64,000 nt of DNA from positions 62,001 through 126,000 of the forward strand of contig JAFSAT010000021.1 in NCBI GenBank assembly GCA_017442185.1, read 5' to 3'. The position numbers and the translations under genes are program-made. This document shows positions 1-64,000 of this stretch, piece after piece (the stretch's first letter is position 1; the number at the start of each line of letters is the position of its first letter). The notes beneath the pieces were generated by a model that was not told the DNA's origin, searched no databases, and was given only the letters and a program-made list of their open reading frames with translations. The stretch is from Bacteroidaceae bacterium (GTDB lineage: Bacteria; Bacteroidota; Bacteroidia; Bacteroidales; Bacteroidaceae).

Positions 1-1026
1 AGCAAACAATTCTACTCACCCGATTACAGCAACATGCTCCCCACCGGCAACAACGACCACAGGCGCACCCTGCTATGGTGTCCCGAAGCAAAAGTTGACG
101 ATGGCAAGCTCTGCATCGAACTATACAACAGTTCAACATGCAACGCGATAAAGGTAAATGTAGACGGAGTGTGCGGCAACACCTATTACAGCAACAACAT
201 GCACACACGCACCTCCAACGAAGCAACGGCACAAACACACCATCATACGGCACAAGACAGAAAAAAAGAGCCCACATTCAAGGCCGACTCTGCCACCATG
301 GCACAGCTTGCCTATGAATATGAACTTGGCGAGGTCTATTTCAATCAAAAGAAATACAGACAGGCCGTGCAGGTGTTTGCCGAATTGGTACAATACAACT
401 ACCCTCCTGCACTGCGCAGCATAGCTATATGTTACCTCAACGGATATGGTCTCAAGAAGAACTACACCCAAGCAACAAAATTCTTCGCAGCAGCAGCCGA
501 GGCCGGCGATGCCGCATCAATGTACGAAACAGCCATGCAATATAAAAATGGAACAGGAACAGAAAAAAGCCTCTCCACAGCCGTTGAATGGCTTACGCAG
601 GCAGCCGAGCTTCAAGAGCCACGCGCCCAGGCCGAACTTGGGAAATATTATCTAACCGTTGAGAAAGACACAGCGCGTGCGGTTGCGCTTTATCGCGCAT
701 CGGCACAACAGAATAACGCCGAAGGATTATACCTCTACGGCTTATACATGCTCGAAAAAAACACAGCCGATGAAACAGAAGCCCAATCGGCACTCGCATA
801 CATAAAAAATGCAGCCGAAAAACAACACACCAAGGCAATGCTGCACATGATGCACCACTACGACAAAGCTCAAGATTTTAAAGCCGCCTATGAATGGTCC
901 TACAAGCTCTACCTGCAAGGCAATAAAGAAGGGACACTCTATATGGCCGAATGTTATAAAAACGGACGAGGTGTGAAAAAAGACAAACAAATGGCCGAAG
1001 ATTTATATCGCGAAGCTGAGAAATAA
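1..1026 (+). CDS. 3' part of surface-type protein fused to SEL1-like repeats
   Basis: The reading frame is open from base 1, so the 5' end lies outside the window; 341 codons are visible. The first ~60 residues (FYSPDYSNMLPTGNNDHRR, then a LLWCPEAK stretch and a GKLCIELYNSST stretch) resemble the C-terminal end of large Bacteroidales macroglobulin/TonB-plug-like surface proteins, which commonly carry YSPDY and a DYRRTLYW-like motif. After a His/Thr-rich linker (about residues 65-95) comes an all-helical region with SEL1/TPR-type repeats (AICYLNGYGLKK, AMQYKNGTGTEK, AECYKNGRGVKK), about 36 residues per unit. SEL1 repeats usually serve as protein-binding scaffolds. An ATG at 34 could start a shorter protein, but it would cut into the conserved N-terminal stretch, so I treat the gene as partial. 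The function is not known. Confidence 0.7.
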   Translation, partial: SKQFYSPDYSNMLPTGNNDHRRTLLWCPEAKVDDGKLCIELYNSSTCNAIKVNVDGVCGNTYYSNNMHTRTSNEATAQTHHHTAQDRKKEPTFKADSATMAQLAYEYELGEVYFNQKKYRQAVQVFAELVQYNYPPALRSIAICYLNGYGLKKNYTQATKFFAAAAEAGDAASMYETAMQYKNGTGTEKSLSTAVEWLTQAAELQEPRAQAELGKYYLTVEKDTARAVALYRASAQQNNAEGLYLYGLYMLEKNTADETEAQSALAYIKNAAEKQHTKAMLHMMHHYDKAQDFKAAYEWSYKLYLQGNKEGTLYMAECYKNGRGVKKDKQMAEDLYREAEK

Positions 1027-1067
1027 CAGATACAGAGTATAATAAGAATAAAAAATTCACGTTATTT

Positions 1068-1261
1068 AAGAAGCTGTTTGAATTTATATCGCAAATTTTT
1101 TATAGAACAAAAATAGGATGTTTATCTATTTTTTTAGGGCGCATAGCGGGCTATGCAACCGCGAAAAAGAGAGAAACAGACATTTTTGAATATAAAAAAT
1201 GGTGAAACTGACAATACAATTTTATTAAGAAAATATCTTTTAGAAATTCAAACAGCTTCTT
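1068..1261. repeat. 194-bp element bounded by perfect 18-bp inverted repeats
   Basis: The left arm 1068-1085 (AAGAAGCTGTTTGAATTT) is the exact reverse complement of 1244-1261. The interior is non-coding and AT-rich with a small hairpin at 1141-1156 (GCATAGC, 2-nt loop, GCTATGC). A second element with closely related arms lies at 62392-62835. The shape suggests a MITE-like or other dispersed intergenic repeat, but no target-site duplication is obvious and no transposase is present. It fills the space between the SEL1 gene and porP. Confidence 0.7.
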
Positions 1262-1272
1262 AGAAGCTGTTT
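1250..1272 (+). promoter_or_regulatory. Palindrome directly upstream of the porP start
   Basis: AAACAGCTTCT (1250-1260) and AGAAGCTGTTT (1262-1272) form an 11-bp stem around one base, ending 5 nt before the ATG at 1278. The same 3' arm of the 1068-1261 element can pair either with the distant left arm (1068-1085) or with this adjacent copy, so two mutually exclusive RNA folds are possible. A regulatory role is inference; the palindrome may simply be a leftover of the repeat. Confidence 0.45.
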
Positions 1273-1277
1273 AAGTG

Positions 1278-2222
1278 ATGAGAAAGTTCCTGTATATATC
1301 AATAGTTTTAAGCCTGTGTACCCTCGGCAAGGTGTATGCACAATACGATGTGCACTTCACCCACTATTGGAACATGCAGAACTTCTACAATCCCGCCGGA
1401 GCCGGAGCCACCGGTAAACTGCACGCTTTTGGAGCATACAGCAATCAATTGAGCGGCTTCACAGGCAGTCCCAAGAGTATGCTCATAAATGCAGACATGC
1501 CTCTGTCCATGTTTCGCGGCGACCACTCCATAGGCCTTGGCGTGCTGAACGACGAGATAGGAATGTTCACTAACCAGCATCTGTTCATAAACTACGCCTA
1601 CGCCATGAAACTCTTTGGCGGACGTTTTGCCATAGGCGCACAGATAGGCCTGTTAAACGCAAAATTCGACCCCTCGGATATAAACCTTGGCGAGAATAGC
1701 GACGACCCAGCTTTCCCCTCAAGCGCCGTTGATGGCAACAAGTTCGATTTTGGAGCAGGAATACTCTATCAACACAAATATTTCTATACAGGAATTTCAT
1801 CGCTCCATCTGAATGCCCCCCTCATCGAAATGGGCGAAACAAACGAAATACAGATAGACCCATATTTTAATTTTATGGCCGGAGGCAATATACCGTTAAA
1901 AAATCCGTTAATAACCATACAGCCATCGGTACAAGTGATGACCGATTTTGTGTCATACCGCACCGACATCACCGCAAGGGGCAGCTACAACTACAACAAT
2001 AAGGTGTTCCTTGGAGGTGTGACATACAGCCCAAAGACCTCGGTAACGTTTTTCGCAGGAATAGAATTCCTGAATATAACGGTCAGCTACGGTTACGAAC
2101 TGTTTACCTCGGGAGTTGGTGCCGAGAACGGAAGCCACGATATATATATCGGCTACGACATTGAACTTGACATGTTTAAAAAAGGAAAGAACAAACATAA
2201 CAGTATAAGAATATTGCAATGA
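1278..2222 (+). CDS. porP: PorP/SprF family T9SS outer-membrane protein
   Basis: This is a 314-residue outer-membrane protein of the PorP/SprF family, one of the T9SS components that links the periplasmic ring and motor to the outer membrane. The ATG at 1278 is preferred over the in-frame GTG at 1275 because it gives a clean signal peptide (MRKFLYISIVLSLCTLGKVYA, cut before QYDVHFTHYW). The QxxxxYM/W...NPAGAG motif after the signal peptide and the alternating beta-strand pattern are typical of the family. It is the first gene of a porP-gldK-gldL-gldM-gldN operon, the same order as in Porphyromonas gingivalis. Its stop codon overlaps the gldK start (ATGA), which indicates coupled translation. 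Its 5' side is occupied by the inverted-repeat element. Confidence 0.9.
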   Translation: MRKFLYISIVLSLCTLGKVYAQYDVHFTHYWNMQNFYNPAGAGATGKLHAFGAYSNQLSGFTGSPKSMLINADMPLSMFRGDHSIGLGVLNDEIGMFTNQHLFINYAYAMKLFGGRFAIGAQIGLLNAKFDPSDINLGENSDDPAFPSSAVDGNKFDFGAGILYQHKYFYTGISSLHLNAPLIEMGETNEIQIDPYFNFMAGGNIPLKNPLITIQPSVQVMTDFVSYRTDITARGSYNYNNKVFLGGVTYSPKTSVTFFAGIEFLNITVSYGYELFTSGVGAENGSHDIYIGYDIELDMFKKGKNKHNSIRILQ

Positions 2223-3643
2223 TGAGAAGAATAGTTTATCTGTCAGCCCTCGTTCCGCTGTTGCTCATGGCATCATGTATGGGACCGCGCAAGAACACAA
2301 CGATGGGTGGCGAAGTGACCGGCATCAGCGGCACAGCAATCAATGAGCCGACACCTTATGGCATGGTGCTGGTAGATCGCGGCTCAATAAAGATAGGCGA
2401 ACAAGAGACCGACTCGCTTTGGGGAACCTCCACCCCCGTTAAAAACATCTCGGTAGACGCCTTTTGGATGGACGAAACAGAGGTATCAAACGCCAAATAC
2501 CGCCAATTTGTCTATTGGGTGCGCGACTCCATCATTCGCGAGCGCCTTGCCGATCCTGCATACGGAGGCGACGAAACATATAAAATCACCGAGGATGAAT
2601 ATGGCGAACCCATCACCCCATATTTAAATTGGAGCAAACCCATCCCATGGAAAAAGCCAACCGAAGATGAGCAACGCGCAATAGAAAGCGTATACATAAC
2701 AAACCCCATCACCGGCGAAAAAATGCTCGACGCCGCACAGATGAACTATCGTTACGAAATATACGACTACACACAGGCTGCACTGCGCAAACATCGTCTG
2801 AACCCTGCCGAGCGTAATCGCAACACCGATATTCCCGTAAATTACGAAGAGGTGGTGACAATATCAAAAGACACAGCATATATTGACGACGAAGGTATTA
2901 TACGCCGCGAGACAGTGACCCGCCCACTCTCAAGCACCTACGACTTTCTGAACACATACATCATAAACATATATCCCGACACAACCTGTTGGGTAAACGA
3001 TTTTCCAAATTCAAACAACGAAGTATATCTTAACCTCTATTTCAGCCACCCCAATTACAGCGAACACCCCGTTGTAGGCGTCTCATGGGAGCAAGCCAAT
3101 GCCTACTGTGCGTGGCGCACAGATTTTCTGCTTCGAGGAATGCGCGGACAGGCAAAATACATACAACGCTACCGTCTGCCCTCAGAAGCAGAGTGGGAAT
3201 ATGCAGCCCGTGGCAAACAAGGCACAAAATTCCCTTGGGAAGAGGGCGATACAAAAAGCGATAAAGGATGTTACTATGCCAACTATAAACCCGGTGAAGG
3301 AAACTACACACAAGATGGCAACCTAATCACATCGAAATGCGGAATATACTCGGCCAACAGCAACGGACTCTACGACATGGCAGGAAACGTAGCCGAATGG
3401 ACATCAACCGTCTACACCGAAGCAGGCATACTGCAAATGAACGACATGAATCCCGACCTGCAATATCGCGCCGCAAAAGAAGACCCATACAGCATGAAGA
3501 AGAAAACAGTGCGCGGCGGCTCATGGAAAGACCCCGTGCGATACATACAAGGCGCCACACGCTCACACGAATATCAAAACGAATCGCGCTCCTACATAGG
3601 ATTCCGTTGCGTGCGCAGCTATACAGGAACATCAAAGAGATAA
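2219..3643 (+). CDS. gldK: T9SS ring lipoprotein GldK/PorK
   Basis: The product is a 474-residue outer-membrane lipoprotein that forms, with GldN/PorN, the large periplasmic ring of the T9SS. The signal peptide ends in a lipobox LMASC with the lipidated Cys at residue 20. The rest is a formylglycine-generating-enzyme (FGE-sulfatase) fold: GMVLVDRGS near residue 48, DETEVSN near 87, YRLPSEAEWEYAARG near 320, YDMAGNVAEW near 385, and the terminal RGGSW...GFRCVRS block. In GldK this fold is structural, and no enzyme activity is implied. An ATG at 2222 is an equally possible start, one codon later. The gene overlaps the porP stop and lies 37 bp before gldL. Confidence 0.95.
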   Translation: MMRRIVYLSALVPLLLMASCMGPRKNTTMGGEVTGISGTAINEPTPYGMVLVDRGSIKIGEQETDSLWGTSTPVKNISVDAFWMDETEVSNAKYRQFVYWVRDSIIRERLADPAYGGDETYKITEDEYGEPITPYLNWSKPIPWKKPTEDEQRAIESVYITNPITGEKMLDAAQMNYRYEIYDYTQAALRKHRLNPAERNRNTDIPVNYEEVVTISKDTAYIDDEGIIRRETVTRPLSSTYDFLNTYIINIYPDTTCWVNDFPNSNNEVYLNLYFSHPNYSEHPVVGVSWEQANAYCAWRTDFLLRGMRGQAKYIQRYRLPSEAEWEYAARGKQGTKFPWEEGDTKSDKGCYYANYKPGEGNYTQDGNLITSKCGIYSANSNGLYDMAGNVAEWTSTVYTEAGILQMNDMNPDLQYRAAKEDPYSMKKKTVRGGSWKDPVRYIQGATRSHEYQNESRSYIGFRCVRSYTGTSKR

Positions 3644-3680
3644 CAACATCGCATCACACACATACTTAAGATAGAAAGCT

Positions 3681-4397
3681 ATGGGCAATAAAAGAAAAAT
3701 CATAAGCAGCATACAAACATTCATGGACTCCCCCAAAGGCCGAACCTACCTCAATTACATATACAGCTGGGGAGCCGCAATCGTAATCTTAGGAACACTG
3801 TTCAAGCTGACACATATTGCAGGTGCCAACCTTATGCTGTTCATAGGCATGGGAGCCGAGGTTGTAGTATTCTTCTTCTCGGCTTTCGAGCGACCCTATG
3901 AACTTGCCGAAGAAGACCGCAAAGAAGAGCGTGCCGAACGACGAGCCGAACGCGCAGCAAGCGGCTCACAATCAATAATAATAAGCGGAAACATTGCACA
4001 AGGCGCATCAGACAATAACACTTTCGTAGGTGGAACAACAACTGCCGGCAACATTGCAGCCACACAAACAGCCGACCCCGGTCTTGTAGAAGAGATGGAC
4101 AACGCCACCAAAGAGTATGTAGAGAAAGTACACTCACTGAACGAAGCCATCAAACGCATCTCCGAACAGAGCGAAAGCCTTGGTCGTAACATGGCAGAAA
4201 TGGAAACACTTGCACGAAACATCACCGCAATGAACGCAATGTACGAGATACAACTGCGCAATGCCGGCAACCAAGTGGGTAACACCGAGCTTGTAAACGA
4301 AGAGATAAAGAAAATGGCAGCCCAGATAAAAGAGCTGAACGCAATGTATACCCGCATGCTCGACGCCATGACCATAAACATGAACCGCCAACAGTAA
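3681..4397 (+). CDS. gldL: T9SS motor protein GldL/PorL
   Basis: This 238-residue inner-membrane protein forms, with GldM, the proton-driven motor of the T9SS. Two transmembrane helices are visible near the N-terminus (about residues 24-43 and 50-68). The second contains GMGAEVVVFFFSAFE; its Glu60 corresponds by position to the conserved membrane glutamate of GldL that is needed for proton use. The cytoplasmic part is charged (EEDRKEERAERRAERAA) and then predicted coiled coil (about 130-235). Length and domain order fit the family. It is followed by gldM after 21 bp. Confidence 0.95.
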   Translation: MGNKRKIISSIQTFMDSPKGRTYLNYIYSWGAAIVILGTLFKLTHIAGANLMLFIGMGAEVVVFFFSAFERPYELAEEDRKEERAERRAERAASGSQSIIISGNIAQGASDNNTFVGGTTTAGNIAATQTADPGLVEEMDNATKEYVEKVHSLNEAIKRISEQSESLGRNMAEMETLARNITAMNAMYEIQLRNAGNQVGNTELVNEEIKKMAAQIKELNAMYTRMLDAMTINMNRQQ

Positions 4398-4418
4398 CAT
4401 CACAAAGAAAACCGAGCG

Positions 4419-5996
4419 ATGAAAATAAAGAAAAACAAAATATCGCCACGTCAAAAGATGATAAATCTGATGTACGTTCTTCTTATGGCCATGTTGGCAT
4501 TGAACGTATCGTCAGACGTACTCAACGGCTTCACACTTGTCGACGAAAGCCTGTCGCGCAGTACCGCCAACGCCAATGTGCAGAATGCCGCAATGTATAG
4601 CGACTTTGAAACATCAATGGCACAAAATCCCGAAAAAGTTGGCGAATGGTACGCACGAGCACAAAGCGTGCGCACAATGTCCGACTCACTATACAACCTT
4701 GCCGAACACCTTAAAGTGCGCATCGCCCGAAAAGCCGACGGAAAAAACGGCAACTACCGAACACTCGAAAATCGCGAAGACCTCGAAGCCTCCACACACG
4801 TGATGCTGGCCCCCGGCAGCGGACAAGGAAAAGAGCTGTATGATGCAATAACATCATATCGCGAAAATATCCTCGCAATGATAACCGACAGCATACAACG
4901 TCAGATAATAAAAGACAACTTCAGCACCGACATACCTCGCAAAGACATCTCACTAATGAAAAATTGGCAAGAGTACCACTTTGAGAACATGCCGGCAATA
5001 GCAGCCATCACACTGCTCACAAAACTGCAAAACGATGTCAGATACGCCGAAGGCGAAGTGCTCCACACATTGGCCCGCAACATCGACGTAGGCGATGTAC
5101 GCGTAAACCAAATACACGCCTTGGTAATACCCAATTCACGCAATGTGGTACGCGGCAACGACTTCACCGCGCAAATAATACTTGCAGCCGTAGACTCCAC
5201 CCAACGTCCCGAGATATACATAGGCGACGAAAAGCTCGACACCGACAATGGCATATATTCACGCCCCTGCAACACCACAGGCGATTACACACTCAACGGC
5301 TACATGCTTGTAAACGATGGTGCAGGAGCCTCTACCCGCTACAACTTCTCACAAAGCTACACAGTGGTAGAGCCGACAGCCACAGTGAGCGCTTCGCTCA
5401 TGAATGTGCTTTACGCAGGCTTCGAGAATCCCATCAGCATTTCAGTTCCCGGAGTTCCGGCAAACCGCATCTCGGCCTCAGTGGCAAAAGGCAGCGCAAC
5501 ACTCAAGAGCGACGGCAAAGGGGGCTACATAGCCGTGCCGACACAAATTGGCGAAGAACTTATAATAGAAGTAACAGCAACAAACGAAGAAGGACGCCGT
5601 CAGAGCATGGGACAATACGCATTCCGCGTAAGACAATTGCCCGACCCCACCCCGTTCATAGAGTATAAAGACAAAGACGGCAACACACAACGCTACCGCG
5701 GAGGACGCCCATTCGCCAAGCAAGCCCTGATGAGCACCGACGGCATTGTGGCAGCCATCGACGACGGGCTTTTAAACATCAGCTTCAAAGTACTGTCGTT
5801 TGATGCCGTATTCTTCGACAACATGGGCAACGCAATACCCCGCAAATCAGACGGAGCACAATTCTCACAAGCACAAAAGGATATGTTCCGCAGCCTTCAG
5901 CGTGGCAAACGCTTCTACATATCAAACGTAAGAGCAATAGGCCCCGACAATGTAGAGCGCCAACTGCCCACCTCACTCGAAGTAATAATAAACTAA
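4419..5996 (+). CDS. gldM: T9SS motor protein GldM/PorM
   Basis: The product (525 residues) is the long periplasm-spanning partner of GldL; it carries torque from the inner-membrane motor to the GldK/GldN ring. It starts with the family signature KISPRQKMINLMYVLLMAM followed by LALNVSSDVLNGF, which is a short basic cytoplasmic tail and one transmembrane helix (about residues 15-35). The remaining ~480 residues form the helical and Ig-like periplasmic domains, ending in the conserved C-terminal region (KRFYISNVRAIGPDN). Length and start match the family. The gene lies between gldL and gldN with short gaps and is surely in the same transcript. Confidence 0.95.
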   Translation: MKIKKNKISPRQKMINLMYVLLMAMLALNVSSDVLNGFTLVDESLSRSTANANVQNAAMYSDFETSMAQNPEKVGEWYARAQSVRTMSDSLYNLAEHLKVRIARKADGKNGNYRTLENREDLEASTHVMLAPGSGQGKELYDAITSYRENILAMITDSIQRQIIKDNFSTDIPRKDISLMKNWQEYHFENMPAIAAITLLTKLQNDVRYAEGEVLHTLARNIDVGDVRVNQIHALVIPNSRNVVRGNDFTAQIILAAVDSTQRPEIYIGDEKLDTDNGIYSRPCNTTGDYTLNGYMLVNDGAGASTRYNFSQSYTVVEPTATVSASLMNVLYAGFENPISISVPGVPANRISASVAKGSATLKSDGKGGYIAVPTQIGEELIIEVTATNEEGRRQSMGQYAFRVRQLPDPTPFIEYKDKDGNTQRYRGGRPFAKQALMSTDGIVAAIDDGLLNISFKVLSFDAVFFDNMGNAIPRKSDGAQFSQAQKDMFRSLQRGKRFYISNVRAIGPDNVERQLPTSLEVIIN

Positions 5997-6024
5997 AAAA
6001 ACAGTCATAATACACCTATATATT

Positions 6025-7092
6025 ATGGAACAAATCAGAAATATACTCTTACTCGCAGCCATACTCCTCATAGGAGAATATGCAGCAGCGCAACCCCCCG
6101 CCCGCAAAAGAGATAAAGAGCAAAAGAGTACACAAACAGCCGTATACGAAGTGCCCCTCACACAAAGAGCAAAAAGTCAATATCCCGCCACATCAACCCC
6201 AACCGATGTTGTGTGGAAACGCGACATATACCGCGTGCTCGACCTTACAAAAGAGAAAAACGCATCACTATACTACCCTGTTCAACCAATAGGCAAAAAT
6301 GTCAATCTCTTCACATATATCTTCCGCCACATACTCGACGGCAGTATCACCGCCTACGAGTATAACCTTGACGGATACGAAGACTTCACCCCTGAGAACA
6401 AAATAGACCCCCGCCAGATGCTCGAGAATTACAGCATCTATTATGAATATGCCGAGGATAGCACAATAACGGTTAACCCCTCGGACATGCCCGGCAACGA
6501 GGTGCTCAGCTACTATATAAAAGAGAGCTACTACTACGACCAACGCACAGCCAACTACAATCAACGTGTAACAGCCATCTGCCCCGTGCTGCATCGTGCC
6601 GGAGAATTTACAAGCGAAGTGACCAAATACCCCATGTTCTGGCTGAATTACGAAGAGATTGAATCGCTTTTGAGCCTGCAAACAGTAATGACGAGCAGCT
6701 ACAACAACATATCCACCATGACACTCAACGACTACTTTACCAAACATAGTTACGAGGGCGAGATATACAAAACCGTCAATCTGCGCAACCTTGCAATAAG
6801 CCAATATTGCAAAGACTCCACAGCTGTAAAAAAAGAACAACAGAGGATAGAGAAGCAACTGAAAGACTTCCGAAGTAATCTGTGGGAGATTCCGGCTCCT
6901 GCAGCCGACAGCACAGCAGTTGCAGCCGACAGCACAGCTGTCGACGACAAAAAAGAAGACACCAAAGAAAAGAAAGCATCGGCACGCGCCGCACGAAAAA
7001 AGGAGACCGCAAGCAAAAAAGTAAAAAAACAGAAGAGCAGTTCAAAGAGCAGCGGCGGAAGCAAGATTTCTGTTCGCCGTCAACGCCGATAA
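6025..7092 (+). CDS. gldN: T9SS ring protein GldN/PorN with Lys-rich tail
   Basis: GldN/PorN is the periplasmic partner of GldK in the T9SS ring. The 355-residue product has a signal peptide (MEQIRNILLLAAILLIGEYAAAQ) and the family core from about residue 50 to 290 (VVWKRDIYRVLDL, then PVQPIGKNVNLFTYIF, and TVNLRNLAISQYCKD). The last ~65 residues are unusual: a short duplication AADSTAV-AADSTAV, then a Lys/Ala/Glu-rich low-complexity stretch ending in KISVRRQRR. Such a basic tail is not part of the conserved domain. It closes the T9SS operon, followed by a strong terminator. Confidence 0.93.
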   Translation: MEQIRNILLLAAILLIGEYAAAQPPARKRDKEQKSTQTAVYEVPLTQRAKSQYPATSTPTDVVWKRDIYRVLDLTKEKNASLYYPVQPIGKNVNLFTYIFRHILDGSITAYEYNLDGYEDFTPENKIDPRQMLENYSIYYEYAEDSTITVNPSDMPGNEVLSYYIKESYYYDQRTANYNQRVTAICPVLHRAGEFTSEVTKYPMFWLNYEEIESLLSLQTVMTSSYNNISTMTLNDYFTKHSYEGEIYKTVNLRNLAISQYCKDSTAVKKEQQRIEKQLKDFRSNLWEIPAPAADSTAVAADSTAVDDKKEDTKEKKASARAARKKETASKKVKKQKSSSKSSGGSKISVRRQRR

Positions 7093-7128
7093 ACATATCT
7101 AAGCTGATATTAAAGACTTTCTATACAT

Positions 7129-7167
7129 AAGCGGTTGCATCATTTACGATGCAACCGCTTTGTTTTT
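7129..7167 (+). terminator. Rho-independent terminator of the T9SS operon
   Basis: AGCGGTTGCATC (7130-7141) pairs perfectly with GATGCAACCGCT (7148-7159) around a 6-nt loop, followed by TTGTTTTT. It lies 37 bp after the gldN stop. Confidence 0.9.
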
Positions 7168-7236
7168 ATCATTGAACAGAAACGCCACTCTTAACACTAT
7201 TTAACAGAATGGGGGGGTAATTTAAATGAAAGCACA

Positions 7237-7244
7237 TATATTTG
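7237..7244 (+). promoter_or_regulatory. Possible -7 box (TATATTTG) of the PD40 gene
   Basis: TATATTTG fits the Bacteroides -7 consensus TAnnTTTG and would start transcription about 17 nt before the ATG at 7268. There is no TTTG at the expected -33 position (a run of G lies there), so the call is weak. Confidence 0.35.
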
Positions 7245-7267
7245 TAAAAATTTTGATTTATTTAAAA

Positions 7268-8248
7268 ATGAACAAAATATATGTAACACTCATCACGCTG
7301 TGTGCTTTCTCAATAGCCTATTCGCAAAAAGTAGATTACTCGGTAGTATCAGTACCCGAAGAATCCGGCATTGATTTTCTGCAAATAACACAATCAAACG
7401 ATTATCTATGTATGCCTTTGGTTAAACGTAATTCAAACAGAGTAAACTGGTTCACCAATCATATCATAGACATTTCACCGGAGGGCAACGATATAGCTTA
7501 CCTGTCAATGAGAAACAACTGCAGCAACATATTTATAAAATCATTGCTCAAACAAGGCAGTTCCGTTCAGAGAACCAACAGAAGCAATGTAACAGACTTT
7601 TCATACTCACCCGACGGAGAACACATCTGCTTCTCAGAGAAACGCGGAAAGAGTTACCAAATATTTCAGACAAGCGCAACCAAAGGCTATGTTTGTCGTC
7701 AAATCACTACAAACAACAACGATTATTCTCCCATATATACCCCCGATATGGCACAAATAATATTTGCACGTCAAGAGACAAACGGCATGAGTATATGGGG
7801 CTACAACATCAAAGATAATTTCATATCAAGCTATACGACAGGAATGAATCCCTGCATGCTCGATAACAGTACAATCATCTGCACACGAATAAACAACGAG
7901 GGGCGCGGCGAAATATGGAAAGTAAATTATGAGACAGGCATCGAAGAGTGCATAATATCAGATATCGAGCGTAGCTTCACTTCGCCTCGTGTATCTCCCG
8001 ATGGCAAATGGATTCTATTTGTAGGAAGCAGCAAAATAACAACAGATAAATTTGCCTATTGGAACACCGACATATATGTTGCACAAACGGACGGCACAAA
8101 TTTCACCCAAATAACCTATCACGCAGCCGACGACCTCAGCCCCGTATGGAGTAAAGACGGTAAATACATATACTTCGTATCTCAGCGAGGCAGCAGAGAG
8201 GGTGCTGCTAATATTTGGAGAATGACATTCACTCAAATCTCTCAATAA
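7268..8248 (+). CDS. Secreted TolB-like PD40 beta-propeller protein
   Basis: The start at 7268 is chosen because the product then begins with a normal signal peptide (MNKIYVTLITLCAFSIAYSQ); an in-frame ATG at 7226 would add 14 residues before it. The 326-residue protein is built of PD40/WD40-like blades, with repeated SPDG or related turns (DISPEGNDIAYLS, YSPDGEHICFSEKRG, YTPDMAQIIFARQ, VSPDGKWILFVG, WSKDGKYIYFVSQRG). Propellers of this type are seen in TolB and in periplasmic or surface proteins of Bacteroidota, where they bind proteins or sugars. There is no protease or hydrolase domain. It sits after the T9SS operon terminator and just before two beta-barrel genes. The function is unknown. 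Confidence 0.8.
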   Translation: MNKIYVTLITLCAFSIAYSQKVDYSVVSVPEESGIDFLQITQSNDYLCMPLVKRNSNRVNWFTNHIIDISPEGNDIAYLSMRNNCSNIFIKSLLKQGSSVQRTNRSNVTDFSYSPDGEHICFSEKRGKSYQIFQTSATKGYVCRQITTNNNDYSPIYTPDMAQIIFARQETNGMSIWGYNIKDNFISSYTTGMNPCMLDNSTIICTRINNEGRGEIWKVNYETGIEECIISDIERSFTSPRVSPDGKWILFVGSSKITTDKFAYWNTDIYVAQTDGTNFTQITYHAADDLSPVWSKDGKYIYFVSQRGSREGAANIWRMTFTQISQ

Positions 8249-8298
8249 ATATAAGTAGTATTTCTAAAGATTTTATATTAACCTTAAAAATTTAAGTT

Positions 8299-8961
8299 AT
8301 GAAAAACATCAAGTATTTATTGGCATCATTCATGCTGATGGCAGCGACAGCGGCAAGTGCCCAATTTGCAAACCAATCGTCACAGTCTTCTGCATCGGCT
8401 GCAGACGCATGGCAAAGCCTTAAAATTTCATATTCGTCATATACAATAGACGAAGATGGCGCAGATTTAGACCCGGCCTCAAGCCTTACATTAGGCTATG
8501 CAAAGAGCTTTGCAATCTCGCAGAATCTTCCTCTTTTTGTTGAAACAGGAGTAAACGCTTCGTACACATTTGGTGAAGTTCTCAGTGAAAAAGATGACTA
8601 TGTAAAGAGTACTGCATCTGTTTCCATGTTCACTGTCGGCATACCTGTAAATCTTGGCTATAAATTCGCCATAAACGATGAGGTTTCAATATTTCCATAT
8701 GCCGGTATAAATCTGAAATACCACTTAAAAGGTGAAATAGAGATTGAAGCTAAAGGTTACGGCGAGAGCGTCTCTGAAACTTTGGATATGTTCGACTCAG
8801 ACGAAGGCGACGGCGATAAGTTCCAATATGGTCTTCAAATTGGCGCGAACCTCAACTACAAAAAATTTATTGTAGGTGTAAGTTACGGCTTCGAGCTTAA
8901 CGAAATAATGGAAGACACAAAAACAAACGCCCTCACCCTTACATTGGGAGTAAACTTCTAA
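8299..8961 (+). CDS. Outer-membrane beta-barrel protein
   Basis: The 220-residue product has a signal peptide (MKNIKYLLASFMLMAATAASAQ) and about eight amphipathic beta-strands ending in a C-terminal Phe (LTLTLGVNF), the usual signal for insertion by the BAM complex. Features such as FAISQNLPLFVETGVNASYTFG, FPYAGINLKYHLKG and YGLQIGANLNYKKFIVGVSYG match the OMP_b-brl/PorT-like group. The specific role is unknown. It follows the PD40 gene after 50 bp and may share its transcript; a hairpin terminator lies about 105 bp downstream. Confidence 0.8.
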   Translation: MKNIKYLLASFMLMAATAASAQFANQSSQSSASAADAWQSLKISYSSYTIDEDGADLDPASSLTLGYAKSFAISQNLPLFVETGVNASYTFGEVLSEKDDYVKSTASVSMFTVGIPVNLGYKFAINDEVSIFPYAGINLKYHLKGEIEIEAKGYGESVSETLDMFDSDEGDGDKFQYGLQIGANLNYKKFIVGVSYGFELNEIMEDTKTNALTLTLGVNF

Positions 8962-9067
8962 AATTCAAACTATTTATATAAATACTCCTTTTTGTGACTG
9001 CTTTTGAAAAAGCAAGCCTATAAGATTTTTAAATAAAAAGGCGGTAATTTTAATTAAAACAATTACA

Positions 9068-9115
9068 TTTGCGCAAAGCTACCTTAAAGAAAGGTTGCCT
9101 TGCGCAAACTTTTTT
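9068..9115 (+). terminator. Terminator after the first beta-barrel gene
   Basis: Arms 9068-9085 and 9091-9108 pair over 18 bp with two mismatches (TTTGCGCAA... against ...TTGCGCAAA) around a 5-nt loop, followed by CTTTTTT. A shorter hairpin precedes it near 8999-9014. Confidence 0.8.
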
Positions 9116-9158
9116 AACAAAAGATTGTTTAATTATTAACTTTAAAAGTATAGAAAAG

Positions 9159-9764
9159 ATGAAAAAGATTTTCGGTTTAATTTTTGCACTCACACTGTTG
9201 ATTGCAATTCCCGCCAATGCCCAACTGCAGTTCGGAATCAAGGCCGGTACCAACCTCACAGGCAGCCCAAGCGACATTAAAGGCATCCAATCGGATGGTT
9301 ACACAGGTTTCTTCGTAGGCCCTATGGCAAAGTTCACAATACCCCTTGTAGGTTTAGGCGTTGAGGCAGACATTCTATATTCACACAGCGGTGCTGAGAT
9401 TGGTGGTGAGAAAATAAAGAAGAACAGTATCGAGATTCCCGTTTATCTGCGCTACGACCTTGCACTCCCCGTTGTAAGCAAGATTGTTGTTCCCTTTGTT
9501 GCAGTAGGCCCGCAGTTCGGCTTTGCATTCGGCAACCTCGACGAAGCCTTAGACCTGTATAAATACGAGTACAAGAAGAGCACATTGAGCCTTAACTTAG
9601 GCCTCGGTGCACGCCTCTTCGGACACCTGCAAGCACATGTAAACTATAACCTTGCACTCGGCACCACAGGCGAATACTCAACCGTAAGCGATGCAATAGG
9701 AAATGTGCTGACCAAAAAAAGCAAGAGCAACACTTGGCAGATTTCTTTGGCATACCTATTTTAA
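9159..9764 (+). CDS. PorT-family outer-membrane beta-barrel protein
   Basis: The start at 9159 gives a clear signal peptide (MKKIFGLIFALTLLIAIPANAQ); an upstream in-frame extension to 9069 would run through the terminator hairpin and is rejected. The 201-residue protein begins the mature part with LQFGIKAGTNLTG, the typical PorT/OMP_b-brl_2 opening. It continues as an eight-stranded barrel (VEADILYSHSGAE, IPVYLRYDLALP, LGARLFGHLQAHVNYN) and ends in an aromatic LAYLF. PorT itself is a T9SS component, but this fold is widespread, so the proximity to the T9SS operon is only suggestive. Confidence 0.85.
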   Translation: MKKIFGLIFALTLLIAIPANAQLQFGIKAGTNLTGSPSDIKGIQSDGYTGFFVGPMAKFTIPLVGLGVEADILYSHSGAEIGGEKIKKNSIEIPVYLRYDLALPVVSKIVVPFVAVGPQFGFAFGNLDEALDLYKYEYKKSTLSLNLGLGARLFGHLQAHVNYNLALGTTGEYSTVSDAIGNVLTKKSKSNTWQISLAYLF

Positions 9765-9777
9765 AAGATACAAACCG

Positions 9778-9838
9778 GAGTGTTAATGATAAAGCCTGAG
9801 AGCTGTGTATAAAGAATCGACACACAGCATCTAACACT
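9778..9838 (+). other. Nested inverted repeat in the intergenic region
   Basis: An outer pair GAGTGTTA / TAACACTC encloses an inner pair GCTGTGT / ACACAGC. The GCTGTGT motif recurs in the terminator stem just downstream (9854-9881). The RNA could fold into a long imperfect hairpin; no function is assigned. Confidence 0.5.
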
Positions 9839-9853
9839 CATGCACGCCATGTT

Positions 9854-9884
9854 GGGCTGTGTCAAAATTTTGACACAGCCCTTT
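9854..9884 (+). terminator. Terminator after the PorT-family gene
   Basis: GGGCTGTGTCAAAA and TTTTGACACAGCCC (9854-9881) form a perfect 14-bp palindrome with a short T-run. It lies 90 bp after the stop codon and 26 bp before the MscS gene. Confidence 0.75.
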
Positions 9885-9910
9885 AACAAAATCAGACATA
9901 TACAATTACA

Positions 9911-11086
9911 ATGGAAAATGACATAAACGCACTACTGTTGAAAATAGGAGCCGGAGAGACCAACATTTCGGTGCTCAGGTGGATAATAATGACGGTAGGC
10001 ACAATACTACTCTTCTACATAAGCGGAGTAATATGCAGCAGGATTATCATCCCGTTGGTGGGCACACTCACAAAAAAAACAAGCAACAATTGGGACGACA
10101 TTCTACTTAACAAAAATGTCATAAAAAGCGGTTGCGACCTCATTCCGGTTGTTATACTGACGACACTGCTCCCATTTTTCATAAGTATACACAGCAACAT
10201 GTATACATTCCTTATGAAAATATGCTGGGTGTATATAACCATTGTCGGTGTAAAACTGATATGCGCCATACTCACAGCATTCAAGATTCTGTCGCAAGAG
10301 TCGGAGCGCATGCGCAACCACACACTCCAAGGGGTTTTTCAAATGCTCAAAATTATTGCAATTTGCATAGGAGCAATAATCATAATAAGCACACTGATAG
10401 ACAGAGACCCCGTTAAGATACTTGCAGGATTAGGCGCCTCGGCTGCAGTGCTGATGTTGGTGTTTAAGGACAGCATAATGGGACTTGTGGCAGGCGTGCA
10501 ACTATCAGCAAACGACATGCTCCGTTCAGGCGACTGGATAACAATGCCCAAATATGGTGCAGACGGTTTTGTGATAGATGTATCTCTTACCACAGTAAAA
10601 GTGCAAAATTGGGATAAGACAATCACCACCGTTCCACCCTATGCCCTTGTGAGCGACTCGTTTCAGAATTGGCGCGGAATGTTCGAGAGTGGAGGACGCC
10701 GCATAAAACGCTCACTCTTCATAGATATGAACAGCATAAAATTCGTCACATCCGAACAGATAAGACGATTCGTGAGCAACAGATGGTGCAAAGAGCCGGC
10801 CGAGGAAGAGAAGATTGTGAACCTCACCGTATTTCGCAACTACCTCGAAGAGTACCTGCACAACCGCGCAGACGTAAACAAAGATATGATGATTCTTGTG
10901 CGCCAACTGCAACCCACTCCGCAGGGACTGCCTTTGGAACTATACTTCTTTTTCAATGGCACTGCATGGATAGACTATGAGCATCTGCAAGCCGAGATAT
11001 TTGAATATGTATTTGCCATACTTCCCGATTTCGGACTGAAAGCCTTCCAAAGCCCAGCCGGCACAGATTTTGACAAAAAAACATAA
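9911..11086 (+). CDS. MscS-family mechanosensitive channel (YbdG type)
   Basis: The 391-residue inner-membrane protein is a small-conductance mechanosensitive channel that releases solutes on osmotic downshock. Four hydrophobic N-terminal helices precede the pore helix, which has the Gly/Ala pattern ILAGLGASAAVLMLVFKDSI near residues 170-190. The beta domain then follows with RSGDWITMPKYGADGFVIDV near 207, and the conserved TVKVQNWDKTITTVPPYAL block typical of the YbdG/YnaI subgroup. The C-terminal ~120 residues form the cytoplasmic cage. Length fits YbdG (about 415). It lies alone between a terminator and priA, with 64 bp to priA. Confidence 0.9.
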   Translation: MENDINALLLKIGAGETNISVLRWIIMTVGTILLFYISGVICSRIIIPLVGTLTKKTSNNWDDILLNKNVIKSGCDLIPVVILTTLLPFFISIHSNMYTFLMKICWVYITIVGVKLICAILTAFKILSQESERMRNHTLQGVFQMLKIIAICIGAIIIISTLIDRDPVKILAGLGASAAVLMLVFKDSIMGLVAGVQLSANDMLRSGDWITMPKYGADGFVIDVSLTTVKVQNWDKTITTVPPYALVSDSFQNWRGMFESGGRRIKRSLFIDMNSIKFVTSEQIRRFVSNRWCKEPAEEEKIVNLTVFRNYLEEYLHNRADVNKDMMILVRQLQPTPQGLPLELYFFFNGTAWIDYEHLQAEIFEYVFAILPDFGLKAFQSPAGTDFDKKT

Positions 11087-11150
11087 AACAGCAACATAAA
11101 TATAATTTAATGGAAAATAGAACTGCCCCTCGGACAGTTTCCAACAAGCA

Positions 11151-13385
11151 ATGCAACAGTTCGTCGACGTAATACTGCCACTACCCCTCGCAGGCACATA
11201 TACATACAGCGTTCCCACAGAGTACTCAGGAAAAGTTGTAGCAGGCAGCCGCGTGAGCGTACCGCTGGGAAAAAGCAAACACTACACAGCGCTGATAGCA
11301 AAGGTGCACAACAACAAACCCGAAGAATACACAGTGCGACCATTCACCGAACTGCTCGACGAGCAACCCACAGTACTCGCCTCCCAAATGAAACTATGGG
11401 AGTGGATGTCGCAATACTACATGTGCAGTTTAGGCGAAATTTTCAAGGCTGCAGTGCCACAAGGGTTGAAAGGCGAGTTTCGCCCCAAAACCGAACAACA
11501 CATCAAGCTATCAGCACACTTCGGCAACCCCACGGCAAGAAATCTGATAGAGCAATCACTGTCGCGTGCACCACGACAAAAAAGATTGCTTGCCACATTT
11601 CTGCAATTGACAGAGCAGAGCGGCCACATACAACGCCACAAGCTCATAGAAGCAGCAGGAGTATCGCCCAACATCTGCAAAGAGCTTACAGACAAAGGAG
11701 TATTTGAGGTTTTTGAGGTGGAAGTGGGTCGTCTGACACACAGCGACACACCCATACAACCACAGCACACACTGAACAAAGCACAGCAAAAGGCCTTCGA
11801 CCAAATAAACGAATCCTTTGCCACAAAAAACGTCACACTGCTGCACGGAGTAACCTCGGCCGGAAAGACAGAGGTTTACATACACCTGATAACCAACGCC
11901 ATAAAAAGCGGTAAACAGGTGCTTTATATGCTCCCCGAGATAGCCCTCACCAAACAAACAGTGGAACGCTTGCGCCGAGTCTTCGGCAACCGCATAGGGC
12001 TGTACCACTCAAAATTTTCCGACGCCGAGCGTGTCGAAATATGGAAAAAACAACTTAGCGACGCTTCCTACGATGTAATATTAGGTGTACGCTCATCACT
12101 CTTTTTGCCATTTAAGAATTTAGGGCTTATAATTGTGGACGAGGAACACGAAAGCAGCTACAAGCAGCAAGACCCTGCCCCACGCTACAACGCCCGCAAT
12201 GCAGCCATAGTGCTCGCATCACAATTCGGAGCAAAGACACTCTTGGGCACTGCCACTCCCGCAATAGAGAGCTACTACAATGCCAGCACCGGGAAATATG
12301 CACTTGTGAGCCTCACAGAGCGCTATCGCTCACTTCAACTTCCACATATAGAGGTAGTGGACATACAAGATATGGCACGACGCAAACGCATGACCGGGCC
12401 ATTCTCCGACCCACTGTTGGAAGCTATGGATAGTGCATTGAAAGAGAAGAGACAGATTATACTGTTTCAGAACCGACGCGGCTATTCACCACTGCTCGAA
12501 TGTCGCACCTGCGGATGGGTACCGCGTTGCAAACACTGCGACGTTAGCCTCACCTTGCACAAAAGCACAAGCAAGCTCACCTGTCACTATTGCGGATACA
12601 CGATACCGGCTCCCAAAATATGCCCAAACTGCGAAGAGAGCAATTTTGTGAACCTGGGCTACGGAACCGAAAAAATAGAGGACGACCTGCAACGAATATT
12701 TCCACGAGCAAGCATTGCACGCATGGATTTAGACACCACGCGCACACGCAACGCCTACGAAAAGATAATATCAGATTTTCAGCAGGGAAACACCGACATT
12801 CTCATAGGGACACAGATGGTCTCCAAAGGTCTGGATTTTGACAATGTATCTGTGGTTGGCATACTGAACGCCGACATATTGCTCAACTATCCCGATTTCC
12901 GCTCTACCGAACGTGCCTTTCAACTGATGGCACAGGTGGCCGGACGAGCCGGACGAAAAAACGGACAAGGCATGGTGTATCTGCAAACCAAACAACCCGA
13001 TTCACCTGTTATACCGCTCATTGTGCGCAACAACTATATACAATTCTATGAAACACAACTGCAAGAGCGCATGTTGTTTCACTACCCTCCTTTCTACCGA
13101 TTGGTATACGTATATATGAAACACCGCGACATACATCTGCTCGAAGAATTTTCCGAAAAGATGGGACATAGAATGCGCCAAATATTCGACTACCGCATTT
13201 TGGGTCCTGACCTACCGCCCGTAGCACGAGTGCAGCAACTGTATATACGCAAGATTGTGCTGAAAGTAGAGGCCGAATTATCACAATACAAAATAAACGA
13301 AGCCCTGCAAAATATTCAACAAGAACTGCTTGCCGACAGACGATACAGACAGATTACAATGTACTACGATGTCGACCCATTATAA
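11151..13385 (+). CDS. priA: Primosomal helicase PriA
   Basis: PriA is the 3'-5' DNA helicase that recognises stalled forks and reloads the replisome. The 744-residue product has the N-terminal 3'-DNA-binding domain (about 1-105), Walker A GVTSAGKTE near residue 232, the DEEH Walker B box near 327, and two zinc-binding Cys clusters between about 450 and 500 (CRTCGWVPRCKHCD, CHYCG, CPNC). Helicase motifs V/VI follow (GTQMVSKGLDFDNV and QVAGRAGRKNGQG). All catalytic motifs are intact and the length is normal. It is followed by menA after 30 bp. Confidence 0.97.
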   Translation: MQQFVDVILPLPLAGTYTYSVPTEYSGKVVAGSRVSVPLGKSKHYTALIAKVHNNKPEEYTVRPFTELLDEQPTVLASQMKLWEWMSQYYMCSLGEIFKAAVPQGLKGEFRPKTEQHIKLSAHFGNPTARNLIEQSLSRAPRQKRLLATFLQLTEQSGHIQRHKLIEAAGVSPNICKELTDKGVFEVFEVEVGRLTHSDTPIQPQHTLNKAQQKAFDQINESFATKNVTLLHGVTSAGKTEVYIHLITNAIKSGKQVLYMLPEIALTKQTVERLRRVFGNRIGLYHSKFSDAERVEIWKKQLSDASYDVILGVRSSLFLPFKNLGLIIVDEEHESSYKQQDPAPRYNARNAAIVLASQFGAKTLLGTATPAIESYYNASTGKYALVSLTERYRSLQLPHIEVVDIQDMARRKRMTGPFSDPLLEAMDSALKEKRQIILFQNRRGYSPLLECRTCGWVPRCKHCDVSLTLHKSTSKLTCHYCGYTIPAPKICPNCEESNFVNLGYGTEKIEDDLQRIFPRASIARMDLDTTRTRNAYEKIISDFQQGNTDILIGTQMVSKGLDFDNVSVVGILNADILLNYPDFRSTERAFQLMAQVAGRAGRKNGQGMVYLQTKQPDSPVIPLIVRNNYIQFYETQLQERMLFHYPPFYRLVYVYMKHRDIHLLEEFSEKMGHRMRQIFDYRILGPDLPPVARVQQLYIRKIVLKVEAELSQYKINEALQNIQQELLADRRYRQITMYYDVDPL

Positions 13386-13415
13386 AATATAAAATATTAT
13401 AAAATAAAACATATT

Positions 13416-14315
13416 ATGAAACACAACATCAAAGAGTGGATTTTAGCCACACGTCCATGGTCATTCCCTGCATCGGCTATGCCTGTACTTGTCACATTTG
13501 CCTACATGATACACACAAGCAAACTGCACGGAATACCCGTCGACATATTAAACGGTATTCTATCTATTATCGGTATAGTATTTTTCCATGCAGCCGGAAA
13601 TGTGATGAGTGATTACATGGACTATAAAAAAGGGGTTGACAAAGAGAGCAACCGACCATACATGCCACTTGTAAACAAGACATTCACACCATCGGAATAT
13701 ATGCGACTGAGTACAACGCTGTTTATTGCCGGATGTATCGTTGGTTTTGCAATAATGTACCGCTGCGGATGGCCGCTCATAATAGCAGGAGCAGCAGGAG
13801 CACTATTCGCCGCCACATACTCCACATTTAAATACAATGCACTTGGCGACCTTGTGATATTTGGCTCATATTCCATAATACCCATAATGGGTACCACTTA
13901 TGCCGTAAGCAGCACATACTACTATCCGGCTTTGGTGCTTGCACTGCCTGTGGGACTTATTACGGTAGCTATTCTGCATGTAAACAACACACGTGATGCT
14001 GACGATGACCGTAAGGCAGGCATACATACCTTTGCCATGCTTATAGGAGAGGACGCATCGCTGAAGCTATATGCCGCAGAGGTATTGGCACCTTTTGCAC
14101 TGTTGGTGATAAGCGTAATTCTCGGATGGCTGCCACTATACAGCATAGTGACACTGCTTGCAATGCCTCAGGCCTGGAAGTGCGCTCGCATCATGCTGGC
14201 CGCCAAGGAGAAAGGTCTCGCGAGCATTGCACCGCTCGACGAAGCCACAGCCAAGCTGCAATCAATTTTCAGCATACTGTTGACAATATCGCTGTTAATG
14301 GACACATACCTATGA
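13416..14315 (+). CDS. menA: 1,4-dihydroxy-2-naphthoate polyprenyltransferase MenA
   Basis: MenA attaches the polyprenyl tail to DHNA in menaquinone synthesis. The 299-residue membrane protein belongs to the UbiA family, with about eight helices and both Asp-rich Mg-prenyl-diphosphate sites: NVMSDYMDYKKGVD near residue 61, and NNTRDADDDRKAG near residue 189. The N-terminal WILATRPWSFPAS motif is typical of MenA rather than UbiA. The stop codon overlaps the next start (ATGA). Confidence 0.92.
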   Translation: MKHNIKEWILATRPWSFPASAMPVLVTFAYMIHTSKLHGIPVDILNGILSIIGIVFFHAAGNVMSDYMDYKKGVDKESNRPYMPLVNKTFTPSEYMRLSTTLFIAGCIVGFAIMYRCGWPLIIAGAAGALFAATYSTFKYNALGDLVIFGSYSIIPIMGTTYAVSSTYYYPALVLALPVGLITVAILHVNNTRDADDDRKAGIHTFAMLIGEDASLKLYAAEVLAPFALLVISVILGWLPLYSIVTLLAMPQAWKCARIMLAAKEKGLASIAPLDEATAKLQSIFSILLTISLLMDTYL

Positions 14316-14926
14316 AAAGGATTCTTATACCCTCGCTTGTGGCAGCCCTGCTATGGTTCATAATGTTTAATCCCTGGTTGCCCAAGCCAACCGATTTTTG
14401 GACTATGATGACAGCCTCGGGCTGTATTCTGCTAACCTTTCCATTGTTGATGGAGCGTGGCTGGATGAACGACATAAAAATATCGTGGGCAGGGTTGGCA
14501 ACCGGCATCGGCATAGCAGTTGCACTGTGGTGCGTCTTTTGGGTAGGCGACAAAATGTCGGCATTGATATTCGATTTTGCCCGGCCGCAGGTAGATTTGA
14601 TATACGGTCTCAAGGATTCTCAAGACGAAGCGATAATAGCAGCATTGCTTTTATGTATCATAGGCCCCGCCGAGGAGATTTTCTGGCGCGGATTCGTACA
14701 GCGCAACCTGACGCAACGCTATAATGCCAACATCGGCTTTGTGATAACCACTGTGATATATACAATAGTACACATCTGGGCCATGAACTTTATGCTGCTC
14801 ATGTCGGCAATGGTATGTGGAATAGTATGGGGACTGGGCTATCGCCTATGGCCCAAACAGTTATTTGCACTTGTTGTATCACATGCAGTGTGGGACGCAA
14901 TGGTTTTTGTGATTTTCCCAATATAA
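14312..14926 (+). CDS. CPBP-family intramembrane metalloprotease
   Basis: Start 14312 overlaps the menA stop by four bases; a longer in-frame reading back to 14126 lies inside menA in another frame and is rejected. The 204-residue product has about six transmembrane helices and the CPBP/Abi (CAAX-protease-like) motifs: PAEEIFWRGF (EExxxR near residues 120-125), a His near 153 (HIWAMNF) and HAVWD near 190. These are the metal ligands and catalytic residues of the Rce1-like family. The substrate is unknown. Translational coupling with menA suggests co-regulation, not necessarily a shared function. Confidence 0.88.
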   Translation: MKRILIPSLVAALLWFIMFNPWLPKPTDFWTMMTASGCILLTFPLLMERGWMNDIKISWAGLATGIGIAVALWCVFWVGDKMSALIFDFARPQVDLIYGLKDSQDEAIIAALLLCIIGPAEEIFWRGFVQRNLTQRYNANIGFVITTVIYTIVHIWAMNFMLLMSAMVCGIVWGLGYRLWPKQLFALVVSHAVWDAMVFVIFPI

Positions 14927-14990
14927 GCAACACAGTCACTCAGTTATATACCCTATTTAACACATTTTGCATTAATTAGACAAACAATAT

Positions 14991-15022
14991 TTTGCTCATT
15001 TCCCGACTAATAGGTAAATTTG
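14991..15022 (+). promoter_or_regulatory. Promoter of the DUF2723 operon
   Basis: TTTG (14991-14994), 20 nt, TAAATTTG (15015-15022) is a full match to the Bacteroides primary sigma consensus TTTG-N19-21-TAnnTTTG. Transcription would begin about 20 nt before the ATG at 15052. Confidence 0.8.
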
Positions 15023-15051
15023 CAACATTTTAGGAAACACTATTCAAAGTG

Positions 15052-18000
15052 ATGAAGAGATACCAAATTGCAAACAACATTTTCGGGTGGCTCACATTCA
15101 TTATTGCAGCAGTGACATACTGCCTGACAGTTGAGCCCACAGCAAGTTTCTGGGATTGCCCCGAGTTTATATTATCAGGAAATAAGTTAGAAGTGGGACA
15201 TCCGCCCGGTGCACCATTCTTCATGCTTACAGCCAATGTATTTTCATCATTCGTATCACCCGACAAGGTGGCCTTTATGGTGAATATAATGTCGGCCATA
15301 CTTAGTGCGGCAGGTATAATGTTTCTATTTTGGAGCATCACACACCTCACACGTAAATTGATTGTGCCCAAAGGCAGCGACATAAGCACAGCGCAAATAA
15401 TAACCATAATAGGCTCGGGACTTGTGGGTGCACTTGCATATACATGGAGCGACACATATTGGTTCAGCGCTGTCGAGGGCGAGGTTTATGGCTATTCATC
15501 GCTCTTCACTGCCGTTGTATTTTGGCTGATACTCAAATGGGAGGATAATGCCGATGCACCACACAGCGACCGTTGGCTCATACTCATTGCCTATCTTGTA
15601 GGACTTTCGATTGGCGTACACCTTCTGAATCTGCTCTGCATCCCTGCAATAGTGCTTGTAGTCTATTTCAAGAAAAAGCCCGATGCCACATTAAAAGGCT
15701 CCATTGCAGCCCTGCTCACCTCAATGATACTTGTGGCTGTAGTACTTTATGGAATTGTACCCGGAGTAGTGAAGATGGGAGGATGGTTTGAGCTTCTCTT
15801 TGTAAACACATTAGGCCTTCCCTTTAACACAGGCCTTGTGACCTACCTGCTTCTGCTTGCGGCAGCACTCATTTGGGGAATCATAGAGAGTGAGACAGGC
15901 AAAAGCCGCAAACGCCTTGCCATTGCCTTTATAGCATCGGTAGCCCTCTTGGGAATACCATTCTACGGACACGGCACATTCAGCATCATAATAGGTATAA
16001 TAGTGCTGAGCATATTGGCATATACCCTGTTCGTTAAGATAAAAGAGAGATATATGCTGAACCTGCGCCTGCTGAACACCGCGTTGCTGTGTCTGCTTCT
16101 CATAATGATAGGCTACTCTTCATACGCACTCATAGTGATACGCTCGGCAGCCAACACCCCCATGGATCAAAATTCCCCCGAAGATATATTTGCCTTGGGC
16201 GATTACTTAGGACGTGAACAATATGGCACACGCCCCCTATTCTATGGCCAGGCATACAGTTCGATGCCCGAATATGTTCCCGATGGAGAGGGCTATCTGC
16301 GCCCCAAGACCGTAGAAGGAGCACCCACCTATGCCCCCAAAGAAAAGGCCTCACCCGACGAAAAAGACTCATACGAACTATTAGGAAACAAATACGACGT
16401 GGTGTATGCTCAAAATATGCTATTCCCACGCATGTATAGTCAAGAACATGCCGAATACGGCCCACACAAAATAAATCTTTATGAAGAGTGGGTTGGCAAG
16501 ATAAAAGGAAAAGACATTCGGTACAACGTTGGCGGACAGACTATGACCATCAACATGCCCACCCAATGGGATAATATAAAATTCTTCATCAACTACCAGC
16601 TCAACCACATGTATTGGAGATACTTCTTGTGGAATTTCGTAGGACGACAGAATGACATACAAAGCCATGGCGACATTGAGAAAGGAAATTGGATAACAGG
16701 AATCCCATTCATAGACAACTTGTTAATAGGCAACCAGGCAGAACTTCCCACAGTGCTCAAAGAGAACAAAGGACGCAATGTCTATTTTGCTCTGCCACTC
16801 ATATTAGGACTTATAGGTATAATGTGGCAATATCGCAAAGGTCGCCAAGGAGTACAGCAATTCTGGGTGGTATTCTTCCTATTCTTTATGACAGGACTTG
16901 CCATAGTGCTCTATCTTAACCAGACACCCCTGCAACCACGTGAACGCGACTACGCCTACGCAGGCTCTTTCTATGCCTTTGCAATCTGGATAGGAATGGG
17001 AGTGGCAGCCCTCACCGAATGGACAAGAAAAAACAACGCAGCAGTGAGCGCAGCGATAACCGCCGTATGCTTGATTATACCCATACAAATGGTATCACAA
17101 ACATGGGACGACCACGACCGCAGCGGACGTTACGCCTGCCGCGACTTCGGACAGAACTACCTGAATTCAATGCCTCAGAGTGGAAATCCTGTAATATTCA
17201 CATGCGGCGACAACGACACCTTCCCCTTGTGGTACAACCAAGAAGTAGAGGGAGTACGCACCGACTCACGAGTGTGCAACCTCTCATATCTGCAAACAGA
17301 TTGGTACATCGACCAAATGCGTCGTCCGGCATACGACTCACCATCCATACCTATAAAATGGGAGCGAATCCACTACGCAGGCAACAACAACGAAGCAGTG
17401 GATGTAGTGCCCGAGATGAAAGAGAGGATTCTTGCACTCTACCGTCAACACCCCGAAGAGAGCAAAAAACGTTGGGGAGAGAATCCCTTTGAAGTGAAAA
17501 ACATAATGAAACATTGGGTATGCACCGACAACCCCGATTTTCACTTCATTCCCACCGACACTCTTTACATCAAGATAGACCCGGAGGCTGTGATACGCTC
17601 GGGAATGATAGTCCCCGAAGAGTACAAAGACAGCATGCCCGAATATATGGAAATCCCCATAGGCAACAATTCGAGAATATATCGACGCGACCTTATGCTG
17701 CTCGAAATGCTTTCCGAAATGAATTGGGAGCGCCCCTTATACATGTCAATGACAGTGGGAGAAAGCAACTATCTGTCTGTAATACAAGACTTCTTTGTTC
17801 AAGAAGGATTAGCCTACCGCATAACCCCATTTAACTGGAAAGAGCTGGGTTACAGCACCGACAACAGTATTGTAGCAGACAGCGAACGCTTCTACAACAA
17901 CGTGATGAATCACTTCAAATTCGGAGGGCTTAAAGACAACCCCGACTACTATGTAGATGAAACAATACAACGTATGGTATACACCCACAGAAGATTGCTT

Positions 18001-18396
18001 GCATCATTAGCCGTTCAGCTTCACAACGAAGGAGAGCGAGAGAAAGCACTTGACATACTCAACCTTGCAGAAAGAGAATTACCCTCATCGTTGGTGGCTC
18101 ACGAAGCAGGCAGCGCAATAGACATGGGCAATACATACATACAGTTGGGAGAAACCGAGAAAGCACGCGAAATTTTAAGCGCCATTGCCGATGAACAATT
18201 AGAATATATAAATTGGTACAACACACTCGACAATAACCGCTTTACACGAGCCATGAGCGGAATATACATGCATGTGAGAACACTGCAAGAGATTATCCGC
18301 ATATTGGAAAATGGTGGTGATGCCTACAAAGACCTTACAGAAAAATATGTAGAGTCATTCGGAGTACAATACGAACGCATGCGCAACAAAGTATAA
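15052..18396 (+). CDS. DUF2723 (TMEM260-like) GT-C-type membrane protein
   Basis: The ATG at 15052 is preferred to the GTG one codon earlier. The 1114-residue product has about a dozen transmembrane helices in its first half and a large soluble C-terminal half ending in TPR-like helices (about residues 970-1090). Near the N-terminus is the DUF2723 signature ASFWDCPEFILSGNKLEVG followed by HPPGAP, whose Asp/Glu after the first helix resembles the acidic motif of GT-C glycosyltransferases. The human member TMEM260 is a protein O-mannosyltransferase, and Bacteroidota have general protein O-glycosylation in the periplasm. A transferase role here is therefore plausible but unproven. It heads a transcript with a polysaccharide deacetylase (15-bp gap) and queG. 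Confidence 0.85.
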   Translation: MKRYQIANNIFGWLTFIIAAVTYCLTVEPTASFWDCPEFILSGNKLEVGHPPGAPFFMLTANVFSSFVSPDKVAFMVNIMSAILSAAGIMFLFWSITHLTRKLIVPKGSDISTAQIITIIGSGLVGALAYTWSDTYWFSAVEGEVYGYSSLFTAVVFWLILKWEDNADAPHSDRWLILIAYLVGLSIGVHLLNLLCIPAIVLVVYFKKKPDATLKGSIAALLTSMILVAVVLYGIVPGVVKMGGWFELLFVNTLGLPFNTGLVTYLLLLAAALIWGIIESETGKSRKRLAIAFIASVALLGIPFYGHGTFSIIIGIIVLSILAYTLFVKIKERYMLNLRLLNTALLCLLLIMIGYSSYALIVIRSAANTPMDQNSPEDIFALGDYLGREQYGTRPLFYGQAYSSMPEYVPDGEGYLRPKTVEGAPTYAPKEKASPDEKDSYELLGNKYDVVYAQNMLFPRMYSQEHAEYGPHKINLYEEWVGKIKGKDIRYNVGGQTMTINMPTQWDNIKFFINYQLNHMYWRYFLWNFVGRQNDIQSHGDIEKGNWITGIPFIDNLLIGNQAELPTVLKENKGRNVYFALPLILGLIGIMWQYRKGRQGVQQFWVVFFLFFMTGLAIVLYLNQTPLQPRERDYAYAGSFYAFAIWIGMGVAALTEWTRKNNAAVSAAITAVCLIIPIQMVSQTWDDHDRSGRYACRDFGQNYLNSMPQSGNPVIFTCGDNDTFPLWYNQEVEGVRTDSRVCNLSYLQTDWYIDQMRRPAYDSPSIPIKWERIHYAGNNNEAVDVVPEMKERILALYRQHPEESKKRWGENPFEVKNIMKHWVCTDNPDFHFIPTDTLYIKIDPEAVIRSGMIVPEEYKDSMPEYMEIPIGNNSRIYRRDLMLLEMLSEMNWERPLYMSMTVGESNYLSVIQDFFVQEGLAYRITPFNWKELGYSTDNSIVADSERFYNNVMNHFKFGGLKDNPDYYVDETIQRMVYTHRRLLASLAVQLHNEGEREKALDILNLAERELPSSLVAHEAGSAIDMGNTYIQLGETEKAREILSAIADEQLEYINWYNTLDNNRFTRAMSGIYMHVRTLQEIIRILENGGDAYKDLTEKYVESFGVQYERMRNKV

Positions 18397-18411
18397 AAGC
18401 GTAAAGAGAGA

Positions 18412-19023
18412 ATGTTCATAGAGCAAGTACCCGACTTTTTCCGCAATCTCTACCCAAAGGCATTTTGGCGTATGGACCCAAACGTAAAAGCAGTATATCT
18501 GACTTTTGACGATGGGCCTATACCCGTCATAACCCCCTGGGTGACCGACCTGCTGGAACGCTACGGAATAAAAGCTACTTTTTTTATGGTTGGCGATAAT
18601 GTTCACAAGTTTCCACAAGAATATATGCAGGTGGTAGAGAGCGGACATCGTGTGGGGAATCACACCTTCAACCACTTGAAAGGTCTCTTCACCCCCACCA
18701 AAGAGTACATCGAGAATGTCGACCAAGCTGATGCTTTCATACACAGCAACCTCTTTCGCCCACCACACGGATTTCTTAGAAGCATGCAGTATCACGAACT
18801 GAGCAAACGCTACCAATTTGTAATGTGGGACTTAGTGACACGCGATTACAGTTTCCGCCTGTATGGCGAAGATGTGCTTGCCAATGTCAAACGATATACA
18901 CGCAACGGCTCAATAATAACATTCCACGACTCCATTCGCAGCGAAACGAATCTGCGTTATGCCCTGCCACGCTCCATAGATTGGTTGCTTGAACAGGGTT
19001 ATGAATTCAAAATCTTCAAATGA
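18412..19023 (+). CDS. Polysaccharide deacetylase family protein (CE4)
   Basis: The 203-residue product is a compact NodB-homology domain. Motif 1 TFDDGP is at about residues 31-36 (catalytic base and metal Asp). Motif 2 HTFNH is near 84-88 (metal His pair), motif 3 RPPHGF near 117, and a WDLVTRDY block near 140 carries the later motifs. These metal-dependent enzymes remove N-acetyl groups from peptidoglycan or other polysaccharides. There is no signal peptide or transmembrane anchor, so it may act in the cytoplasm on a precursor or be exported by another route. The stop overlaps the queG start (ATGA). Confidence 0.88.
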   Translation: MFIEQVPDFFRNLYPKAFWRMDPNVKAVYLTFDDGPIPVITPWVTDLLERYGIKATFFMVGDNVHKFPQEYMQVVESGHRVGNHTFNHLKGLFTPTKEYIENVDQADAFIHSNLFRPPHGFLRSMQYHELSKRYQFVMWDLVTRDYSFRLYGEDVLANVKRYTRNGSIITFHDSIRSETNLRYALPRSIDWLLEQGYEFKIFK

Positions 19024-19949
19024 CATCTGCCACCGAAATTACACGTTACATAAAAGCCGAGGCATTGCGCCTCGGCTTTAGCGTGTGCGGAATTGCCGAA
19101 GCCACCCCCGTCGCGCAAGAGACTGCAGAGGCTTTTGAACATTGGATAGCCACAGGCAAACACGGCACCATGTCATATTTGGAGCGTAACAGAGACAAAC
19201 GCTTCGACCCGACAAATCTTCTCCCCGGATGCCGCAGCATAATATGTGTAGCAATGAACTACTATCCGGCTCATGCAAAAGAGAAAAAGCAACAACTGCA
19301 TATTGCACGTTACGCACAGGGGAGCGACTACCACAAAGTTGTTAAAGACCGATTATATATGCTCCTGAAAAGCATCAACAACGTTTGTGAGACAAAAGGA
19401 CGCCCATTCTGCGACACAGCCCCCATTCTTGAGAGATATTGGGCCACACGTGCCGGAATCGGATGGATAGGGAAGAACCGACAGCTGATAGTACCTCGCG
19501 CGGGCACACACTTTTTTTTGGGTGAGCTTCTTTTGGATATTAATCTCGAATATGATACCCCGATAGAAGGCAACAGATGTGGGAAATGCAGTGCCTGCAT
19601 TGAGAATTGCCCAACGGGAGCACTCTCGGCCGGAGATTTCGATGCACGCAAATGCCTGTCGTACCTCACCATAGAGTACCGGGGAGAATTACCCGACAGC
19701 ATTGGTGCCAAAATGGGAGACTGCTTCTACGGATGCGACCGCTGTCAGATTTGCTGCCCACACAACAACTTTGCCACAGCCACCACCATAGAGGATTTTA
19801 AAGCGAGCGAAGATTTACTCGCAATGACCGATGATAATTGGAAAAACCTCACCGAAGAACAGTACAACACCCTTTTTAAAGAAAGCGCCGTAGAACGTTG
19901 CGGCTACGAACAGCTCAAAAGAAACATAAAAAGCATAGCGAACAGATAA
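19020..19949 (+). CDS. queG: Epoxyqueuosine reductase QueG
   Basis: QueG is the B12-dependent, two-[4Fe-4S] enzyme that reduces epoxyqueuosine to queuosine in the wobble base of GUN-anticodon tRNAs. The 309-residue protein has the conserved DTAPILER...GWIGKN region near residues 130-152, a first ferredoxin-like cluster motif (CGKCSACIENCPTGAL) near 186-201, and a second Cys group (CDRCQICCPHN) near 238-248. Length fits the family. It ends the DUF2723-deacetylase-queG transcript, followed by a terminator. Confidence 0.95.
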   Translation: MTSATEITRYIKAEALRLGFSVCGIAEATPVAQETAEAFEHWIATGKHGTMSYLERNRDKRFDPTNLLPGCRSIICVAMNYYPAHAKEKKQQLHIARYAQGSDYHKVVKDRLYMLLKSINNVCETKGRPFCDTAPILERYWATRAGIGWIGKNRQLIVPRAGTHFFLGELLLDINLEYDTPIEGNRCGKCSACIENCPTGALSAGDFDARKCLSYLTIEYRGELPDSIGAKMGDCFYGCDRCQICCPHNNFATATTIEDFKASEDLLAMTDDNWKNLTEEQYNTLFKESAVERCGYEQLKRNIKSIANR

Positions 19950-19997
19950 ACAATCGGGTGCACAGTCTACTGTTTTTTGCTGTGCACCCGATTGTTA
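19950..19997. terminator. Bidirectional terminator between queG and ddh
   Basis: Arms 19950-19965 and 19980-19995 form a perfect 16-bp stem (ACAATCGGGTGCACAG and its complement) around a T-rich 14-nt loop. It separates the convergent queG and ddh genes. Confidence 0.88.
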
Positions 19998-20014
19998 TCA
20001 TACAAATTTCCGCA

Positions 20015-20914
20015 TTACACTAAATGTGCAATAAGTTCCTCGCGGTCGCCATATAAGAGGTCTAACACAGGAATCTCTACCATTGTGTAGCAACCGGGCT
20101 GCTGGCGCATAGAGGCACGTGCACAACACACAAGTACCTGAGCCGTAAGTGCAGGGTTGTTGATACGCATGCTGAATTCAAACAGCTGATTCTGTGTGAC
20201 GCCCGAAACGCCTTTGCGTGTAAGTGTTACTCCATGCCCCATATCCAAAAGTTCATCCACGCAAGGAACGTTTATCACATGGGTCTCGTCATTCACAAAA
20301 TAGGGGTCGGCTTTTATGGCTGCTGCCACCTGCTCAAAATCGTATCCCTCTTCAAGCTCAATGTATACCATGCGACGATGTATGCCTGTACCCACCGGAA
20401 TAGTCATCGAGAGAGCCGCTTTCACCCCCTCAACGGCTTTTACCGCCACTGTATGTCCCATGCTCATCCCAGGGCCGAAGTTTGTGTATGTGATTCCTTT
20501 TGGAGCTATAGCCTGCAACAGAGTGCGCACCACCGAGTCGCTGCCCGGATCCCATCCTGCCGATATTATTGAAACTGCATTGCCGGCCTTTGCACTTTCG
20601 CCAAGCGAGCGACGCAATTGCACTATCTGTGAGTGTATGTCAAAACTATCCACTGTGTTTATTCCAAGTGCCAAAATATCTTTGGCGTATTTTTCGACAC
20701 TGCGTGTGGGGGTCGAGAGAATGGCAACATCTACGGCGCCAAGTTCACGTATGTCTTTAGCCACATTGTAGTTTTTCAGTTCGGGCGGACAATTATCGGC
20801 ACCCGAGCGACGTACAATTCCGGCCACCTCAAAATCGGGTGCTGCTTCCAATGCTTGCAGGGTGTATTTACCTATATTGCCATAGCCGACAATGGCTGCT
20901 CTTATCTTTTTCAT
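20015..20914 (-). CDS. ddh: meso-Diaminopimelate D-dehydrogenase
   Basis: Ddh makes meso-diaminopimelate directly from tetrahydrodipicolinate, NADPH and ammonia, a one-step route to lysine and peptidoglycan precursor. The 299-residue product starts with a Rossmann motif VGYGNIG (residues 9-15). It has the family blocks STPTRSVEKYA, SIISAGWDPGSDS (substrate-binding, near residue 115), FGPGMSMGHTVAVKA and a RMVYIELEEG region. It is monocistronic on the minus strand. On that strand a TATCTTAG hexamer-like -7 box lies at 20952-20945, but no clear -33 is seen. Confidence 0.95.
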   Translation of the reverse strand: MKKIRAAIVGYGNIGKYTLQALEAAPDFEVAGIVRRSGADNCPPELKNYNVAKDIRELGAVDVAILSTPTRSVEKYAKDILALGINTVDSFDIHSQIVQLRRSLGESAKAGNAVSIISAGWDPGSDSVVRTLLQAIAPKGITYTNFGPGMSMGHTVAVKAVEGVKAALSMTIPVGTGIHRRMVYIELEEGYDFEQVAAAIKADPYFVNDETHVINVPCVDELLDMGHGVTLTRKGVSGVTQNQLFEFSMRINNPALTAQVLVCCARASMRQQPGCYTMVEIPVLDLLYGDREELIAHLV

Positions 20915-21039
20915 ATATTTTTAATTTATTTGTTTATTACGGTGCTAAGATATATAAATATTGTTTTTTTCTTATCACTGCGATATGTTTTTTAAGATGT
21001 TTTTTCTTATAAATTGTTTCAACATACACCTGACCCATA

Positions 21040-21076
21040 AAAATATAACGCCGCAGGCGTTGCGGCGTTATATTTT
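21040..21076 (-). terminator. Terminator of pnp
   Basis: AAAATATAACGCCGCA (21040-21055) and its exact complement (21061-21076) form a 16-bp stem with a 5-nt loop, 5 bp after the pnp stop. The A/T ends make it work in both directions. Confidence 0.88.
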
Positions 21077-21081
21077 ATTTA

Positions 21082-23259
21082 TCAATCGTTATGTTGTTGA
21101 CGGCGAGGTTCGCGACGTGGGCGACGCTCACGCTCTTCGTAGCCTTCGGGCTTTTCGAGCAACACCTTGCGCGACAGCTTGAACTTGCCGGTCTTGGGGT
21201 CGATGTCAAGCAGTTTCACTGTTATCTTATCGCCCTCTTTAATGCCGGTCTCTTCCATTGTCTCGAAACGTTTCCAATCAATCTCGCTGATGTGCAGAAG
21301 ACCATCTTTTCCGGGCATAAATTCCACGAATGCTCCGTAGGGCATCACGCTGCGCACGAGGCCTTCGTAAACTTCTCCGGCCTCGGGGATGGCAACAATT
21401 GCTCTGATTTTGGCAATTGCTTCGTTAATGGAATTGCCGTTGCTTGCAGCAATCTCGATGATACCTTCGCCCTCAACCTCTTCGATTGAGATTGTCGCTC
21501 CTGTCTCCTCTTGCATACCTTGGATAATCTTTCCGCCCGGGCCTATCACTGCTCCGATGAATTCTTTGGGTATACGCATGGTCTCGATGCGGGGAGCATG
21601 GGGCTTAAGCTCTGTACGTGGTTCTGCAATGCAATCTGTAATCTTGCCTAGGATGTGCATGCGACCTTCACGCGCCTGGTTAAGCGCTTTTTCGAGTATC
21701 TCAAATGACAAACCGTCTACTTTGATGTCCATCTGTGTAGCGGTGATGCCATCTACTGTTCCTGTAACCTTGAAGTCCATGTCGCCCAAGTGATCCTCGT
21801 CGCCCAAAATATCGCTCAACACTGCATACTTCTCTTCGCCTGCGTTTTTTATAAGTCCCATAGCGATACCCGACACAGGTTTCTTTATCTTAACGCCTGC
21901 ATCCATAAGTGCGAGTGTACCGGCGCACACGGTTGCCATAGACGATGAACCGTTAGACTCTAAGATATCCGATACCACGCGGATGCAGTAGGGGTAATCG
22001 GCGGGAACCATATTCTTGAGTGCACGACATGCAAGGTTGCCATGACCAATTTCGCGACGGCCTACTCCGCGCTGAGGACGTGCCTCGCCCGTAGAGAAGG
22101 GGGGGAAGTTATAATGGAGCAGGAAACGGTCGGTTCCTTGGTTCATCACATCGTCGATAATCTTTTCGTCGCGTTTTGTACCTAAAGTCACTGATGTGAG
22201 CGACTGTGTCTCGCCACGTGTGAACACGGCCGAGCCGTGGGGGCCGGGCAGATAGCCAACCTCGCACCAGATGGGACGTATATCGGTTGTTTTACGACCG
22301 TCGAGACGTTTGCCCTCGTCGAGAATGCAACGACGCATTGCCTCTTTCTCTACATCGTGGTAGTAGCGGTCGATAAGAGCACCTTTTTGCTCAAGCTCCT
22401 CCTCGGTGAACTGTGCTTTGAAAGCCTCACGCACAGCCTCGAATGCCTCGCTGCGTCCATGCTTGTCGCTGTTGCCGCTTGCTGCCACCGCATAGGCTTT
22501 GGCATAGCAGGCCTCGTGCACCTGTGCGCGCAATTCTTCATCGTTTTCTTCGTGGCAATATTCGCGTTTAACGGTAGAGCCAACCTCTTCCATCAGTTCC
22601 ATCTGTGCTTTGCAATGCACTTTGATAGCCTCATGAGCCACTTTCATTGCCTCGAGCAGGTCGCTCTCCGAAACCTCTTTCATCTCACCCTCTACCATCA
22701 TGATGTTATCGTATGTTGCTGCCACCATGATGTCCATATCTGCATTTTCCATCTGTGCAAAAGTGGGGTTCACCACAAATTCACCATTGACACGTGCCAC
22801 TCGCACCTCGGAGATAGGGCCTCCGAATGGAATATCCGACACAGCCAATGCTGCAGAGGCTGCAAGACCGGCAAGGGCATCGGGCATATCTACGCCGTCG
22901 GCCGAGAAAAGGATGATGTTAACATACACCTCGGCATGATAGTTATCGGGAAAGAGTGGACGCAATGCGCGGTCTACCAAACGGCAGGTGAGGATTTCAT
23001 AATCCGAAGCCTTTCCTTCGCGCCTTGTAAATCCTCCGGGGAAACGGCCGAATGCGGCATATTTCTCTTTATACTCAACCTGTAAAGGCATAAAATCGGT
23101 TCCGGGGACTGCATCTTTCGCAGCACATACCGTCGCCAGCAACATTGTGTTGCCCAAGCGCAACATCACAGAACCGTCGGCCTGCTTGGCCAGTTTTCCG
23201 GTCTCAAGAGTGATGACACGTCCGTCGGGCAGAGCCACGTTTTTTGTTACAACATTCAT
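21082..23259 (-). CDS. pnp: Polynucleotide phosphorylase
   Basis: PNPase degrades RNA 3'-5' with phosphate. The 725-residue product has two RNase PH domains, the second with the [20 protein letters not shown] block near residue 390. A KH domain ([19 protein letters not shown], near 580) and an S1 domain ([20 protein letters not shown], near 640) follow. The tail after S1 is Arg/Glu-rich ([13 protein letters not shown]) and probably binds RNA. All domains are complete. The gene is transcribed on its own from a divergent intergenic region shared with the lipoprotein gene at 23360. Confidence 0.97.
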
Positions 23260-23300
23260 CTTTGGTTATCTTTTAAACTATTTCTGTATCTAAATTCTTG

Positions 23301-23337
23301 CAAAGATACATCTTTTTCCATATTTTCACTATCTTTG
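23301..23337. promoter_or_regulatory. Divergent, mirror-image -7 boxes for pnp and the lipoprotein gene
   Basis: A TATCTTTG box on the minus strand (23308-23301, for pnp) faces a TATCTTTG box on the plus strand (23330-23337). Together they form the inverted repeat GCAAAGATA-N21-TATCTTTGC. Both match TAnnTTTG; neither has a good TTTG at the -33 distance, since each -33 region falls over the other box. Confidence 0.65.
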
Positions 23338-23359
23338 CGCCGAAAAATACAAAAAAGAG

Positions 23360-24538
23360 ATGAATATAATCAAATTTAAAGTTATAGTTTCTGTGTCGAT
23401 TATCTTATCGACATTGTTGTTTACAGGGTGCTCGCAGAAAGAGACTTTCACGATTGAGGGTCGCATAGACGGTGCTGCCGGAAAGACCTTATATCTGTCA
23501 AATGTAGGTATTCTGAAGAGTGTCAGCATCGACTCTGTGAAAATAGATAAAGCCGGTAAATTCAGTTTCACGCAGCCACGACCCGAATGTTACGATTTTT
23601 ATCGCCTGCAACTTGAAAAAAGAGGACGGCACATCACAATAGCAATTGATTCCACCGAGACTGTTGCCATCACCTCGGACACCGTCGATTTTGCAGGCAA
23701 TTGCAAGATAGAAGGCTCGGAACAAAGCAACAGAATCAAAGAGCTTGTTGCACTTGAAGATGCCCTTCAAAAGCAGGTGAACATGTTGATAAAAAACACA
23801 TCGCCGGCAATAGGCGAGACACGCGAAACAATCTACAAACTGATAAATGAATTTAAGCAAAACATCTGCAAAGAGTATATAGCCGCAGCACCGCACACCT
23901 CAAGCGCCTACTACGCATTATACCTGCGACTGAACGGAGCACCGTTGTTCGACCCCATGCACAACCGCTTCGACAGCCGCTGCTTCTCGGCTGTTGCAAC
24001 AAGCCTCAGCCATAGCCATCCGCACGCCACACGCGCGATACATCTGTATAACACCGCGATAAAGGGTATGCGAATGACACAACCCGCAAAAAGAGACACC
24101 TTATACCTTGAACCCACAAACACAGCATCGACAGGCCTTTTCGACATAAAACTGCCCGACATAGATGGCGACAGCATCAGCCTGACCTCGCTAAAGGGCA
24201 AAGTGGTACTTCTCGACTTCACCGTATACGGCGATGCAAAGATAAGCGCCCGCAATCTTGAATTGCGCGAATTGTACGACAAATACAAAGAAAAAGGCTT
24301 CGAGATATTTCAAATATCATTCGACGGCAACGAGCATTTCTGGAAAACCTCGGCCGCAAATCTGCCCTGGCTGTGTGTACGCGATGGCGAAGGATTTGCA
24401 TCGTACACCACCACACTGTATCGCGTGAGCAGAATACCCACCTATTTCCTCATAAACAGAGCCAACGAGGTGGTGCTGCGCGACGAACAGGTTGCCAACC
24501 TCGAAGAGAGCATTAAAAACCTGATAAAGGAGAAATAA
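23360..24538 (+). CDS. DUF4369/thioredoxin-fold lipoprotein without CxxC
   Basis: The 392-residue product is a lipoprotein (lipobox LFTGC, Cys24). An N-terminal DUF4369-type beta domain (FTIEGRIDGAAGKTLYLSN) is followed by a helical linker and a C-terminal AhpC/TlpA-like thioredoxin fold (about residues 255-390). TlpA-type proteins carry WCxxC in the motif after the first strand, but here the position reads LLDFTVYGDAKISARN, with no cysteine pair. The cis-Pro loop is kept (SRIPTYFLI). It is therefore likely not a classical disulfide reductase; a binding or structural role is possible. Such DUF4369 lipoproteins are common in Bacteroidota. Confidence 0.82.
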   Translation: MNIIKFKVIVSVSIILSTLLFTGCSQKETFTIEGRIDGAAGKTLYLSNVGILKSVSIDSVKIDKAGKFSFTQPRPECYDFYRLQLEKRGRHITIAIDSTETVAITSDTVDFAGNCKIEGSEQSNRIKELVALEDALQKQVNMLIKNTSPAIGETRETIYKLINEFKQNICKEYIAAAPHTSSAYYALYLRLNGAPLFDPMHNRFDSRCFSAVATSLSHSHPHATRAIHLYNTAIKGMRMTQPAKRDTLYLEPTNTASTGLFDIKLPDIDGDSISLTSLKGKVVLLDFTVYGDAKISARNLELRELYDKYKEKGFEIFQISFDGNEHFWKTSAANLPWLCVRDGEGFASYTTTLYRVSRIPTYFLINRANEVVLRDEQVANLEESIKNLIKEK

Positions 24539-24594
24539 CACCACAAAAAAGAGAAGACAGAGACAATAACGCCGAAAAATATTTTCGCCATTAA

Positions 24595-24626
24595 TTTGTT
24601 TTTTATTTAAAAAGAGGTTATCTTTG
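24595..24626 (+). promoter_or_regulatory. Promoter of greA
   Basis: TTTG (24595-24598), 20 nt, TATCTTTG (24619-24626): a perfect match to the Bacteroides consensus. Transcription would start near 24633, leaving a leader of about 75 nt before the greA ATG. Confidence 0.85.
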
Positions 24627-24649
24627 CCCCATAATAAAAAAAGGGAATT

Positions 24650-24697
24650 GGGTTCCGGCACATGTGCCGGAATCCATTGTTTTACTGTTTTTAAAAA
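24650..24697 (+). promoter_or_regulatory. Hairpin plus T-rich tract in the greA leader
   Basis: Positions 24650-24662 and 24663-24675 form a GC-rich palindrome with 12 of 13 pairs (core TTCCGGCACATGTGCCGGAA), followed by ATTGTTTTACTGTTTTT. It lies wholly between the promoter and the start codon, so it could act as an attenuator-type terminator in the leader. This is an inference from position and shape. Confidence 0.55.
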
Positions 24698-24708
24698 AAA
24701 GAAGCGAT

Positions 24709-25170
24709 ATGAGTTATATGTCACAGGAAGGCTACAATAAACTGTTGGCCGATTTAAAAGAGTTAGAGGGTAAGCGTCCCGAGATAATACGCGCAATCGC
24801 CGAAGCACGCGACAAAGGCGACCTTTCCGAAAATGCCGAGTACGATGCAGCAAAAGAGGCACAAGGCATGCTCGAAATGAGAATAAACGAACTGAAAATG
24901 ATTATTGCCGATGCAAAAATCATAGATACATCAAAGTTGAGCACCGACCACGTGCAGGTTCTCACAAAAGTAGGCCTTAAGAACACAAAAACAGGTGCCA
25001 CCATGCAATATGCAATAGTACCCGAGAGCGAAGCAAACCTGCGCGAAGGTAAAATTTCAATCAACACCCCGATAGCCAAGGGACTATTAGGAAAAAAAGT
25101 CGGCGACGTTGCCGAGATTACAGTTCCCCAAGGCAAAATCTCCCTTGAAATAACCAGCATAAGCATTTAA
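24709..25170 (+). CDS. greA: Transcription elongation factor GreA
   Basis: GreA enters the secondary channel of RNA polymerase and stimulates cleavage of backtracked RNA. Start 24709 (MSYMSQEGYNKLLADL) gives a 153-residue protein, close to the usual 158; an in-frame start at 24664 would lie in the leader hairpin. The N-terminal coiled coil carries the acidic tip residues in GDLSENAEYDAAKEAQG (about 39-55). The C-terminal FKBP-like domain has the TPIAKGLLGKKVGD motif near 122. It is followed by the HIT gene after 4 bp. Confidence 0.95.
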   Translation: MSYMSQEGYNKLLADLKELEGKRPEIIRAIAEARDKGDLSENAEYDAAKEAQGMLEMRINELKMIIADAKIIDTSKLSTDHVQVLTKVGLKNTKTGATMQYAIVPESEANLREGKISINTPIAKGLLGKKVGDVAEITVPQGKISLEITSISI

Positions 25171-25174
25171 AAAA

Positions 25175-25573
25175 ATGGCAACAATCTTCAGCAAGATAAT
25201 AGCAGGAGAAATACCGAGCTACAAAGTGGCAGAGGATGAGCAATTCTATGCCTTTCTCGACATAAATCCACTTGCACAAGGCCACACCCTTGTTGTCCCC
25301 AAACACGAAACAGACTACTTCTTCGACTTAGAGGACAACGAAATAGCAGCCATGCAAATATTCACAAAAAAAGTTGCAGCAGCAATAAAGCGTGCATACC
25401 CCTGCATCAAAGTAGGTCAGGCAGTATTAGGACTTGAAGTTCCCCACGCACACATACATCTTATTCCGATGCAAAGCGAGAGAGACATGCTCTTCACAAA
25501 TCCCAAGCTAAAATTCACAGCCGAGGAATTCAAGCAAACAGCTGCAAAAATACACGCAGAGTTTGAAAAATAA
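25175..25573 (+). CDS. HIT-family nucleotide hydrolase (HinT-like)
   Basis: This 132-residue protein is a complete histidine-triad domain: N-terminal TIFSKIIAGEIPSYKV, central FLDINPLAQGHTLVVPK, and catalytic HAHIHL near residue 92, which is preceded by the usual GLEVPH loop. HIT proteins hydrolyse adenosine phosphoramidates or related nucleotides. It is cotranscribed with greA and followed by a terminator. The exact physiological substrate cannot be told from sequence. Confidence 0.93.
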   Translation: MATIFSKIIAGEIPSYKVAEDEQFYAFLDINPLAQGHTLVVPKHETDYFFDLEDNEIAAMQIFTKKVAAAIKRAYPCIKVGQAVLGLEVPHAHIHLIPMQSERDMLFTNPKLKFTAEEFKQTAAKIHAEFEK

Positions 25574-25601
25574 AAAAAGCACTTAAAAAGCGCCTAAAAT
25601 A

Positions 25602-25656
25602 GAAGTTGAATAAAAAAACGTCGGTAAAAAGGCGCATTTTACTCAACTTCTTTTTT
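25602..25656 (+). terminator. Terminator after the HIT gene
   Basis: GAAGTTGAATAAAA (25602-25615) pairs with TTTTACTCAACTTC (25637-25650) with one mismatch and is followed by TTTTTT. An internal GCGCCT/AGGCGC pair offers an alternative fold. Confidence 0.8.
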
Positions 25657-25667
25657 CATTAAGAGCA

Positions 25668-27005
25668 ATGAAGACACTGATAAAAAACGTAACAATAGTA
25701 AACGAAGGAGAGGTATTCAAAGGCTCGATAGTATTGAACGAGTCACGTATAGCCGAGATACTGCACGAGGGAGAGTCGCCCCGTCGCAGCAACCAGACCA
25801 TAATAGACGCCGAGGGAATGTATCTGATACCCGGAGTAATAGACAGTCACGTACACTTTCGTGAGCCGGGGCTCACACACAAAGGCAGCATATATACCGA
25901 AAGCCGTGCAGCAGCAGCCGGCGGCATCACCTCATATATGGAAATGCCAAACACAAATCCCCAAACAACAACACTCAAAGCACTAAAAGATAAATTCGCA
26001 ACAGCCGCCAAAGACAGTGCCGTAAACTACTCGTTCTACTTTGGAGCCACCACAAACAACAGCAATCTGTTTAACAGAATAAATCCCAGGCAGGTATGCG
26101 GAATAAAGCTCTTCATGGGTTCAAGCACAGGAAATATGCTGGTTGAGACGGCCGAGGCACTCGAAAAAATATTCCGCACAGCACACCTGCCCATAGCCGT
26201 ACATTGCGAAGACACCTCCATAATAACAGCCAACGCACACAAAATAATACAAACAGAGGGTGCAGACCCCGATATAAAATTCCACCCCATAATACGTAGC
26301 ACCGAAGCATGCTACAATTCAACACTGCAAGCCATAGAATATGCTCGAAAATATGGCACAAAACTACATATAACACACATAAGCACACAAAAAGAGTTAT
26401 CACTGCTCAAGAGTGCAACCACACACAACAAAACCATAACAGCCGAAGCAACCCCGGCACACCTCACCTTTTGCGACAAAGACTATGCACGTTTGGGCAC
26501 ACGCATAAAATGCAATCCGGCAATAAAACACGAAGATGACCGCAATGCACTTCGTCGCGCCATAACAGAGAACAAAATAGATGTGATAAGCACCGACCAC
26601 GCACCACACCTCCTATCCGACAAAGAGGGAGGAGCATTAAGAGCCGCATCGGGCATGCCATCCATCCAATTTTCCCTTATATCCATGCTGCAACTTGTAA
26701 ACGAGGGTGTATTCACGATAGAGAAACTTGTAGAGAAAATGTGTCACGCTCCAGCCGACATATTCAACATATACAATCGAGGCTACCTGCGCAAAGGTTA
26801 CTATGCCGACTTTGTACTCATCGACCCAAACGCAAGACACACTGTAACATCCGACGACATAATAAGCAAATGCGCATGGAGTCCTTTTGAAGGGACAACA
26901 TTCGATTGGAGCGTACGCCAAACATGGATAAACGGAAAATGCGTATACAAAGACGGACAGATAAACGACGAAATACGCGGAAAAGCACTCCGCTTCAACC
27001 GATGA
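25668..27005 (+). CDS. pyrC: Dihydroorotase
   Basis: This enzyme closes carbamoyl-aspartate to dihydroorotate in pyrimidine synthesis. The 445-residue product fits the long type I amidohydrolase group: the metal-binding HxH is in DSHVHFREPG near residues 58-67, a Lys-containing FMGSSTG segment lies near 148 (candidate carboxylated Lys in IKLFMG), His residues are in HCEDTS and HITHIS, and the catalytic Asp is in STDHAPH near 308. All metal ligands appear present. The stop overlaps the next gene (ATGA). Confidence 0.93.
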   Translation: MKTLIKNVTIVNEGEVFKGSIVLNESRIAEILHEGESPRRSNQTIIDAEGMYLIPGVIDSHVHFREPGLTHKGSIYTESRAAAAGGITSYMEMPNTNPQTTTLKALKDKFATAAKDSAVNYSFYFGATTNNSNLFNRINPRQVCGIKLFMGSSTGNMLVETAEALEKIFRTAHLPIAVHCEDTSIITANAHKIIQTEGADPDIKFHPIIRSTEACYNSTLQAIEYARKYGTKLHITHISTQKELSLLKSATTHNKTITAEATPAHLTFCDKDYARLGTRIKCNPAIKHEDDRNALRRAITENKIDVISTDHAPHLLSDKEGGALRAASGMPSIQFSLISMLQLVNEGVFTIEKLVEKMCHAPADIFNIYNRGYLRKGYYADFVLIDPNARHTVTSDDIISKCAWSPFEGTTFDWSVRQTWINGKCVYKDGQINDEIRGKALRFNR

Positions 27006-27814
27006 AGATACACCAAACAACATACACAGTAGAAGATTTGCTCCCATACATAGATTGGAACTATTTTTTCCATGCTTGGGGTATTACACATAAAAACACA
27101 GCAACAGACGCCGCAATACAACTGAAAGCCGAAGCCATAGAAACACTAAAGAAGAGTGGCAATGAGTATAAAATAAACACACTCTTCGGACTATTCGACA
27201 CACATGTGAGCGACGACGATATTATAATAAACAACAGACGCCTGCCACTGCTCCGACAGCAACACGCCCGGAGCGACAAGCCCAATATATGTCTTAGCGA
27301 TTTTATAAATCCGCAAGGCGACAAAATAGGTCTTTTTGCTACCGCCATAGAAAAAACATCAAAAAAAGAGACAAACAAAAAAGACCCTTACCACGCATTG
27401 CTGATACAGACCCTGTCCGATCGATTGGCAGAAGCCGCCGCAACCCTGTTACACCTGAAAGTACGTACACAAAGCGAGCTATGGGGCTATGCACCCGAAG
27501 AGCATCTGAGCATCGAAGAGCTTCACCGAGAAGCCTACCAAGGAATACGGCCGGCCGTAGGCTATCCATCGTTACCCGACCAATCAATCATATTTATAAT
27601 AGACAAACTGCTTGGCCTTAAACAGATAGGCATCACACTTACAAGCACAGGCGCAATGTATCCGCACGCAGCAGTGTGCGGTCTGATGCTCTCACACCCT
27701 GCGGCCCACTATTTTCAAATAGGAAAAATAAGCGACGAACAAATCGAAAGCTACTCTCGGCGCCGAGGCATACCAAAGGAGGAGATTCGCAAATTCCTCA
27801 TCAAAAACATCTGA
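27002..27814 (+). CDS. Free-standing MetH reactivation (AdoMet-binding) domain
   Basis: The 270-residue product aligns by eye with only the C-terminal activation domain of cobalamin-dependent methionine synthase. The N-terminal DWNYFFHAWGI matches the DWTPFF helix whose Asp contacts AdoMet. GYAPEEHLSIEELHREAYQG is followed by IRPAVGYPSLPD, the AdoMet-binding RPAxGYP loop, and then LTSTGAMYPHAAVCGLMLSHP and a KISDEQIESYSRRRG tail. The homocysteine, folate and B12 domains are absent, so it should act in trans on a MetH lacking this domain. The His-Thr-Glu-Lys after CPD in classical MetH is replaced (PDQSII). Start 27002 overlaps the pyrC stop; the longer frame back to 26906 is rejected. Confidence 0.88.
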   Translation: MKIHQTTYTVEDLLPYIDWNYFFHAWGITHKNTATDAAIQLKAEAIETLKKSGNEYKINTLFGLFDTHVSDDDIIINNRRLPLLRQQHARSDKPNICLSDFINPQGDKIGLFATAIEKTSKKETNKKDPYHALLIQTLSDRLAEAAATLLHLKVRTQSELWGYAPEEHLSIEELHREAYQGIRPAVGYPSLPDQSIIFIIDKLLGLKQIGITLTSTGAMYPHAAVCGLMLSHPAAHYFQIGKISDEQIESYSRRRGIPKEEIRKFLIKNI

Positions 27815-27991
27815 CTTTTTTGTGCCATAAACTAAAAAACTCTATATTCGCCAAAAATTAGAATTTATTTAGACAGGCACCCCTTGATTTATTTTATACA
27901 ATGCCTTTTTGCACATTTTTGTCAAAAGGCACTGTAACCTACAAAGAGTCAGACAATTAACAAAAGTTTTTCACAAATAAAAAACAGAAGC

Positions 27992-28774
27992 ATGAGAAAG
28001 ATTCTGCATCCATTTTACATCCTCTACCAAATATGCTTCGCATGGTGGGCGACACTTATCATCACAGCAATCACAGCCACTATAATCTGGATATTTGGCG
28101 GAGTACTGAAAATAAAAAACATGGACTACTACCCCGCATGGATATGGTGCAGGCTCACCTGTCTGATATTTCTTATTCCCGTAAAAGTGGTAGACCGTGA
28201 AAAATATGTCGAAAAAGGCAAAAACTACATCTTTGTAGCCAACCACCAAGGAATGTTCGACATATTCATCCTATATGCCTTCATAAACAAAAACTTCAAG
28301 TGGATGATGAAAGACTCGCTGCGCAAAGTGCCACTTTTGGGCATAGCCTGCGAAAAGACCGACCACATTTACATAAATCGCAGCACACCCCAAAAAGATA
28401 TACTTAGAAAGTCACTCAAAGTGCTCAAAGAAGGAAAGTCCATGACAATATTTGCCGAGGGCACACGCAGTGACAACGGACACCTGGGACGCTTCAAGAA
28501 GGGAGCTTTTGCCGTAGCCAACCTATCGCAAAAGCCCATAGTCCCCATTGCAATCGAAGGAGCCTACGACATTCTGCCCAAGAACTGCAAAGTAGCACAT
28601 TGGTCGCCCGTCACCGTAACATTCCACAAACCCATCGAATGTATAGGTCGAAACAGCGACAATGTAGACTACCTGCTTGATGAGACACGCGCCGCCATTG
28701 CAAAAACCCTTGGCGAAGAGCACATAAACATACGGCAAACAGCAGATAAAGACGAAAACCCCATCCATAACTAA
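27992..28774 (+). CDS. plsC: 1-Acyl-sn-glycerol-3-phosphate acyltransferase
   Basis: PlsC makes phosphatidic acid by acylating lysophosphatidic acid at sn-2. The 260-residue protein has N-terminal hydrophobic segments (about 18-65), the catalytic NHQGMFD (HX4D, near residue 84), a Lys/Arg block DSLRKVPLLG, and the FAEGTRS glycerolphosphate-binding motif near 153. The 177-bp gap before it contains a short hairpin (27902-27931) but no clear promoter. It is followed by lpd after 19 bp. Confidence 0.92.
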   Translation: MRKILHPFYILYQICFAWWATLIITAITATIIWIFGGVLKIKNMDYYPAWIWCRLTCLIFLIPVKVVDREKYVEKGKNYIFVANHQGMFDIFILYAFINKNFKWMMKDSLRKVPLLGIACEKTDHIYINRSTPQKDILRKSLKVLKEGKSMTIFAEGTRSDNGHLGRFKKGAFAVANLSQKPIVPIAIEGAYDILPKNCKVAHWSPVTVTFHKPIECIGRNSDNVDYLLDETRAAIAKTLGEEHINIRQTADKDENPIHN

Positions 28775-28793
28775 CCACAAAAAAGAGAAAAAC

Positions 28794-30155
28794 ATGTACG
28801 ATTTAGCAATAATAGGAGGAGGCCCGGCCGGATATGTAGCAGCAGAGAATGCCGGAGCAAACGGTCTCAGAACCATACTCTTTGAAAAGAAAGAATTAGG
28901 CGGAGTATGCCTGAACGAAGGATGTATACCCACCAAAACCCTCCTGTATAGTGCAAAAATGTACGACCACGCACAAAACGGGAAGAAATATGGCATAAAA
29001 GCCGAAAACGTAACCTTCGACTACAAAAAAATAGCAGACCGAAAGACAAAAGTAGTGCGTAAGCTCGTCGCAGGAATAAAAATGAAAATGGAGCACAACA
29101 ATGTGCAAGTAGTAAATGGCGACGCTATCATTACAAAAGGAGACACAAATCAGATTGAGATAATATGCAACGGAGAGCAATACACAGCATCCAAATTGCT
29201 CATTTGCACAGGAAGCGAAGCGTTTGTACCCCCATTGCCCGGAGTTGAAGGCAACGAATCCATTGTGACAAACCGCGAGATACTCAACCTTACCTCAGCA
29301 CCTGAAAGCCTGATAATAATCGGAGGCGGTGTGATAGGTATGGAATTTGCAAGTTTCTACAACAACTTGGGAATACCTGTGACAATAATAGAGATGCAAC
29401 CCGAAATTCTCGGAGGCATCGACAAAGAGACAAGCGAAATGCTGAGGAACATATACGCCAAGCGCGGTGTCAAATTCTGTCTCGGCTGCAAAGTAACAGC
29501 CATTGAAAACAACACCGTACACTATACCGACACACAAGACGAAGCACACAGCATAGAGGGCGACAAGATACTGATGAGCGTAGGACGCCGACCGGTGCTC
29601 AAAGGCTTCGGACTCGAAAATATTCCCGTAGAGACAGAGCGCGGCATAAAAGTAAACGCACACATGCAAACCTCAATGCCCAACGTATACGCAGCAGGCG
29701 ACGTAACAGGTTACTCACTTCTGGCACACACAGCAAGCCGCGAAGGCGAGGTTGCAGTAAACCACATCCTTGGCAAGAGCGACACAATGCAATACAACGC
29801 CATTCCCGGCATCGTATACACCAACCCCGAAGTAAGCAGCGTGGGACTCACCGAAGAAGAGGCACAAGCAAAAGGCATACAATATAAAATCAGCAAGCTC
29901 CCAATGACCTACGCAGGACGCTTCGTAGCCGAGAACGAGGGGCAGACCGGCCTTTGCAAAATGCTCACCACCCCCGATGGAAAAATCTTAGGAGTACACA
30001 TGTTAGGCAACACATCAAGTGAATTTATATGTGCTGCATGTATGGCAATAACAAACAATCTTACCACAGAAGAGATGCAACGCACCATATTCCCACACCC
30101 CACAACCAGCGAAATACTCAAAGAGGGCATATTTGACCTGTTGCAACATCAATAA
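28794..30155 (+). CDS. lpdA: Dihydrolipoyl dehydrogenase (E3)
   Basis: Lpd reoxidises dihydrolipoyl groups of 2-oxoacid dehydrogenase complexes or the glycine cleavage system, using FAD and NAD. The 453-residue product has the FAD motif GGGPAG (8-13), redox pair Cys39/Cys44 in GGVCLNEGCIPTKT, the NAD motif IIGGGVIGMEFASF near 180, and the C-terminal active-site block FPHPTTSEILKE (His and Glu). No E1/E2 gene is adjacent, so the partner complex is elsewhere. Confidence 0.95.
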   Translation: MYDLAIIGGGPAGYVAAENAGANGLRTILFEKKELGGVCLNEGCIPTKTLLYSAKMYDHAQNGKKYGIKAENVTFDYKKIADRKTKVVRKLVAGIKMKMEHNNVQVVNGDAIITKGDTNQIEIICNGEQYTASKLLICTGSEAFVPPLPGVEGNESIVTNREILNLTSAPESLIIIGGGVIGMEFASFYNNLGIPVTIIEMQPEILGGIDKETSEMLRNIYAKRGVKFCLGCKVTAIENNTVHYTDTQDEAHSIEGDKILMSVGRRPVLKGFGLENIPVETERGIKVNAHMQTSMPNVYAAGDVTGYSLLAHTASREGEVAVNHILGKSDTMQYNAIPGIVYTNPEVSSVGLTEEEAQAKGIQYKISKLPMTYAGRFVAENEGQTGLCKMLTTPDGKILGVHMLGNTSSEFICAACMAITNNLTTEEMQRTIFPHPTTSEILKEGIFDLLQHQ

Positions 30156-30254
30156 AAATTTAAATAAAAATTGCAAACCAAACTAAACAAGAAAATGTTT
30201 ATTAACAAAAAACATTCATTCGTCCTTAAAAAATAAAAAACAAATATAAGAATC

Positions 30255-31556
30255 ATGAAAAATTGCAAAGTAAGACCTGCCGAGGGAAAATTGGGCGTAA
30301 TGTGTGTTGGCTTGGGCGCCGTCACCACCACAACCATAATCGGCGTACTAATGTCACGCAAAGGGCTGTCGAAACCCACCGGCTCATTTGCATGCGAAGG
30401 TATTATGCGTTTGGGCAGAGGTAGTGAAAAAATATATAAAGAGGTGAAACACATACTGCCCATAGCCAATTTAAACGACATAGTGTTCGGAGCATGGGAT
30501 TTATATGAAGATGACGCCTACGACGCAGCAATAAAAGCAGGAGTACTAAAACAGTCAGACATTGAGCCTGTCAAAGAGGAGCTGCACGCCATACGCCCCT
30601 ATAAAGCCCTATTCGATAAAAGCTATGCAACAAACATAGACGGCCCCAATGTTAAAAAGGGAGAAACACGTTGGGAACTTACCGAACAAGTTCGTCAAGA
30701 CATACGAAACTTTAAAAAAGAGAACAACTGCGAGCGAGTAGTAGTAATATGGATAGCCAGCACCGAGAAATACATCCCACGCGACGAAAACATACACGGC
30801 AGCCTTAAAGCCTTTGAAGCAGCCATGAAAGCAAACGACGTTGAGCGAGTGGCTCCCAGCATGTGCTACGCCTATGCCGCGATGCGCGAAGGATGCCCCT
30901 TTGTCATGGGTGCGCCCAACCTATGTGTAGACATTCCCGCCATGTGGGAACTCGCCGACGAGATGCAAGTCCCCATAGCAGGCAAAGACTTCAAGAGCGG
31001 ACAAACAATGATGAAGACCGTTCTTGCACCGGCATTTTTCACCCGTCAATTAGGTGTCACCGGATGGTTCTCCACAAACATTCTTGGAAATCGCGACGGA
31101 ATAGTACTTGATGCACCCGAAAATTTCGAGACAAAACGCCGCAGCAAAATGTCGGCAGTGGAAAACATTCTCGACAGCGATATATACCCCGACCTATACT
31201 CAGACATCTACCACAAAGTGCGCATAAACTACTACCCCCCGCGTGGCGACGAAAAAGAGAGCTGGGACAATATCGACATATTCGGTTGGATGGGCTATCC
31301 CATGACCATAAAAGTAAACTTCCTGTGCCGCGACTCCATACTTGCAGCCCCGTTAGTACTCGACCTGATACTGTTCAGCGACGTGGCACAACGCGCAGGA
31401 CTTTACGGAATACAGGAATTTATGTCATTCTACTGCAAAGCCCCCATGCACAAGGATGGCGAAAAACCCGTACACGACCTGTTCAAACAATTTGCGATAC
31501 TTAAAAACAAGATAAGAGAACTTGCAGGCTACGAAGCCGACCAAGAAATAGATTAA
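30255..31556 (+). CDS. myo-Inositol-1-phosphate synthase
   Basis: The enzyme converts glucose 6-phosphate to myo-inositol 3-phosphate with bound NAD. The 433-residue product has the N-terminal GLGAVTTTTIIG dinucleotide loop (about 19-30) and the conserved IPxx-type segments (WIASTEKYIPRDENIHG; AGKDFKSGQTMMKT, the catalytic Lys region near residue 240; WFSTNILGNRDG). In gut Bacteroidota this synthase supplies inositol for inositol phospho- and sphingolipids. Here the other known inositol-lipid genes are not next to it. A 99-bp AT-rich leader precedes it and a strong terminator follows. Confidence 0.93.
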   Translation: MKNCKVRPAEGKLGVMCVGLGAVTTTTIIGVLMSRKGLSKPTGSFACEGIMRLGRGSEKIYKEVKHILPIANLNDIVFGAWDLYEDDAYDAAIKAGVLKQSDIEPVKEELHAIRPYKALFDKSYATNIDGPNVKKGETRWELTEQVRQDIRNFKKENNCERVVVIWIASTEKYIPRDENIHGSLKAFEAAMKANDVERVAPSMCYAYAAMREGCPFVMGAPNLCVDIPAMWELADEMQVPIAGKDFKSGQTMMKTVLAPAFFTRQLGVTGWFSTNILGNRDGIVLDAPENFETKRRSKMSAVENILDSDIYPDLYSDIYHKVRINYYPPRGDEKESWDNIDIFGWMGYPMTIKVNFLCRDSILAAPLVLDLILFSDVAQRAGLYGIQEFMSFYCKAPMHKDGEKPVHDLFKQFAILKNKIRELAGYEADQEID

Positions 31557-31576
31557 ACAAAAAACATATATAAATA

Positions 31577-31612
31577 AATATGCAACAAGCCCGGCTTGTT
31601 GCATATTTATTT
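31577..31612 (+). terminator. Perfect 32-bp palindrome, probable terminator
   Basis: Positions 31577-31608 read the same on both strands (centre AGCCGGCT), giving a strong stem with the central bases as loop, followed by TTATTTAATA. It lies 20 bp after the inositol-phosphate synthase stop. Confidence 0.82.
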
Positions 31613-31621
31613 AATACGCGG

Positions 31622-31676
31622 ATAAAAATAATTGTATTTTTATGGCAATAATAACTAAAATATACTTATTTTTGCC
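31622..31676 (+). promoter_or_regulatory. argR promoter region with two palindromes (candidate ArgR operators)
   Basis: ATAAAAATA-ATTG-TATTTTTAT (31622-31643) is a perfect 22-bp palindrome. Next to it GGCAATAATAA (31644-31654) and TTATTTTTGCC (31666-31676) form an 11-bp inverted repeat with one mismatch that overlaps a -7 box TATTTTTG (31667-31674). ArgR sites are AT-rich 18-bp palindromes, often at their own promoter, so autoregulation is likely; assignment of the exact box is inference. Confidence 0.55.
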
Positions 31677-31709
31677 GTCAATAAGTAATAAAAATACAAA
31701 CGCGTACAA

Positions 31710-32192
31710 ATGAAAATAAAAAATTCACGTCTCGACACAATAAGGCTGATACTATCGACACAAGAGATAGGCAGCCAAGAAGATTTATTAAGAGAATTAT
31801 CAAAAGAGGGATTCAAACTTACACAAGCAACACTCTCACGCGACCTGCACCAACTGCGTGTAGTAAAAACAGTGGGAGTGCAAGGAAAATATCGTTATGT
31901 ACTTACACGTCCGCATCAATACAGACACGAGGGCACAGAGGGCGAAATGCGTCCGATAACCCCTCAGCATGAGATTGGCGGATTCATCTCAATAAAATTC
32001 TCGGGTAATTTGGCAGTAATACGCACAAAGCCCAGCTATGCAAGCACATTAGCCTATCACATAGACGCATACGACTTTCCCGAGATAATAGGAACCATAG
32101 CAGGCGACGATACAGTGATGATAGCACTTGCCGAAGATGCAACAAAAGGAGCAATACTGAAAGCACTGAGAACCATTATCCCCAACATATAA
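31710..32192 (+). CDS. argR: Arginine repressor ArgR
   Basis: The 160-residue product has the N-terminal winged-helix domain (GSQEDLLRELSKEGFKLTQATLSRDL, about residues 21-46, with the SRDL recognition helix) and the C-terminal hexamerisation and arginine-binding domain ending in GTIAGDDTVMIALAEDA. With arginine bound, ArgR represses the biosynthetic operon. It is the first gene of the argR-GNAT-argG-argC-argD run. It lies directly after palindromes that may be its own operator. Confidence 0.95.
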   Translation: MKIKNSRLDTIRLILSTQEIGSQEDLLRELSKEGFKLTQATLSRDLHQLRVVKTVGVQGKYRYVLTRPHQYRHEGTEGEMRPITPQHEIGGFISIKFSGNLAVIRTKPSYASTLAYHIDAYDFPEIIGTIAGDDTVMIALAEDATKGAILKALRTIIPNI

Positions 32193-32206
32193 AAAAGATA
32201 AAAAAC

Positions 32207-32764
32207 ATGGACACAAATATAAACAGCGAGGATATAAAAGTGCTGATAGCCGACGCATCGCACGAACGATACGTCGACGAGATACTCGACACAATAAGTG
32301 CAGCGGCAAAAGTTCGCGGAACAGGCATAGCCAAGAGAACCCACGAATACGTTGCACAAAAAATGCGAGAGGGCAAAGCAGTAATAGCACTATACAACGA
32401 CGAATTTGCGGGATTTTGCTACATAGAGAGCTGGGGCAACAAGCAGTATGTAGCAAATTCCGGCCTTATCGTGGCCGATAAATTCCGTCGACACGGCCTT
32501 GCCAAACGAATCAAGCAGACAGCCTTCAATCTGTCACGCAAAATGTGGCCCGAGGCCAAACTGTTCGGACTTACAAGCGGAGGAGCCGTGATGAAGATAA
32601 ACACAGAACTTGGATATGTACCCGTTCCATTCTCGGAACTTACTGATGACGAAGCCTTTTGGAAAGGCTGCCAGGGATGCGTAAACCACGATGTGCTGAT
32701 GCGCACCGACAGACGCTACTGCATCTGCACAGCAATGTTGTACGACCCGGCAAAGCACAAATAA
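32207..32764 (+). CDS. GNAT acyltransferase, probable N-acylglutamate synthase
   Basis: The 185-residue GNAT protein has the acetyl-CoA-binding segment VADKFRRHGLAKRIKQTAF (Q/RxxGxG/A-type loop near residue 92). It sits inside the arginine operon between argR and argG, the place where Bacteroides genomes also have a GNAT gene. In Bacteroides the pathway uses N-succinylated intermediates and no classical ArgA or ArgJ is found; genetic work there assigned the first acylation to this kind of gene. I infer an N-acetyl- or N-succinylglutamate synthase. The acyl group cannot be told from sequence. Confidence 0.75.
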   Translation: MDTNINSEDIKVLIADASHERYVDEILDTISAAAKVRGTGIAKRTHEYVAQKMREGKAVIALYNDEFAGFCYIESWGNKQYVANSGLIVADKFRRHGLAKRIKQTAFNLSRKMWPEAKLFGLTSGGAVMKINTELGYVPVPFSELTDDEAFWKGCQGCVNHDVLMRTDRRYCICTAMLYDPAKHK

Positions 32765-32797
32765 ACATAAAAAACATAAAAAATATACACAAAAGAT

Positions 32798-34000
32798 ATG
32801 AGTAAAAAGAAAGTAGTGGTAGCATTCAGCGGTGGTCTCGACACATCATTCACCGTAATGTATCTGACAAAAGAAAAAGGATACGAAGTATATGCAGCCT
32901 GCGCCAACACCGGCGGATTCAGTGCCGAGCAACTGAAACAGAATGAAGAAAATGCCTATAAATTAGGAGCAAAAGAATATGTAACACTCGACGTAACCCA
33001 AGAATACTACGACAAGAGTCTGCGCTACATGATATATGGCAACGTGCTGCGCAATGGAACCTATCCGATATCCGTATCATCGGAAAGAATCTTTCAAGCA
33101 CTCGCCATTGCACGATACGCAAACGAAATAGGTGCCGACGCAATTGCCCACGGCTCAACAGGAGCAGGCAACGACCAGATACGCTTCGACATGACATTCT
33201 TGGTGCTTGCTCCGGGAGTGGAGATAATAACCCTCACACGCGACATGGCATTAACACGCGAATTTGAGATAAACTATCTTAACGAACATGGCTTTGCAGC
33301 CGACTTTGAAAAACTTAAATACTCCTACAATGTAGGAATATGGGGGACATCCATCTGTGGTGGCGAGATATTAGACTCGGCACAAGGATTGCCCGAAAAT
33401 GCCTATCTCAAACAGGTAAAAAAAGATGGAACAGAAGAACTGCGACTGACCTTTGAAAATGGCGAACTTAAGGCCATAAACAACGAACGATACGACGACC
33501 CCATAAAAGCGATTCAAAAAGTGGAGGAGATAGGCGCCCCCTACGGCATTGGACGCGACATGCACGTTGGCGACACTATAATAGGAATCAAGGGGCGTGT
33601 AGGATTTGAAGCAGCAGCACCCATGCTCATAATCGGTGCTCACAGATTCCTCGAAAAATACACCCTCAGCAAATGGCAGCAGTATTGGAAAGACCAGGTT
33701 GCCAATTGGTACGGAATGTTTCTTCATGAAAGTCAATATCTCGAACCTGTGATGCGCGACATCGAGGCAATGCTCCAAAATTCACAACGCAATGTATCGG
33801 GAACAGTTATATTGAAACTTACGGCCAAAAGTTTTGAGACTGTAGGAGTAGAATCGCCCAACGACCTTGTAAAAAGCAAATTCGGCGAATATGGAGAGAT
33901 GCAAAAAGGTTGGACAGCCGAAGATGCAAAAGGATTCATTAAAGTAACCTCAACACCTCTGCGTGTATACTACACCAATCACCCTGACGAAAAAATCTGA
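32798..34000 (+). CDS. argG: Argininosuccinate synthase
   Basis: ArgG joins citrulline and aspartate with ATP. The 400-residue product has the N-type ATP pyrophosphatase P-loop AFSGGLDTS (residues 9-17), HGSTGAGNDQIRF near 110, and the GRVGFEAAAPMLIIGAHR region near 267. The length is normal. It is embedded in the arg operon with 33 bp on each side. Confidence 0.95.
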   Translation: MSKKKVVVAFSGGLDTSFTVMYLTKEKGYEVYAACANTGGFSAEQLKQNEENAYKLGAKEYVTLDVTQEYYDKSLRYMIYGNVLRNGTYPISVSSERIFQALAIARYANEIGADAIAHGSTGAGNDQIRFDMTFLVLAPGVEIITLTRDMALTREFEINYLNEHGFAADFEKLKYSYNVGIWGTSICGGEILDSAQGLPENAYLKQVKKDGTEELRLTFENGELKAINNERYDDPIKAIQKVEEIGAPYGIGRDMHVGDTIIGIKGRVGFEAAAPMLIIGAHRFLEKYTLSKWQQYWKDQVANWYGMFLHESQYLEPVMRDIEAMLQNSQRNVSGTVILKLTAKSFETVGVESPNDLVKSKFGEYGEMQKGWTAEDAKGFIKVTSTPLRVYYTNHPDEKI

Positions 34001-34033
34001 AAAAACAGTATAAGCATAGAAAAATAAGACACA

Positions 34034-35002
34034 ATGATACGAATAGGAATAATAGGAGGAGCAGGCTACACAGCAGGCGAGCTACTACGTCTGCTCATAG
34101 GACACCCCGATGCCGAGATATGCTTTGTAAACAGCAGCAGCAATGCCGGTAACAAAATCACCGACGTCCACAGCGGATTGTTAGGCGACACAGATTTGGT
34201 ATTTACCGACGAGCTTCCCCTCGACAGCATCGACCTGCTCTACTTCTGTACGGCACACGGCGATACGCGCAAATTCCTGGACAGCCACTCTCTGCCCGAG
34301 AATCTTAAAGTGATAGACCTCTCCATGGACTATCGCATAAAAGCCATTGACCACGACTTTATATACGGGCTGCCCGAACTGAATCGCCGCAACACCTGCA
34401 AAAGCCGATATGTCGCAAACCCCGGATGCTTTGCCACCTGCATCGAGCTGGGACTGCTGCCACTCGCAAAAGCACATCTTTTACAAAGCGAAATATATGT
34501 AAATGCAATCACAGGAAGCACAGGAGCCGGAGTAAAGCCATCAAGCACCACACACTTCAGTTGGCGCAATAACAACATGAGCATATACAAACCTTTTGAG
34601 CACCAGCATCTGCCCGAGATACTGCAAAGCCTCAAACAGTTGCAACCCGACTTTAATGGCGAGATAAACTTTATCCCCTATCGTGGCGACTTTGCCAGAG
34701 GTATATTTGCCACCATAGTGCTTAAATGCACTCACGACATCGAAACTATCTATAAAATCTACGAGGAGTACTACGAACGCGATTCGTTCACACACGTAAT
34801 ACCCACTCCCATCGACCTCAAGCAGGTTGTAAACACCAACAAATGCCTTATACATCTCGAAAAACATGGCGACAAACTGCTGATAACTTCGATTATAGAC
34901 AATCTGTTGAAAGGCGCCGCCGGACAGGCCGTACACAACATGAATCTTCTTTTCGGGCTCGAAGAGACAGTGGGACTTAAATTAAAACCTTCAGCATTCT
35001 AA
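34034..35002 (+). CDS. argC: N-acyl-gamma-glutamyl-phosphate reductase
   Basis: ArgC reduces N-acylglutamyl phosphate to the semialdehyde. The 322-residue protein has the NADP motif GGAGYTAGE (residues 8-16), the catalytic Cys in VANPGCFAT near residue 133, a conserved TGSTGAG near 158 and a late GAAGQAVHNMNL block. It is shorter than the ~345-residue type but typical for Bacteroidota. The product may act on succinyl rather than acetyl substrates. Confidence 0.94.
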   Translation: MIRIGIIGGAGYTAGELLRLLIGHPDAEICFVNSSSNAGNKITDVHSGLLGDTDLVFTDELPLDSIDLLYFCTAHGDTRKFLDSHSLPENLKVIDLSMDYRIKAIDHDFIYGLPELNRRNTCKSRYVANPGCFATCIELGLLPLAKAHLLQSEIYVNAITGSTGAGVKPSSTTHFSWRNNNMSIYKPFEHQHLPEILQSLKQLQPDFNGEINFIPYRGDFARGIFATIVLKCTHDIETIYKIYEEYYERDSFTHVIPTPIDLKQVVNTNKCLIHLEKHGDKLLITSIIDNLLKGAAGQAVHNMNLLFGLEETVGLKLKPSAF

Positions 35003-35008
35003 AAAAAG

Positions 35009-36133
35009 ATGAAATTATATGATGTATATCCGCTTTTCGATGTAAACATCGTAAAGGGAAAAGGATGTAAAGTGTGGGACGACAAAGGCACCGAGTATCT
35101 CGACCTCTACGGAGGGCATGCCGTAATTTCGATAGGACACTGCCACCCTCGCTACACAGAGGCTCTCAGCAAGCAGGTGTCAACGCTCGGTTTTTACTCA
35201 AACTCGGTAGTAAACAGATTGCAAGAAAAAGTTGCCGAGACTTTGGGACACGTCAGCGGCTACGAAGATTACAGTGTCTTTTTTGTAAATTCCGGTGCCG
35301 AAGCTAACGAAAATGCCCTCAAGCTGTCATCTTTTCACAATGGCCGCACACGAGTGATTGCCTTCGAGAAATCGTTCCACGGACGCACATCCCTTGCCGT
35401 AGAGGTGACAGACAATGCAAAAATAATAGCCCCCATAAACAGCAACGGACACACCACCTATCTGCCTTTGGGCGATATTGAATCGGTAAGAAAAGAACTT
35501 GCCATGGGTGACGTTTGCGCAGTGATTATAGAGGGTATACAAGGGGTCGGAGGAATAAGAACACCCGATTCGCAGTTTTTAGTGCAGTTGCAGCAAGAGT
35601 GTCGCGCAACAGGCACCATACTCATACTCGACGAGATTCAGAGTGGATGCGGTCGCAGTGGCAAATTCTTTGCGCACCAATGGGCCGGCATCCGCCCCGA
35701 TATTATCACTCAGGCAAAAGGGCTGGGCAACGGTTTTCCCATAGGCTGCCTTCTTATAAGCCCCGAATTTTCGCCATGGGCCGGACAGTTGGGCACCACA
35801 TTTGGCGGCAACCATCTTGCCTGTGCAGCTGCACAAGCCGTACTTGATATTATGAAAGAAGAAGAGCTGATGAAAAACACACAGCAAGTGGGCGAATATC
35901 TTATGCAGGAATTAAAGAACATCTCTCGCATAAAAGAGGTACGCGGCAAAGGACTGATGATAGGCATGGAATTTGACGAGCCGATAAAGGAGATGCGCCG
36001 ACAGCTGCTGTTCAAAGAGCATGTATTCACAGGAGTAAGCGGCACAAACGTAATAAGATTACTGCCTCCACTTATACTGAGCATCGAAGAGGCACAAGAC
36101 TTTTTATCTCGCCTGAAAAGAGTATTAGCATAG
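35009..36133 (+). CDS. argD: N-acylornithine aminotransferase
   Basis: ArgD is a PLP class-III aminotransferase that forms N-acylornithine. The 374-residue protein has GGHAVISIGHCHP near residue 35, FVNSGAEANENALK near 93, and DEIQSGCGRSGKFFAHQ near 212. The PLP lysine lies in ITQAKGLGNGFPIG near residue 236, and TFGGNHLACAAA near 265. It lies 6 bp after argC and is the last gene of the operon in this window; argB and argF/argF' are not here. Confidence 0.94.
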   Translation: MKLYDVYPLFDVNIVKGKGCKVWDDKGTEYLDLYGGHAVISIGHCHPRYTEALSKQVSTLGFYSNSVVNRLQEKVAETLGHVSGYEDYSVFFVNSGAEANENALKLSSFHNGRTRVIAFEKSFHGRTSLAVEVTDNAKIIAPINSNGHTTYLPLGDIESVRKELAMGDVCAVIIEGIQGVGGIRTPDSQFLVQLQQECRATGTILILDEIQSGCGRSGKFFAHQWAGIRPDIITQAKGLGNGFPIGCLLISPEFSPWAGQLGTTFGGNHLACAAAQAVLDIMKEEELMKNTQQVGEYLMQELKNISRIKEVRGKGLMIGMEFDEPIKEMRRQLLFKEHVFTGVSGTNVIRLLPPLILSIEEAQDFLSRLKRVLA

Positions 36134-36153
36134 AAGTTTCATAGAGATTCACC

Positions 36154-36204
36154 ACAAGTGATGCCCCCGCGTCTGCAAAAGATTGACGCAGGGGCATCAC
36201 TTGT
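36154..36204 (+). terminator. Terminator of the arg operon
   Basis: Arms 36154-36173 and 36185-36204 form a 20-bp GC-rich stem with one mismatch (ACAAGTGATGCCCC... and complement). There is no good T-tract, but stem strength and position 20 bp after argD support the call. Confidence 0.78.
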
Positions 36205-36265
36205 ATGTAGAAGCACCCTTAATGTTAAAGGATTTAAAAAAAACTGATAAAAATAAGAAGTATCA

Positions 36266-36297
36266 TTTATATAAGGCAGCAGCAATAGATATTTTTG
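36266..36297 (+). promoter_or_regulatory. Probable promoter of the ECF sigma gene
   Basis: TATTTTTG (36290-36297) fits the -7 consensus and lies 20 nt after TTTA (36266-36269), a one-base variant of the -33 TTTG. The predicted start is 14-15 nt before the ATG at 36318. Confidence 0.55.
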
Positions 36298-36317
36298 CAT
36301 TATATAAAAATAACAAG

Positions 36318-36812
36318 ATGAAAGAAACAACTTTTAACAACCACATTTGCAGCATGCGCCCCTACCTGATAAAACATGCCCATGTATTGTTGGCCGACGA
36401 CAGCTCTTATGCCGAAGACCTCGCTCATGACACTATCTTAAAGATGATTGAACATGTTGGGACAATCAACAGTATACACAACATAAAAGCATGGTCTTTC
36501 AGAATAATGAAAAACATATACCTGAACTATCGCAGAAGCAAAATACACGAAAAAAATTTTATCACCCCCGAAATGCAGCACGATGCTATCTCAAAAGCAT
36601 CATATATCGATGGAACAGAATTCAGACTCGAAATTGCCGATGCACTCAAATTATTACCCGAAAAATACAGCATGCCACTCAAATTGAGCATTCACGGCTA
36701 CTCATACATTGAGATTGCCAACGCCCAGGGAATTTCTGTGGCTACCGTAAAAAAGAGGATATTCACAGCAAGAGATATACTTCGCACAAAATTAAAGAGA
36801 ACACGTTATTGA
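36318..36812 (+). CDS. ECF-type RNA polymerase sigma factor
   Basis: Start 36318 (MKETTFNNHICSMRP) is chosen because it gives a normal 164-residue ECF factor and lies just after a promoter; the longer frame back to 36183 would run through the arg terminator. Region 2 is seen at about residues 23-70 (SSYAEDLAHDTILKM, IKAWSFRIMKNIYLNYRRSK). Region 4 is at about 108-160 (LPEKYSMPLKLSIHGYSYIEI then ATVKKRIFTARDIL, a helix-turn-helix). No FecR-like anti-sigma or zinc-finger gene lies beside it, so how its activity is controlled is unclear. Confidence 0.9.
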   Translation: MKETTFNNHICSMRPYLIKHAHVLLADDSSYAEDLAHDTILKMIEHVGTINSIHNIKAWSFRIMKNIYLNYRRSKIHEKNFITPEMQHDAISKASYIDGTEFRLEIADALKLLPEKYSMPLKLSIHGYSYIEIANAQGISVATVKKRIFTARDILRTKLKRTRY

Positions 36813-37062
36813 AAAGCTCCGAATATGATAATCTTAAAAAAACAAAAAACTTCCTATAATAGGAATCGGGCACCAAGGATTATCCAAACAGTTAAAGACC
36901 TTTAAAAATTACACACTTTGAAAGAAAGTCAAGGTGCTAAGCGCCGTTTATGCTGATGCAAAATCTTAGCCGGATATGCCTATCCCCAAAATGAAAAGAG
37001 ACAGATACCCGGACTTTTCTGCATCCGTTTTCTTTTAAAAAAAGAAAATTAATGTATATTTT
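36813..37062. other. Unexplained intergenic stretch after the ECF gene
   Basis: No gene is supported in the 402 bp up to 37214. This part holds TTCCTA-TAA-TAGGAA near 36852, GCACC/GGTGC pairing segments about 70 nt apart, a GGATA-TGCC-TATCC hairpin near 36972, and a weak terminator-like CGGA/TCCG hairpin followed by TTTTCTTTT near 37010-37036. The succession of short helices would suit a small structured RNA or a long 3' leader. I do not recognise a known family. Confidence 0.3.
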
Positions 37063-37094
37063 TTTGATACTTTCAACATTATAGAGTAATTTCG
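37063..37094 (+). promoter_or_regulatory. Promoter of the transporter-porin pair
   Basis: TTTG (37063-37066), 20 nt, TAATTTCG (37087-37094), one mismatch from TAnnTTTG. It predicts a leader of about 110 nt before the ATG at 37215. Confidence 0.6.
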
Positions 37095-37214
37095 CGGCAT
37101 ATAATCATAACTTGGGGAAATAGGTGCATTTACATTTAAAATATATCGCCCGACAGGTGAACAACATGCGTCTGCTTCCATAATATTAACACTTTAAATA
37201 AAAAGAAAAACCTT

Positions 37215-38657
37215 ATGATAAGGTTCATCAGAAAGCATGCCCGAATATTCAAGTTGCTGTTTGTAGCCCTGCTCACAGCTATAATCTGGATTCTGCCGAC
37301 AGAATCATTCGGAATAGAAGGGTTGACGACATTACAACAACGCATCATCGCAATTTTTGTATTTGCTGCCACTATGTGGATTCTTGAAGCGGTACCGGCA
37401 TGGACAACATCACTCTGCATAATAGTGCTGATGCTGCTCACTGTATCAAACAGCGGAATAACATTCCTTATAAGTGATATTCCAAAGGAGGAGCTTATAA
37501 GTTATAAGACAATAATGGCGACCTTTGCCGACCAAACGGTGATGCTGTTTCTCGGAGGTTTCATCCTTGCCCTTGTTGCATCCAAGAGCGGTGTAGATAT
37601 AACATTGGCACGCGCAATGCTCCGCCCGTTCGGAACACGTCCGGCAACGGTGCTTTTCGGTTTCTTGCTGGTGACAGCCATCTTCTCGATGTTTGTCAGC
37701 AATACAGCCACAGCCGCCATGATGCTAACCTTTCTGACCCCTGTGCTAAAATCGCTTCCACCCGACGAAAAGGGGCGCACTGCATTAGCACTTGCAATAC
37801 CCATCGGAGCCAACATCGGAGGATTGGGCACACCTATCGGCACACCCCCCAACGGCATTGCACTCGGCTATCTGAACAACAGCGAGGGGCTTAATATGGG
37901 TATAGGCTTCGACGATTGGATGTTTATAATGACACCGCTTGTGTTGGTTATTCTTATTTTTGCTTGGTTGCTTCTGAAACACCTCTACGGCTTTAAAGCA
38001 GAGAAAGTGCAACTTAAAATCATAGGAGGAGCCAAGAAAGGGTGGCGCACCACGGTGATATATGCAACATTGGCCGTAACCATCCTCCTTTGGGTATTTG
38101 AAAAGCAAACAGGCATCAATTCATACGTGGTTGCACTCATACCAGTGGGAGTGTTTGCTCTTACACGTATAATAAAATCCAAAGACCTCAAAGATATTGA
38201 TTGGGCCGTGCTATGGATGGTAGCCGGAGGCTTTGCACTCGGAGTGGGCATGGACAAGACCGGACTTGCAAAGACACTTGTGGCAGCTATCCCCTTCACC
38301 GATTGGCCGGTGCTTCTTGTGATAGTAGGAAGCGGAATAATCTGCTGGATTCTATCCACGTTCATCTCAAATTCGGCGGCAGCAGCACTTATGGTTCCCA
38401 TATTGGCAGCCGTCGGCAAGGGCATGGGACCGCTTTTGGATCCATACGGCGGCATAGGAACACTGCTCATCGGTATTGCAATGTCGGCATCGTTTGCAAT
38501 GGCTCTGCCCATAAGCACACCTCCGAATGCAATAGCATACTCAACCGGACTTATTAAATCGTCACAAATGTGCATTGTAGGTGTGATAGTGGGAGTGTTT
38601 GCCCTGACAATCGGATATATAACATTAGTTATTATAGGACGCCTGGGATTCTTCTGA
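37215..38657 (+). CDS. SLC13/DASS-family anion transporter
   Basis: The 480-residue inner-membrane protein has about 12 transmembrane helices and belongs to the divalent anion:sodium symporter family (dicarboxylates, citrate or sulfate). Two copies of the family signature are seen: SNTATAAMM with a following GGLGTPIGTPPN near residues 155-215, and SNSAAAALMVPI with PISTPPNAIAYSTG near 385-450. These Ser-Asn-Thr/Ser motifs bind sodium and the carboxylate. The WILEAVPAW segment near the N-terminus is also typical. The substrate is not certain. It is followed by a porin gene after 48 bp, a likely transport pair. Confidence 0.9.
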   Translation: MIRFIRKHARIFKLLFVALLTAIIWILPTESFGIEGLTTLQQRIIAIFVFAATMWILEAVPAWTTSLCIIVLMLLTVSNSGITFLISDIPKEELISYKTIMATFADQTVMLFLGGFILALVASKSGVDITLARAMLRPFGTRPATVLFGFLLVTAIFSMFVSNTATAAMMLTFLTPVLKSLPPDEKGRTALALAIPIGANIGGLGTPIGTPPNGIALGYLNNSEGLNMGIGFDDWMFIMTPLVLVILIFAWLLLKHLYGFKAEKVQLKIIGGAKKGWRTTVIYATLAVTILLWVFEKQTGINSYVVALIPVGVFALTRIIKSKDLKDIDWAVLWMVAGGFALGVGMDKTGLAKTLVAAIPFTDWPVLLVIVGSGIICWILSTFISNSAAAALMVPILAAVGKGMGPLLDPYGGIGTLLIGIAMSASFAMALPISTPPNAIAYSTGLIKSSQMCIVGVIVGVFALTIGYITLVIIGRLGFF

Positions 38658-38705
38658 TAACAACAGATTATACAAGAACAGATAAACACACATTAATTTA
38701 ATAAA

Positions 38706-39968
38706 ATGAAAAAGTTTCTACTCATTGCAGCAATTGCAACATTCGCACTGCAAATGCATGCGCAAGAGAGCACAAAGCCCTCGGTTAAGCTCTACGGGTT
38801 TGTACGTAACTATGCAAGCATAGACACTCGCGACAACCTAAGCAGCAATAGCGACCAATTTAACCTGATACCCAAAGACGAGCGAATGAACGAGTATGGC
38901 GACGACCTTAACAAAAATGCCGACATTCTGCTCCTAAGCATCACCACTCGCCTTGGACTGAACATTACCGGCCCCGAATTTTTGGGTGCAAAGACCTCGG
39001 CAAAAATTGAAGCGGATTTTGCAGGATTCGGAACAAGCAACACAGTATTGCGCATACGTCAGGCATACGCAAAAATGGATTGGGAAAAACAGAGCCTGCT
39101 GGTGGGTCAGGCATGGCACCCAATGATGGGCGACATGATGCCCGACGTGTTCAGCCTTGCAACAGGAGCCCCTTTCACCCCCTTCAGCCGCACTCCCCAA
39201 GTGCGATACGACCGGAAAGCCGGAAAATTCACTCTCACGGCAACCGCACTGTACCAATTCCAATATCTCTCATACGGCCCCAAGGAGAACGATTTAAACA
39301 GCTCCACCACATCGTTTGAATATGCGCGTAAGGCTATTGTCCCCGAGATATATTTACAAGCAATGTATAAGAACGGAAACTTTATGGCAGGCGCAGGCGT
39401 GGACATCTTAACACTTAAACCCCGCACAGAATTTACAGACCCCAAAGGTATACAAATACCGAGCGACGAACTTGTGTCCGGAATAACATCCACTCTGTTT
39501 GCATCGTACAAAAGCGGCAATTGGGGATTTAAGGGACGCATCACAGCTGCACAAAACGCATCGCATCTGAATATGCTTAGCGGATACGGTGTTACAGAAA
39601 TTAAGGAGAACGGCGAGGTGGAATATGGCTGTCTGAACAGCGTGACCGCTTGGATGGACGTAACATATAAACAACAGTTGAAGAGAGGAACACTCACCTA
39701 CTGTCTCTTTGGAGGATACGGCAAAAATACAGGCTGCAAGGACGACTTTGCCGACCCCTCGATGATGTATATACGAGGCTTCAAGAATATTGACAATTTT
39801 TGGCGTGTGGCTCCAAGCATACTATACACACACAACGCAATGCAGATAGGTCTTGAGTATGAACCAACAACAGTGGGCTACGGCACAATGAACGCCGACG
39901 GCAGCGTCGACAAGACCCACTCTGTGACCAACCATCGTGTGTGCGCACTCTTGAAATACAATTTCTAA
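38706..39968 (+). CDS. Outer-membrane porin-like beta-barrel
   Basis: The 420-residue product has a signal peptide (MKKFLLIAAIATFALQMHAQ) and a beta-barrel of about 16 or more strands starting VKLYGFVRNYASIDTRDN and ending in KYNF. Blocks such as LGLNITGPEFLGAKTSAKIEAD, followed by FAGFGTS, and LRIRQAYAKMDWEKQSLLVGQ resemble Bacteroidota DcaP/phosphate-selective-porin-like proteins. Placed after the anion transporter with no terminator between, it may let the same substrate cross the outer membrane. That link is inference from context. Confidence 0.8.
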   Translation: MKKFLLIAAIATFALQMHAQESTKPSVKLYGFVRNYASIDTRDNLSSNSDQFNLIPKDERMNEYGDDLNKNADILLLSITTRLGLNITGPEFLGAKTSAKIEADFAGFGTSNTVLRIRQAYAKMDWEKQSLLVGQAWHPMMGDMMPDVFSLATGAPFTPFSRTPQVRYDRKAGKFTLTATALYQFQYLSYGPKENDLNSSTTSFEYARKAIVPEIYLQAMYKNGNFMAGAGVDILTLKPRTEFTDPKGIQIPSDELVSGITSTLFASYKSGNWGFKGRITAAQNASHLNMLSGYGVTEIKENGEVEYGCLNSVTAWMDVTYKQQLKRGTLTYCLFGGYGKNTGCKDDFADPSMMYIRGFKNIDNFWRVAPSILYTHNAMQIGLEYEPTTVGYGTMNADGSVDKTHSVTNHRVCALLKYNF

Positions 39969-39987
39969 GAACACAGGGAACAGAAAA

Positions 39988-40052
39988 AGGAGAAATAAAA
40001 CAGAAGGTTGCAATCGGCATTTAAGATTGCAACCTTCTGTTTTATTTCTCCT
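39988..40052. terminator. Perfect 28-bp hairpin between convergent genes
   Basis: Arms 39988-40015 and 40025-40052 are exact complements around a 9-nt loop, with T/A-rich tracts inside the arms (TTTTATTTCTCCT). The minus-strand gene's stop and last codons (40042-40052) lie in the right arm, so the terminator is partly coding. Confidence 0.88.
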
Positions 40053-41010
40053 GCAAACAATTGTGATTGTGCCTATACAGATGCCACGTATTTACCACAT
40101 TGTGCCAGATGCTGTAAAATCCTCCGGCTATAGCTGTCACAGGTGTCATAAAAGTGTAAGCAAGCCAAATGGCAAAAACTGTATTCTTCTGTCCGAGCGC
40201 CTGACCACCCTCAACCGTACGCCCATATACACACCCCACTCTACGCCCCAATGCAAACTGCACCATACAACAGAACAGCGACACAATAGCAATACCGGCC
40301 ATCACATACAACGGCAGCGAGGAGTGTGCAATTGCACGTGCCGACACTGCAATGGCAAGCGCCAACGAAACAAGCCACAAATAAAACGGCCAAGCCTGCC
40401 CATACTCTACAATATAACGATGCACACGCGGAAAAAGATAGCGCAGCAGCTCGGCAGCAGCAAGCGGACACAACAACAGCGGAAACACTTTACCCATTAT
40501 AAGCATAAAAGAGGAGGTAAACGACACCCCTTCAACAGGATTGGTAAGTGTCAGAAAAAATGGAGCAACCACAGCCACCGACATATTTATCAGCATTGTG
40601 TATGATATTAGCGACGAGGCATTGCCGCCCAATTTCACAGTTATCACTGCGGCAGCCGTAGCTGTGGGACAGACGATACACAGCATTGCAGTCTCAAGCA
40701 ACACACGAATCTCTATATTACGCGGAAACACAAAAGCAACCACAAGCGAAAGAGCGATAAAAACAAACATCTGAAAAGCCAACAGCCACAGATGCCATTT
40801 TGAGACTCTAAGCTCCTTTAAACGAACCTTGCAAAAGGTAAAAAAGAGCATAAAGAAAATAAGCAGCGGCTGCACAAATGCAACAACTTGAGCCGCAACG
40901 GCATGTGTGCCATCGAACAGCGGTACATTAACATAAATCAAATACATCAGCACACCGCTTATCATTGCAATCGGCAACGCCCAATCCCTCAGTATAGAGT
41001 GAAAATTCAT
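40042..41010 (-). CDS. BASS-family (bile acid:Na+ symporter-like) transporter
   Basis: The 322-residue membrane protein has about ten helices and the BASS fold. Family cues are the N-terminal DWALPIAMISGVLMYLIY, VQPLLIFFMLFFTFCKV near residue 48, and CIVCPTATAAAVITVKLGGN, which is the sodium-site crossover helix. BASS members import organic anions such as bile acids, pantoate or pyruvate with sodium; the substrate here is unknown. It is convergent with the porin gene and upstream of nothing else on its strand except the nnrD gene 93 bp away. Confidence 0.85.
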   Translation of the reverse strand: MNFHSILRDWALPIAMISGVLMYLIYVNVPLFDGTHAVAAQVVAFVQPLLIFFMLFFTFCKVRLKELRVSKWHLWLLAFQMFVFIALSLVVAFVFPRNIEIRVLLETAMLCIVCPTATAAAVITVKLGGNASSLISYTMLINMSVAVVAPFFLTLTNPVEGVSFTSSFMLIMGKVFPLLLCPLAAAELLRYLFPRVHRYIVEYGQAWPFYLWLVSLALAIAVSARAIAHSSLPLYVMAGIAIVSLFCCMVQFALGRRVGCVYGRTVEGGQALGQKNTVFAIWLAYTFMTPVTAIAGGFYSIWHNVVNTWHLYRHNHNCLQEK

Positions 41011-41103
41011 TAATTCTTGCCTTTTTAGTTTTTAATTAGGAACTGCTTTATTTTGGAATCATAAAATTCTTATGAATAGAAATAAAACCGTTTCCTGACA
41101 TTA

Positions 41104-42054
41104 TCACTTGTCATCACAGAGACTCTCCAACACCCTCCACGAATCACGAAGATGCTCCACAATGTCGCCTGCAACCATTGCCGTAACACCTGTATGGGCT
41201 GCCGCTGCGTCACCTGCCGCACCATGCACATAAACCGCAATACGCGCTGCATCCACAGCACAATAGCCTTGAGCCAAAAGTGCCAGAAGCACACCTGTGA
41301 GCACATCGCCACTACCGCCTGTTGCCATTCCCACATTGCCTGTTGTATTAACGAAACATTCACCCGATGGTGACAACACCACCGTGCAGGCCCCCTTCAG
41401 CACTATGCACAAAGCATATTTTCGTGACATCATTTTGGCTTTTTCAAGAGCCTCACTGAAATTGGAAAAGCCATCGGCGAGACGAGCAAATTCACCCATG
41501 TGCGGAGTAATAACACTGCCATTAGGAATATAATCAAGCAAAGAGGGCGCCGACGACAATATATTCAGCGCATCCGCATCGAGCACCATAGGATAACGAG
41601 ATGAGCGCAGCAACCCCTCGATGGCACGCACTGTGCGCACGTCTCTTCCGAGACCCGGGCCCACTCCCACTGCCGTATAACGCTCCGTTGGCAGCACATC
41701 GCTTATGCAAACATCACAACTGTCCGAAACAGTCATAGCCTCGGGCACCGAACTTTGAACAATAGAATTGTTGCAATCGGGCAGATGCACCGTTAGAAGC
41801 CCGACACCCGAACGCAAGGCTGCCCTTGCCGCCAATATCGAGGCTCCGGCCATCCCTTTAGAACCTGCAACAAGGAGTGCACGCCCAAAATCACCTTTAT
41901 GAGCATATCTGTTACGCGGCTTCAAAAGGTCGGCAACATCTGACGCCGAAGTAAGCCGACACCGGCCTTGCGAGAGCATATTACGCACCTGCTCCATCCT
42001 TAGAGTGCATGCTGCCAAATTATTATTACCTGAAAAGGAGACATTATCGGGCAT
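41104..42054 (-). CDS. nnrD: ADP/ATP-dependent NAD(P)H-hydrate dehydratase (NnrD domain only)
   Basis: NnrD repairs hydrated NAD(P)H using ADP or ATP. The product (316 residues from the ATG at 42054; a GTG at 42105 would add 17) has the ribokinase-like YjeF C-domain: LKPRNRYAHKGDFGRALLVAG near residue 45, VGVGPGLGRD, VLDADALNIL, ITPHMGEFARL, and NVGMATGGSGDVLTGV near 250 with the catalytic Asp. The N-terminal epimerase (NnrE) domain, usually fused in bacteria to give about 500 residues, is missing. Upstream lie the tRNA genes, so the epimerase is not just frameshifted. Confidence 0.88.
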   Translation of the reverse strand: MPDNVSFSGNNNLAACTLRMEQVRNMLSQGRCRLTSASDVADLLKPRNRYAHKGDFGRALLVAGSKGMAGASILAARAALRSGVGLLTVHLPDCNNSIVQSSVPEAMTVSDSCDVCISDVLPTERYTAVGVGPGLGRDVRTVRAIEGLLRSSRYPMVLDADALNILSSAPSLLDYIPNGSVITPHMGEFARLADGFSNFSEALEKAKMMSRKYALCIVLKGACTVVLSPSGECFVNTTGNVGMATGGSGDVLTGVLLALLAQGYCAVDAARIAVYVHGAAGDAAAAHTGVTAMVAGDIVEHLRDSWRVLESLCDDK

Positions 42055-42134
42055 ATCCAAACAGTTTATATATGCAAAAATGAGATAAAAAAACAAGAAA
42101 AACACATATTGCGATAAAATATTTTAAAAAAACA

Positions 42135-42165
42135 TTTGCATTTACCGAAAAAAGCCTTACCTTTG
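42135..42165 (+). promoter_or_regulatory. Promoter of the tRNA-Val pair
   Basis: TTTG (42135-42138), 19 nt, TACCTTTG (42158-42165), a full consensus match. The predicted start is about 20 nt before the first tRNA. Confidence 0.85.
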
Positions 42166-42192
42166 CAACGCATTTGAGGGTTGTAGCCTTTC

Positions 42193-42267
42193 GGGCGTTT
42201 AGCTCAGCTGGTTTAGAGCATCTGCCTTACAAGCAGAGGGTCGGCGGTTCGAATCCGTCAACGCCCA
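42193..42267 (+). tRNA. tRNA-Val (anticodon UAC), copy 1
   Basis: A 75-nt cloverleaf: acceptor GGGCGTT/AACGCCC, D-arm AGCTCAGCTGGTT, anticodon stem TCTGC/GCAGA with loop CTTACAA, and T-arm GGCGGTTCGAATCCGTC. The discriminator is A and CCA is not encoded. Confidence 0.96.
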
Positions 42268-42324
42268 CGAAAAGGTAAGTGAATAGAGTAGATTTTTTCT
42301 CCGGCTGCATCCCTTTACAATCAA

Positions 42325-42399
42325 GGGCGTTTAGCTCAGCTGGTTTAGAGCATCTGCCTTACAAGCAGAGGGTCGGCGGTTCGAATCCGTCAACGCCCA
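42325..42399 (+). tRNA. tRNA-Val (anticodon UAC), copy 2
   Basis: Identical to copy 1, 132 bp downstream, and separated from it by a 57-nt spacer that is not itself repeated. It is probably cotranscribed and cut from one precursor. CCA is not encoded. Confidence 0.96.
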
Positions 42400-42408
42400 C
42401 AGTTATCC

Positions 42409-42440
42409 AAAGACTTGCATTCGCAAGTCTTTTCTTTTTA
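42409..42440 (+). terminator. Terminator of the tRNA-Val transcript
   Basis: AAAGACTTGC (42409-42418) and GCAAGTCTTT (42423-42432) form a perfect 10-bp stem with a 4-nt loop and a T-rich tail. Confidence 0.9.
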
Positions 42441-42651
42441 TATACATATTTTCACAAAGTTTAAACAGACCGTATCAAACCTTTTCTTACAAAAAAGAGG
42501 GCTTTCCATTTTTTATTACTATTTTAGCCCGCAAGAAAAGAGACGAAACTGCTTATACAAAAAAACAGCACACAACACCCGTTAGTGTTGTATGCAAGAA
42601 TCAAAGCAGTTACGCCATAATATATACATAATCAAACAGCATCGTAAGACT

Positions 42652-44805
42652 ATGGCAAAGAAAGGCGGCAAAGCAAGCAGGCGCATGAACAGACGCCAGC
42701 TTATAGAGATGATTGTAGAATTATTCAATCGTCGCGACAGCGAGCAATTGAGCACCAAGGAGATATTCAAGGAACTAAGCCTTACATCCACATCGGCACG
42801 CACACACTGTGTGACGATACTCGACGAGATGGTTTTTGACGGCTATCTGCTTGAGCCTGCATTTCGCAAATATATCCTCGCAAACAGAGGCTCCGTTATA
42901 TGCGGCACTTTCCATCGCAACAACGAAGGATACAACATGGTATATCCCGAGGACGGAGGAGAACCGGTGATGATAAGCGAGCGACACTCCATGCACGCCC
43001 TCACCGACGATTACGTGCGTGTGACACTGTTTGCCAAACGACGCGGTCGCGGCCCCGAAGGTGAAGTTGCCGAAATAATGCGTCGCAAGCACGACACATT
43101 CGTTGGCGAACTTAAGGTAGAAAAGCACTATGCACTCCTGCTCACCGAGAGCCGCATAATGCCCAATGACATATTCATTCCACGCGAACATCTGAAAGGA
43201 GGCCGCAGCGGCGACAAAGCCGTAGTAAAATTGTTGGAGTGGCCGCTTGAGAGCCGCAACCCCGTGGGGAAAGTTGTGGATATACTCGGGAAAAACGGAG
43301 ACAATGACGCCGAAATGAATGCCATACTTGTGGAATACGGCCTGCCATACATCTACCCCGTTGCAGTGGAAGAGGCTGCCAACAGACTGCCGGCAGACAT
43401 TACAGCCAAAGAGATTTCAGGTCGCGAAGACTTTAGAGACATCACAACCTTCACCATCGACCCCGAAGATGCAAAAGACTTTGACGATGCAATATCAGTG
43501 CTTCCCCTGAGCGGTGGAGATATGTGGGAGATAGGCGTACACATTGCCGACGTATCACACTACGTCACCGAAGGCAGCACAATAGACAAAGAGGCACTGA
43601 AACGCGCAACATCCATATACCTCGTCGACCGCACAATACCAATGCTTCCCGAGCGTTTGTGCAATTTCCTATGTTCACTGCGCCCCAACGAAGATAAGCT
43701 AACATACTCCGTAATATTCACAATGAACAAAGCTGCCGAGGTTAAAAACTTCCGCATCACGCGCGGAGTGATAAACAGCAACAGACGCTTCAGCTACGAA
43801 GAGGTGCAGAAGATTCTGACAACAGGCGCCGGCGACTATGCAGCAGAACTATCGACGCTTAACGAAATGGCACAAGCCATGCGTCAACGTCGTTTCGCGG
43901 CCGGAGCAATAGACTTTCAACAAGCCGAAGTACACTTCCGTCTCGACGAAAAGGGGAAGCCGCTATCTGTATATTTCAGCGAGAGCAACGAATCACACCA
44001 GCTAATCGAAGAATTTATGCTTTTGGCCAACCGTACTGTAGCCGAAACAATAGGCAAACGCACACAAAAAAACAGCCCAAAAACATTCGTTTACCGCATA
44101 CACGACACCCCCGACCCCGAGAAACTCACCACATTGGCACGCTTCGTCGCAAAACTTGGTTACAAGATGAAGAGCGCATCGGGACGCACCACCTCGCCAT
44201 CGGCATTGAACAATCTGCTCAACGAAATAAAAGGCAGCAAAGAGCAAAACGTGATTGAACAAATTTCGCTACGCACAATGCAAAAGGCAAAATATTCCAC
44301 ACAAAACATCGGACACTACGGGTTATCATTCAAATACTACACACATTTCACATCACCCATACGTCGCTACCCCGACCTGATGGTTCACCGCCTGCTCACT
44401 CGCTATCTTACCGACCGGGCACGCTCGGTAAGCGCCACAAAATACGAAGACCTGTGCGAACACTGCTCGGCACAGGAACAGGTAGCCGCCAACGCCGAGC
44501 GAGCAAGCATAAAATACAAACAGGTAGAGTTCATGAGCGAACATATTGGCGAGGAATACGACGCCGTGATAAGCGGAGTAACCGAGTGGGGCATATATGC
44601 CGAAATAAACGAAAATAAATGCGAAGGCATGATACCCCTGCGCACATTACAGGACGACTATTACGAATTTGACGATGCGAACTATTGCCTTGTGGGACGC
44701 CGCAAACATCGTAAATATATGATAGGCGACCCCATACGCATACGCATAGCACGCGCCAACCTCGACCGTAAACAGTTAGACTACGAATTAGTGGAAGAAT
44801 TTTAA
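42652..44805 (+). CDS. rnr: Ribonuclease R
   Basis: RNase R is a processive 3'-5' exoribonuclease able to degrade structured RNA. Start 42652 (MAKKGGKASRRMNRRQ) gives 717 residues; a longer frame from 42592 would include a small leader hairpin (ACAACAC/GTGTTGT, 42572-42591) and its flank. An N-terminal helix-turn-helix (about 20-75), two cold-shock domains, the RNB catalytic domain with FTIDPEDAKDFDDAISV near residue 278 (catalytic Asp cluster), HYGLSFKYYTHFTSPIRRYPD near 560, and a C-terminal S1 domain (YDAVISGVTEWGIYAEI near 640) are present. Unlike E. coli RNase R it has no long Lys-rich tail. Confidence 0.95.
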   Translation: MAKKGGKASRRMNRRQLIEMIVELFNRRDSEQLSTKEIFKELSLTSTSARTHCVTILDEMVFDGYLLEPAFRKYILANRGSVICGTFHRNNEGYNMVYPEDGGEPVMISERHSMHALTDDYVRVTLFAKRRGRGPEGEVAEIMRRKHDTFVGELKVEKHYALLLTESRIMPNDIFIPREHLKGGRSGDKAVVKLLEWPLESRNPVGKVVDILGKNGDNDAEMNAILVEYGLPYIYPVAVEEAANRLPADITAKEISGREDFRDITTFTIDPEDAKDFDDAISVLPLSGGDMWEIGVHIADVSHYVTEGSTIDKEALKRATSIYLVDRTIPMLPERLCNFLCSLRPNEDKLTYSVIFTMNKAAEVKNFRITRGVINSNRRFSYEEVQKILTTGAGDYAAELSTLNEMAQAMRQRRFAAGAIDFQQAEVHFRLDEKGKPLSVYFSESNESHQLIEEFMLLANRTVAETIGKRTQKNSPKTFVYRIHDTPDPEKLTTLARFVAKLGYKMKSASGRTTSPSALNNLLNEIKGSKEQNVIEQISLRTMQKAKYSTQNIGHYGLSFKYYTHFTSPIRRYPDLMVHRLLTRYLTDRARSVSATKYEDLCEHCSAQEQVAANAERASIKYKQVEFMSEHIGEEYDAVISGVTEWGIYAEINENKCEGMIPLRTLQDDYYEFDDANYCLVGRRKHRKYMIGDPIRIRIARANLDRKQLDYELVEEF

Positions 44806-44826
44806 CAGCAACCCTCGACATACACC

Positions 44827-45519
44827 ATGAAGTTACTGATTGTTGAAGACGACACCTCGTTACGCGAAATAATATGCCGCGCCCTTCGCAGCGAAGGATA
44901 TATCGTGGAGAGTGCCGCCACATTTGCCGACGCCCAAGATAAGACAGCCGCTTATGACTACGACTGCATAATGCTCGACATAATGCTGCCCGACGGCAAC
45001 GGGTTGCGCCTGCTCGAACATATAAAATCGCTGAATAAGAGCAACCGCATAATAATAATATCGGCAAAAGACTCCATCGACGACAAAGTAGAGGGATTAG
45101 ACCTTGGCGCCGACGACTATCTGGCAAAACCATTCTACATGGCAGAATTGTCGGCACGCATAAAGAGCGTACTACGACGCGGAAACGCCGCCGTTAGTAA
45201 CATAATGAAAGCCGGCAACATATCGTTAGACGTGCACGGACGCACAGCCGACATCAACGGCAACACAATACCTCTGCTGAAAAAAGAATTTGACATACTG
45301 CTTTACTTTCTGCAACGTCCCAACCACATAGTCGACAAAGCCGTACTTGCCGAATCAGTCTGGGGCGACCACGTGGACATGGCAGATAATTTCAGCTTCG
45401 TGTATGCACAAGTAAAAAACCTTCGCAAGAAACTTACAGAGGCCGGTGCCACAGTAAACATAAAGGCCGTATACGGTTTCGGATATAAATTAACAGAAAC
45501 AGATGAAACTGCTTCATAG
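44827..45519 (+). CDS. OmpR/PhoB-family response regulator
   Basis: The 230-residue protein has a receiver domain with acidic pocket (VEDD, residues 6-9), phosphoacceptor Asp51 in CIMLDIMLPDGNG, Thr/Ser switch in IIISAKD, and Lys in DDYLAKPF near 103. The C-terminal winged helix (about 130-225) ends VNIKAVYGFGYKL. It overlaps the next gene, its cognate histidine kinase, by 17 bp and lies 21 bp after rnr. Targets cannot be read from sequence; the PepSY-like genes downstream of the kinase are natural candidates. Confidence 0.93.
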   Translation: MKLLIVEDDTSLREIICRALRSEGYIVESAATFADAQDKTAAYDYDCIMLDIMLPDGNGLRLLEHIKSLNKSNRIIIISAKDSIDDKVEGLDLGADDYLAKPFYMAELSARIKSVLRRGNAAVSNIMKAGNISLDVHGRTADINGNTIPLLKKEFDILLYFLQRPNHIVDKAVLAESVWGDHVDMADNFSFVYAQVKNLRKKLTEAGATVNIKAVYGFGYKLTETDETAS

Positions 45520-46771
45520 AGTAGCCCTGAACCTGACCCTCGTGCTATTACCGATAATAGCATTATGGGCAATCATCTTCTACCACTCAATGATAGAAGA
45601 GATAAACGACGAAGCCGACGACAGCCTTGCCGACTACGCCGAAATGATTATACGCCGCCAGCTTGCAGGCTACCCCTTGCCACCACTTAACAGCGGCTCC
45701 AACAACAGCTACACTATCATTCCGCTTGAAACGGCCGTTGAACCATTTATAAAATACCACGACGAGATGGTCTTCATCCCCGAAGAAGAGGACACCGAAC
45801 CGGCACGAGTACTGACCACGGTATTTCCCGACAACAACAACTGCTACTACAAACTCACAGTAGCCATGCCAACTTTTGAGCGCGACGACCTGCGAAATGC
45901 AATCTTTTGGTACGTGGTGGCACTGTCGGCAGTAATGGTGCTTACAATACTCGTAGCCACCACACTAATATTTCAGCGCAGCATGCGTCCGTTATATGCA
46001 CTGCTGCGTTGGTTCGATAAATACAGCCCCGGAAAGATTACAGAAAAAATCCCCGACTCTGACGTACACGAATTTCACAAGCTGAGCCAGGCGGCACAAA
46101 CAGCCGTCAACCGCGCCGAAGAACATTTTCAAATGCAAAAACAATTCATAGGCAATGCCTCACACGAACTGCAAACTCCGCTGGCAGTCATTGGCAACCG
46201 CATTGAGTGGCTCATAGACAACACCGCAATAAACGAAGAGCAATATACCGAACTTTCAAAAATACAGCACACGCTGAATCGTCTTGTCCGACTTAACAGA
46301 ACACTGCTCCTTCTCACAAAAATAGACAACGGACAGTTCCCCGAGACATCATCAATAGATATTGCCGCACTCATACGCAGTGAGATTGAAATATATGATG
46401 AGATATACTCTCACCGCAACATACAACACACAACAGACGCACCCGAAAGTGTTAATGTGAAGATGAACGAAACGCTTGCCGGCATTCTTATAACCAACTT
46501 GATAAAGAATGCCTTCGTGCACTCACCCGATGACAGTAATATAAAAGTTATATTACAAGATGATACATTAGAGATAGCCAACAGCGGTAGTGCCCCCTTA
46601 GACGCCGAAAAAATTTTCGACCGCTTCTATCACGACGGGAAAAGCGGCTCAACCGGCTTGGGACTTGCATTGGTAAATTCAATATGCCGATACTACGGTC
46701 TAACCACAGAGTATCGCTTCGAGCATGAAAGACACATATTCAAAATCAAGGGGTTCCATAGAGACTTTTGA
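45503..46771 (+). CDS. Sensor histidine kinase
   Basis: The 422-residue kinase has two transmembrane helices (about 7-25 and 137-158) around a periplasmic sensor of ~110 residues rich in acidic and aromatic residues. A short HAMP-like linker follows. The phosphoacceptor is in NASHELQTPLAVIGNRIEWL near residue 219, the N box is in TNLIKNAFVHSP near 335, and the G boxes in STGLGLALVNSICRYYG near 393. The DxGxG (G1) motif is reduced to EIANSGSAPL. It pairs with the response regulator upstream through a 17-bp overlap. The ligand is unknown. Confidence 0.92.
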   Translation: MKLLHRVALNLTLVLLPIIALWAIIFYHSMIEEINDEADDSLADYAEMIIRRQLAGYPLPPLNSGSNNSYTIIPLETAVEPFIKYHDEMVFIPEEEDTEPARVLTTVFPDNNNCYYKLTVAMPTFERDDLRNAIFWYVVALSAVMVLTILVATTLIFQRSMRPLYALLRWFDKYSPGKITEKIPDSDVHEFHKLSQAAQTAVNRAEEHFQMQKQFIGNASHELQTPLAVIGNRIEWLIDNTAINEEQYTELSKIQHTLNRLVRLNRTLLLLTKIDNGQFPETSSIDIAALIRSEIEIYDEIYSHRNIQHTTDAPESVNVKMNETLAGILITNLIKNAFVHSPDDSNIKVILQDDTLEIANSGSAPLDAEKIFDRFYHDGKSGSTGLGLALVNSICRYYGLTTEYRFEHERHIFKIKGFHRDF

Positions 46772-46934
46772 AGATTTCAAATAAGCGGTTAAATTTTTAT
46801 CGTTGTTTTTATAGAAAAAGTTAAATATTGTAAATACGCGAAAATTTCAAATTCTTTTCAGAATCGGTTCTAATCTTTGCACTGTAAACAATGCACAAGA
46901 TAAAAAAAGTATAACCAGATAAAAGAATAGAATT

Positions 46935-47381
46935 ATGAAAAAGTTATTTGTATTTGCAGCAATATGCGCACTGAGTATCTCAACAGTTAAGGCCGACGGA
47001 TTCGACCGCGACCGCATAATCACAAAAGAGCAACTGCCCGCAACGTCACAAAATTTCATATCCGAACATTTTGCCGGCAGCAAAGTTGCTTATGTAAAGG
47101 AAGACCGCGATTTTATCTCAAAAAACTATGAAGTTAAATTTTCAGATGGCTCAAAAGTAGAATTTTCACGTGACGGCGCATGGAAAGAGGTATCATGCCG
47201 CAGTGTAGAGGTTCCATCGGCCATAGTACCCGACCAAATAGAAAAATACATAAAAGAGAATTACGAAGGGGCCAGAATCATTGAGATTGACCGTGACCGC
47301 AACGACTATGAAGTAAGACTATCCAACCGCTTGGAACTAACCTTCGACCTGAAATTCAACATCATAGACATTGATGATTGA
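46935..47381 (+). CDS. Secreted PepSY-like protein 1
   Basis: The 148-residue product has a signal peptide (MKKLFVFAAICALSISTVKA) and two PepSY-like/BLIP-like half repeats: LPATSQNFISEHFAGSKVAY...NYEVKFSDGSKVEFSRDGAWKEV, and VPDQIEKYIKENYEGARIIE...YEVRLSNRLELTFDLKFNI. Family members are small periplasmic or secreted binding proteins with no enzyme activity shown. It is one of three related genes in a row behind a two-component system. A weak -7-like AATCTTTG at 46872-46879 lies in the 163-bp gap. Confidence 0.85.
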   Translation: MKKLFVFAAICALSISTVKADGFDRDRIITKEQLPATSQNFISEHFAGSKVAYVKEDRDFISKNYEVKFSDGSKVEFSRDGAWKEVSCRSVEVPSAIVPDQIEKYIKENYEGARIIEIDRDRNDYEVRLSNRLELTFDLKFNIIDIDD

Positions 47382-47507
47382 CATACAAGTTAAAGATATT
47401 ATAAAACTTAAAAACTTTATAGCACAAAAAGGCGAACAAAGTAGAGCGTAATAATTGTTCTTACTCTGCAACGAAACAACAATAACAACAAAAAGAAGAA
47501 AAGAGCC

Positions 47508-47948
47508 ATGAGAAAGTTTATGTTAGCAACATTCGTCCTTATTTCATTCGTGTTTATCACGGCAAAGGCCGATAATGACAGAGTAATAAAAAAAGAAAAG
47601 CTCCCCGTAACAGCGCAAAAGTTCATCAGCATCCATTTTCCGGGCATAAAAATCTCCTACGTCAAAGAAGAACGTGACTTTATGGAAAAAAACTACGAAG
47701 TGGTTTTTACAGATGGAAGCAAAATAGAATTTTCGCGTGGAGGAGAATGGAAAGAGGTAGATTGTCGCTACACAGAGGTGCCATCGGCCATAGTTCCCGA
47801 CCAGATTGAAAAATACATATCGGAGCACTACCCCAACGAAAAAGTTCTGCAAATAGACCGCAACCACAATAGTTACGAAGTGCGATTATCTAACCGTCTG
47901 GAACTAACATTCGACAAAAATTACAATATAACAGATATAGACGACTGA
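47508..47948 (+). CDS. Secreted PepSY-like protein 2
   Basis: This 146-residue paralogue of the preceding gene has the same layout: signal peptide (MRKFMLATFVLISFVFITAKA), then two half repeats. Long blocks are shared with protein 1, such as VPSAIVPDQIEKYI and YEVRLSNRLELTFD, with differences scattered elsewhere. This indicates an older tandem duplication rather than a recent one. Its start, MRKF, lies 126 bp after the first gene's stop, and the gap has no clear terminator. It may be cotranscribed with its neighbours. Confidence 0.85.
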   Translation: MRKFMLATFVLISFVFITAKADNDRVIKKEKLPVTAQKFISIHFPGIKISYVKEERDFMEKNYEVVFTDGSKIEFSRGGEWKEVDCRYTEVPSAIVPDQIEKYISEHYPNEKVLQIDRNHNSYEVRLSNRLELTFDKNYNITDIDD

Positions 47949-47991
47949 GAGATTATTAATAGAATTAACAACACCAAAAAGAGAGAAAAAA

Positions 47992-48804
47992 ATGAAAAAA
48001 CTATTTCCAATATTAATGCTTATAGCATGCACCGCATTTGTAGCATGCGACGATGACGATAATGACAACATTGCTGTAAATCAAGCAATAAGAAGCTACA
48101 TCGAGAACAAATACCCCGGTGCCGACATACGTAAAGCCGAGAAGAGCAGCAACGGATTGGTTGAGGTTGAATTTATTCACGAGAGCCGCTTGAAAGAGGC
48201 ATACTTCAATGCAGCAAACGAGTGGCAATATACAGAATGGGACGTAGCAATAGGCAGCCTTCCAGCCAATATATCCAACGCCATTGCCACCAACTACCCC
48301 GATTTTCGCATAGACGATGCCGACTACATAGAATCGCCCAAAGGCACATTCTACGAAATAGAGATAGAGAAAGGCAACGTTGAGCAATGGATATTTGTAA
48401 CCCCCGAAGGTGACATCACATCAAGTGCTCCCGAAAATAATACTCCAACCATTATCTCAAGCGCAAAGGAATATGTGCTTGACAAATATCCCGGAGTAGT
48501 GATACGCAGCGCCGGATACGACGACAACGGACTGATAGAGGTTGAATTTCTGCACGAATCAATCGTAAAGGATGCCTATTTCAATTCAAAAGGAGAGTGG
48601 CAATACACCGAGTGGGACGTAGCTGTAAAAAATCTTCCGCAAGCAGTCACAAGTGCAGTGGCAGCCGCATACCCCGATTACAGAATAGATGATGCCGACT
48701 TTATCGAAAGAGCTTCGGGCAATTATTACAAGCTCGATATTGAAAAAGGAAATTATGAAATCCTGCTATTTGTTACTTCGGACGGCAACATAATCACTCA
48801 ATAA
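47992..48804 (+). CDS. Surface lipoprotein with two PepSY-like domains
   Basis: The 270-residue product is a lipoprotein (lipobox AFVAC, Cys19). The Cys is followed by DDDDND, an acidic stretch of the kind that sends Bacteroidota lipoproteins to the cell surface. Two ~125-residue PepSY-like/BLIP-like domains follow (about 27-142 and 150-270), each containing the block EWQYTEWDVA...YPDxRIDDADxIE...IEKGN. The domains clearly arose by internal duplication. It is the third member of the cluster, 43 bp after protein 2, and is followed by a terminator. Confidence 0.87.
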   Translation: MKKLFPILMLIACTAFVACDDDDNDNIAVNQAIRSYIENKYPGADIRKAEKSSNGLVEVEFIHESRLKEAYFNAANEWQYTEWDVAIGSLPANISNAIATNYPDFRIDDADYIESPKGTFYEIEIEKGNVEQWIFVTPEGDITSSAPENNTPTIISSAKEYVLDKYPGVVIRSAGYDDNGLIEVEFLHESIVKDAYFNSKGEWQYTEWDVAVKNLPQAVTSAVAAAYPDYRIDDADFIERASGNYYKLDIEKGNYEILLFVTSDGNIITQ

Positions 48805-48834
48805 AAAAGCAACCTCATTAAAAACAGACAGATT

Positions 48835-48873
48835 TCCGTTCCTGCAAAAAATATGCAGGAACGGATGTTTTAT
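48835..48873 (+). terminator. Terminator after the PepSY-like cluster
   Basis: TCCGTTCCTGCA (48835-48846) and TGCAGGAACGGA (48854-48865) form a perfect 12-bp stem with a 7-nt loop, followed by TGTTTTAT. Confidence 0.88.
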
Positions 48874-48906
48874 TACACTATTACGCATTTTATCGGGGAA
48901 ATTTAT

Positions 48907-48914
48907 TATATTCG
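48907..48914 (+). promoter_or_regulatory. Possible -7 box of metF (TATATTCG)
   Basis: One mismatch from TAnnTTTG, with a T-rich segment (TTTTA) about 15-18 nt upstream. A small AGGCA/TGCCT hairpin (48932-48946) lies in the leader. No SAM or B12 riboswitch pattern is recognisable. Confidence 0.4.
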
Positions 48915-48990
48915 CAATTTAAATAGCATAAAGGCAAAATATGCCTGCAAACAACACTGTGAGAAATAACCTCCACAAGAAGAAAAAGCA

Positions 48991-49944
48991 ATGAGAGTAA
49001 TAGACAGCATAAAATCCTCCGAAAAGACAGCATTTTCATTTGAAGTATTGCCACCAATCAAAGGAACAGGCACATCGCAGCTGTTCGGTTCCATAGACCG
49101 ACTGATGGATTTTAACCCCAAATATATAAACATCACCACACATCACAGCGAAAATATATATGTGGATATGGGAAACGGCCTCTTCAAAGGAGGACGCATA
49201 CGCCGCAGGCCCGGAACAGTAGCTGTGGCAACCGCAATCCACCACCGTTATAATATACCCGTCGTTCCACATTTACTATGCTGCGGATTCACACTCGAAG
49301 AGACGGAGTACGTTCTAATCGACCTTCAGCTATCGGGTATCACCGACATACTTGTGTTGCGCGGCGACAAAGCCAAAGAGGACAAAAATTTTGTGCCCAC
49401 CCAAGGAGGACATACCCACGCAATAGAGCTACAAAGGCAGATTAACAAGTTCAACGAAGGATTCTTCATCGACGGCACACAAATGAAAGAGCGCGGCGAG
49501 CGCTTCTCCTACGGCGTTGCGTGCTACCCCGAAAAACACGAAGAGGCACCAAACATAGAAAGCGATATTGCATGGCTCAAACAAAAAGTAGATGAGGGAG
49601 CCGAATATGCCGTAACGCAAATGTTCTTCGACAATGCAAAATACTTCGATTTTGTAAAGCGGGTACGCGAAAAAGGAATTGATATTCCCATAATACCGGG
49701 AATAAAACCTATACATCGCCTGTCACAGATGAACATACTACCCAAGACTTTCCGAACCGACCTGCCCACCGACCTTGTTTCCGAGCTTCAAAAATGCCGC
49801 GACGACGCCTCGGCAGCAGCTGTGGGACGCGAATGGTGCACCGCACAATGCCGCGAACTTATACAACAAGGAGTGCCAAGCATACACTTCTACACAATAA
49901 ACGCCGTTGAACAGGTGTATGAAATAGCAAAAGCAATATACTAA
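48991..49944 (+). CDS. metF: 5,10-Methylenetetrahydrofolate reductase
   Basis: MetF makes 5-methyl-THF for methionine synthesis, using FAD. The 317-residue TIM-barrel protein has SFEVLPPIKG near residue 13 (catalytic Glu), CCGFTLEETEYVLIDLQLSGI near 92, LVLRGD near 117, and GAEYAVTQMFFDNAKYFDF near 208. The length is normal. It is followed by the delta prime gene after 5 bp. With the MetH activation protein at 27002 it belongs to the same methyl cycle, although the loci are 20 kb apart. Confidence 0.95.
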   Translation: MRVIDSIKSSEKTAFSFEVLPPIKGTGTSQLFGSIDRLMDFNPKYINITTHHSENIYVDMGNGLFKGGRIRRRPGTVAVATAIHHRYNIPVVPHLLCCGFTLEETEYVLIDLQLSGITDILVLRGDKAKEDKNFVPTQGGHTHAIELQRQINKFNEGFFIDGTQMKERGERFSYGVACYPEKHEEAPNIESDIAWLKQKVDEGAEYAVTQMFFDNAKYFDFVKRVREKGIDIPIIPGIKPIHRLSQMNILPKTFRTDLPTDLVSELQKCRDDASAAAVGREWCTAQCRELIQQGVPSIHFYTINAVEQVYEIAKAIY

Positions 49945-49949
49945 GAGAG

Positions 49950-51083
49950 ATGTACTTTGCCGACATAATAGGACAAGATATAGTAAAAGCCCAAATGCGC
50001 CGCTTAGTGGACGAAAATCGTCTGGCGCACGCCTTGCTGATAACCGGAGCACACGGCAACGGCAAACTGCCTATGGCAGTGGCTCTTGCACACTACCTGC
50101 TGTGCAACAACCGCCACGATGGAGATGCCTGCGGAAACTGCCCCACGTGCACCAAAGTTAGCAAGCTGATACACTCCGACCTGCACTTTGTATACCCCGT
50201 AATAAAGAAGAAAAGCGGCTCCGACAGCGCCCCGGTGAGCGACGACTACATCACCGAATGGCGCGAACTTTTCACCCAAAATCCCTACTTTACATATTCC
50301 GATTGGCTGGCGAAGCTGGGCGTAGAGAATCAACAACCCATCATTTACGAACGCGAGAGCAGCGAAATATTGCGTAAACTATCGCTTCAATCACGCGAAG
50401 GCGGTTGGAAAATCGTTATAATATGGCTTCCCGAGAAGATGAAAGAGACATGCTCCAATAAACTGCTCAAAATAATAGAAGAGCCACCTAAGGAGACCCT
50501 CTTCATGCTTGTCTCAGAAGAGCCCGAAGCAATAATTCCCACAATACTCAGCCGCACACAACGTATAGAGATTCCCCGTTTGAGTAACAACGACATATCA
50601 TTGGCACTGCAAACACGCTACGGAGTAACACGTCAAGATGCAGACATCATTGCGCAACAGAGTGCCGGAAGTTGGGAAAAAGCCGAAGAACAACTGCGTG
50701 TAGATACCGACAAGGCTCTCTACCTCGACCTATTCATGCAGCTGATGCGCATAGCCTATGCTCGCAACATACGCGAAATGAAACGTTGGAGCGAGCAAGC
50801 TGCCGCACTCGGACGCGAGCGCCAAAAGCACCTGCTCGAATATTGCCAACGCATGATACGCGAGAACTTCATAATGAACTTCAAGTTCAACGAAATGCTC
50901 GGGATGTCCGATGCAGAACGCACTTTCTCGGAACGTTTCTCGCCATACGTAAACGAAAAAAACATTTTCGGGATAGTAGATGAGCTATCCGAAGCGCAAC
51001 GTCACATAGAACACAATGTAAACGCAAAGATGGTCTTCTTCGATATGTCATTGAGGATGATTGTCTGGATAAAGAACAGATAA
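49950..51083 (+). CDS. holB: DNA polymerase III subunit delta prime
   Basis: Delta prime is the stator of the clamp loader. The 377-residue product starts FADIIGQDIVKAQMRRLV and has the AAA+ fold. The P-loop-like GAHGNGKLPMA has Leu where ATPases have Thr/Ser, consistent with a subunit that does not hydrolyse ATP. It also has a CGNCPTCTKV zinc motif near residue 61, EKMKETCSNKLLKIIEEPP near 165, and an LSRTQRIE sensor-like region. The DNA-polymerase III delta C-domain follows. It sits in the common Bacteroidota order metF/holB/PSP1/gldH. Confidence 0.88.
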   Translation: MYFADIIGQDIVKAQMRRLVDENRLAHALLITGAHGNGKLPMAVALAHYLLCNNRHDGDACGNCPTCTKVSKLIHSDLHFVYPVIKKKSGSDSAPVSDDYITEWRELFTQNPYFTYSDWLAKLGVENQQPIIYERESSEILRKLSLQSREGGWKIVIIWLPEKMKETCSNKLLKIIEEPPKETLFMLVSEEPEAIIPTILSRTQRIEIPRLSNNDISLALQTRYGVTRQDADIIAQQSAGSWEKAEEQLRVDTDKALYLDLFMQLMRIAYARNIREMKRWSEQAAALGRERQKHLLEYCQRMIRENFIMNFKFNEMLGMSDAERTFSERFSPYVNEKNIFGIVDELSEAQRHIEHNVNAKMVFFDMSLRMIVWIKNR

Positions 51084-51086
51084 AAA

Positions 51087-52376
51087 ATGGATAACTGCAA
51101 ATATAACTACAATAAACAGAGCGGAGAATGTTCGGGCAGCTGCTCAAGAACGTGCTGCAAAGGATACAGCAAAATGGATGCCCCGCTGCACACATTCGAC
51201 TGGCTGGCCGACGTTCCGGGGAACTACGAAGATACCGATATAGTCGAGATACAGTTCAAGAACACTCGCAAAGGCTACTATCGCAACAGCAACGCCATTC
51301 CCTTGAAAAAAGGCGACATTGTCGCAGTAGAGGCAAATCCGGGACACGACATCGGCACAGTAACCCTCACCGGTCGTTTGGTGCTGATGCAGCTTAAAAA
51401 AACACGCCTTACCCCCGAGTCGGACTTCAAGCGAATATACCGCAAAGCAAAGCCGGTGGATATGGAAAAATTCGCCGAGGCAAAAGCACGCGAGCACGAC
51501 ACAATGATACGCTCACGCCAGATAGCCAAAGACTTAGAGCTTGACATGAAAATAGGCGACGTTGAGTATCAAGGCGATGGACTGAAAGCCATTTTCTATT
51601 ATATTGCCGACAACAGAGTAGACTTTCGTCAACTGATAAAAGTGCTGGCCGATGTATTCAAGATAAAGATTGAAATGAAACAGATAGGTGCACGCCAAGA
51701 GGCCGGACGCATCGGCGGAATAGGCCCCTGCGGACGCGAATTGTGCTGTGCAATGTTCACTACAAATTTTGTATCAGTGTCTACATCTGCAGCCCGTTTC
51801 CAAGATATATCTCTTAATCCTCAAAAACTCGCAGGACAATGCGCCAAACTCAAATGCTGCCTGAACTACGAAGTTGATGCCTACGTAGAAGCATCACGCA
51901 CACTGCCACAACGCGACATAGAATTGGAAACAAAAGACGGCACCTACTACTTCTTTAAGGCAGATATTCTCAAAGGCGAGCTAACATACTCCACCGACAA
52001 GCACATACCGGCAAACCTTGTCACAATATCGGCAAAGCGTGCATTTGCCATCATTGAAATGAACAAGAGGGGAGAGCGTCCCGAGGCCTTGTCAACAGAA
52101 AGCAACGAAGAAAAATCTTTTGACCTGCTCGACCAAGAAAACATAAACCGTTTCGATAACACAGGTGGCAAAAAGAAACGTCGCAAAGGAAACAACAAAG
52201 CCGTAAAGCCGTTGGAGAATGGTTCGGAACGTGAAATACGTAAAGAAAAACCACGCCAGGAAGCGGCCGAAAAAAGCGAGCGCCCCGAGCGTAAAGGCGG
52301 CAGCAGACGTGGAAAAGGACGCAACAACAACGAAAATGACAAAAGCAACAGCGGAAATGAGATACAATCCGAATAA
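51087..52376 (+). CDS. PSP1-domain protein (RicT/YaaT-like)
   Basis: The 429-residue protein begins with a Cys-rich head (CKYNYNKQSGECSGSCSRTC). The PSP1 core holds GKKGDIVAVEAN-like and RVDFRQLIKVLADVFKI segments, and the invariant GIGPCGRELCCAMF near residue 205 with KLKCCLNYE near 250. These Cys residues bind Fe-S in the Bacillus homologue RicT, which is part of the RicAFT (Y-complex) involved in RNA processing. The last ~80 residues are Lys/Arg/Glu-rich and low complexity. Its 3' end overlaps gldH by 20 bp. Confidence 0.9.
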   Translation: MDNCKYNYNKQSGECSGSCSRTCCKGYSKMDAPLHTFDWLADVPGNYEDTDIVEIQFKNTRKGYYRNSNAIPLKKGDIVAVEANPGHDIGTVTLTGRLVLMQLKKTRLTPESDFKRIYRKAKPVDMEKFAEAKAREHDTMIRSRQIAKDLELDMKIGDVEYQGDGLKAIFYYIADNRVDFRQLIKVLADVFKIKIEMKQIGARQEAGRIGGIGPCGRELCCAMFTTNFVSVSTSAARFQDISLNPQKLAGQCAKLKCCLNYEVDAYVEASRTLPQRDIELETKDGTYYFFKADILKGELTYSTDKHIPANLVTISAKRAFAIIEMNKRGERPEALSTESNEEKSFDLLDQENINRFDNTGGKKKRRKGNNKAVKPLENGSEREIRKEKPRQEAAEKSERPERKGGSRRGKGRNNNENDKSNSGNEIQSE

Positions 52377-52854
52377 AGCACCACTGCTGTTGCTGTCTGC
52401 TCTCCTGCTCCTTATCGCATGTAACAACACTCTTCACCATAGTTTTATCTCTACGGGGTGCAATTGGGATAGAAACGATACACTGACATTCACATACACC
52501 GACAGCAAGAGGGGCTGCGACTCCCTTCTTGCGGCCGGCGTAGAGTTACGTTGCACCTCAGACTACCCATACAAAGACCTTTGGTTACGCATCGAGAGCT
52601 ACTGCAAGCAAAGCAACCATAGAAACATCGACACCCTGCACTGCACAATATACGACAACAACGGACGAATGTGCGGCACTACCGCCGGCCTTATGTATCA
52701 AATAAGCTATCCGGCAGGTACAATGCACTACACCAACGGTGACACACTCATTATACACATTATGCACATAATGGAGCAGGAGGTATTAAAAGGGGTGAGC
52801 GATGTAGGACTTATACTCTCACGTTGCGATCAGCATCAATCCTCAAAAAACTGA
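52357..52854 (+). CDS. gldH: Gliding motility lipoprotein GldH
   Basis: Start 52357 gives a lipoprotein signal (MRYNPNKAPLLLLSALLLLIAC, Cys22); a longer frame back to 52219 lies inside the PSP1 gene and is rejected. The 165-residue product has the GldH beta-sandwich pattern (WDRNDTLTFTY, YKDLWLRIE, IYDNNGRMCGTTAGLMYQISY, DVGLILSR). GldH is linked to gliding and T9SS function in flavobacteria but is also kept in non-gliding relatives. Its start overlaps PSP1, and its last 44 bp overlap the convergent rodA gene. Confidence 0.88.
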   Translation: MRYNPNKAPLLLLSALLLLIACNNTLHHSFISTGCNWDRNDTLTFTYTDSKRGCDSLLAAGVELRCTSDYPYKDLWLRIESYCKQSNHRNIDTLHCTIYDNNGRMCGTTAGLMYQISYPAGTMHYTNGDTLIIHIMHIMEQEVLKGVSDVGLILSRCDQHQSSKN

Positions 52855-54277
52855 ACAACAAGATAGAAAAGCCCAAGAACGAAGAGCCACCATAGCTGAA
52901 AAAGGGCAACGGAATACCAATCACCGGCATTATACCAAGTACCATTCCTACATTAATAGAAAAGTGAAAAAAGAATATTGACGCCAACGAATACCCATAT
53001 ACCCGCCCGAAACGATCATTCTGCCGTTCGGCAAGCCCAATCAAACGTAGGATAAAAGCCGCAAATATCACAATAACCGCAGTAGAGCCAACAAATCCCT
53101 GCTCCTCGCCAATGGTACAGAAAATAAAATCAGTATCCTGCTCGGGCACATATTTTAATTTAGTCTGCGTACCATTCAAGAAACCCTTTCCTGTGATACC
53201 ACCCGAACCAATGGCAATCTTCGATTGATGCACATTATATCCGGCGCCGGATAATTCCTCCTTAAGACCAAGCAGCACCTCTATACGCACACGCTGATGC
53301 TCCAACAGCACATTATGCATCACATAATCGCACGAAGAATAGAAAGCCAAAGCTCCTACTACATACAACGCCACCCATATATTACCAATCTCTTTTCTCA
53401 CACGTGCTGCAAACAACATATACACAATGTTAAATGCAATCAGCAGATATTGAAACAGAATTATATTGAACGAAATTAAATATACTGCCGTCCAATATGC
53501 AGCAAGAGTGCCCACAAAATTCACAGCAAGCAATGTGAGAAAAGTTTTATCATGCTTGCACCAAAATTTTATCATTGCCAATGAGAATATCTGCACCAAC
53601 ACCAACACCGCATAGTGCCCCACCGACAATGGCAATGTCTCGAACATGACAGCCTCGTATCGTATTCCCACCACAAAAAGCACAACAGCACTAAGCGCCA
53701 TCAGAAGCAGAATTCCTGTCATACCTTCGCGATACAACACAATAGAGAATGCCAGATAAACAAGAGCGCTTCCCGTCTCTCTCTGCCCCACGATAACCAC
53801 CATTGGCAACAGAAATATAACAACACTCTTAATAAAATCGGCTTTATTTTTTATATCAAAGCCCCGTTTATTCATAAAAGCCGCAAGTGCGAGAGTAGTG
53901 GCAAATTTCATAAATTCGGCCGGCTGCAAACTAAAAGAGCCTATTGAAATCCACGAATGAGAGCCTTTAATATCCTTTGCTATGAAAATTGTAAGAATTC
54001 CCAACAATATAAAAAACACATACACAATGTATGCCCAATCCTTGTATACGCGCTTATCCACGCACAACAACACCGCACCTATAAGCATAGAAACACCCAT
54101 CCACATAGCCTGTTTGCCTGTGCGCACCGCAGGACTTAGAAATTCCATCAAGTCCGTCTCGATATAGCTGTAACTTGCACCGCAAATGGCAAACCAGCCC
54201 ATAATGCCCAATGCAAGGTACAACAGTACAGTAATCCAATCAATTCTATGAAATATACTATCTCTCTCCCTCTCCAT
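52811..54277 (-). CDS. rodA: Rod-shape SEDS glycosyltransferase RodA
   Basis: RodA polymerises lipid II into peptidoglycan strands in the elongasome, together with PBP2. The 488-residue SEDS protein has ten or more helices, and conserved blocks DIKGSHSWISIGSFSLQPAEFMK near residue 105, the catalytic-side QRETGSALVYLAF near 163, KLKYVPEQDTDFIFCTIGEEQGF near 367 and GIPLPFFSYGGSSF near 452. It is longer than E. coli RodA (370) because of extra helices in the middle, as in other Bacteroidota. It overlaps mrdA by 20 bp and gldH by 44 bp. Confidence 0.95.
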   Translation of the reverse strand: MERERDSIFHRIDWITVLLYLALGIMGWFAICGASYSYIETDLMEFLSPAVRTGKQAMWMGVSMLIGAVLLCVDKRVYKDWAYIVYVFFILLGILTIFIAKDIKGSHSWISIGSFSLQPAEFMKFATTLALAAFMNKRGFDIKNKADFIKSVVIFLLPMVVIVGQRETGSALVYLAFSIVLYREGMTGILLLMALSAVVLFVVGIRYEAVMFETLPLSVGHYAVLVLVQIFSLAMIKFWCKHDKTFLTLLAVNFVGTLAAYWTAVYLISFNIILFQYLLIAFNIVYMLFAARVRKEIGNIWVALYVVGALAFYSSCDYVMHNVLLEHQRVRIEVLLGLKEELSGAGYNVHQSKIAIGSGGITGKGFLNGTQTKLKYVPEQDTDFIFCTIGEEQGFVGSTAVIVIFAAFILRLIGLAERQNDRFGRVYGYSLASIFFFHFSINVGMVLGIMPVIGIPLPFFSYGGSSFLGFSILLFSFLRIDADRNVRV

Positions 54278-56102
54278 AATATATCGTTCTGTTCTGAATC
54301 TCTTCGGCCCTCTTCAAACTAGCTTCAGATAGAGTGTCGTTGATATATTTCTCCATCAGCAGTGCTCCGATAGGCACTCCGTAGACGGCTCCGAACCCAC
54401 CATTTTCCACATATACGGCAATTGCAATCTTAGGATTATCCATTGGAGCAAAACCCATGAATGCCGAATGGTCTTTACCCTTATTCTGTGCCGTTCCGGT
54501 CTTTCCACACACCTCGATGCCCGGAATATTTGCAGCGCGACATGTTCCGTTAAGCACAGCTTCGCGCATTCCCTTTACAATATGCTCGTATGAATTTCGC
54601 CCGGCCATTGTGGTACGATGCTCTTTGTACTTTGATGCTATTGTATCGCCGGCGATACTGCTCACAAGATGCGGAGGGACAAATGTTCCTCTGTTTGCAA
54701 TGGTGGCACCCAGATTTGCCATTTGCAGCGGGGTGAGTGTAACCTCACCCTGACCTATTGAGATACTTATCACAGTAACAGCATTCCAATAGCTGCCATA
54801 GTGTCGGCCATAGTATTGGGCATTGGGAATCATTCCGCGTGCTTCACCGGGGATATCCACTCCCAAACGATAGCCGAAGCCCATAGACACCATATAATCG
54901 CGCCAACGGTTCATAGCCTCTTGCACACTGTCATACCTCTTCGACGAGAACATACGCACAAGTCCCCAACAAAAATAGGCATTGCACGACGTCGCTATTG
55001 CCGGATAGAGCGACAATGGAGAGGCATGCGCATGACATCCCAATTTGAATTTGTTATATCGGAATCCACCGGCACAGGGGAAATTTGTTTCATGTGTTAT
55101 AATACCCTCTTCGAGGAACGTAAGTGCTTGTGAAGTTTTGAATGTGGAGCCCGGAGGATAGGTTCCCATCACAGCCCTGTTCATCAGAGGCTTACGCTTA
55201 TCCCGAGAGAGTTGTTTATGATTTTCGCCACGTCGACGCCCCACAAGCAGACGCGGGTCGTAGGAGGGTGAGGAGACCATGCACAGAATCTCACCCGTAG
55301 AGGGTTCAATGGCCACTATGCTGCCAATCTTATTCTGCATGAGACGTTCACCCAATTCTTGAAGCTCAATATCCAACCCAAGAGTCAGGTCTTTTCCCGG
55401 AGTGGGCAGAGTGTCGAGAGCACCGTCGCGGTAGTTCCCCTGTATGCGTCCATAGGCATCACGCAACAGCATCTGCACCCCTTTTTTACCGCGCAGCATC
55501 GCTTCGTAGGATGCTTCAAGCCCCTGAGTACCGATATAATCGCCACGAGTATAGTAGGGGTCGCTGTCAATCTTTTTCTGCGAAACCTCGCCAATATCGC
55601 CAAATAGAACACCTGCCACTCCGTATGTATATTGTCTTATGGAGCGTTTGCGCACATAAAACCCCGGGAAACGAAACATCTGCTCCTGGAAGCGGGCAAA
55701 TTCCTCGGCCGAGAGGCGTGTCATAAATTCCTGTTCCGTATATGTGGAATAGCCGGGGTTGTAGCGTTCGTTGCGTATGCGTGCCATCTGTTCATCGAAA
55801 AATTCACGCTTTATTCCGAGGGCACTGCAAAGTTCAAGTGTATCTAACTTGCGTATTTCACGAGGGATGAATGTTATATCGTATGCCGGCTGATTATAGA
55901 CAAGCAATCGCCCCTTGCGGTCATACATAAGTCCTCTGGCCGGATATATCGTTTTTTTGTAAAAGGCATTACTATCGGCTTTATCCTTATATTCATCGCT
56001 TACAATCTGGAGATTGAAAAGACGTATAACATACACAATACACACCAGCAGCACCGCGGCGCTGATAATGTATTTGCGTTTTTCTAAGGTAAAGTCGTTC
56101 AT
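54258..56102 (-). CDS. mrdA: Penicillin-binding protein 2 (transpeptidase)
   Basis: PBP2 crosslinks the strands made by RodA. The 614-residue protein has an N-terminal membrane anchor (about 10-30), the pedestal/dimerisation region with YGVAGVLFGDIGE near 155, and a transpeptidase domain with SxxK in GTYPPGSTFKTS (Ser near residue 316), SCN in ATSCNAYFCWG near 370, and KTG in VCGKTGTAQNKG near 530. All active-site motifs are intact. It lies between mreD (7-bp gap) and rodA (overlap) in the elongasome operon. Confidence 0.96.
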   Translation of the reverse strand: MNDFTLEKRKYIISAAVLLVCIVYVIRLFNLQIVSDEYKDKADSNAFYKKTIYPARGLMYDRKGRLLVYNQPAYDITFIPREIRKLDTLELCSALGIKREFFDEQMARIRNERYNPGYSTYTEQEFMTRLSAEEFARFQEQMFRFPGFYVRKRSIRQYTYGVAGVLFGDIGEVSQKKIDSDPYYTRGDYIGTQGLEASYEAMLRGKKGVQMLLRDAYGRIQGNYRDGALDTLPTPGKDLTLGLDIELQELGERLMQNKIGSIVAIEPSTGEILCMVSSPSYDPRLLVGRRRGENHKQLSRDKRKPLMNRAVMGTYPPGSTFKTSQALTFLEEGIITHETNFPCAGGFRYNKFKLGCHAHASPLSLYPAIATSCNAYFCWGLVRMFSSKRYDSVQEAMNRWRDYMVSMGFGYRLGVDIPGEARGMIPNAQYYGRHYGSYWNAVTVISISIGQGEVTLTPLQMANLGATIANRGTFVPPHLVSSIAGDTIASKYKEHRTTMAGRNSYEHIVKGMREAVLNGTCRAANIPGIEVCGKTGTAQNKGKDHSAFMGFAPMDNPKIAIAVYVENGGFGAVYGVPIGALLMEKYINDTLSEASLKRAEEIQNRTIYYGEGER

Positions 56103-56109
56103 TGAAGCT

Positions 56110-56610
56110 CTATTTTCGAGTAAAGCACTCTGTCACCACCACAAAAAGCATTGTCAGCACAGTGCTTGATGCCACGCTTATCAACAGAGGCAGAGGATAG
56201 TTGATGGAAAAAAGATCAAGCAGATATAGCACCACATTAAAAATAAGCATACATATAATGGTATATCCCATATATCCTCCCCAACTAATCGTGTGTACTC
56301 CCGGCTTCAGATTGTCGGGATTTCCTTTGTGAATAAAGTTCTCTAACACACTGTTACGCGTAAAGGCAAGCACCGTTGCTGCTGCTGCATTGATGCCGGG
56401 AGTGTTGCCGAACATATCTACCGTAAGTCCTAAAAGGAAGCCCCATATTAAAAGTTCGTTGCACGATGTGTGACGTGGCAGCTTTAGCAAAAAAAGCAAA
56501 TATATATACACCGTGGCATATCCGAACAGATGTATGCGACTGAACACCAACGCCTGCAACATGGCAAACAATATAAAATTTCGTATTCTTATGAGATAAA
56601 CAGTTGTCAT
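56110..56610 (-). CDS. mreD: Rod-shape protein MreD
   Basis: MreD is a small inner-membrane protein of the elongasome that links MreC to RodA/PBP2. The 166-residue product has five or six hydrophobic helices and the family segment WGFLLGLTVDMFGNTPGINAA near residue 58. Sequence conservation is low in this family, so the call rests also on position: it overlaps mreC by four bases and precedes mrdA. Confidence 0.88.
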   Translation of the reverse strand: MTTVYLIRIRNFILFAMLQALVFSRIHLFGYATVYIYLLFLLKLPRHTSCNELLIWGFLLGLTVDMFGNTPGINAAAATVLAFTRNSVLENFIHKGNPDNLKPGVHTISWGGYMGYTIICMLIFNVVLYLLDLFSINYPLPLLISVASSTVLTMLFVVVTECFTRK

Positions 56611-57458
56611 TTCCCGTCTATTTTACTTTCAAGTTCATTCTGCTCTTTATGTCCATCGTTACCCACTATGAATACGGAATTCAAACTTGCAAAATCAACA
56701 AACAGCTCTACGCGGGCACGGTAGAACATTCCATCCACCGAATCTTCTATCTTATCTATACGACCGACGGGAACACCTTTAGGAAATATCGACGAGAAAC
56801 CGCTTGTCTCCACAGTGTCTCCACGCTCAAATACTGTGTGACGCGGCAAATCCACCAGATAAGAGTATCTTACGTCTGCTCCATCCCACTGCAAAGAGCT
56901 GAATCCGTTGCCACCGCGTACCCTGCAACTTATGTTGCTTTTACTGTTCAGAAGCGGAAGCACCAACGAATAGTTATTTGATGCAAGATATATAATACCG
57001 ATGACACCTTTGCTGTCAAAAACACCCATTTCCGATGTTACACCGTCGGCAACACCTTTGTCTATGACGATAAAGTTATTCACTGCATTCAGTGAATTAT
57101 TCACCACAGAAGCGGTATTGAAAATAAATCCCGTACTTATGTTTGCACACACCACACTGTCTCTCATCATAGCCTCTCGTGCCTGCAAGTCCTTTAATTG
57201 TGCTTTAAGTTCGGTAACTTCACCTATAAGAGATACATTCTGCTCAAGAAGCTGTTCGTTCTCGCTGCGCAAACCAAAGTAGTTGTCAATGTCGCTTAAA
57301 AAGTTGTATACACCGCCGGCCATTCCGTTTGTCGATGTAAAGAATGTGGCACTTTGGTAGTTGTTAAAACGCACAATAAGCATAAAACTGATTCCTTCCA
57401 ATATAATGAAAAGGAACCAGTGATTATGCCTTACAAGAAAATTCAGTATCGTCTGCAC
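56607..57458 (-). CDS. mreC: Rod-shape protein MreC
   Basis: MreC is the periplasmic scaffold that activates PBP2. The 283-residue product has one N-terminal transmembrane helix (about 12-30), a coiled coil (NEQLLEQNVSLIGEVTELKA, near 80-100), and the two beta domains (FIVIDKGVADGVTSEMGVFD, SCRVRGGNGFSSLQWDG, GDTVETSGFSSIFPKGVPVG). The end is short and polar. It lies 21 bp after mreB. Confidence 0.93.
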   Translation of the reverse strand: MQTILNFLVRHNHWFLFIILEGISFMLIVRFNNYQSATFFTSTNGMAGGVYNFLSDIDNYFGLRSENEQLLEQNVSLIGEVTELKAQLKDLQAREAMMRDSVVCANISTGFIFNTASVVNNSLNAVNNFIVIDKGVADGVTSEMGVFDSKGVIGIIYLASNNYSLVLPLLNSKSNISCRVRGGNGFSSLQWDGADVRYSYLVDLPRHTVFERGDTVETSGFSSIFPKGVPVGRIDKIEDSVDGMFYRARVELFVDFASLNSVFIVGNDGHKEQNELESKIDGK

Positions 57459-57479
57459 CCTCTATCCTTTATTGTTATT

Positions 57480-58499
57480 TTATCTCATCAGGAAAGGATA
57501 GCTCAAGTTGTTGAGTGCCAAAGCTGTGCCCTTAGCCACACAATATAGAGGATTATCTGCTATGTGGAAAGGTATGTTTATCTTGTCGGAGAGACGTTTA
57601 TCGAGACCGCGCAACAACGCACCGCCTCCTGCCAGATAAATACCATTGTGCACAATATCGGCGTATAGTTCGGGTGGAGTTGCCTCTAACGCACTTATAA
57701 TGGCGTTCTCTATCTTTATGATTGACTTGTCGATACAATGTGCAATCTCTTGATAGCACACAGGAACCTCCATCGGCATTGCTGTTATTCTGTTGGGGCC
57801 GTGTACTATGTAATCTTGCGGAGCCTCTTCGCCAAGGTCGGTAAGTGCCGAGCCTACGTGTATCTTAATACGCTCGGCCATGCGCTCACTCACACGCACA
57901 TTGTGTTGACGACCCATATACTCTTGAATATCGGCTGTAAAGTCGTCACCTGCAGTGCGCAAAGAGCCGTTCGACACAATTCCTCCCAGAGATATAACTG
58001 CTATCTCTGTGGAGCCTCCACCTATATCAACCACCATGTTACCCTCGGGTGCGGTAACATCGAGCCCTATTCCCAAAGCCGAGGCCATTGGCTCGTATAT
58101 CAGATAGACGTCGCGACCTCCTGCATGCTCGGCCGAGTCGCGCACGGCACGCAGCTCAACCTCTGTGGAGCCATAGGGAACGCCTATAACCATGCGCAAC
58201 GATGGGGTGAAAAGTTTGCTGCCCAGATTCATTTTGTCGATAAAACCGCGCACCATCTTTTCGCAGGCGTTAAAGTCGGCTATCACACCATCACGCAAAG
58301 GACGGATTGTCTGTATGTTCGGGTTGGTTTTTTCGTGCATCTGCTTGGCACGTTCACCAACAGCTATCATATTCTTGGTACTGTTATCTATTGCCACCAC
58401 AGACGGCTCGTCAACCACTATGTTTCCATTGTATGTTATAATGGTGTTTGCCGTACCTAAGTCGATGGCAATATCACGTGTAAATGAAAAAAATCCCAT
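57480..58499 (-). CDS. mreB: Actin-like cell-shape protein MreB
   Basis: MreB forms membrane-bound filaments that guide cell-wall synthesis. The 339-residue product has the actin phosphate loops (IAIDLGTANTIIT near residue 10; VVDIGGGSTEIAV near 160), the PEPMASA-type motif YLIYEPMASALGIG, and ICLAGGGALLRGLDK-like GGxA loop near 290. N-terminal FFSFTRD is the amphipathic membrane anchor region. It starts the mreB-mreC-mreD-mrdA-rodA operon on the minus strand; 90 bp separate it from purH. Confidence 0.96.
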   Translation of the reverse strand: MGFFSFTRDIAIDLGTANTIITYNGNIVVDEPSVVAIDNSTKNMIAVGERAKQMHEKTNPNIQTIRPLRDGVIADFNACEKMVRGFIDKMNLGSKLFTPSLRMVIGVPYGSTEVELRAVRDSAEHAGGRDVYLIYEPMASALGIGLDVTAPEGNMVVDIGGGSTEIAVISLGGIVSNGSLRTAGDDFTADIQEYMGRQHNVRVSERMAERIKIHVGSALTDLGEEAPQDYIVHGPNRITAMPMEVPVCYQEIAHCIDKSIIKIENAIISALEATPPELYADIVHNGIYLAGGGALLRGLDKRLSDKINIPFHIADNPLYCVAKGTALALNNLSYPFLMR

Positions 58500-58589
58500 T
58501 TTTTGTTAAAACTTCACTTTTTGTTCTTTATACTGCAAAATTCATACACACTCTTACACCTTAGAGGGGGGAGAAGTGTGTTTCAATCA

Positions 58590-60113
58590 TCAATGTTTAA
58601 AATGGCGGAATCCTGTTGTCACCATAGAGACTTCGTGTGCATCGCAATAGTCTACCGACTCTTTGTCTCTTATGGAACCGCCCGGATGTATCACTGCTGT
58701 AATACCGGCCTCGTGAGCTATCTGCACGCAGTCGGGGAATGGGAAGAACGCATCGCTTGCCATCACTGCCCCCTGAAGAGAGAATCCGAATGTACCGGCT
58801 TTCTCAACAGCGTGTCTCAATGAATCGACACGCGAGGTTTGCCCTACACCGCTTGCAATAAGTTGTTTATCCTTTGCAAGAACTATTGCATTGCTCTTGC
58901 TGTGCTTAACTATTTTGTTGGCAAAAAGCATGTCCTCAATCTCTTGCTGTGTAGGCTCTTTGATTGTTACGGTATTCAAGTCCTCGGGTGTCTCTACCTT
59001 TGCATCGCGCTCTTGCACAAGCACACCGTTCAGCACACTGCGGAATGTCTGTTTGGGCATTTCAAGTCTCTTTTGAACAAGGATTATGCGATTTTTCTTT
59101 TGGGTCAGCACTTGGAGTGCATCCATGTCATAGTCGGGGGCTATAATAACCTCGAAGAATATTTCGTTGACAGCCTCGGCCGTAGCCTTGTCGATGGAGG
59201 TATTTGCTATAAGCACACCACCGAATGCCGACACAGGATCGCCTGCCAAAGCCGCCTTCCAAGCCTCAAGGATTGTGGGACGTGTGGCAAGACCGCACGC
59301 ATTATTGTGTTTGAGTATTGCAAAGGTTGTTTCGCCTGCAAAGTCGGCAATCAATTCAACCGCTGCATTAATATCGAGCAGGTTGTTATATGATATTTCT
59401 TTGCCATGTATCTGTGTGAACACCTTGTCGAAGTCGCCATAGAAGGCTCCTTTCTGATGAGGATTCTCGCCATAGCGCAAGCTCATGGGCGCATCTTTTG
59501 CACAACGGAATGCGCATTGCTCGTCGGCTTTGAAATAATTGAATATTGCAGAATCATACGACGAAGAAACCGCAAAGGCTTCACGTGCAAAGAAGCGGCG
59601 CTCTTCAAGCGTGGTCTGCGCACCGTTGTTCTTCAATATATCGAGCAGCGGCTGATATTGTGCTTTGCTCGCAACAATTACAACGTCGTTGAAATTTTTT
59701 GCGGCGCCGCGAATGAGAGAAATTCCGCCTATGTCTATTTTTTCGATAATATCAGCCTCGGGTGCTCCCGATGCGACAGTCTGCTCAAAGGGGTAAAGAT
59801 CTACTATCACAAGGTCAATCTCAGGTATCTCATACTCGGCCATCTGCTGACAATCTTTCTCAAGCTCTCGACGCCCGAGTATTCCGCCGAACACCTTGGG
59901 GTGCAGAGTTTTAACACGACCACCCAAAATAGAGGGATAGCCTGTGATGCTTTCAACTGATTGACAGGGAATGTTCAACGACTCTATAAATTCTTTTGTT
60001 CCGCCTGTCGAGATAAGGCTCACGCCTGTGGAGTGCAAAAGTCTGATAATTTCATCCAATCCGTCTTTGTGAAAAACGGAGACAAGTGCCGATTTAATTC
60101 TTTTTGTAGACAT
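58590..60113 (-). CDS. purH: Bifunctional AICAR transformylase/IMP cyclohydrolase
   Basis: PurH does the last two steps of purine synthesis. The 507-residue product starts with the MGS-like cyclohydrolase domain (about 1-200; STGGTKEFIES near 35, GRVKTLHPKVFGGIL near 66, DLYPFEQTV near 105). The transformylase domain follows, with LRYGENPHQKGAFYG near 212, the catalytic Lys-His in ILKHNNACGLA near 268, and AFFPFPDCV near 462. Both domains are complete. No strong promoter was found in the AT-rich region upstream. Confidence 0.96.
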   Translation of the reverse strand: MSTKRIKSALVSVFHKDGLDEIIRLLHSTGVSLISTGGTKEFIESLNIPCQSVESITGYPSILGGRVKTLHPKVFGGILGRRELEKDCQQMAEYEIPEIDLVIVDLYPFEQTVASGAPEADIIEKIDIGGISLIRGAAKNFNDVVIVASKAQYQPLLDILKNNGAQTTLEERRFFAREAFAVSSSYDSAIFNYFKADEQCAFRCAKDAPMSLRYGENPHQKGAFYGDFDKVFTQIHGKEISYNNLLDINAAVELIADFAGETTFAILKHNNACGLATRPTILEAWKAALAGDPVSAFGGVLIANTSIDKATAEAVNEIFFEVIIAPDYDMDALQVLTQKKNRIILVQKRLEMPKQTFRSVLNGVLVQERDAKVETPEDLNTVTIKEPTQQEIEDMLFANKIVKHSKSNAIVLAKDKQLIASGVGQTSRVDSLRHAVEKAGTFGFSLQGAVMASDAFFPFPDCVQIAHEAGITAVIHPGGSIRDKESVDYCDAHEVSMVTTGFRHFKH

Positions 60114-60510
60114 ATTATCTTTGTTATTTTAAAATTTATTCTGCATTTACAGTAACAGCATGAAACACAATGCCTTACCAACGAATCACCTAAAAACAGG
60201 TTATTTTGTCGCGAAGATACTTTTTTTTTACTGATTTTGCACTATAAATCAATATCTATTTTACCCATAAAACAAAGTTTTATAATATGTTTATCCGTAT
60301 AATGCAATTATATCGCAACGGGTATAAAAAGCTCAATTTTCACTCTTGTTTTTTGGAACAATAATGCGATTGTTACAGGGGAGGGGAGAGAAGAAGACCT
60401 CCTGATTAAAGTTTTAAAATATTTTTGTGGTGAAATTGATAGAACATCTGTTTTTCAAAAGAGTGAGACAAGAATAGAACACTCCACGAGGATTATTTCT
60501 TATAAGATAT
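60114..60510. other. AT-rich gap between purH and the nadB terminator
   Basis: No gene is supported here. A short ATAAAAC-AAA-GTTTTAT hairpin lies at 60267-60283 and a purine-rich run near 60377-60395. A minus-strand TATCTTCG at 60219-60212 could be a weak -7 box for purH. I see nothing else. Confidence 0.4.
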
Positions 60511-60550
60511 AATGGCTGCACAATCGGGAAAATGTAATTGTGCAGCCATT
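60511..60550 (-). terminator. Terminator of nadB
   Basis: AATGGCTGCACAAT (60511-60524) and ATTGTGCAGCCATT (60537-60550) form a perfect 14-bp stem with a 12-nt loop, 29 bp after the nadB stop. The T-tract on the minus strand is weak. Confidence 0.75.
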
Positions 60551-60579
60551 ATTCTATTTTACGATTGTCGTCTATTGTT

Positions 60580-62145
60580 TCATCTTTTCAGATGGTCGAT
60601 ATTATAGTGCAATCCGCGACTCTCTCTTCGCTCAATGGCCTGACGCATTATCAGATAACCGACGTTTATGATATTGCGCAGTTCGCAAAGCTCCTTGCTG
60701 ATGACACTGCGCTTGAAAAGCTCCTCGGTCTCTTCATACAGAAGATCCAAACGCTGCCATGCACGCCGCAGACGCAGGTCGCTGCGCACAATTCCCACAT
60801 AAGTGCTCATTATCTGCCCCACCTCTTTAACATCCTGGGAGATAAGCACCATCTCTTCGTTCATCACCGTACCCTCGTCGTTCCATCGGGGAATATTCTC
60901 GTTGAAAGTATATTCATCGATATGTCGAACAGAGTGCTTGGCCGCTGCATCGGCATATACCACAGCCTCTATAAGCGAATTGCTTGCGAGACGGTTGCCA
61001 CCATGCAGTCCTGTGCAAGAACACTCGCCCACTGCATACAGACGATGTATGCTCGAAGCGGCATTAAGGTCGACCTTGATACCGCCACACAGATAGTGTG
61101 CCGCCGGTGCCACGGGGATATAGTCTTTTGTTATATCTATTCCAAGCGAGAGGCATTTTTCGTAAATATTGGGAAAATGTCGCTTTGTCTCCTCTGCATT
61201 TTTGTGTGTAACATCAAGATAAACATGGTCTTCGCCACGCATCTTCATTTCATTGTCTATGGCACGTGCCACAATGTCGCGTGGTGCAAGCGAGAGGCGT
61301 TCGTCATATTTGTGCATAAATTCCTGTCCATCCATTGTGCGCAACACCGCACCGTAGCCGCGCATAGCCTCGGTGATGAGGAACGATGGGCGGTCGCCGG
61401 GGTTATATAATGCCGTAGGATGAAACTGAACAAATTCCATATCCTTTACTGTACCTTTTGCGCGATATACCATGGCAATGCCGTCGCCTGTTGCCACAAG
61501 GGGATTCGTTGTTGTTTTATAAACGGCGCCTACACCACCGGTAGCCATGAGCGTCACCTTGCTGAGGAAAGTATGCACCTCGCCCGAAAGAATGTCGAGC
61601 ACATAGGCTCCGTAACACTCAATGTCGGATGTCTGACGTGTCACCGTAACGCCGAGATGGTGTTGCGTGAGTATTTCTATGGCAAAGTGCTTGTCAAAAA
61701 TAGTTATATTGGGATGCTTGCGCACGGCACGTATAAGAGAATCCTGAATCTCGGCACCTGTGTTATCAGCATGGTGCAATATGCGAAATTCCGAGTGCCC
61801 GCCCTCGCGATGCAGGTCAAACTCACCATCTTCGCGTTTATCAAATTCCACTCCCCAATTTATCAATTGCTGTATCTGTCCCGGAGCCTCGCGCACAACT
61901 TTTTCAACGGCATCCCTATCGCTTATAAAGTCTCCGGCAATCATCGTATCTTCGATATGCTTCTCAAAGTTGTCTACCAACAGATTTGTCACCGACGCCA
62001 CACCCCCTTGCGCAAAATAGGTGTTTGCCTCTTCGAGCGTAGTCTTGCACACAAGCGCAACGGAACCTTTGTGTGCCACTTTAAGGGCAAAGCTCATTCC
62101 GGCAATGCCCGAACCAATAACCAGAAAATCAAACTTCTTAACCAT
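60580..62145 (-). CDS. nadB: L-aspartate oxidase
   Basis: NadB oxidises L-aspartate to iminoaspartate, the first step of de novo NAD synthesis. The 521-residue flavoprotein has the FAD motif GSGIAGMSFALK (residues 12-23), TYFAQGGVASV near 44 and the capping-domain HREGGHSEFRILHH block near 113. The catalytic Arg region RAIDNEMK lies near 290, GIKVDLNAASSIHRLYAVGE near 355, and a C-terminal helical domain follows. No nadA or nadC lies next to it. Confidence 0.95.
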   Translation of the reverse strand: MVKKFDFLVIGSGIAGMSFALKVAHKGSVALVCKTTLEEANTYFAQGGVASVTNLLVDNFEKHIEDTMIAGDFISDRDAVEKVVREAPGQIQQLINWGVEFDKREDGEFDLHREGGHSEFRILHHADNTGAEIQDSLIRAVRKHPNITIFDKHFAIEILTQHHLGVTVTRQTSDIECYGAYVLDILSGEVHTFLSKVTLMATGGVGAVYKTTTNPLVATGDGIAMVYRAKGTVKDMEFVQFHPTALYNPGDRPSFLITEAMRGYGAVLRTMDGQEFMHKYDERLSLAPRDIVARAIDNEMKMRGEDHVYLDVTHKNAEETKRHFPNIYEKCLSLGIDITKDYIPVAPAAHYLCGGIKVDLNAASSIHRLYAVGECSCTGLHGGNRLASNSLIEAVVYADAAAKHSVRHIDEYTFNENIPRWNDEGTVMNEEMVLISQDVKEVGQIMSTYVGIVRSDLRLRRAWQRLDLLYEETEELFKRSVISKELCELRNIINVGYLIMRQAIERRESRGLHYNIDHLKR

Positions 62146-62391
62146 GTCCGCCTTATTAGTTGCGTTTTTTTGAAAGTTACTTGAAATTTACTCAAAAACA
62201 GTTCAACGAGCGCTTACCGCAGATTCTCCGAGACGACAAACGGTTTGATGAGGTCGAAATAACAACACGAAGATTGAAACTTTTTCTAATAAATTCCAAA
62301 CAACATCTTAAACTTTTTGTAATTTGCCGCTAAGTTACAAAAAAAGTGAAGAAAAAAGTTCTGTGTGCATTTTTTTCGGCAGATTATATTT
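62146..62391. other. Intergenic upstream region of nadB
   Basis: No gene is supported. The region should hold the nadB promoter (minus strand), but no full TTTG/TAnnTTTG pair was found. The sequence near 62270-62350 is AT-rich with several A- and T-runs. Confidence 0.4.
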
Positions 62392-62835
62392 AGAAGTTGT
62401 TTAAATTTTATTGAAAATGTTTTCTAAATTTGAAATATATCTCGAATATAGGCCTGCACTCACTGCAAAATAACAAAGCAAACTTTGTTTTATTTCGCTC
62501 GTTTATTAGTATATTTGAGGTAAACCTCGAATATAAGACGGCACTCGCTGCAAAATAACAAAGCGAGCTTTGTTTTATTTCGCTCGTTTGTTAGTATATT
62601 TGAGGTAAACCTCGAATATAAGACGGCACTCGCTGCAAAATAACAAAGCAAGCTTTGTTTTATTTCGCTCGTTTGTTGCTATATTTGCGGTTCTGTTCGG
62701 TTTCTTTGTGTCTGTATCAGACCTCTTTTCTTTGTTTCTTATTGGAAGCAGCTCGCTATTACCTGCAATATAACAAAGAAAAACTACTCTGAAACGGTTC
62801 TCAAATAATTCCGAAGTAGAATTTAAACAGTTTCT
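62392..62835. repeat. Second inverted-repeat-bounded element, ~444 bp
   Basis: The left arm AGAAGTTGTTTAAATTT (62392-62408) and right arm GAATTTAAACAGTTTCT (62819-62835) are near-complementary, with three mismatches, and both resemble the 18-bp arms of the element at 1068-1261. The interior carries 85-bp tandem repeats and no supported gene. The element directly precedes the PBP4-family gene, as the first one directly precedes porP. Confidence 0.6.
62441..62695. repeat. 85-bp tandem repeats, three copies
   Basis: CTCGAATATA recurs at 62441, 62526 and 62611, a period of exactly 85 bp. Each unit continues with GCAAAATAACAAAGC and AGCTTTGTTTTATTTCGCTC, which can fold as an imperfect hairpin. 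Copy 2 and the first part of copy 3 are nearly identical; copy 1 starts diverged (GGCCTGCACTCACTG) and copy 3 drifts at the end. Confidence 0.88.
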
Positions 62836-62868
62836 AAGTTTTGCCACACTTTTATCGAAATCCCCAAC

Positions 62869-64000
62869 ATGAAGCATATAATTCTCTGTTTTTTCTGTTT
62901 CACACAGTTTTTATGCACAGTTGGTCGAGCGCAAAATCTTTCGACACAGATAGAAGCCCTGCTCTCCGACCCTTTGTTCGACGACAGCGACGTATCCATA
63001 GCCGTATACGACCTTGACGCCGACACAATGCTTTATACACATCGTGCGCAAAAATTATGCCGCCCGGCATCGGTGATGAAGATAATCACATCCACCGTAG
63101 CACTCAAGCGTTTAGGGTGCGACTACACCGTTGACACCCACCTATATTCAAAAGAGAATGTCAGCGGCAAACACAATCTGTATATAAAGGGAAGTATCGA
63201 CCCTCTTTTCAGCGAAGAGGATTTACTGCAGATGTCTGCCGCGCTGCCCGAGGGTATGGAGGTTGACACCCTTTTTGCCGATTGCACCTTCATGGACTCT
63301 ATTCATTGGGGGCCGGGTTGGTCATGGGACGACACGCCTTGGGAATTTCAGCCATACATCTCACCACTGATGCTTAACGGAGGATGCGTAGAGGTTTGTG
63401 CAACCCCCTCTTCGCCAGGCGCTCCTCCCACAGTAGAATGCAGACCTCAATCAGATTTTTACACAATTGCTAATGAAGCTGTAAGTCATGGGAAAAGAGG
63501 CGAGAAGTTTACCATTCTCAGAGATTGGCTGAACAACAGCAATGTGATACGTCTGCGCGGCGATTGCAATGCCCCCAAAAGCGAGAAGATGAACCTATAC
63601 CCCTCGCAGGATTTCTTTATAACAGTGATGCGTGAGCGCCTTGCCGAAAGAGGCATCCGGATAAGCAATATTGCAACAAGCACAACCCCCAAGGAGGCTA
63701 CGCTTATTGCAATAAAGCAGCGCCCTATATGCGATATAATACACGAAGCTCTCATGGAGAGCAACAATCTATGTGCCGAGGCTTTGTCTTATCATCTTGG
63801 GGCTTTATATGGAAAATTTCCCGTAAGTCAAAAAAGAGGCCCTGATATAATGGAAGGTTTCCTCGAATATAACACAAAAGCTCCGGAGAGATTTAATATA
63901 GCCGACGGTTCGGGTCTATCGCTATACACATATTTATCAGCTGAGATGCTTGTCGAGGTACTTAAGCTCGCTCACACCGATACCATTGCACGAGATATAA
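62869..64000 (+). CDS. dacB: D-alanyl-D-alanine carboxypeptidase/endopeptidase, PBP4 (S13) family, partial
   Basis: The gene runs off the window end; 377 codons are visible. The product has a signal peptide (MKHIILCFFCFTQFLCTVGRA, then QNLSTQIEALL). It belongs to peptidase family S13: the SxxK motif is in CRPASVMKIITS (Ser68, Lys71), SxN is in ESNNLCAEALSY (Ser298), and DGSGLSLY marks the approach to the KTG motif, which would lie beyond the window. Such enzymes trim or cut peptidoglycan crosslinks in the periplasm. Start 62869 lies just after the right arm of the repeat element. Confidence 0.9.
   Translation, partial: MKHIILCFFCFTQFLCTVGRAQNLSTQIEALLSDPLFDDSDVSIAVYDLDADTMLYTHRAQKLCRPASVMKIITSTVALKRLGCDYTVDTHLYSKENVSGKHNLYIKGSIDPLFSEEDLLQMSAALPEGMEVDTLFADCTFMDSIHWGPGWSWDDTPWEFQPYISPLMLNGGCVEVCATPSSPGAPPTVECRPQSDFYTIANEAVSHGKRGEKFTILRDWLNNSNVIRLRGDCNAPKSEKMNLYPSQDFFITVMRERLAERGIRISNIATSTTPKEATLIAIKQRPICDIIHEALMESNNLCAEALSYHLGALYGKFPVSQKRGPDIMEGFLEYNTKAPERFNIADGSGLSLYTYLSAEMLVEVLKLAHTDTIARDI

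Follow-up and report, generated by a model that had tools for sequence, protein, structure and literature searches.

The stretch of DNA analyzed here (the window, 64,000 nucleotides of a Bacteroidaceae bacterium genome) encodes a two-component system (TCS) followed by two small secreted PepSY-like proteins and a PepSY-like lipoprotein, and we identified a candidate operator immediately upstream of the first of these PepSY-like genes. Because this operator is almost exclusive to PepSY-like and response regulator (RR) genes across relatives, the neighboring TCS very probably has the PepSY-like proteins as its main direct output, as judged from sequence. The operator is the new part of this finding, and the gene set itself is of a kind already known. 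We found no description of the operator or of a narrow, dispersed PepSY regulon in the literature searched.

Gene content of the module

Pfam searches recovered all five genes named in a sequence-only reading of this DNA: a TCS, then two secreted single-unit PepSY-like proteins and a double-unit lipoprotein. That reading had the genes right but started the set too far downstream, as it begins with the RR gene at 44827. The features are as follows.

44827..45519, + strand: OmpR/PhoB-type RR, HaeR-like; PF00072 at 98.7 bits and PF00486 at 59.6 bits (Response_reg and Trans_reg_C)
45503..46771, + strand: histidine kinase (HK); PF00512 (HisKA) and PF02518 (HATPase_c)
46845..46865, + strand: proposed RR operator, direct repeat TTTCAAATTCT/TTTCAGAATCG with an 11-bp period; exact pattern match, unique in the genome
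46871..46880, + strand: -7-like promoter element TAATCTTTGC, from sequence
46935..47381, + strand: PS1, secreted PepSY-like protein with a signal peptide; PF11396 at 109 bits
47508..47948, + strand: PS2, secreted PepSY-like protein; PF11396 at 108 bits
47992..48804, + strand: lipoprotein with two PepSY-like (BLIP-fold) units and a C-DDDD surface-export-like signal; PF11396 at 84 bits in two stretches
48835..48865, + strand: terminator-like 12-bp hairpin, then UGUUUUA, closing the operon; -22.7 kcal/mol, z -7.3

The PF11396 (PepSY_like, DUF2874) scores of PS1, PS2, and the lipoprotein are far over the curated cut-off of 28.3 bits, and a whole-genome domain search found these proteins to hold the sole four PF11396 domain matches of the 2.36-Mb assembly. 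PS1 and PS2 did not match the Pfam PepSY family (PF03413), and PF11396 was their only match at E values up to 0.01.

A candidate operator shared by PepSY-like and RR genes

The conserved 11-bp direct repeat, TTTCAAATTCaTTTCAGAATC, lies immediately 5' of a -7-like TAnnnTTTGC, and the upstream consensus can be written as TTTCAAATTCaTTTCAGAATCG-N2-TATAATcTTTGCA right before a Bacteroidota-type -7 element. The half-sites are identical at 8 of 11 positions with a spacing kept in 47 loci, and the TTTG of the -7-like element is near-invariant over 47 aligned upstream regions. The second half-site overlaps the -33 position of the promoter, and tandem direct half-sites about 11 bp apart over -33/-35 fit an OmpR/PhoB-type regulated promoter.

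A strict pattern (TTTCANNTTCNTTTCANAAT-N8-14-TTTGC) had a single match in the window's own genome, at 46845-46880 and 5' of PS1. Across 61 genomes (that of the window and its relatives), we observed 38 strict matches, with none for the reversed control in any genome. Thirty-five of the 38 preceded a same-strand PF11396 domain by no more than 600 bp, unlinked PepSY genes included, and the other three were about 698 bp before an HK gene, which places them just upstream of the RR ortholog. In 295 genomes of the order (about 1 Gb), the pattern occurred four times, always at PepSY or RR orthologs; three matches were 5' of PepSY genes (G000, G044, and G047) and one, the only match in its genome, was before an RR ortholog (G326, L095).

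When up to two mismatches were allowed in the genus loci, the box preceded 47/50 PS genes and 16/21 RR genes but no lipoprotein (0/31), HK (0/21), rnr (0/22), or metF (0/19) gene; the random-window background was 64/3000, counting windows that overlap true sites. Many Bacteroides also carry the box upstream of the RR ortholog. Among 80 named loci, with up to three mismatches, the operator was present in 33 of the 45 with a TCS versus 5 of the 35 without one (Fisher p 1e-7, indicative only, as the genomes are related and kinship was uncorrected).

Within the window, PS2 has no operator (six mismatches in the best upstream match), and none separate to the lipoprotein was found. The region upstream of the RR gene likewise holds no box (seven mismatches in the best match), so RR autoregulation appears to be lost or absent in this species. 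We also considered a wide regulon in the same genome and found no second convincing operator, weaker genome-wide sites having been sought by pattern alone. One site with three mismatches, G000:C17:94358, has no -7 element resembling that of a promoter, and chance is its best explanation.

The simplest reading of these data is that the RR would bind the box and drive PepSY genes wherever they are placed, and in many species also the RR gene itself. That the window RR binds its box and activates transcription from it is, in our judgment, highly likely. Alternatively, the operator might serve another regulator, such as a second OmpR-type RR, with the TCS merely its neighbor. Consistent with this alternative, the pairing of box and RR rests on sequence, published Porphyromonas gingivalis targets give no such motif, and the window RR is without a box. 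We nevertheless consider it very improbable, since the box precedes the RR ortholog itself in most genus loci, in many Bacteroides, and in G326, and since PS relatives at loci without a TCS mostly lack the box.

The sequence-only reading had proposed that PepSY-like genes found apart from the regulator in relatives would speak against regulation by the TCS. Such solo copies do exist, yet they retain the operator, which points to one dispersed regulon. In genome G028, two near-identical solo PepSY genes with near-identical upstream regions are 2.8 kb apart (L066:6809-7258 and L066:10027-10476), and this pair reflects either an assembly effect or a recent event that duplicated the gene together with its operator.

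Conservation of the TCS-PepSY neighborhood

In an even sample of the order (119 genomes), 17 of 18 strong HK orthologs (E 1e-70 or better) were followed by a PF11396 gene 237-541 bp downstream, and the PF11396 domain of the eighteenth was on another contig. The shared, near-exclusive operator and this conserved neighborhood together strongly support the earlier idea of the PepSY-like proteins as output of the TCS. Of the 61 own and related genomes, 44 contained PF11396 and 45 an HK match (E 1e-40 or better). Loci of the genus typically run rnr-RR-HK-PS(-PS)-lipoprotein-metF-holB-ricT, although inversions and insertions occur, and several genus genomes have extra solo PS genes elsewhere. Identity to the window RR is 73-79% for RR orthologs of the genus and 55-66% for those of Bacteroides, Alistipes, and Porphyromonas gulae. 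A BT0923 scan of named genomes detected the same module in Bacteroides, Phocaeicola vulgatus (BVU2987), Parabacteroides, Alistipes, Barnesiella, Dysgonomonas, Porphyromonas gulae, and Flavobacterium hungaricum.

Rumen genomes of the Prevotella type carry more distant PS relatives without the TCS and without the box. These PepSY-like genes of Prevotella/Muribaculaceae type are often in tandem pairs (L150-L162, L164-L169, and L171-L173), and another regulator must therefore serve this subfamily.

Two GenBank records labeled "Bacteriophage sp." matched PS1, with a similar match in each (MT836766.1 and MT836508.1). The first, an unverified record from human feces (L177; positions 1-7708), carries RR-HK-PS-lipoprotein with operator-like sites before the RR and PS genes. 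On examination it reads as bacterial and is most likely a mislabeled bacterial contig, and we discarded a phage association.

Structure, location, and history of the PepSY-like proteins

The closest solved relative of PS1 by sequence search is 3db7, which is BT0923 (E 6e-42), and 3due was also matched. The AlphaFold model of the lipoprotein (mean pLDDT 89.5) has four helix-plus-sheet repeats that form two BLIP-like units, with Foldseek matches to 3u1w (E 1.5e-16), 4k61, and 4fr9. The BLIP-like repeats expected of PF11396, a helix plus a four-strand sheet, are thus present in the lipoprotein model and, by sequence to 3db7/3due, in PS1.

The mature lipoprotein is predicted to begin with C-DDDD-N (ACDDDDND in the window), a lipobox cysteine followed by an acidic export signal. 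At least three of the five residues after the cysteine are acidic in 44 of 57 parsed lipoprotein relatives, so the CDDDD surface-export-like signal pointed out in the sequence-only reading has counterparts in most relatives. These features place the lipoprotein probably on the cell surface, with PS1 and PS2 predicted to be periplasmic.

Growth of the set by duplication, also part of the sequence-only reading, holds insofar as PS1 shares 63% identity with PS2, and one half of the lipoprotein 51% with the other. The duplications are not recent, because the PS1 and PS2 clades and the lipoprotein repeat are common to other species. In our tree, PS1 and PS2 fall into separate clades, each also holding proteins of other species, with unlinked solo genes inside the PS1 clade; the clades predate the species, ruling out a recent duplication specific to the window. 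The tandem lipoprotein repeat is found in 12 of 31 parsed genus members and likewise in Bacteroides and Parabacteroides.

PS proteins have a mean net charge of -4 and near-invariant Cys88, Trp83, Pro35, and Pro94. The single Cys88 (PS1 numbering) is kept in 94% of 141 PS proteins despite their periplasmic location and could be a metal, heme, or redox site.

The sensor domain and a proposed mechanism

The HK model (pLDDT 86.8) has a sensor of four strands between helices 2-55 and 127-173. This acidic, periplasmic domain spans about residues 30-125 between two long transmembrane-containing helices, with a mean net charge of about -14 over 70 HK orthologs and ten conserved acidic positions (E33, D36, E37, D39, D40, D87, D97, E99, E126, and D129). 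Foldseek matches came mostly from the cytoplasmic HisKA/ATPase core, so the fold gave no sensor family.

A cationic ligand is suggested by the acidic sensor domain and by a solved relative labeled as calcium binding. Our best guess is a metal ion or metal complex, because the BVU2987 crystal structure has an acidic concave face, for which a positively charged partner was proposed (PMC2954215), because 3u1w, a Parabacteroides relative of the lipoprotein, was deposited as a calcium-binding protein, and because expression of BT0922 rises 3.7-fold in low iron and 4.1-fold in colitis, and that of BT0923 5-fold and 3.2-fold, respectively (PMC10434189). Envelope stress, suggested earlier as the context of this output, is unsupported, and published ortholog data point to hemin/iron (PMC3764172 and PMC10434189).

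We propose that the module serves envelope sensing in Bacteroidota, as an ortholog of P. gingivalis HaeSR-PG0718-PG0717. The HK would sense a periplasmic signal through its small, strongly acidic sensor domain, and the phosphorylated RR would bind the 11-bp direct repeat over the -33 region to turn on the PS1-PS2-lipoprotein operon, the main and perhaps only strong RR target in its genome. The induced acidic BLIP-like proteins may then fill the periplasm (PS1 and PS2) and probably the cell surface (lipoprotein), where they would bind a cationic ligand and either sequester it or touch the sensor domain, returning the kinase to rest. We regard this mechanism as a whole as likely. Feedback on the kinase, also raised in the sequence-only reading, is a possibility for which DbfQ of Vibrio cholerae sets a published precedent; this small PepSY protein, encoded beside dbfRS, binds the DbfS sensor and shifts the kinase to phosphatase (PMC12714742). 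The ligand type and such feedback, taken jointly, are a tentative guess that we hold at somewhat short of an even chance.

How the PepSY-like proteins would relate to the kinase can be read in other ways. They may be effectors only, buffering metal or peptide or inhibiting a periplasmic enzyme as BLIP/YpmB do, without any contact with the kinase. Gene copies differ in number, and extra ones at unlinked sites have the operator too, as would be expected of dose-driven effectors; the surface-export-like signal would place the lipoprotein beyond the reach of the kinase; and the BLIP-like fold has suggested inhibitors (PMC2954215). Against this stand the example of DbfQ (PMC12714742) and a linkage to the kinase gene that is tight, old, and found in many families; both favor some functional contact and leave an effector-only role a credible alternative that we nonetheless doubt. 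Conversely, PS1 and PS2 might be dedicated feedback proteins that have no ligand of their own and that, by binding its sensor domain, switch the kinase to phosphatase mode. This idea is consistent with DbfQ-DbfS binding and the wide occurrence of PepSY genes next to a TCS (PMC12714742), with a loop closed by the operator, and with the auxiliary-regulator role proposed by the PG0717 authors (PMC3772042). We find it unlikely, as PS1 and PS2 are downstream under their own promoter, duplicated, and dispersed, belong to PF11396 and not PF03413, and are acidic like their presumed partner, with the lipoprotein left unexplained. Sensor and PS proteins both being acidic does not favor direct binding without a bridging cation.

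Our proposed mechanism could extend to a dedicated, near-single-target loop across Bacteroidota, in which one kinase has as its sole main output a set of ligand-carrying PepSY-like proteins, periplasmic and surface-bound, that also serve as its inputs by presenting the ligand to it. We consider this quite unlikely, and if true, the cell would count an external cation or metal complex through its PepSY-like proteins.

Gut and oral Bacteroidota commonly encode PF11396 proteins, which have several crystal structures and no established function. An operator defined at base level that joins them to one conserved kinase offers a direct route to the inducing signal through a PS1 promoter reporter. 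It also helps to delimit the HaeR/HaeSR regulon, for whose published targets no motif has been reported, and allows a test of whether kinases of Bacteroidota are controlled in the DbfQ mode as well.

Comparison with known systems

The sequence-only reading ranked this locus as its best candidate for an undescribed system, which is wrong, as the gene set is, by sequence, orthologous to the already described HaeSR (PG0720/PG0719)-PG0718-PG0717 locus of P. gingivalis, whose order is RR, HK, small secreted protein, and PepSY-like lipoprotein, as in the window (PMC3764172 and PMC3772042). Gene order in P. gingivalis is taken from these papers, and our orthology comparison was made on P. gulae L148, which has the same order with 58% (RR), 41% (HK), 45% (PS), and 29% (lipoprotein) identity to the window and an operator with one mismatch before the PS gene. 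PG0717 and PG0718 are co-transcribed, and the study that reported this had already put forward the conservation of their locus and a possible role as auxiliary regulators (PMC3772042).

PG0717 was reported with four DUF2874 domains, whereas the window lipoprotein has two Pfam matches and four structural repeats. HaeR binds its own promoter, while the window RR is without a box. HaeR was also reported with many varied targets at unrelated promoters (PMC3764172), in contrast to one strong operator in the window; its DNase footprint on asSuGR was published as positions, not sequence. When P. gingivalis W83 deleted for PG0720 was profiled by RNA-seq on blood agar, the 28 genes listed as changed did not include PG0717 or PG0718 (PMC8757827, Table 1). 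Either the system was inactive under those conditions, or P. gingivalis has a different regulon, or our inference is wrong for that species. This result and the many reported HaeR targets are the main reasons why our confidence in the proposed mechanism is not higher.

BT0922/BT0923 of Bacteroides thetaiotaomicron and BVU2987 of P. vulgatus are PS orthologs (3db7 and 3due) adjoining orthologous RR and HK genes. In a B. thetaiotaomicron-type locus (L097), the PS protein is 100% identical to BT0923 over 126 residues. Unlike the window, this locus has about 3 kb between HK and PS, with genes for an ABC transporter ATPase, a membrane protein, and a secreted protein on the opposite strand (L097:3866-6713, - strand), and the operator there is more degenerate.

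As in the window, a small periplasmic PepSY-type protein is encoded beside the TCS in DbfQRS of Vibrio cholerae and in BqsRS with PA2658/PA2659 of Pseudomonas aeruginosa (PMC12714742, whose main text has no word beginning Bacteroid). DbfQ belongs to Pfam PepSY and is encoded upstream within the TCS operon, whereas the window PS proteins belong to PF11396 and are encoded downstream, and the window adds to the PS proteins a lipoprotein that has no surface counterpart in DbfQRS or BqsRS.
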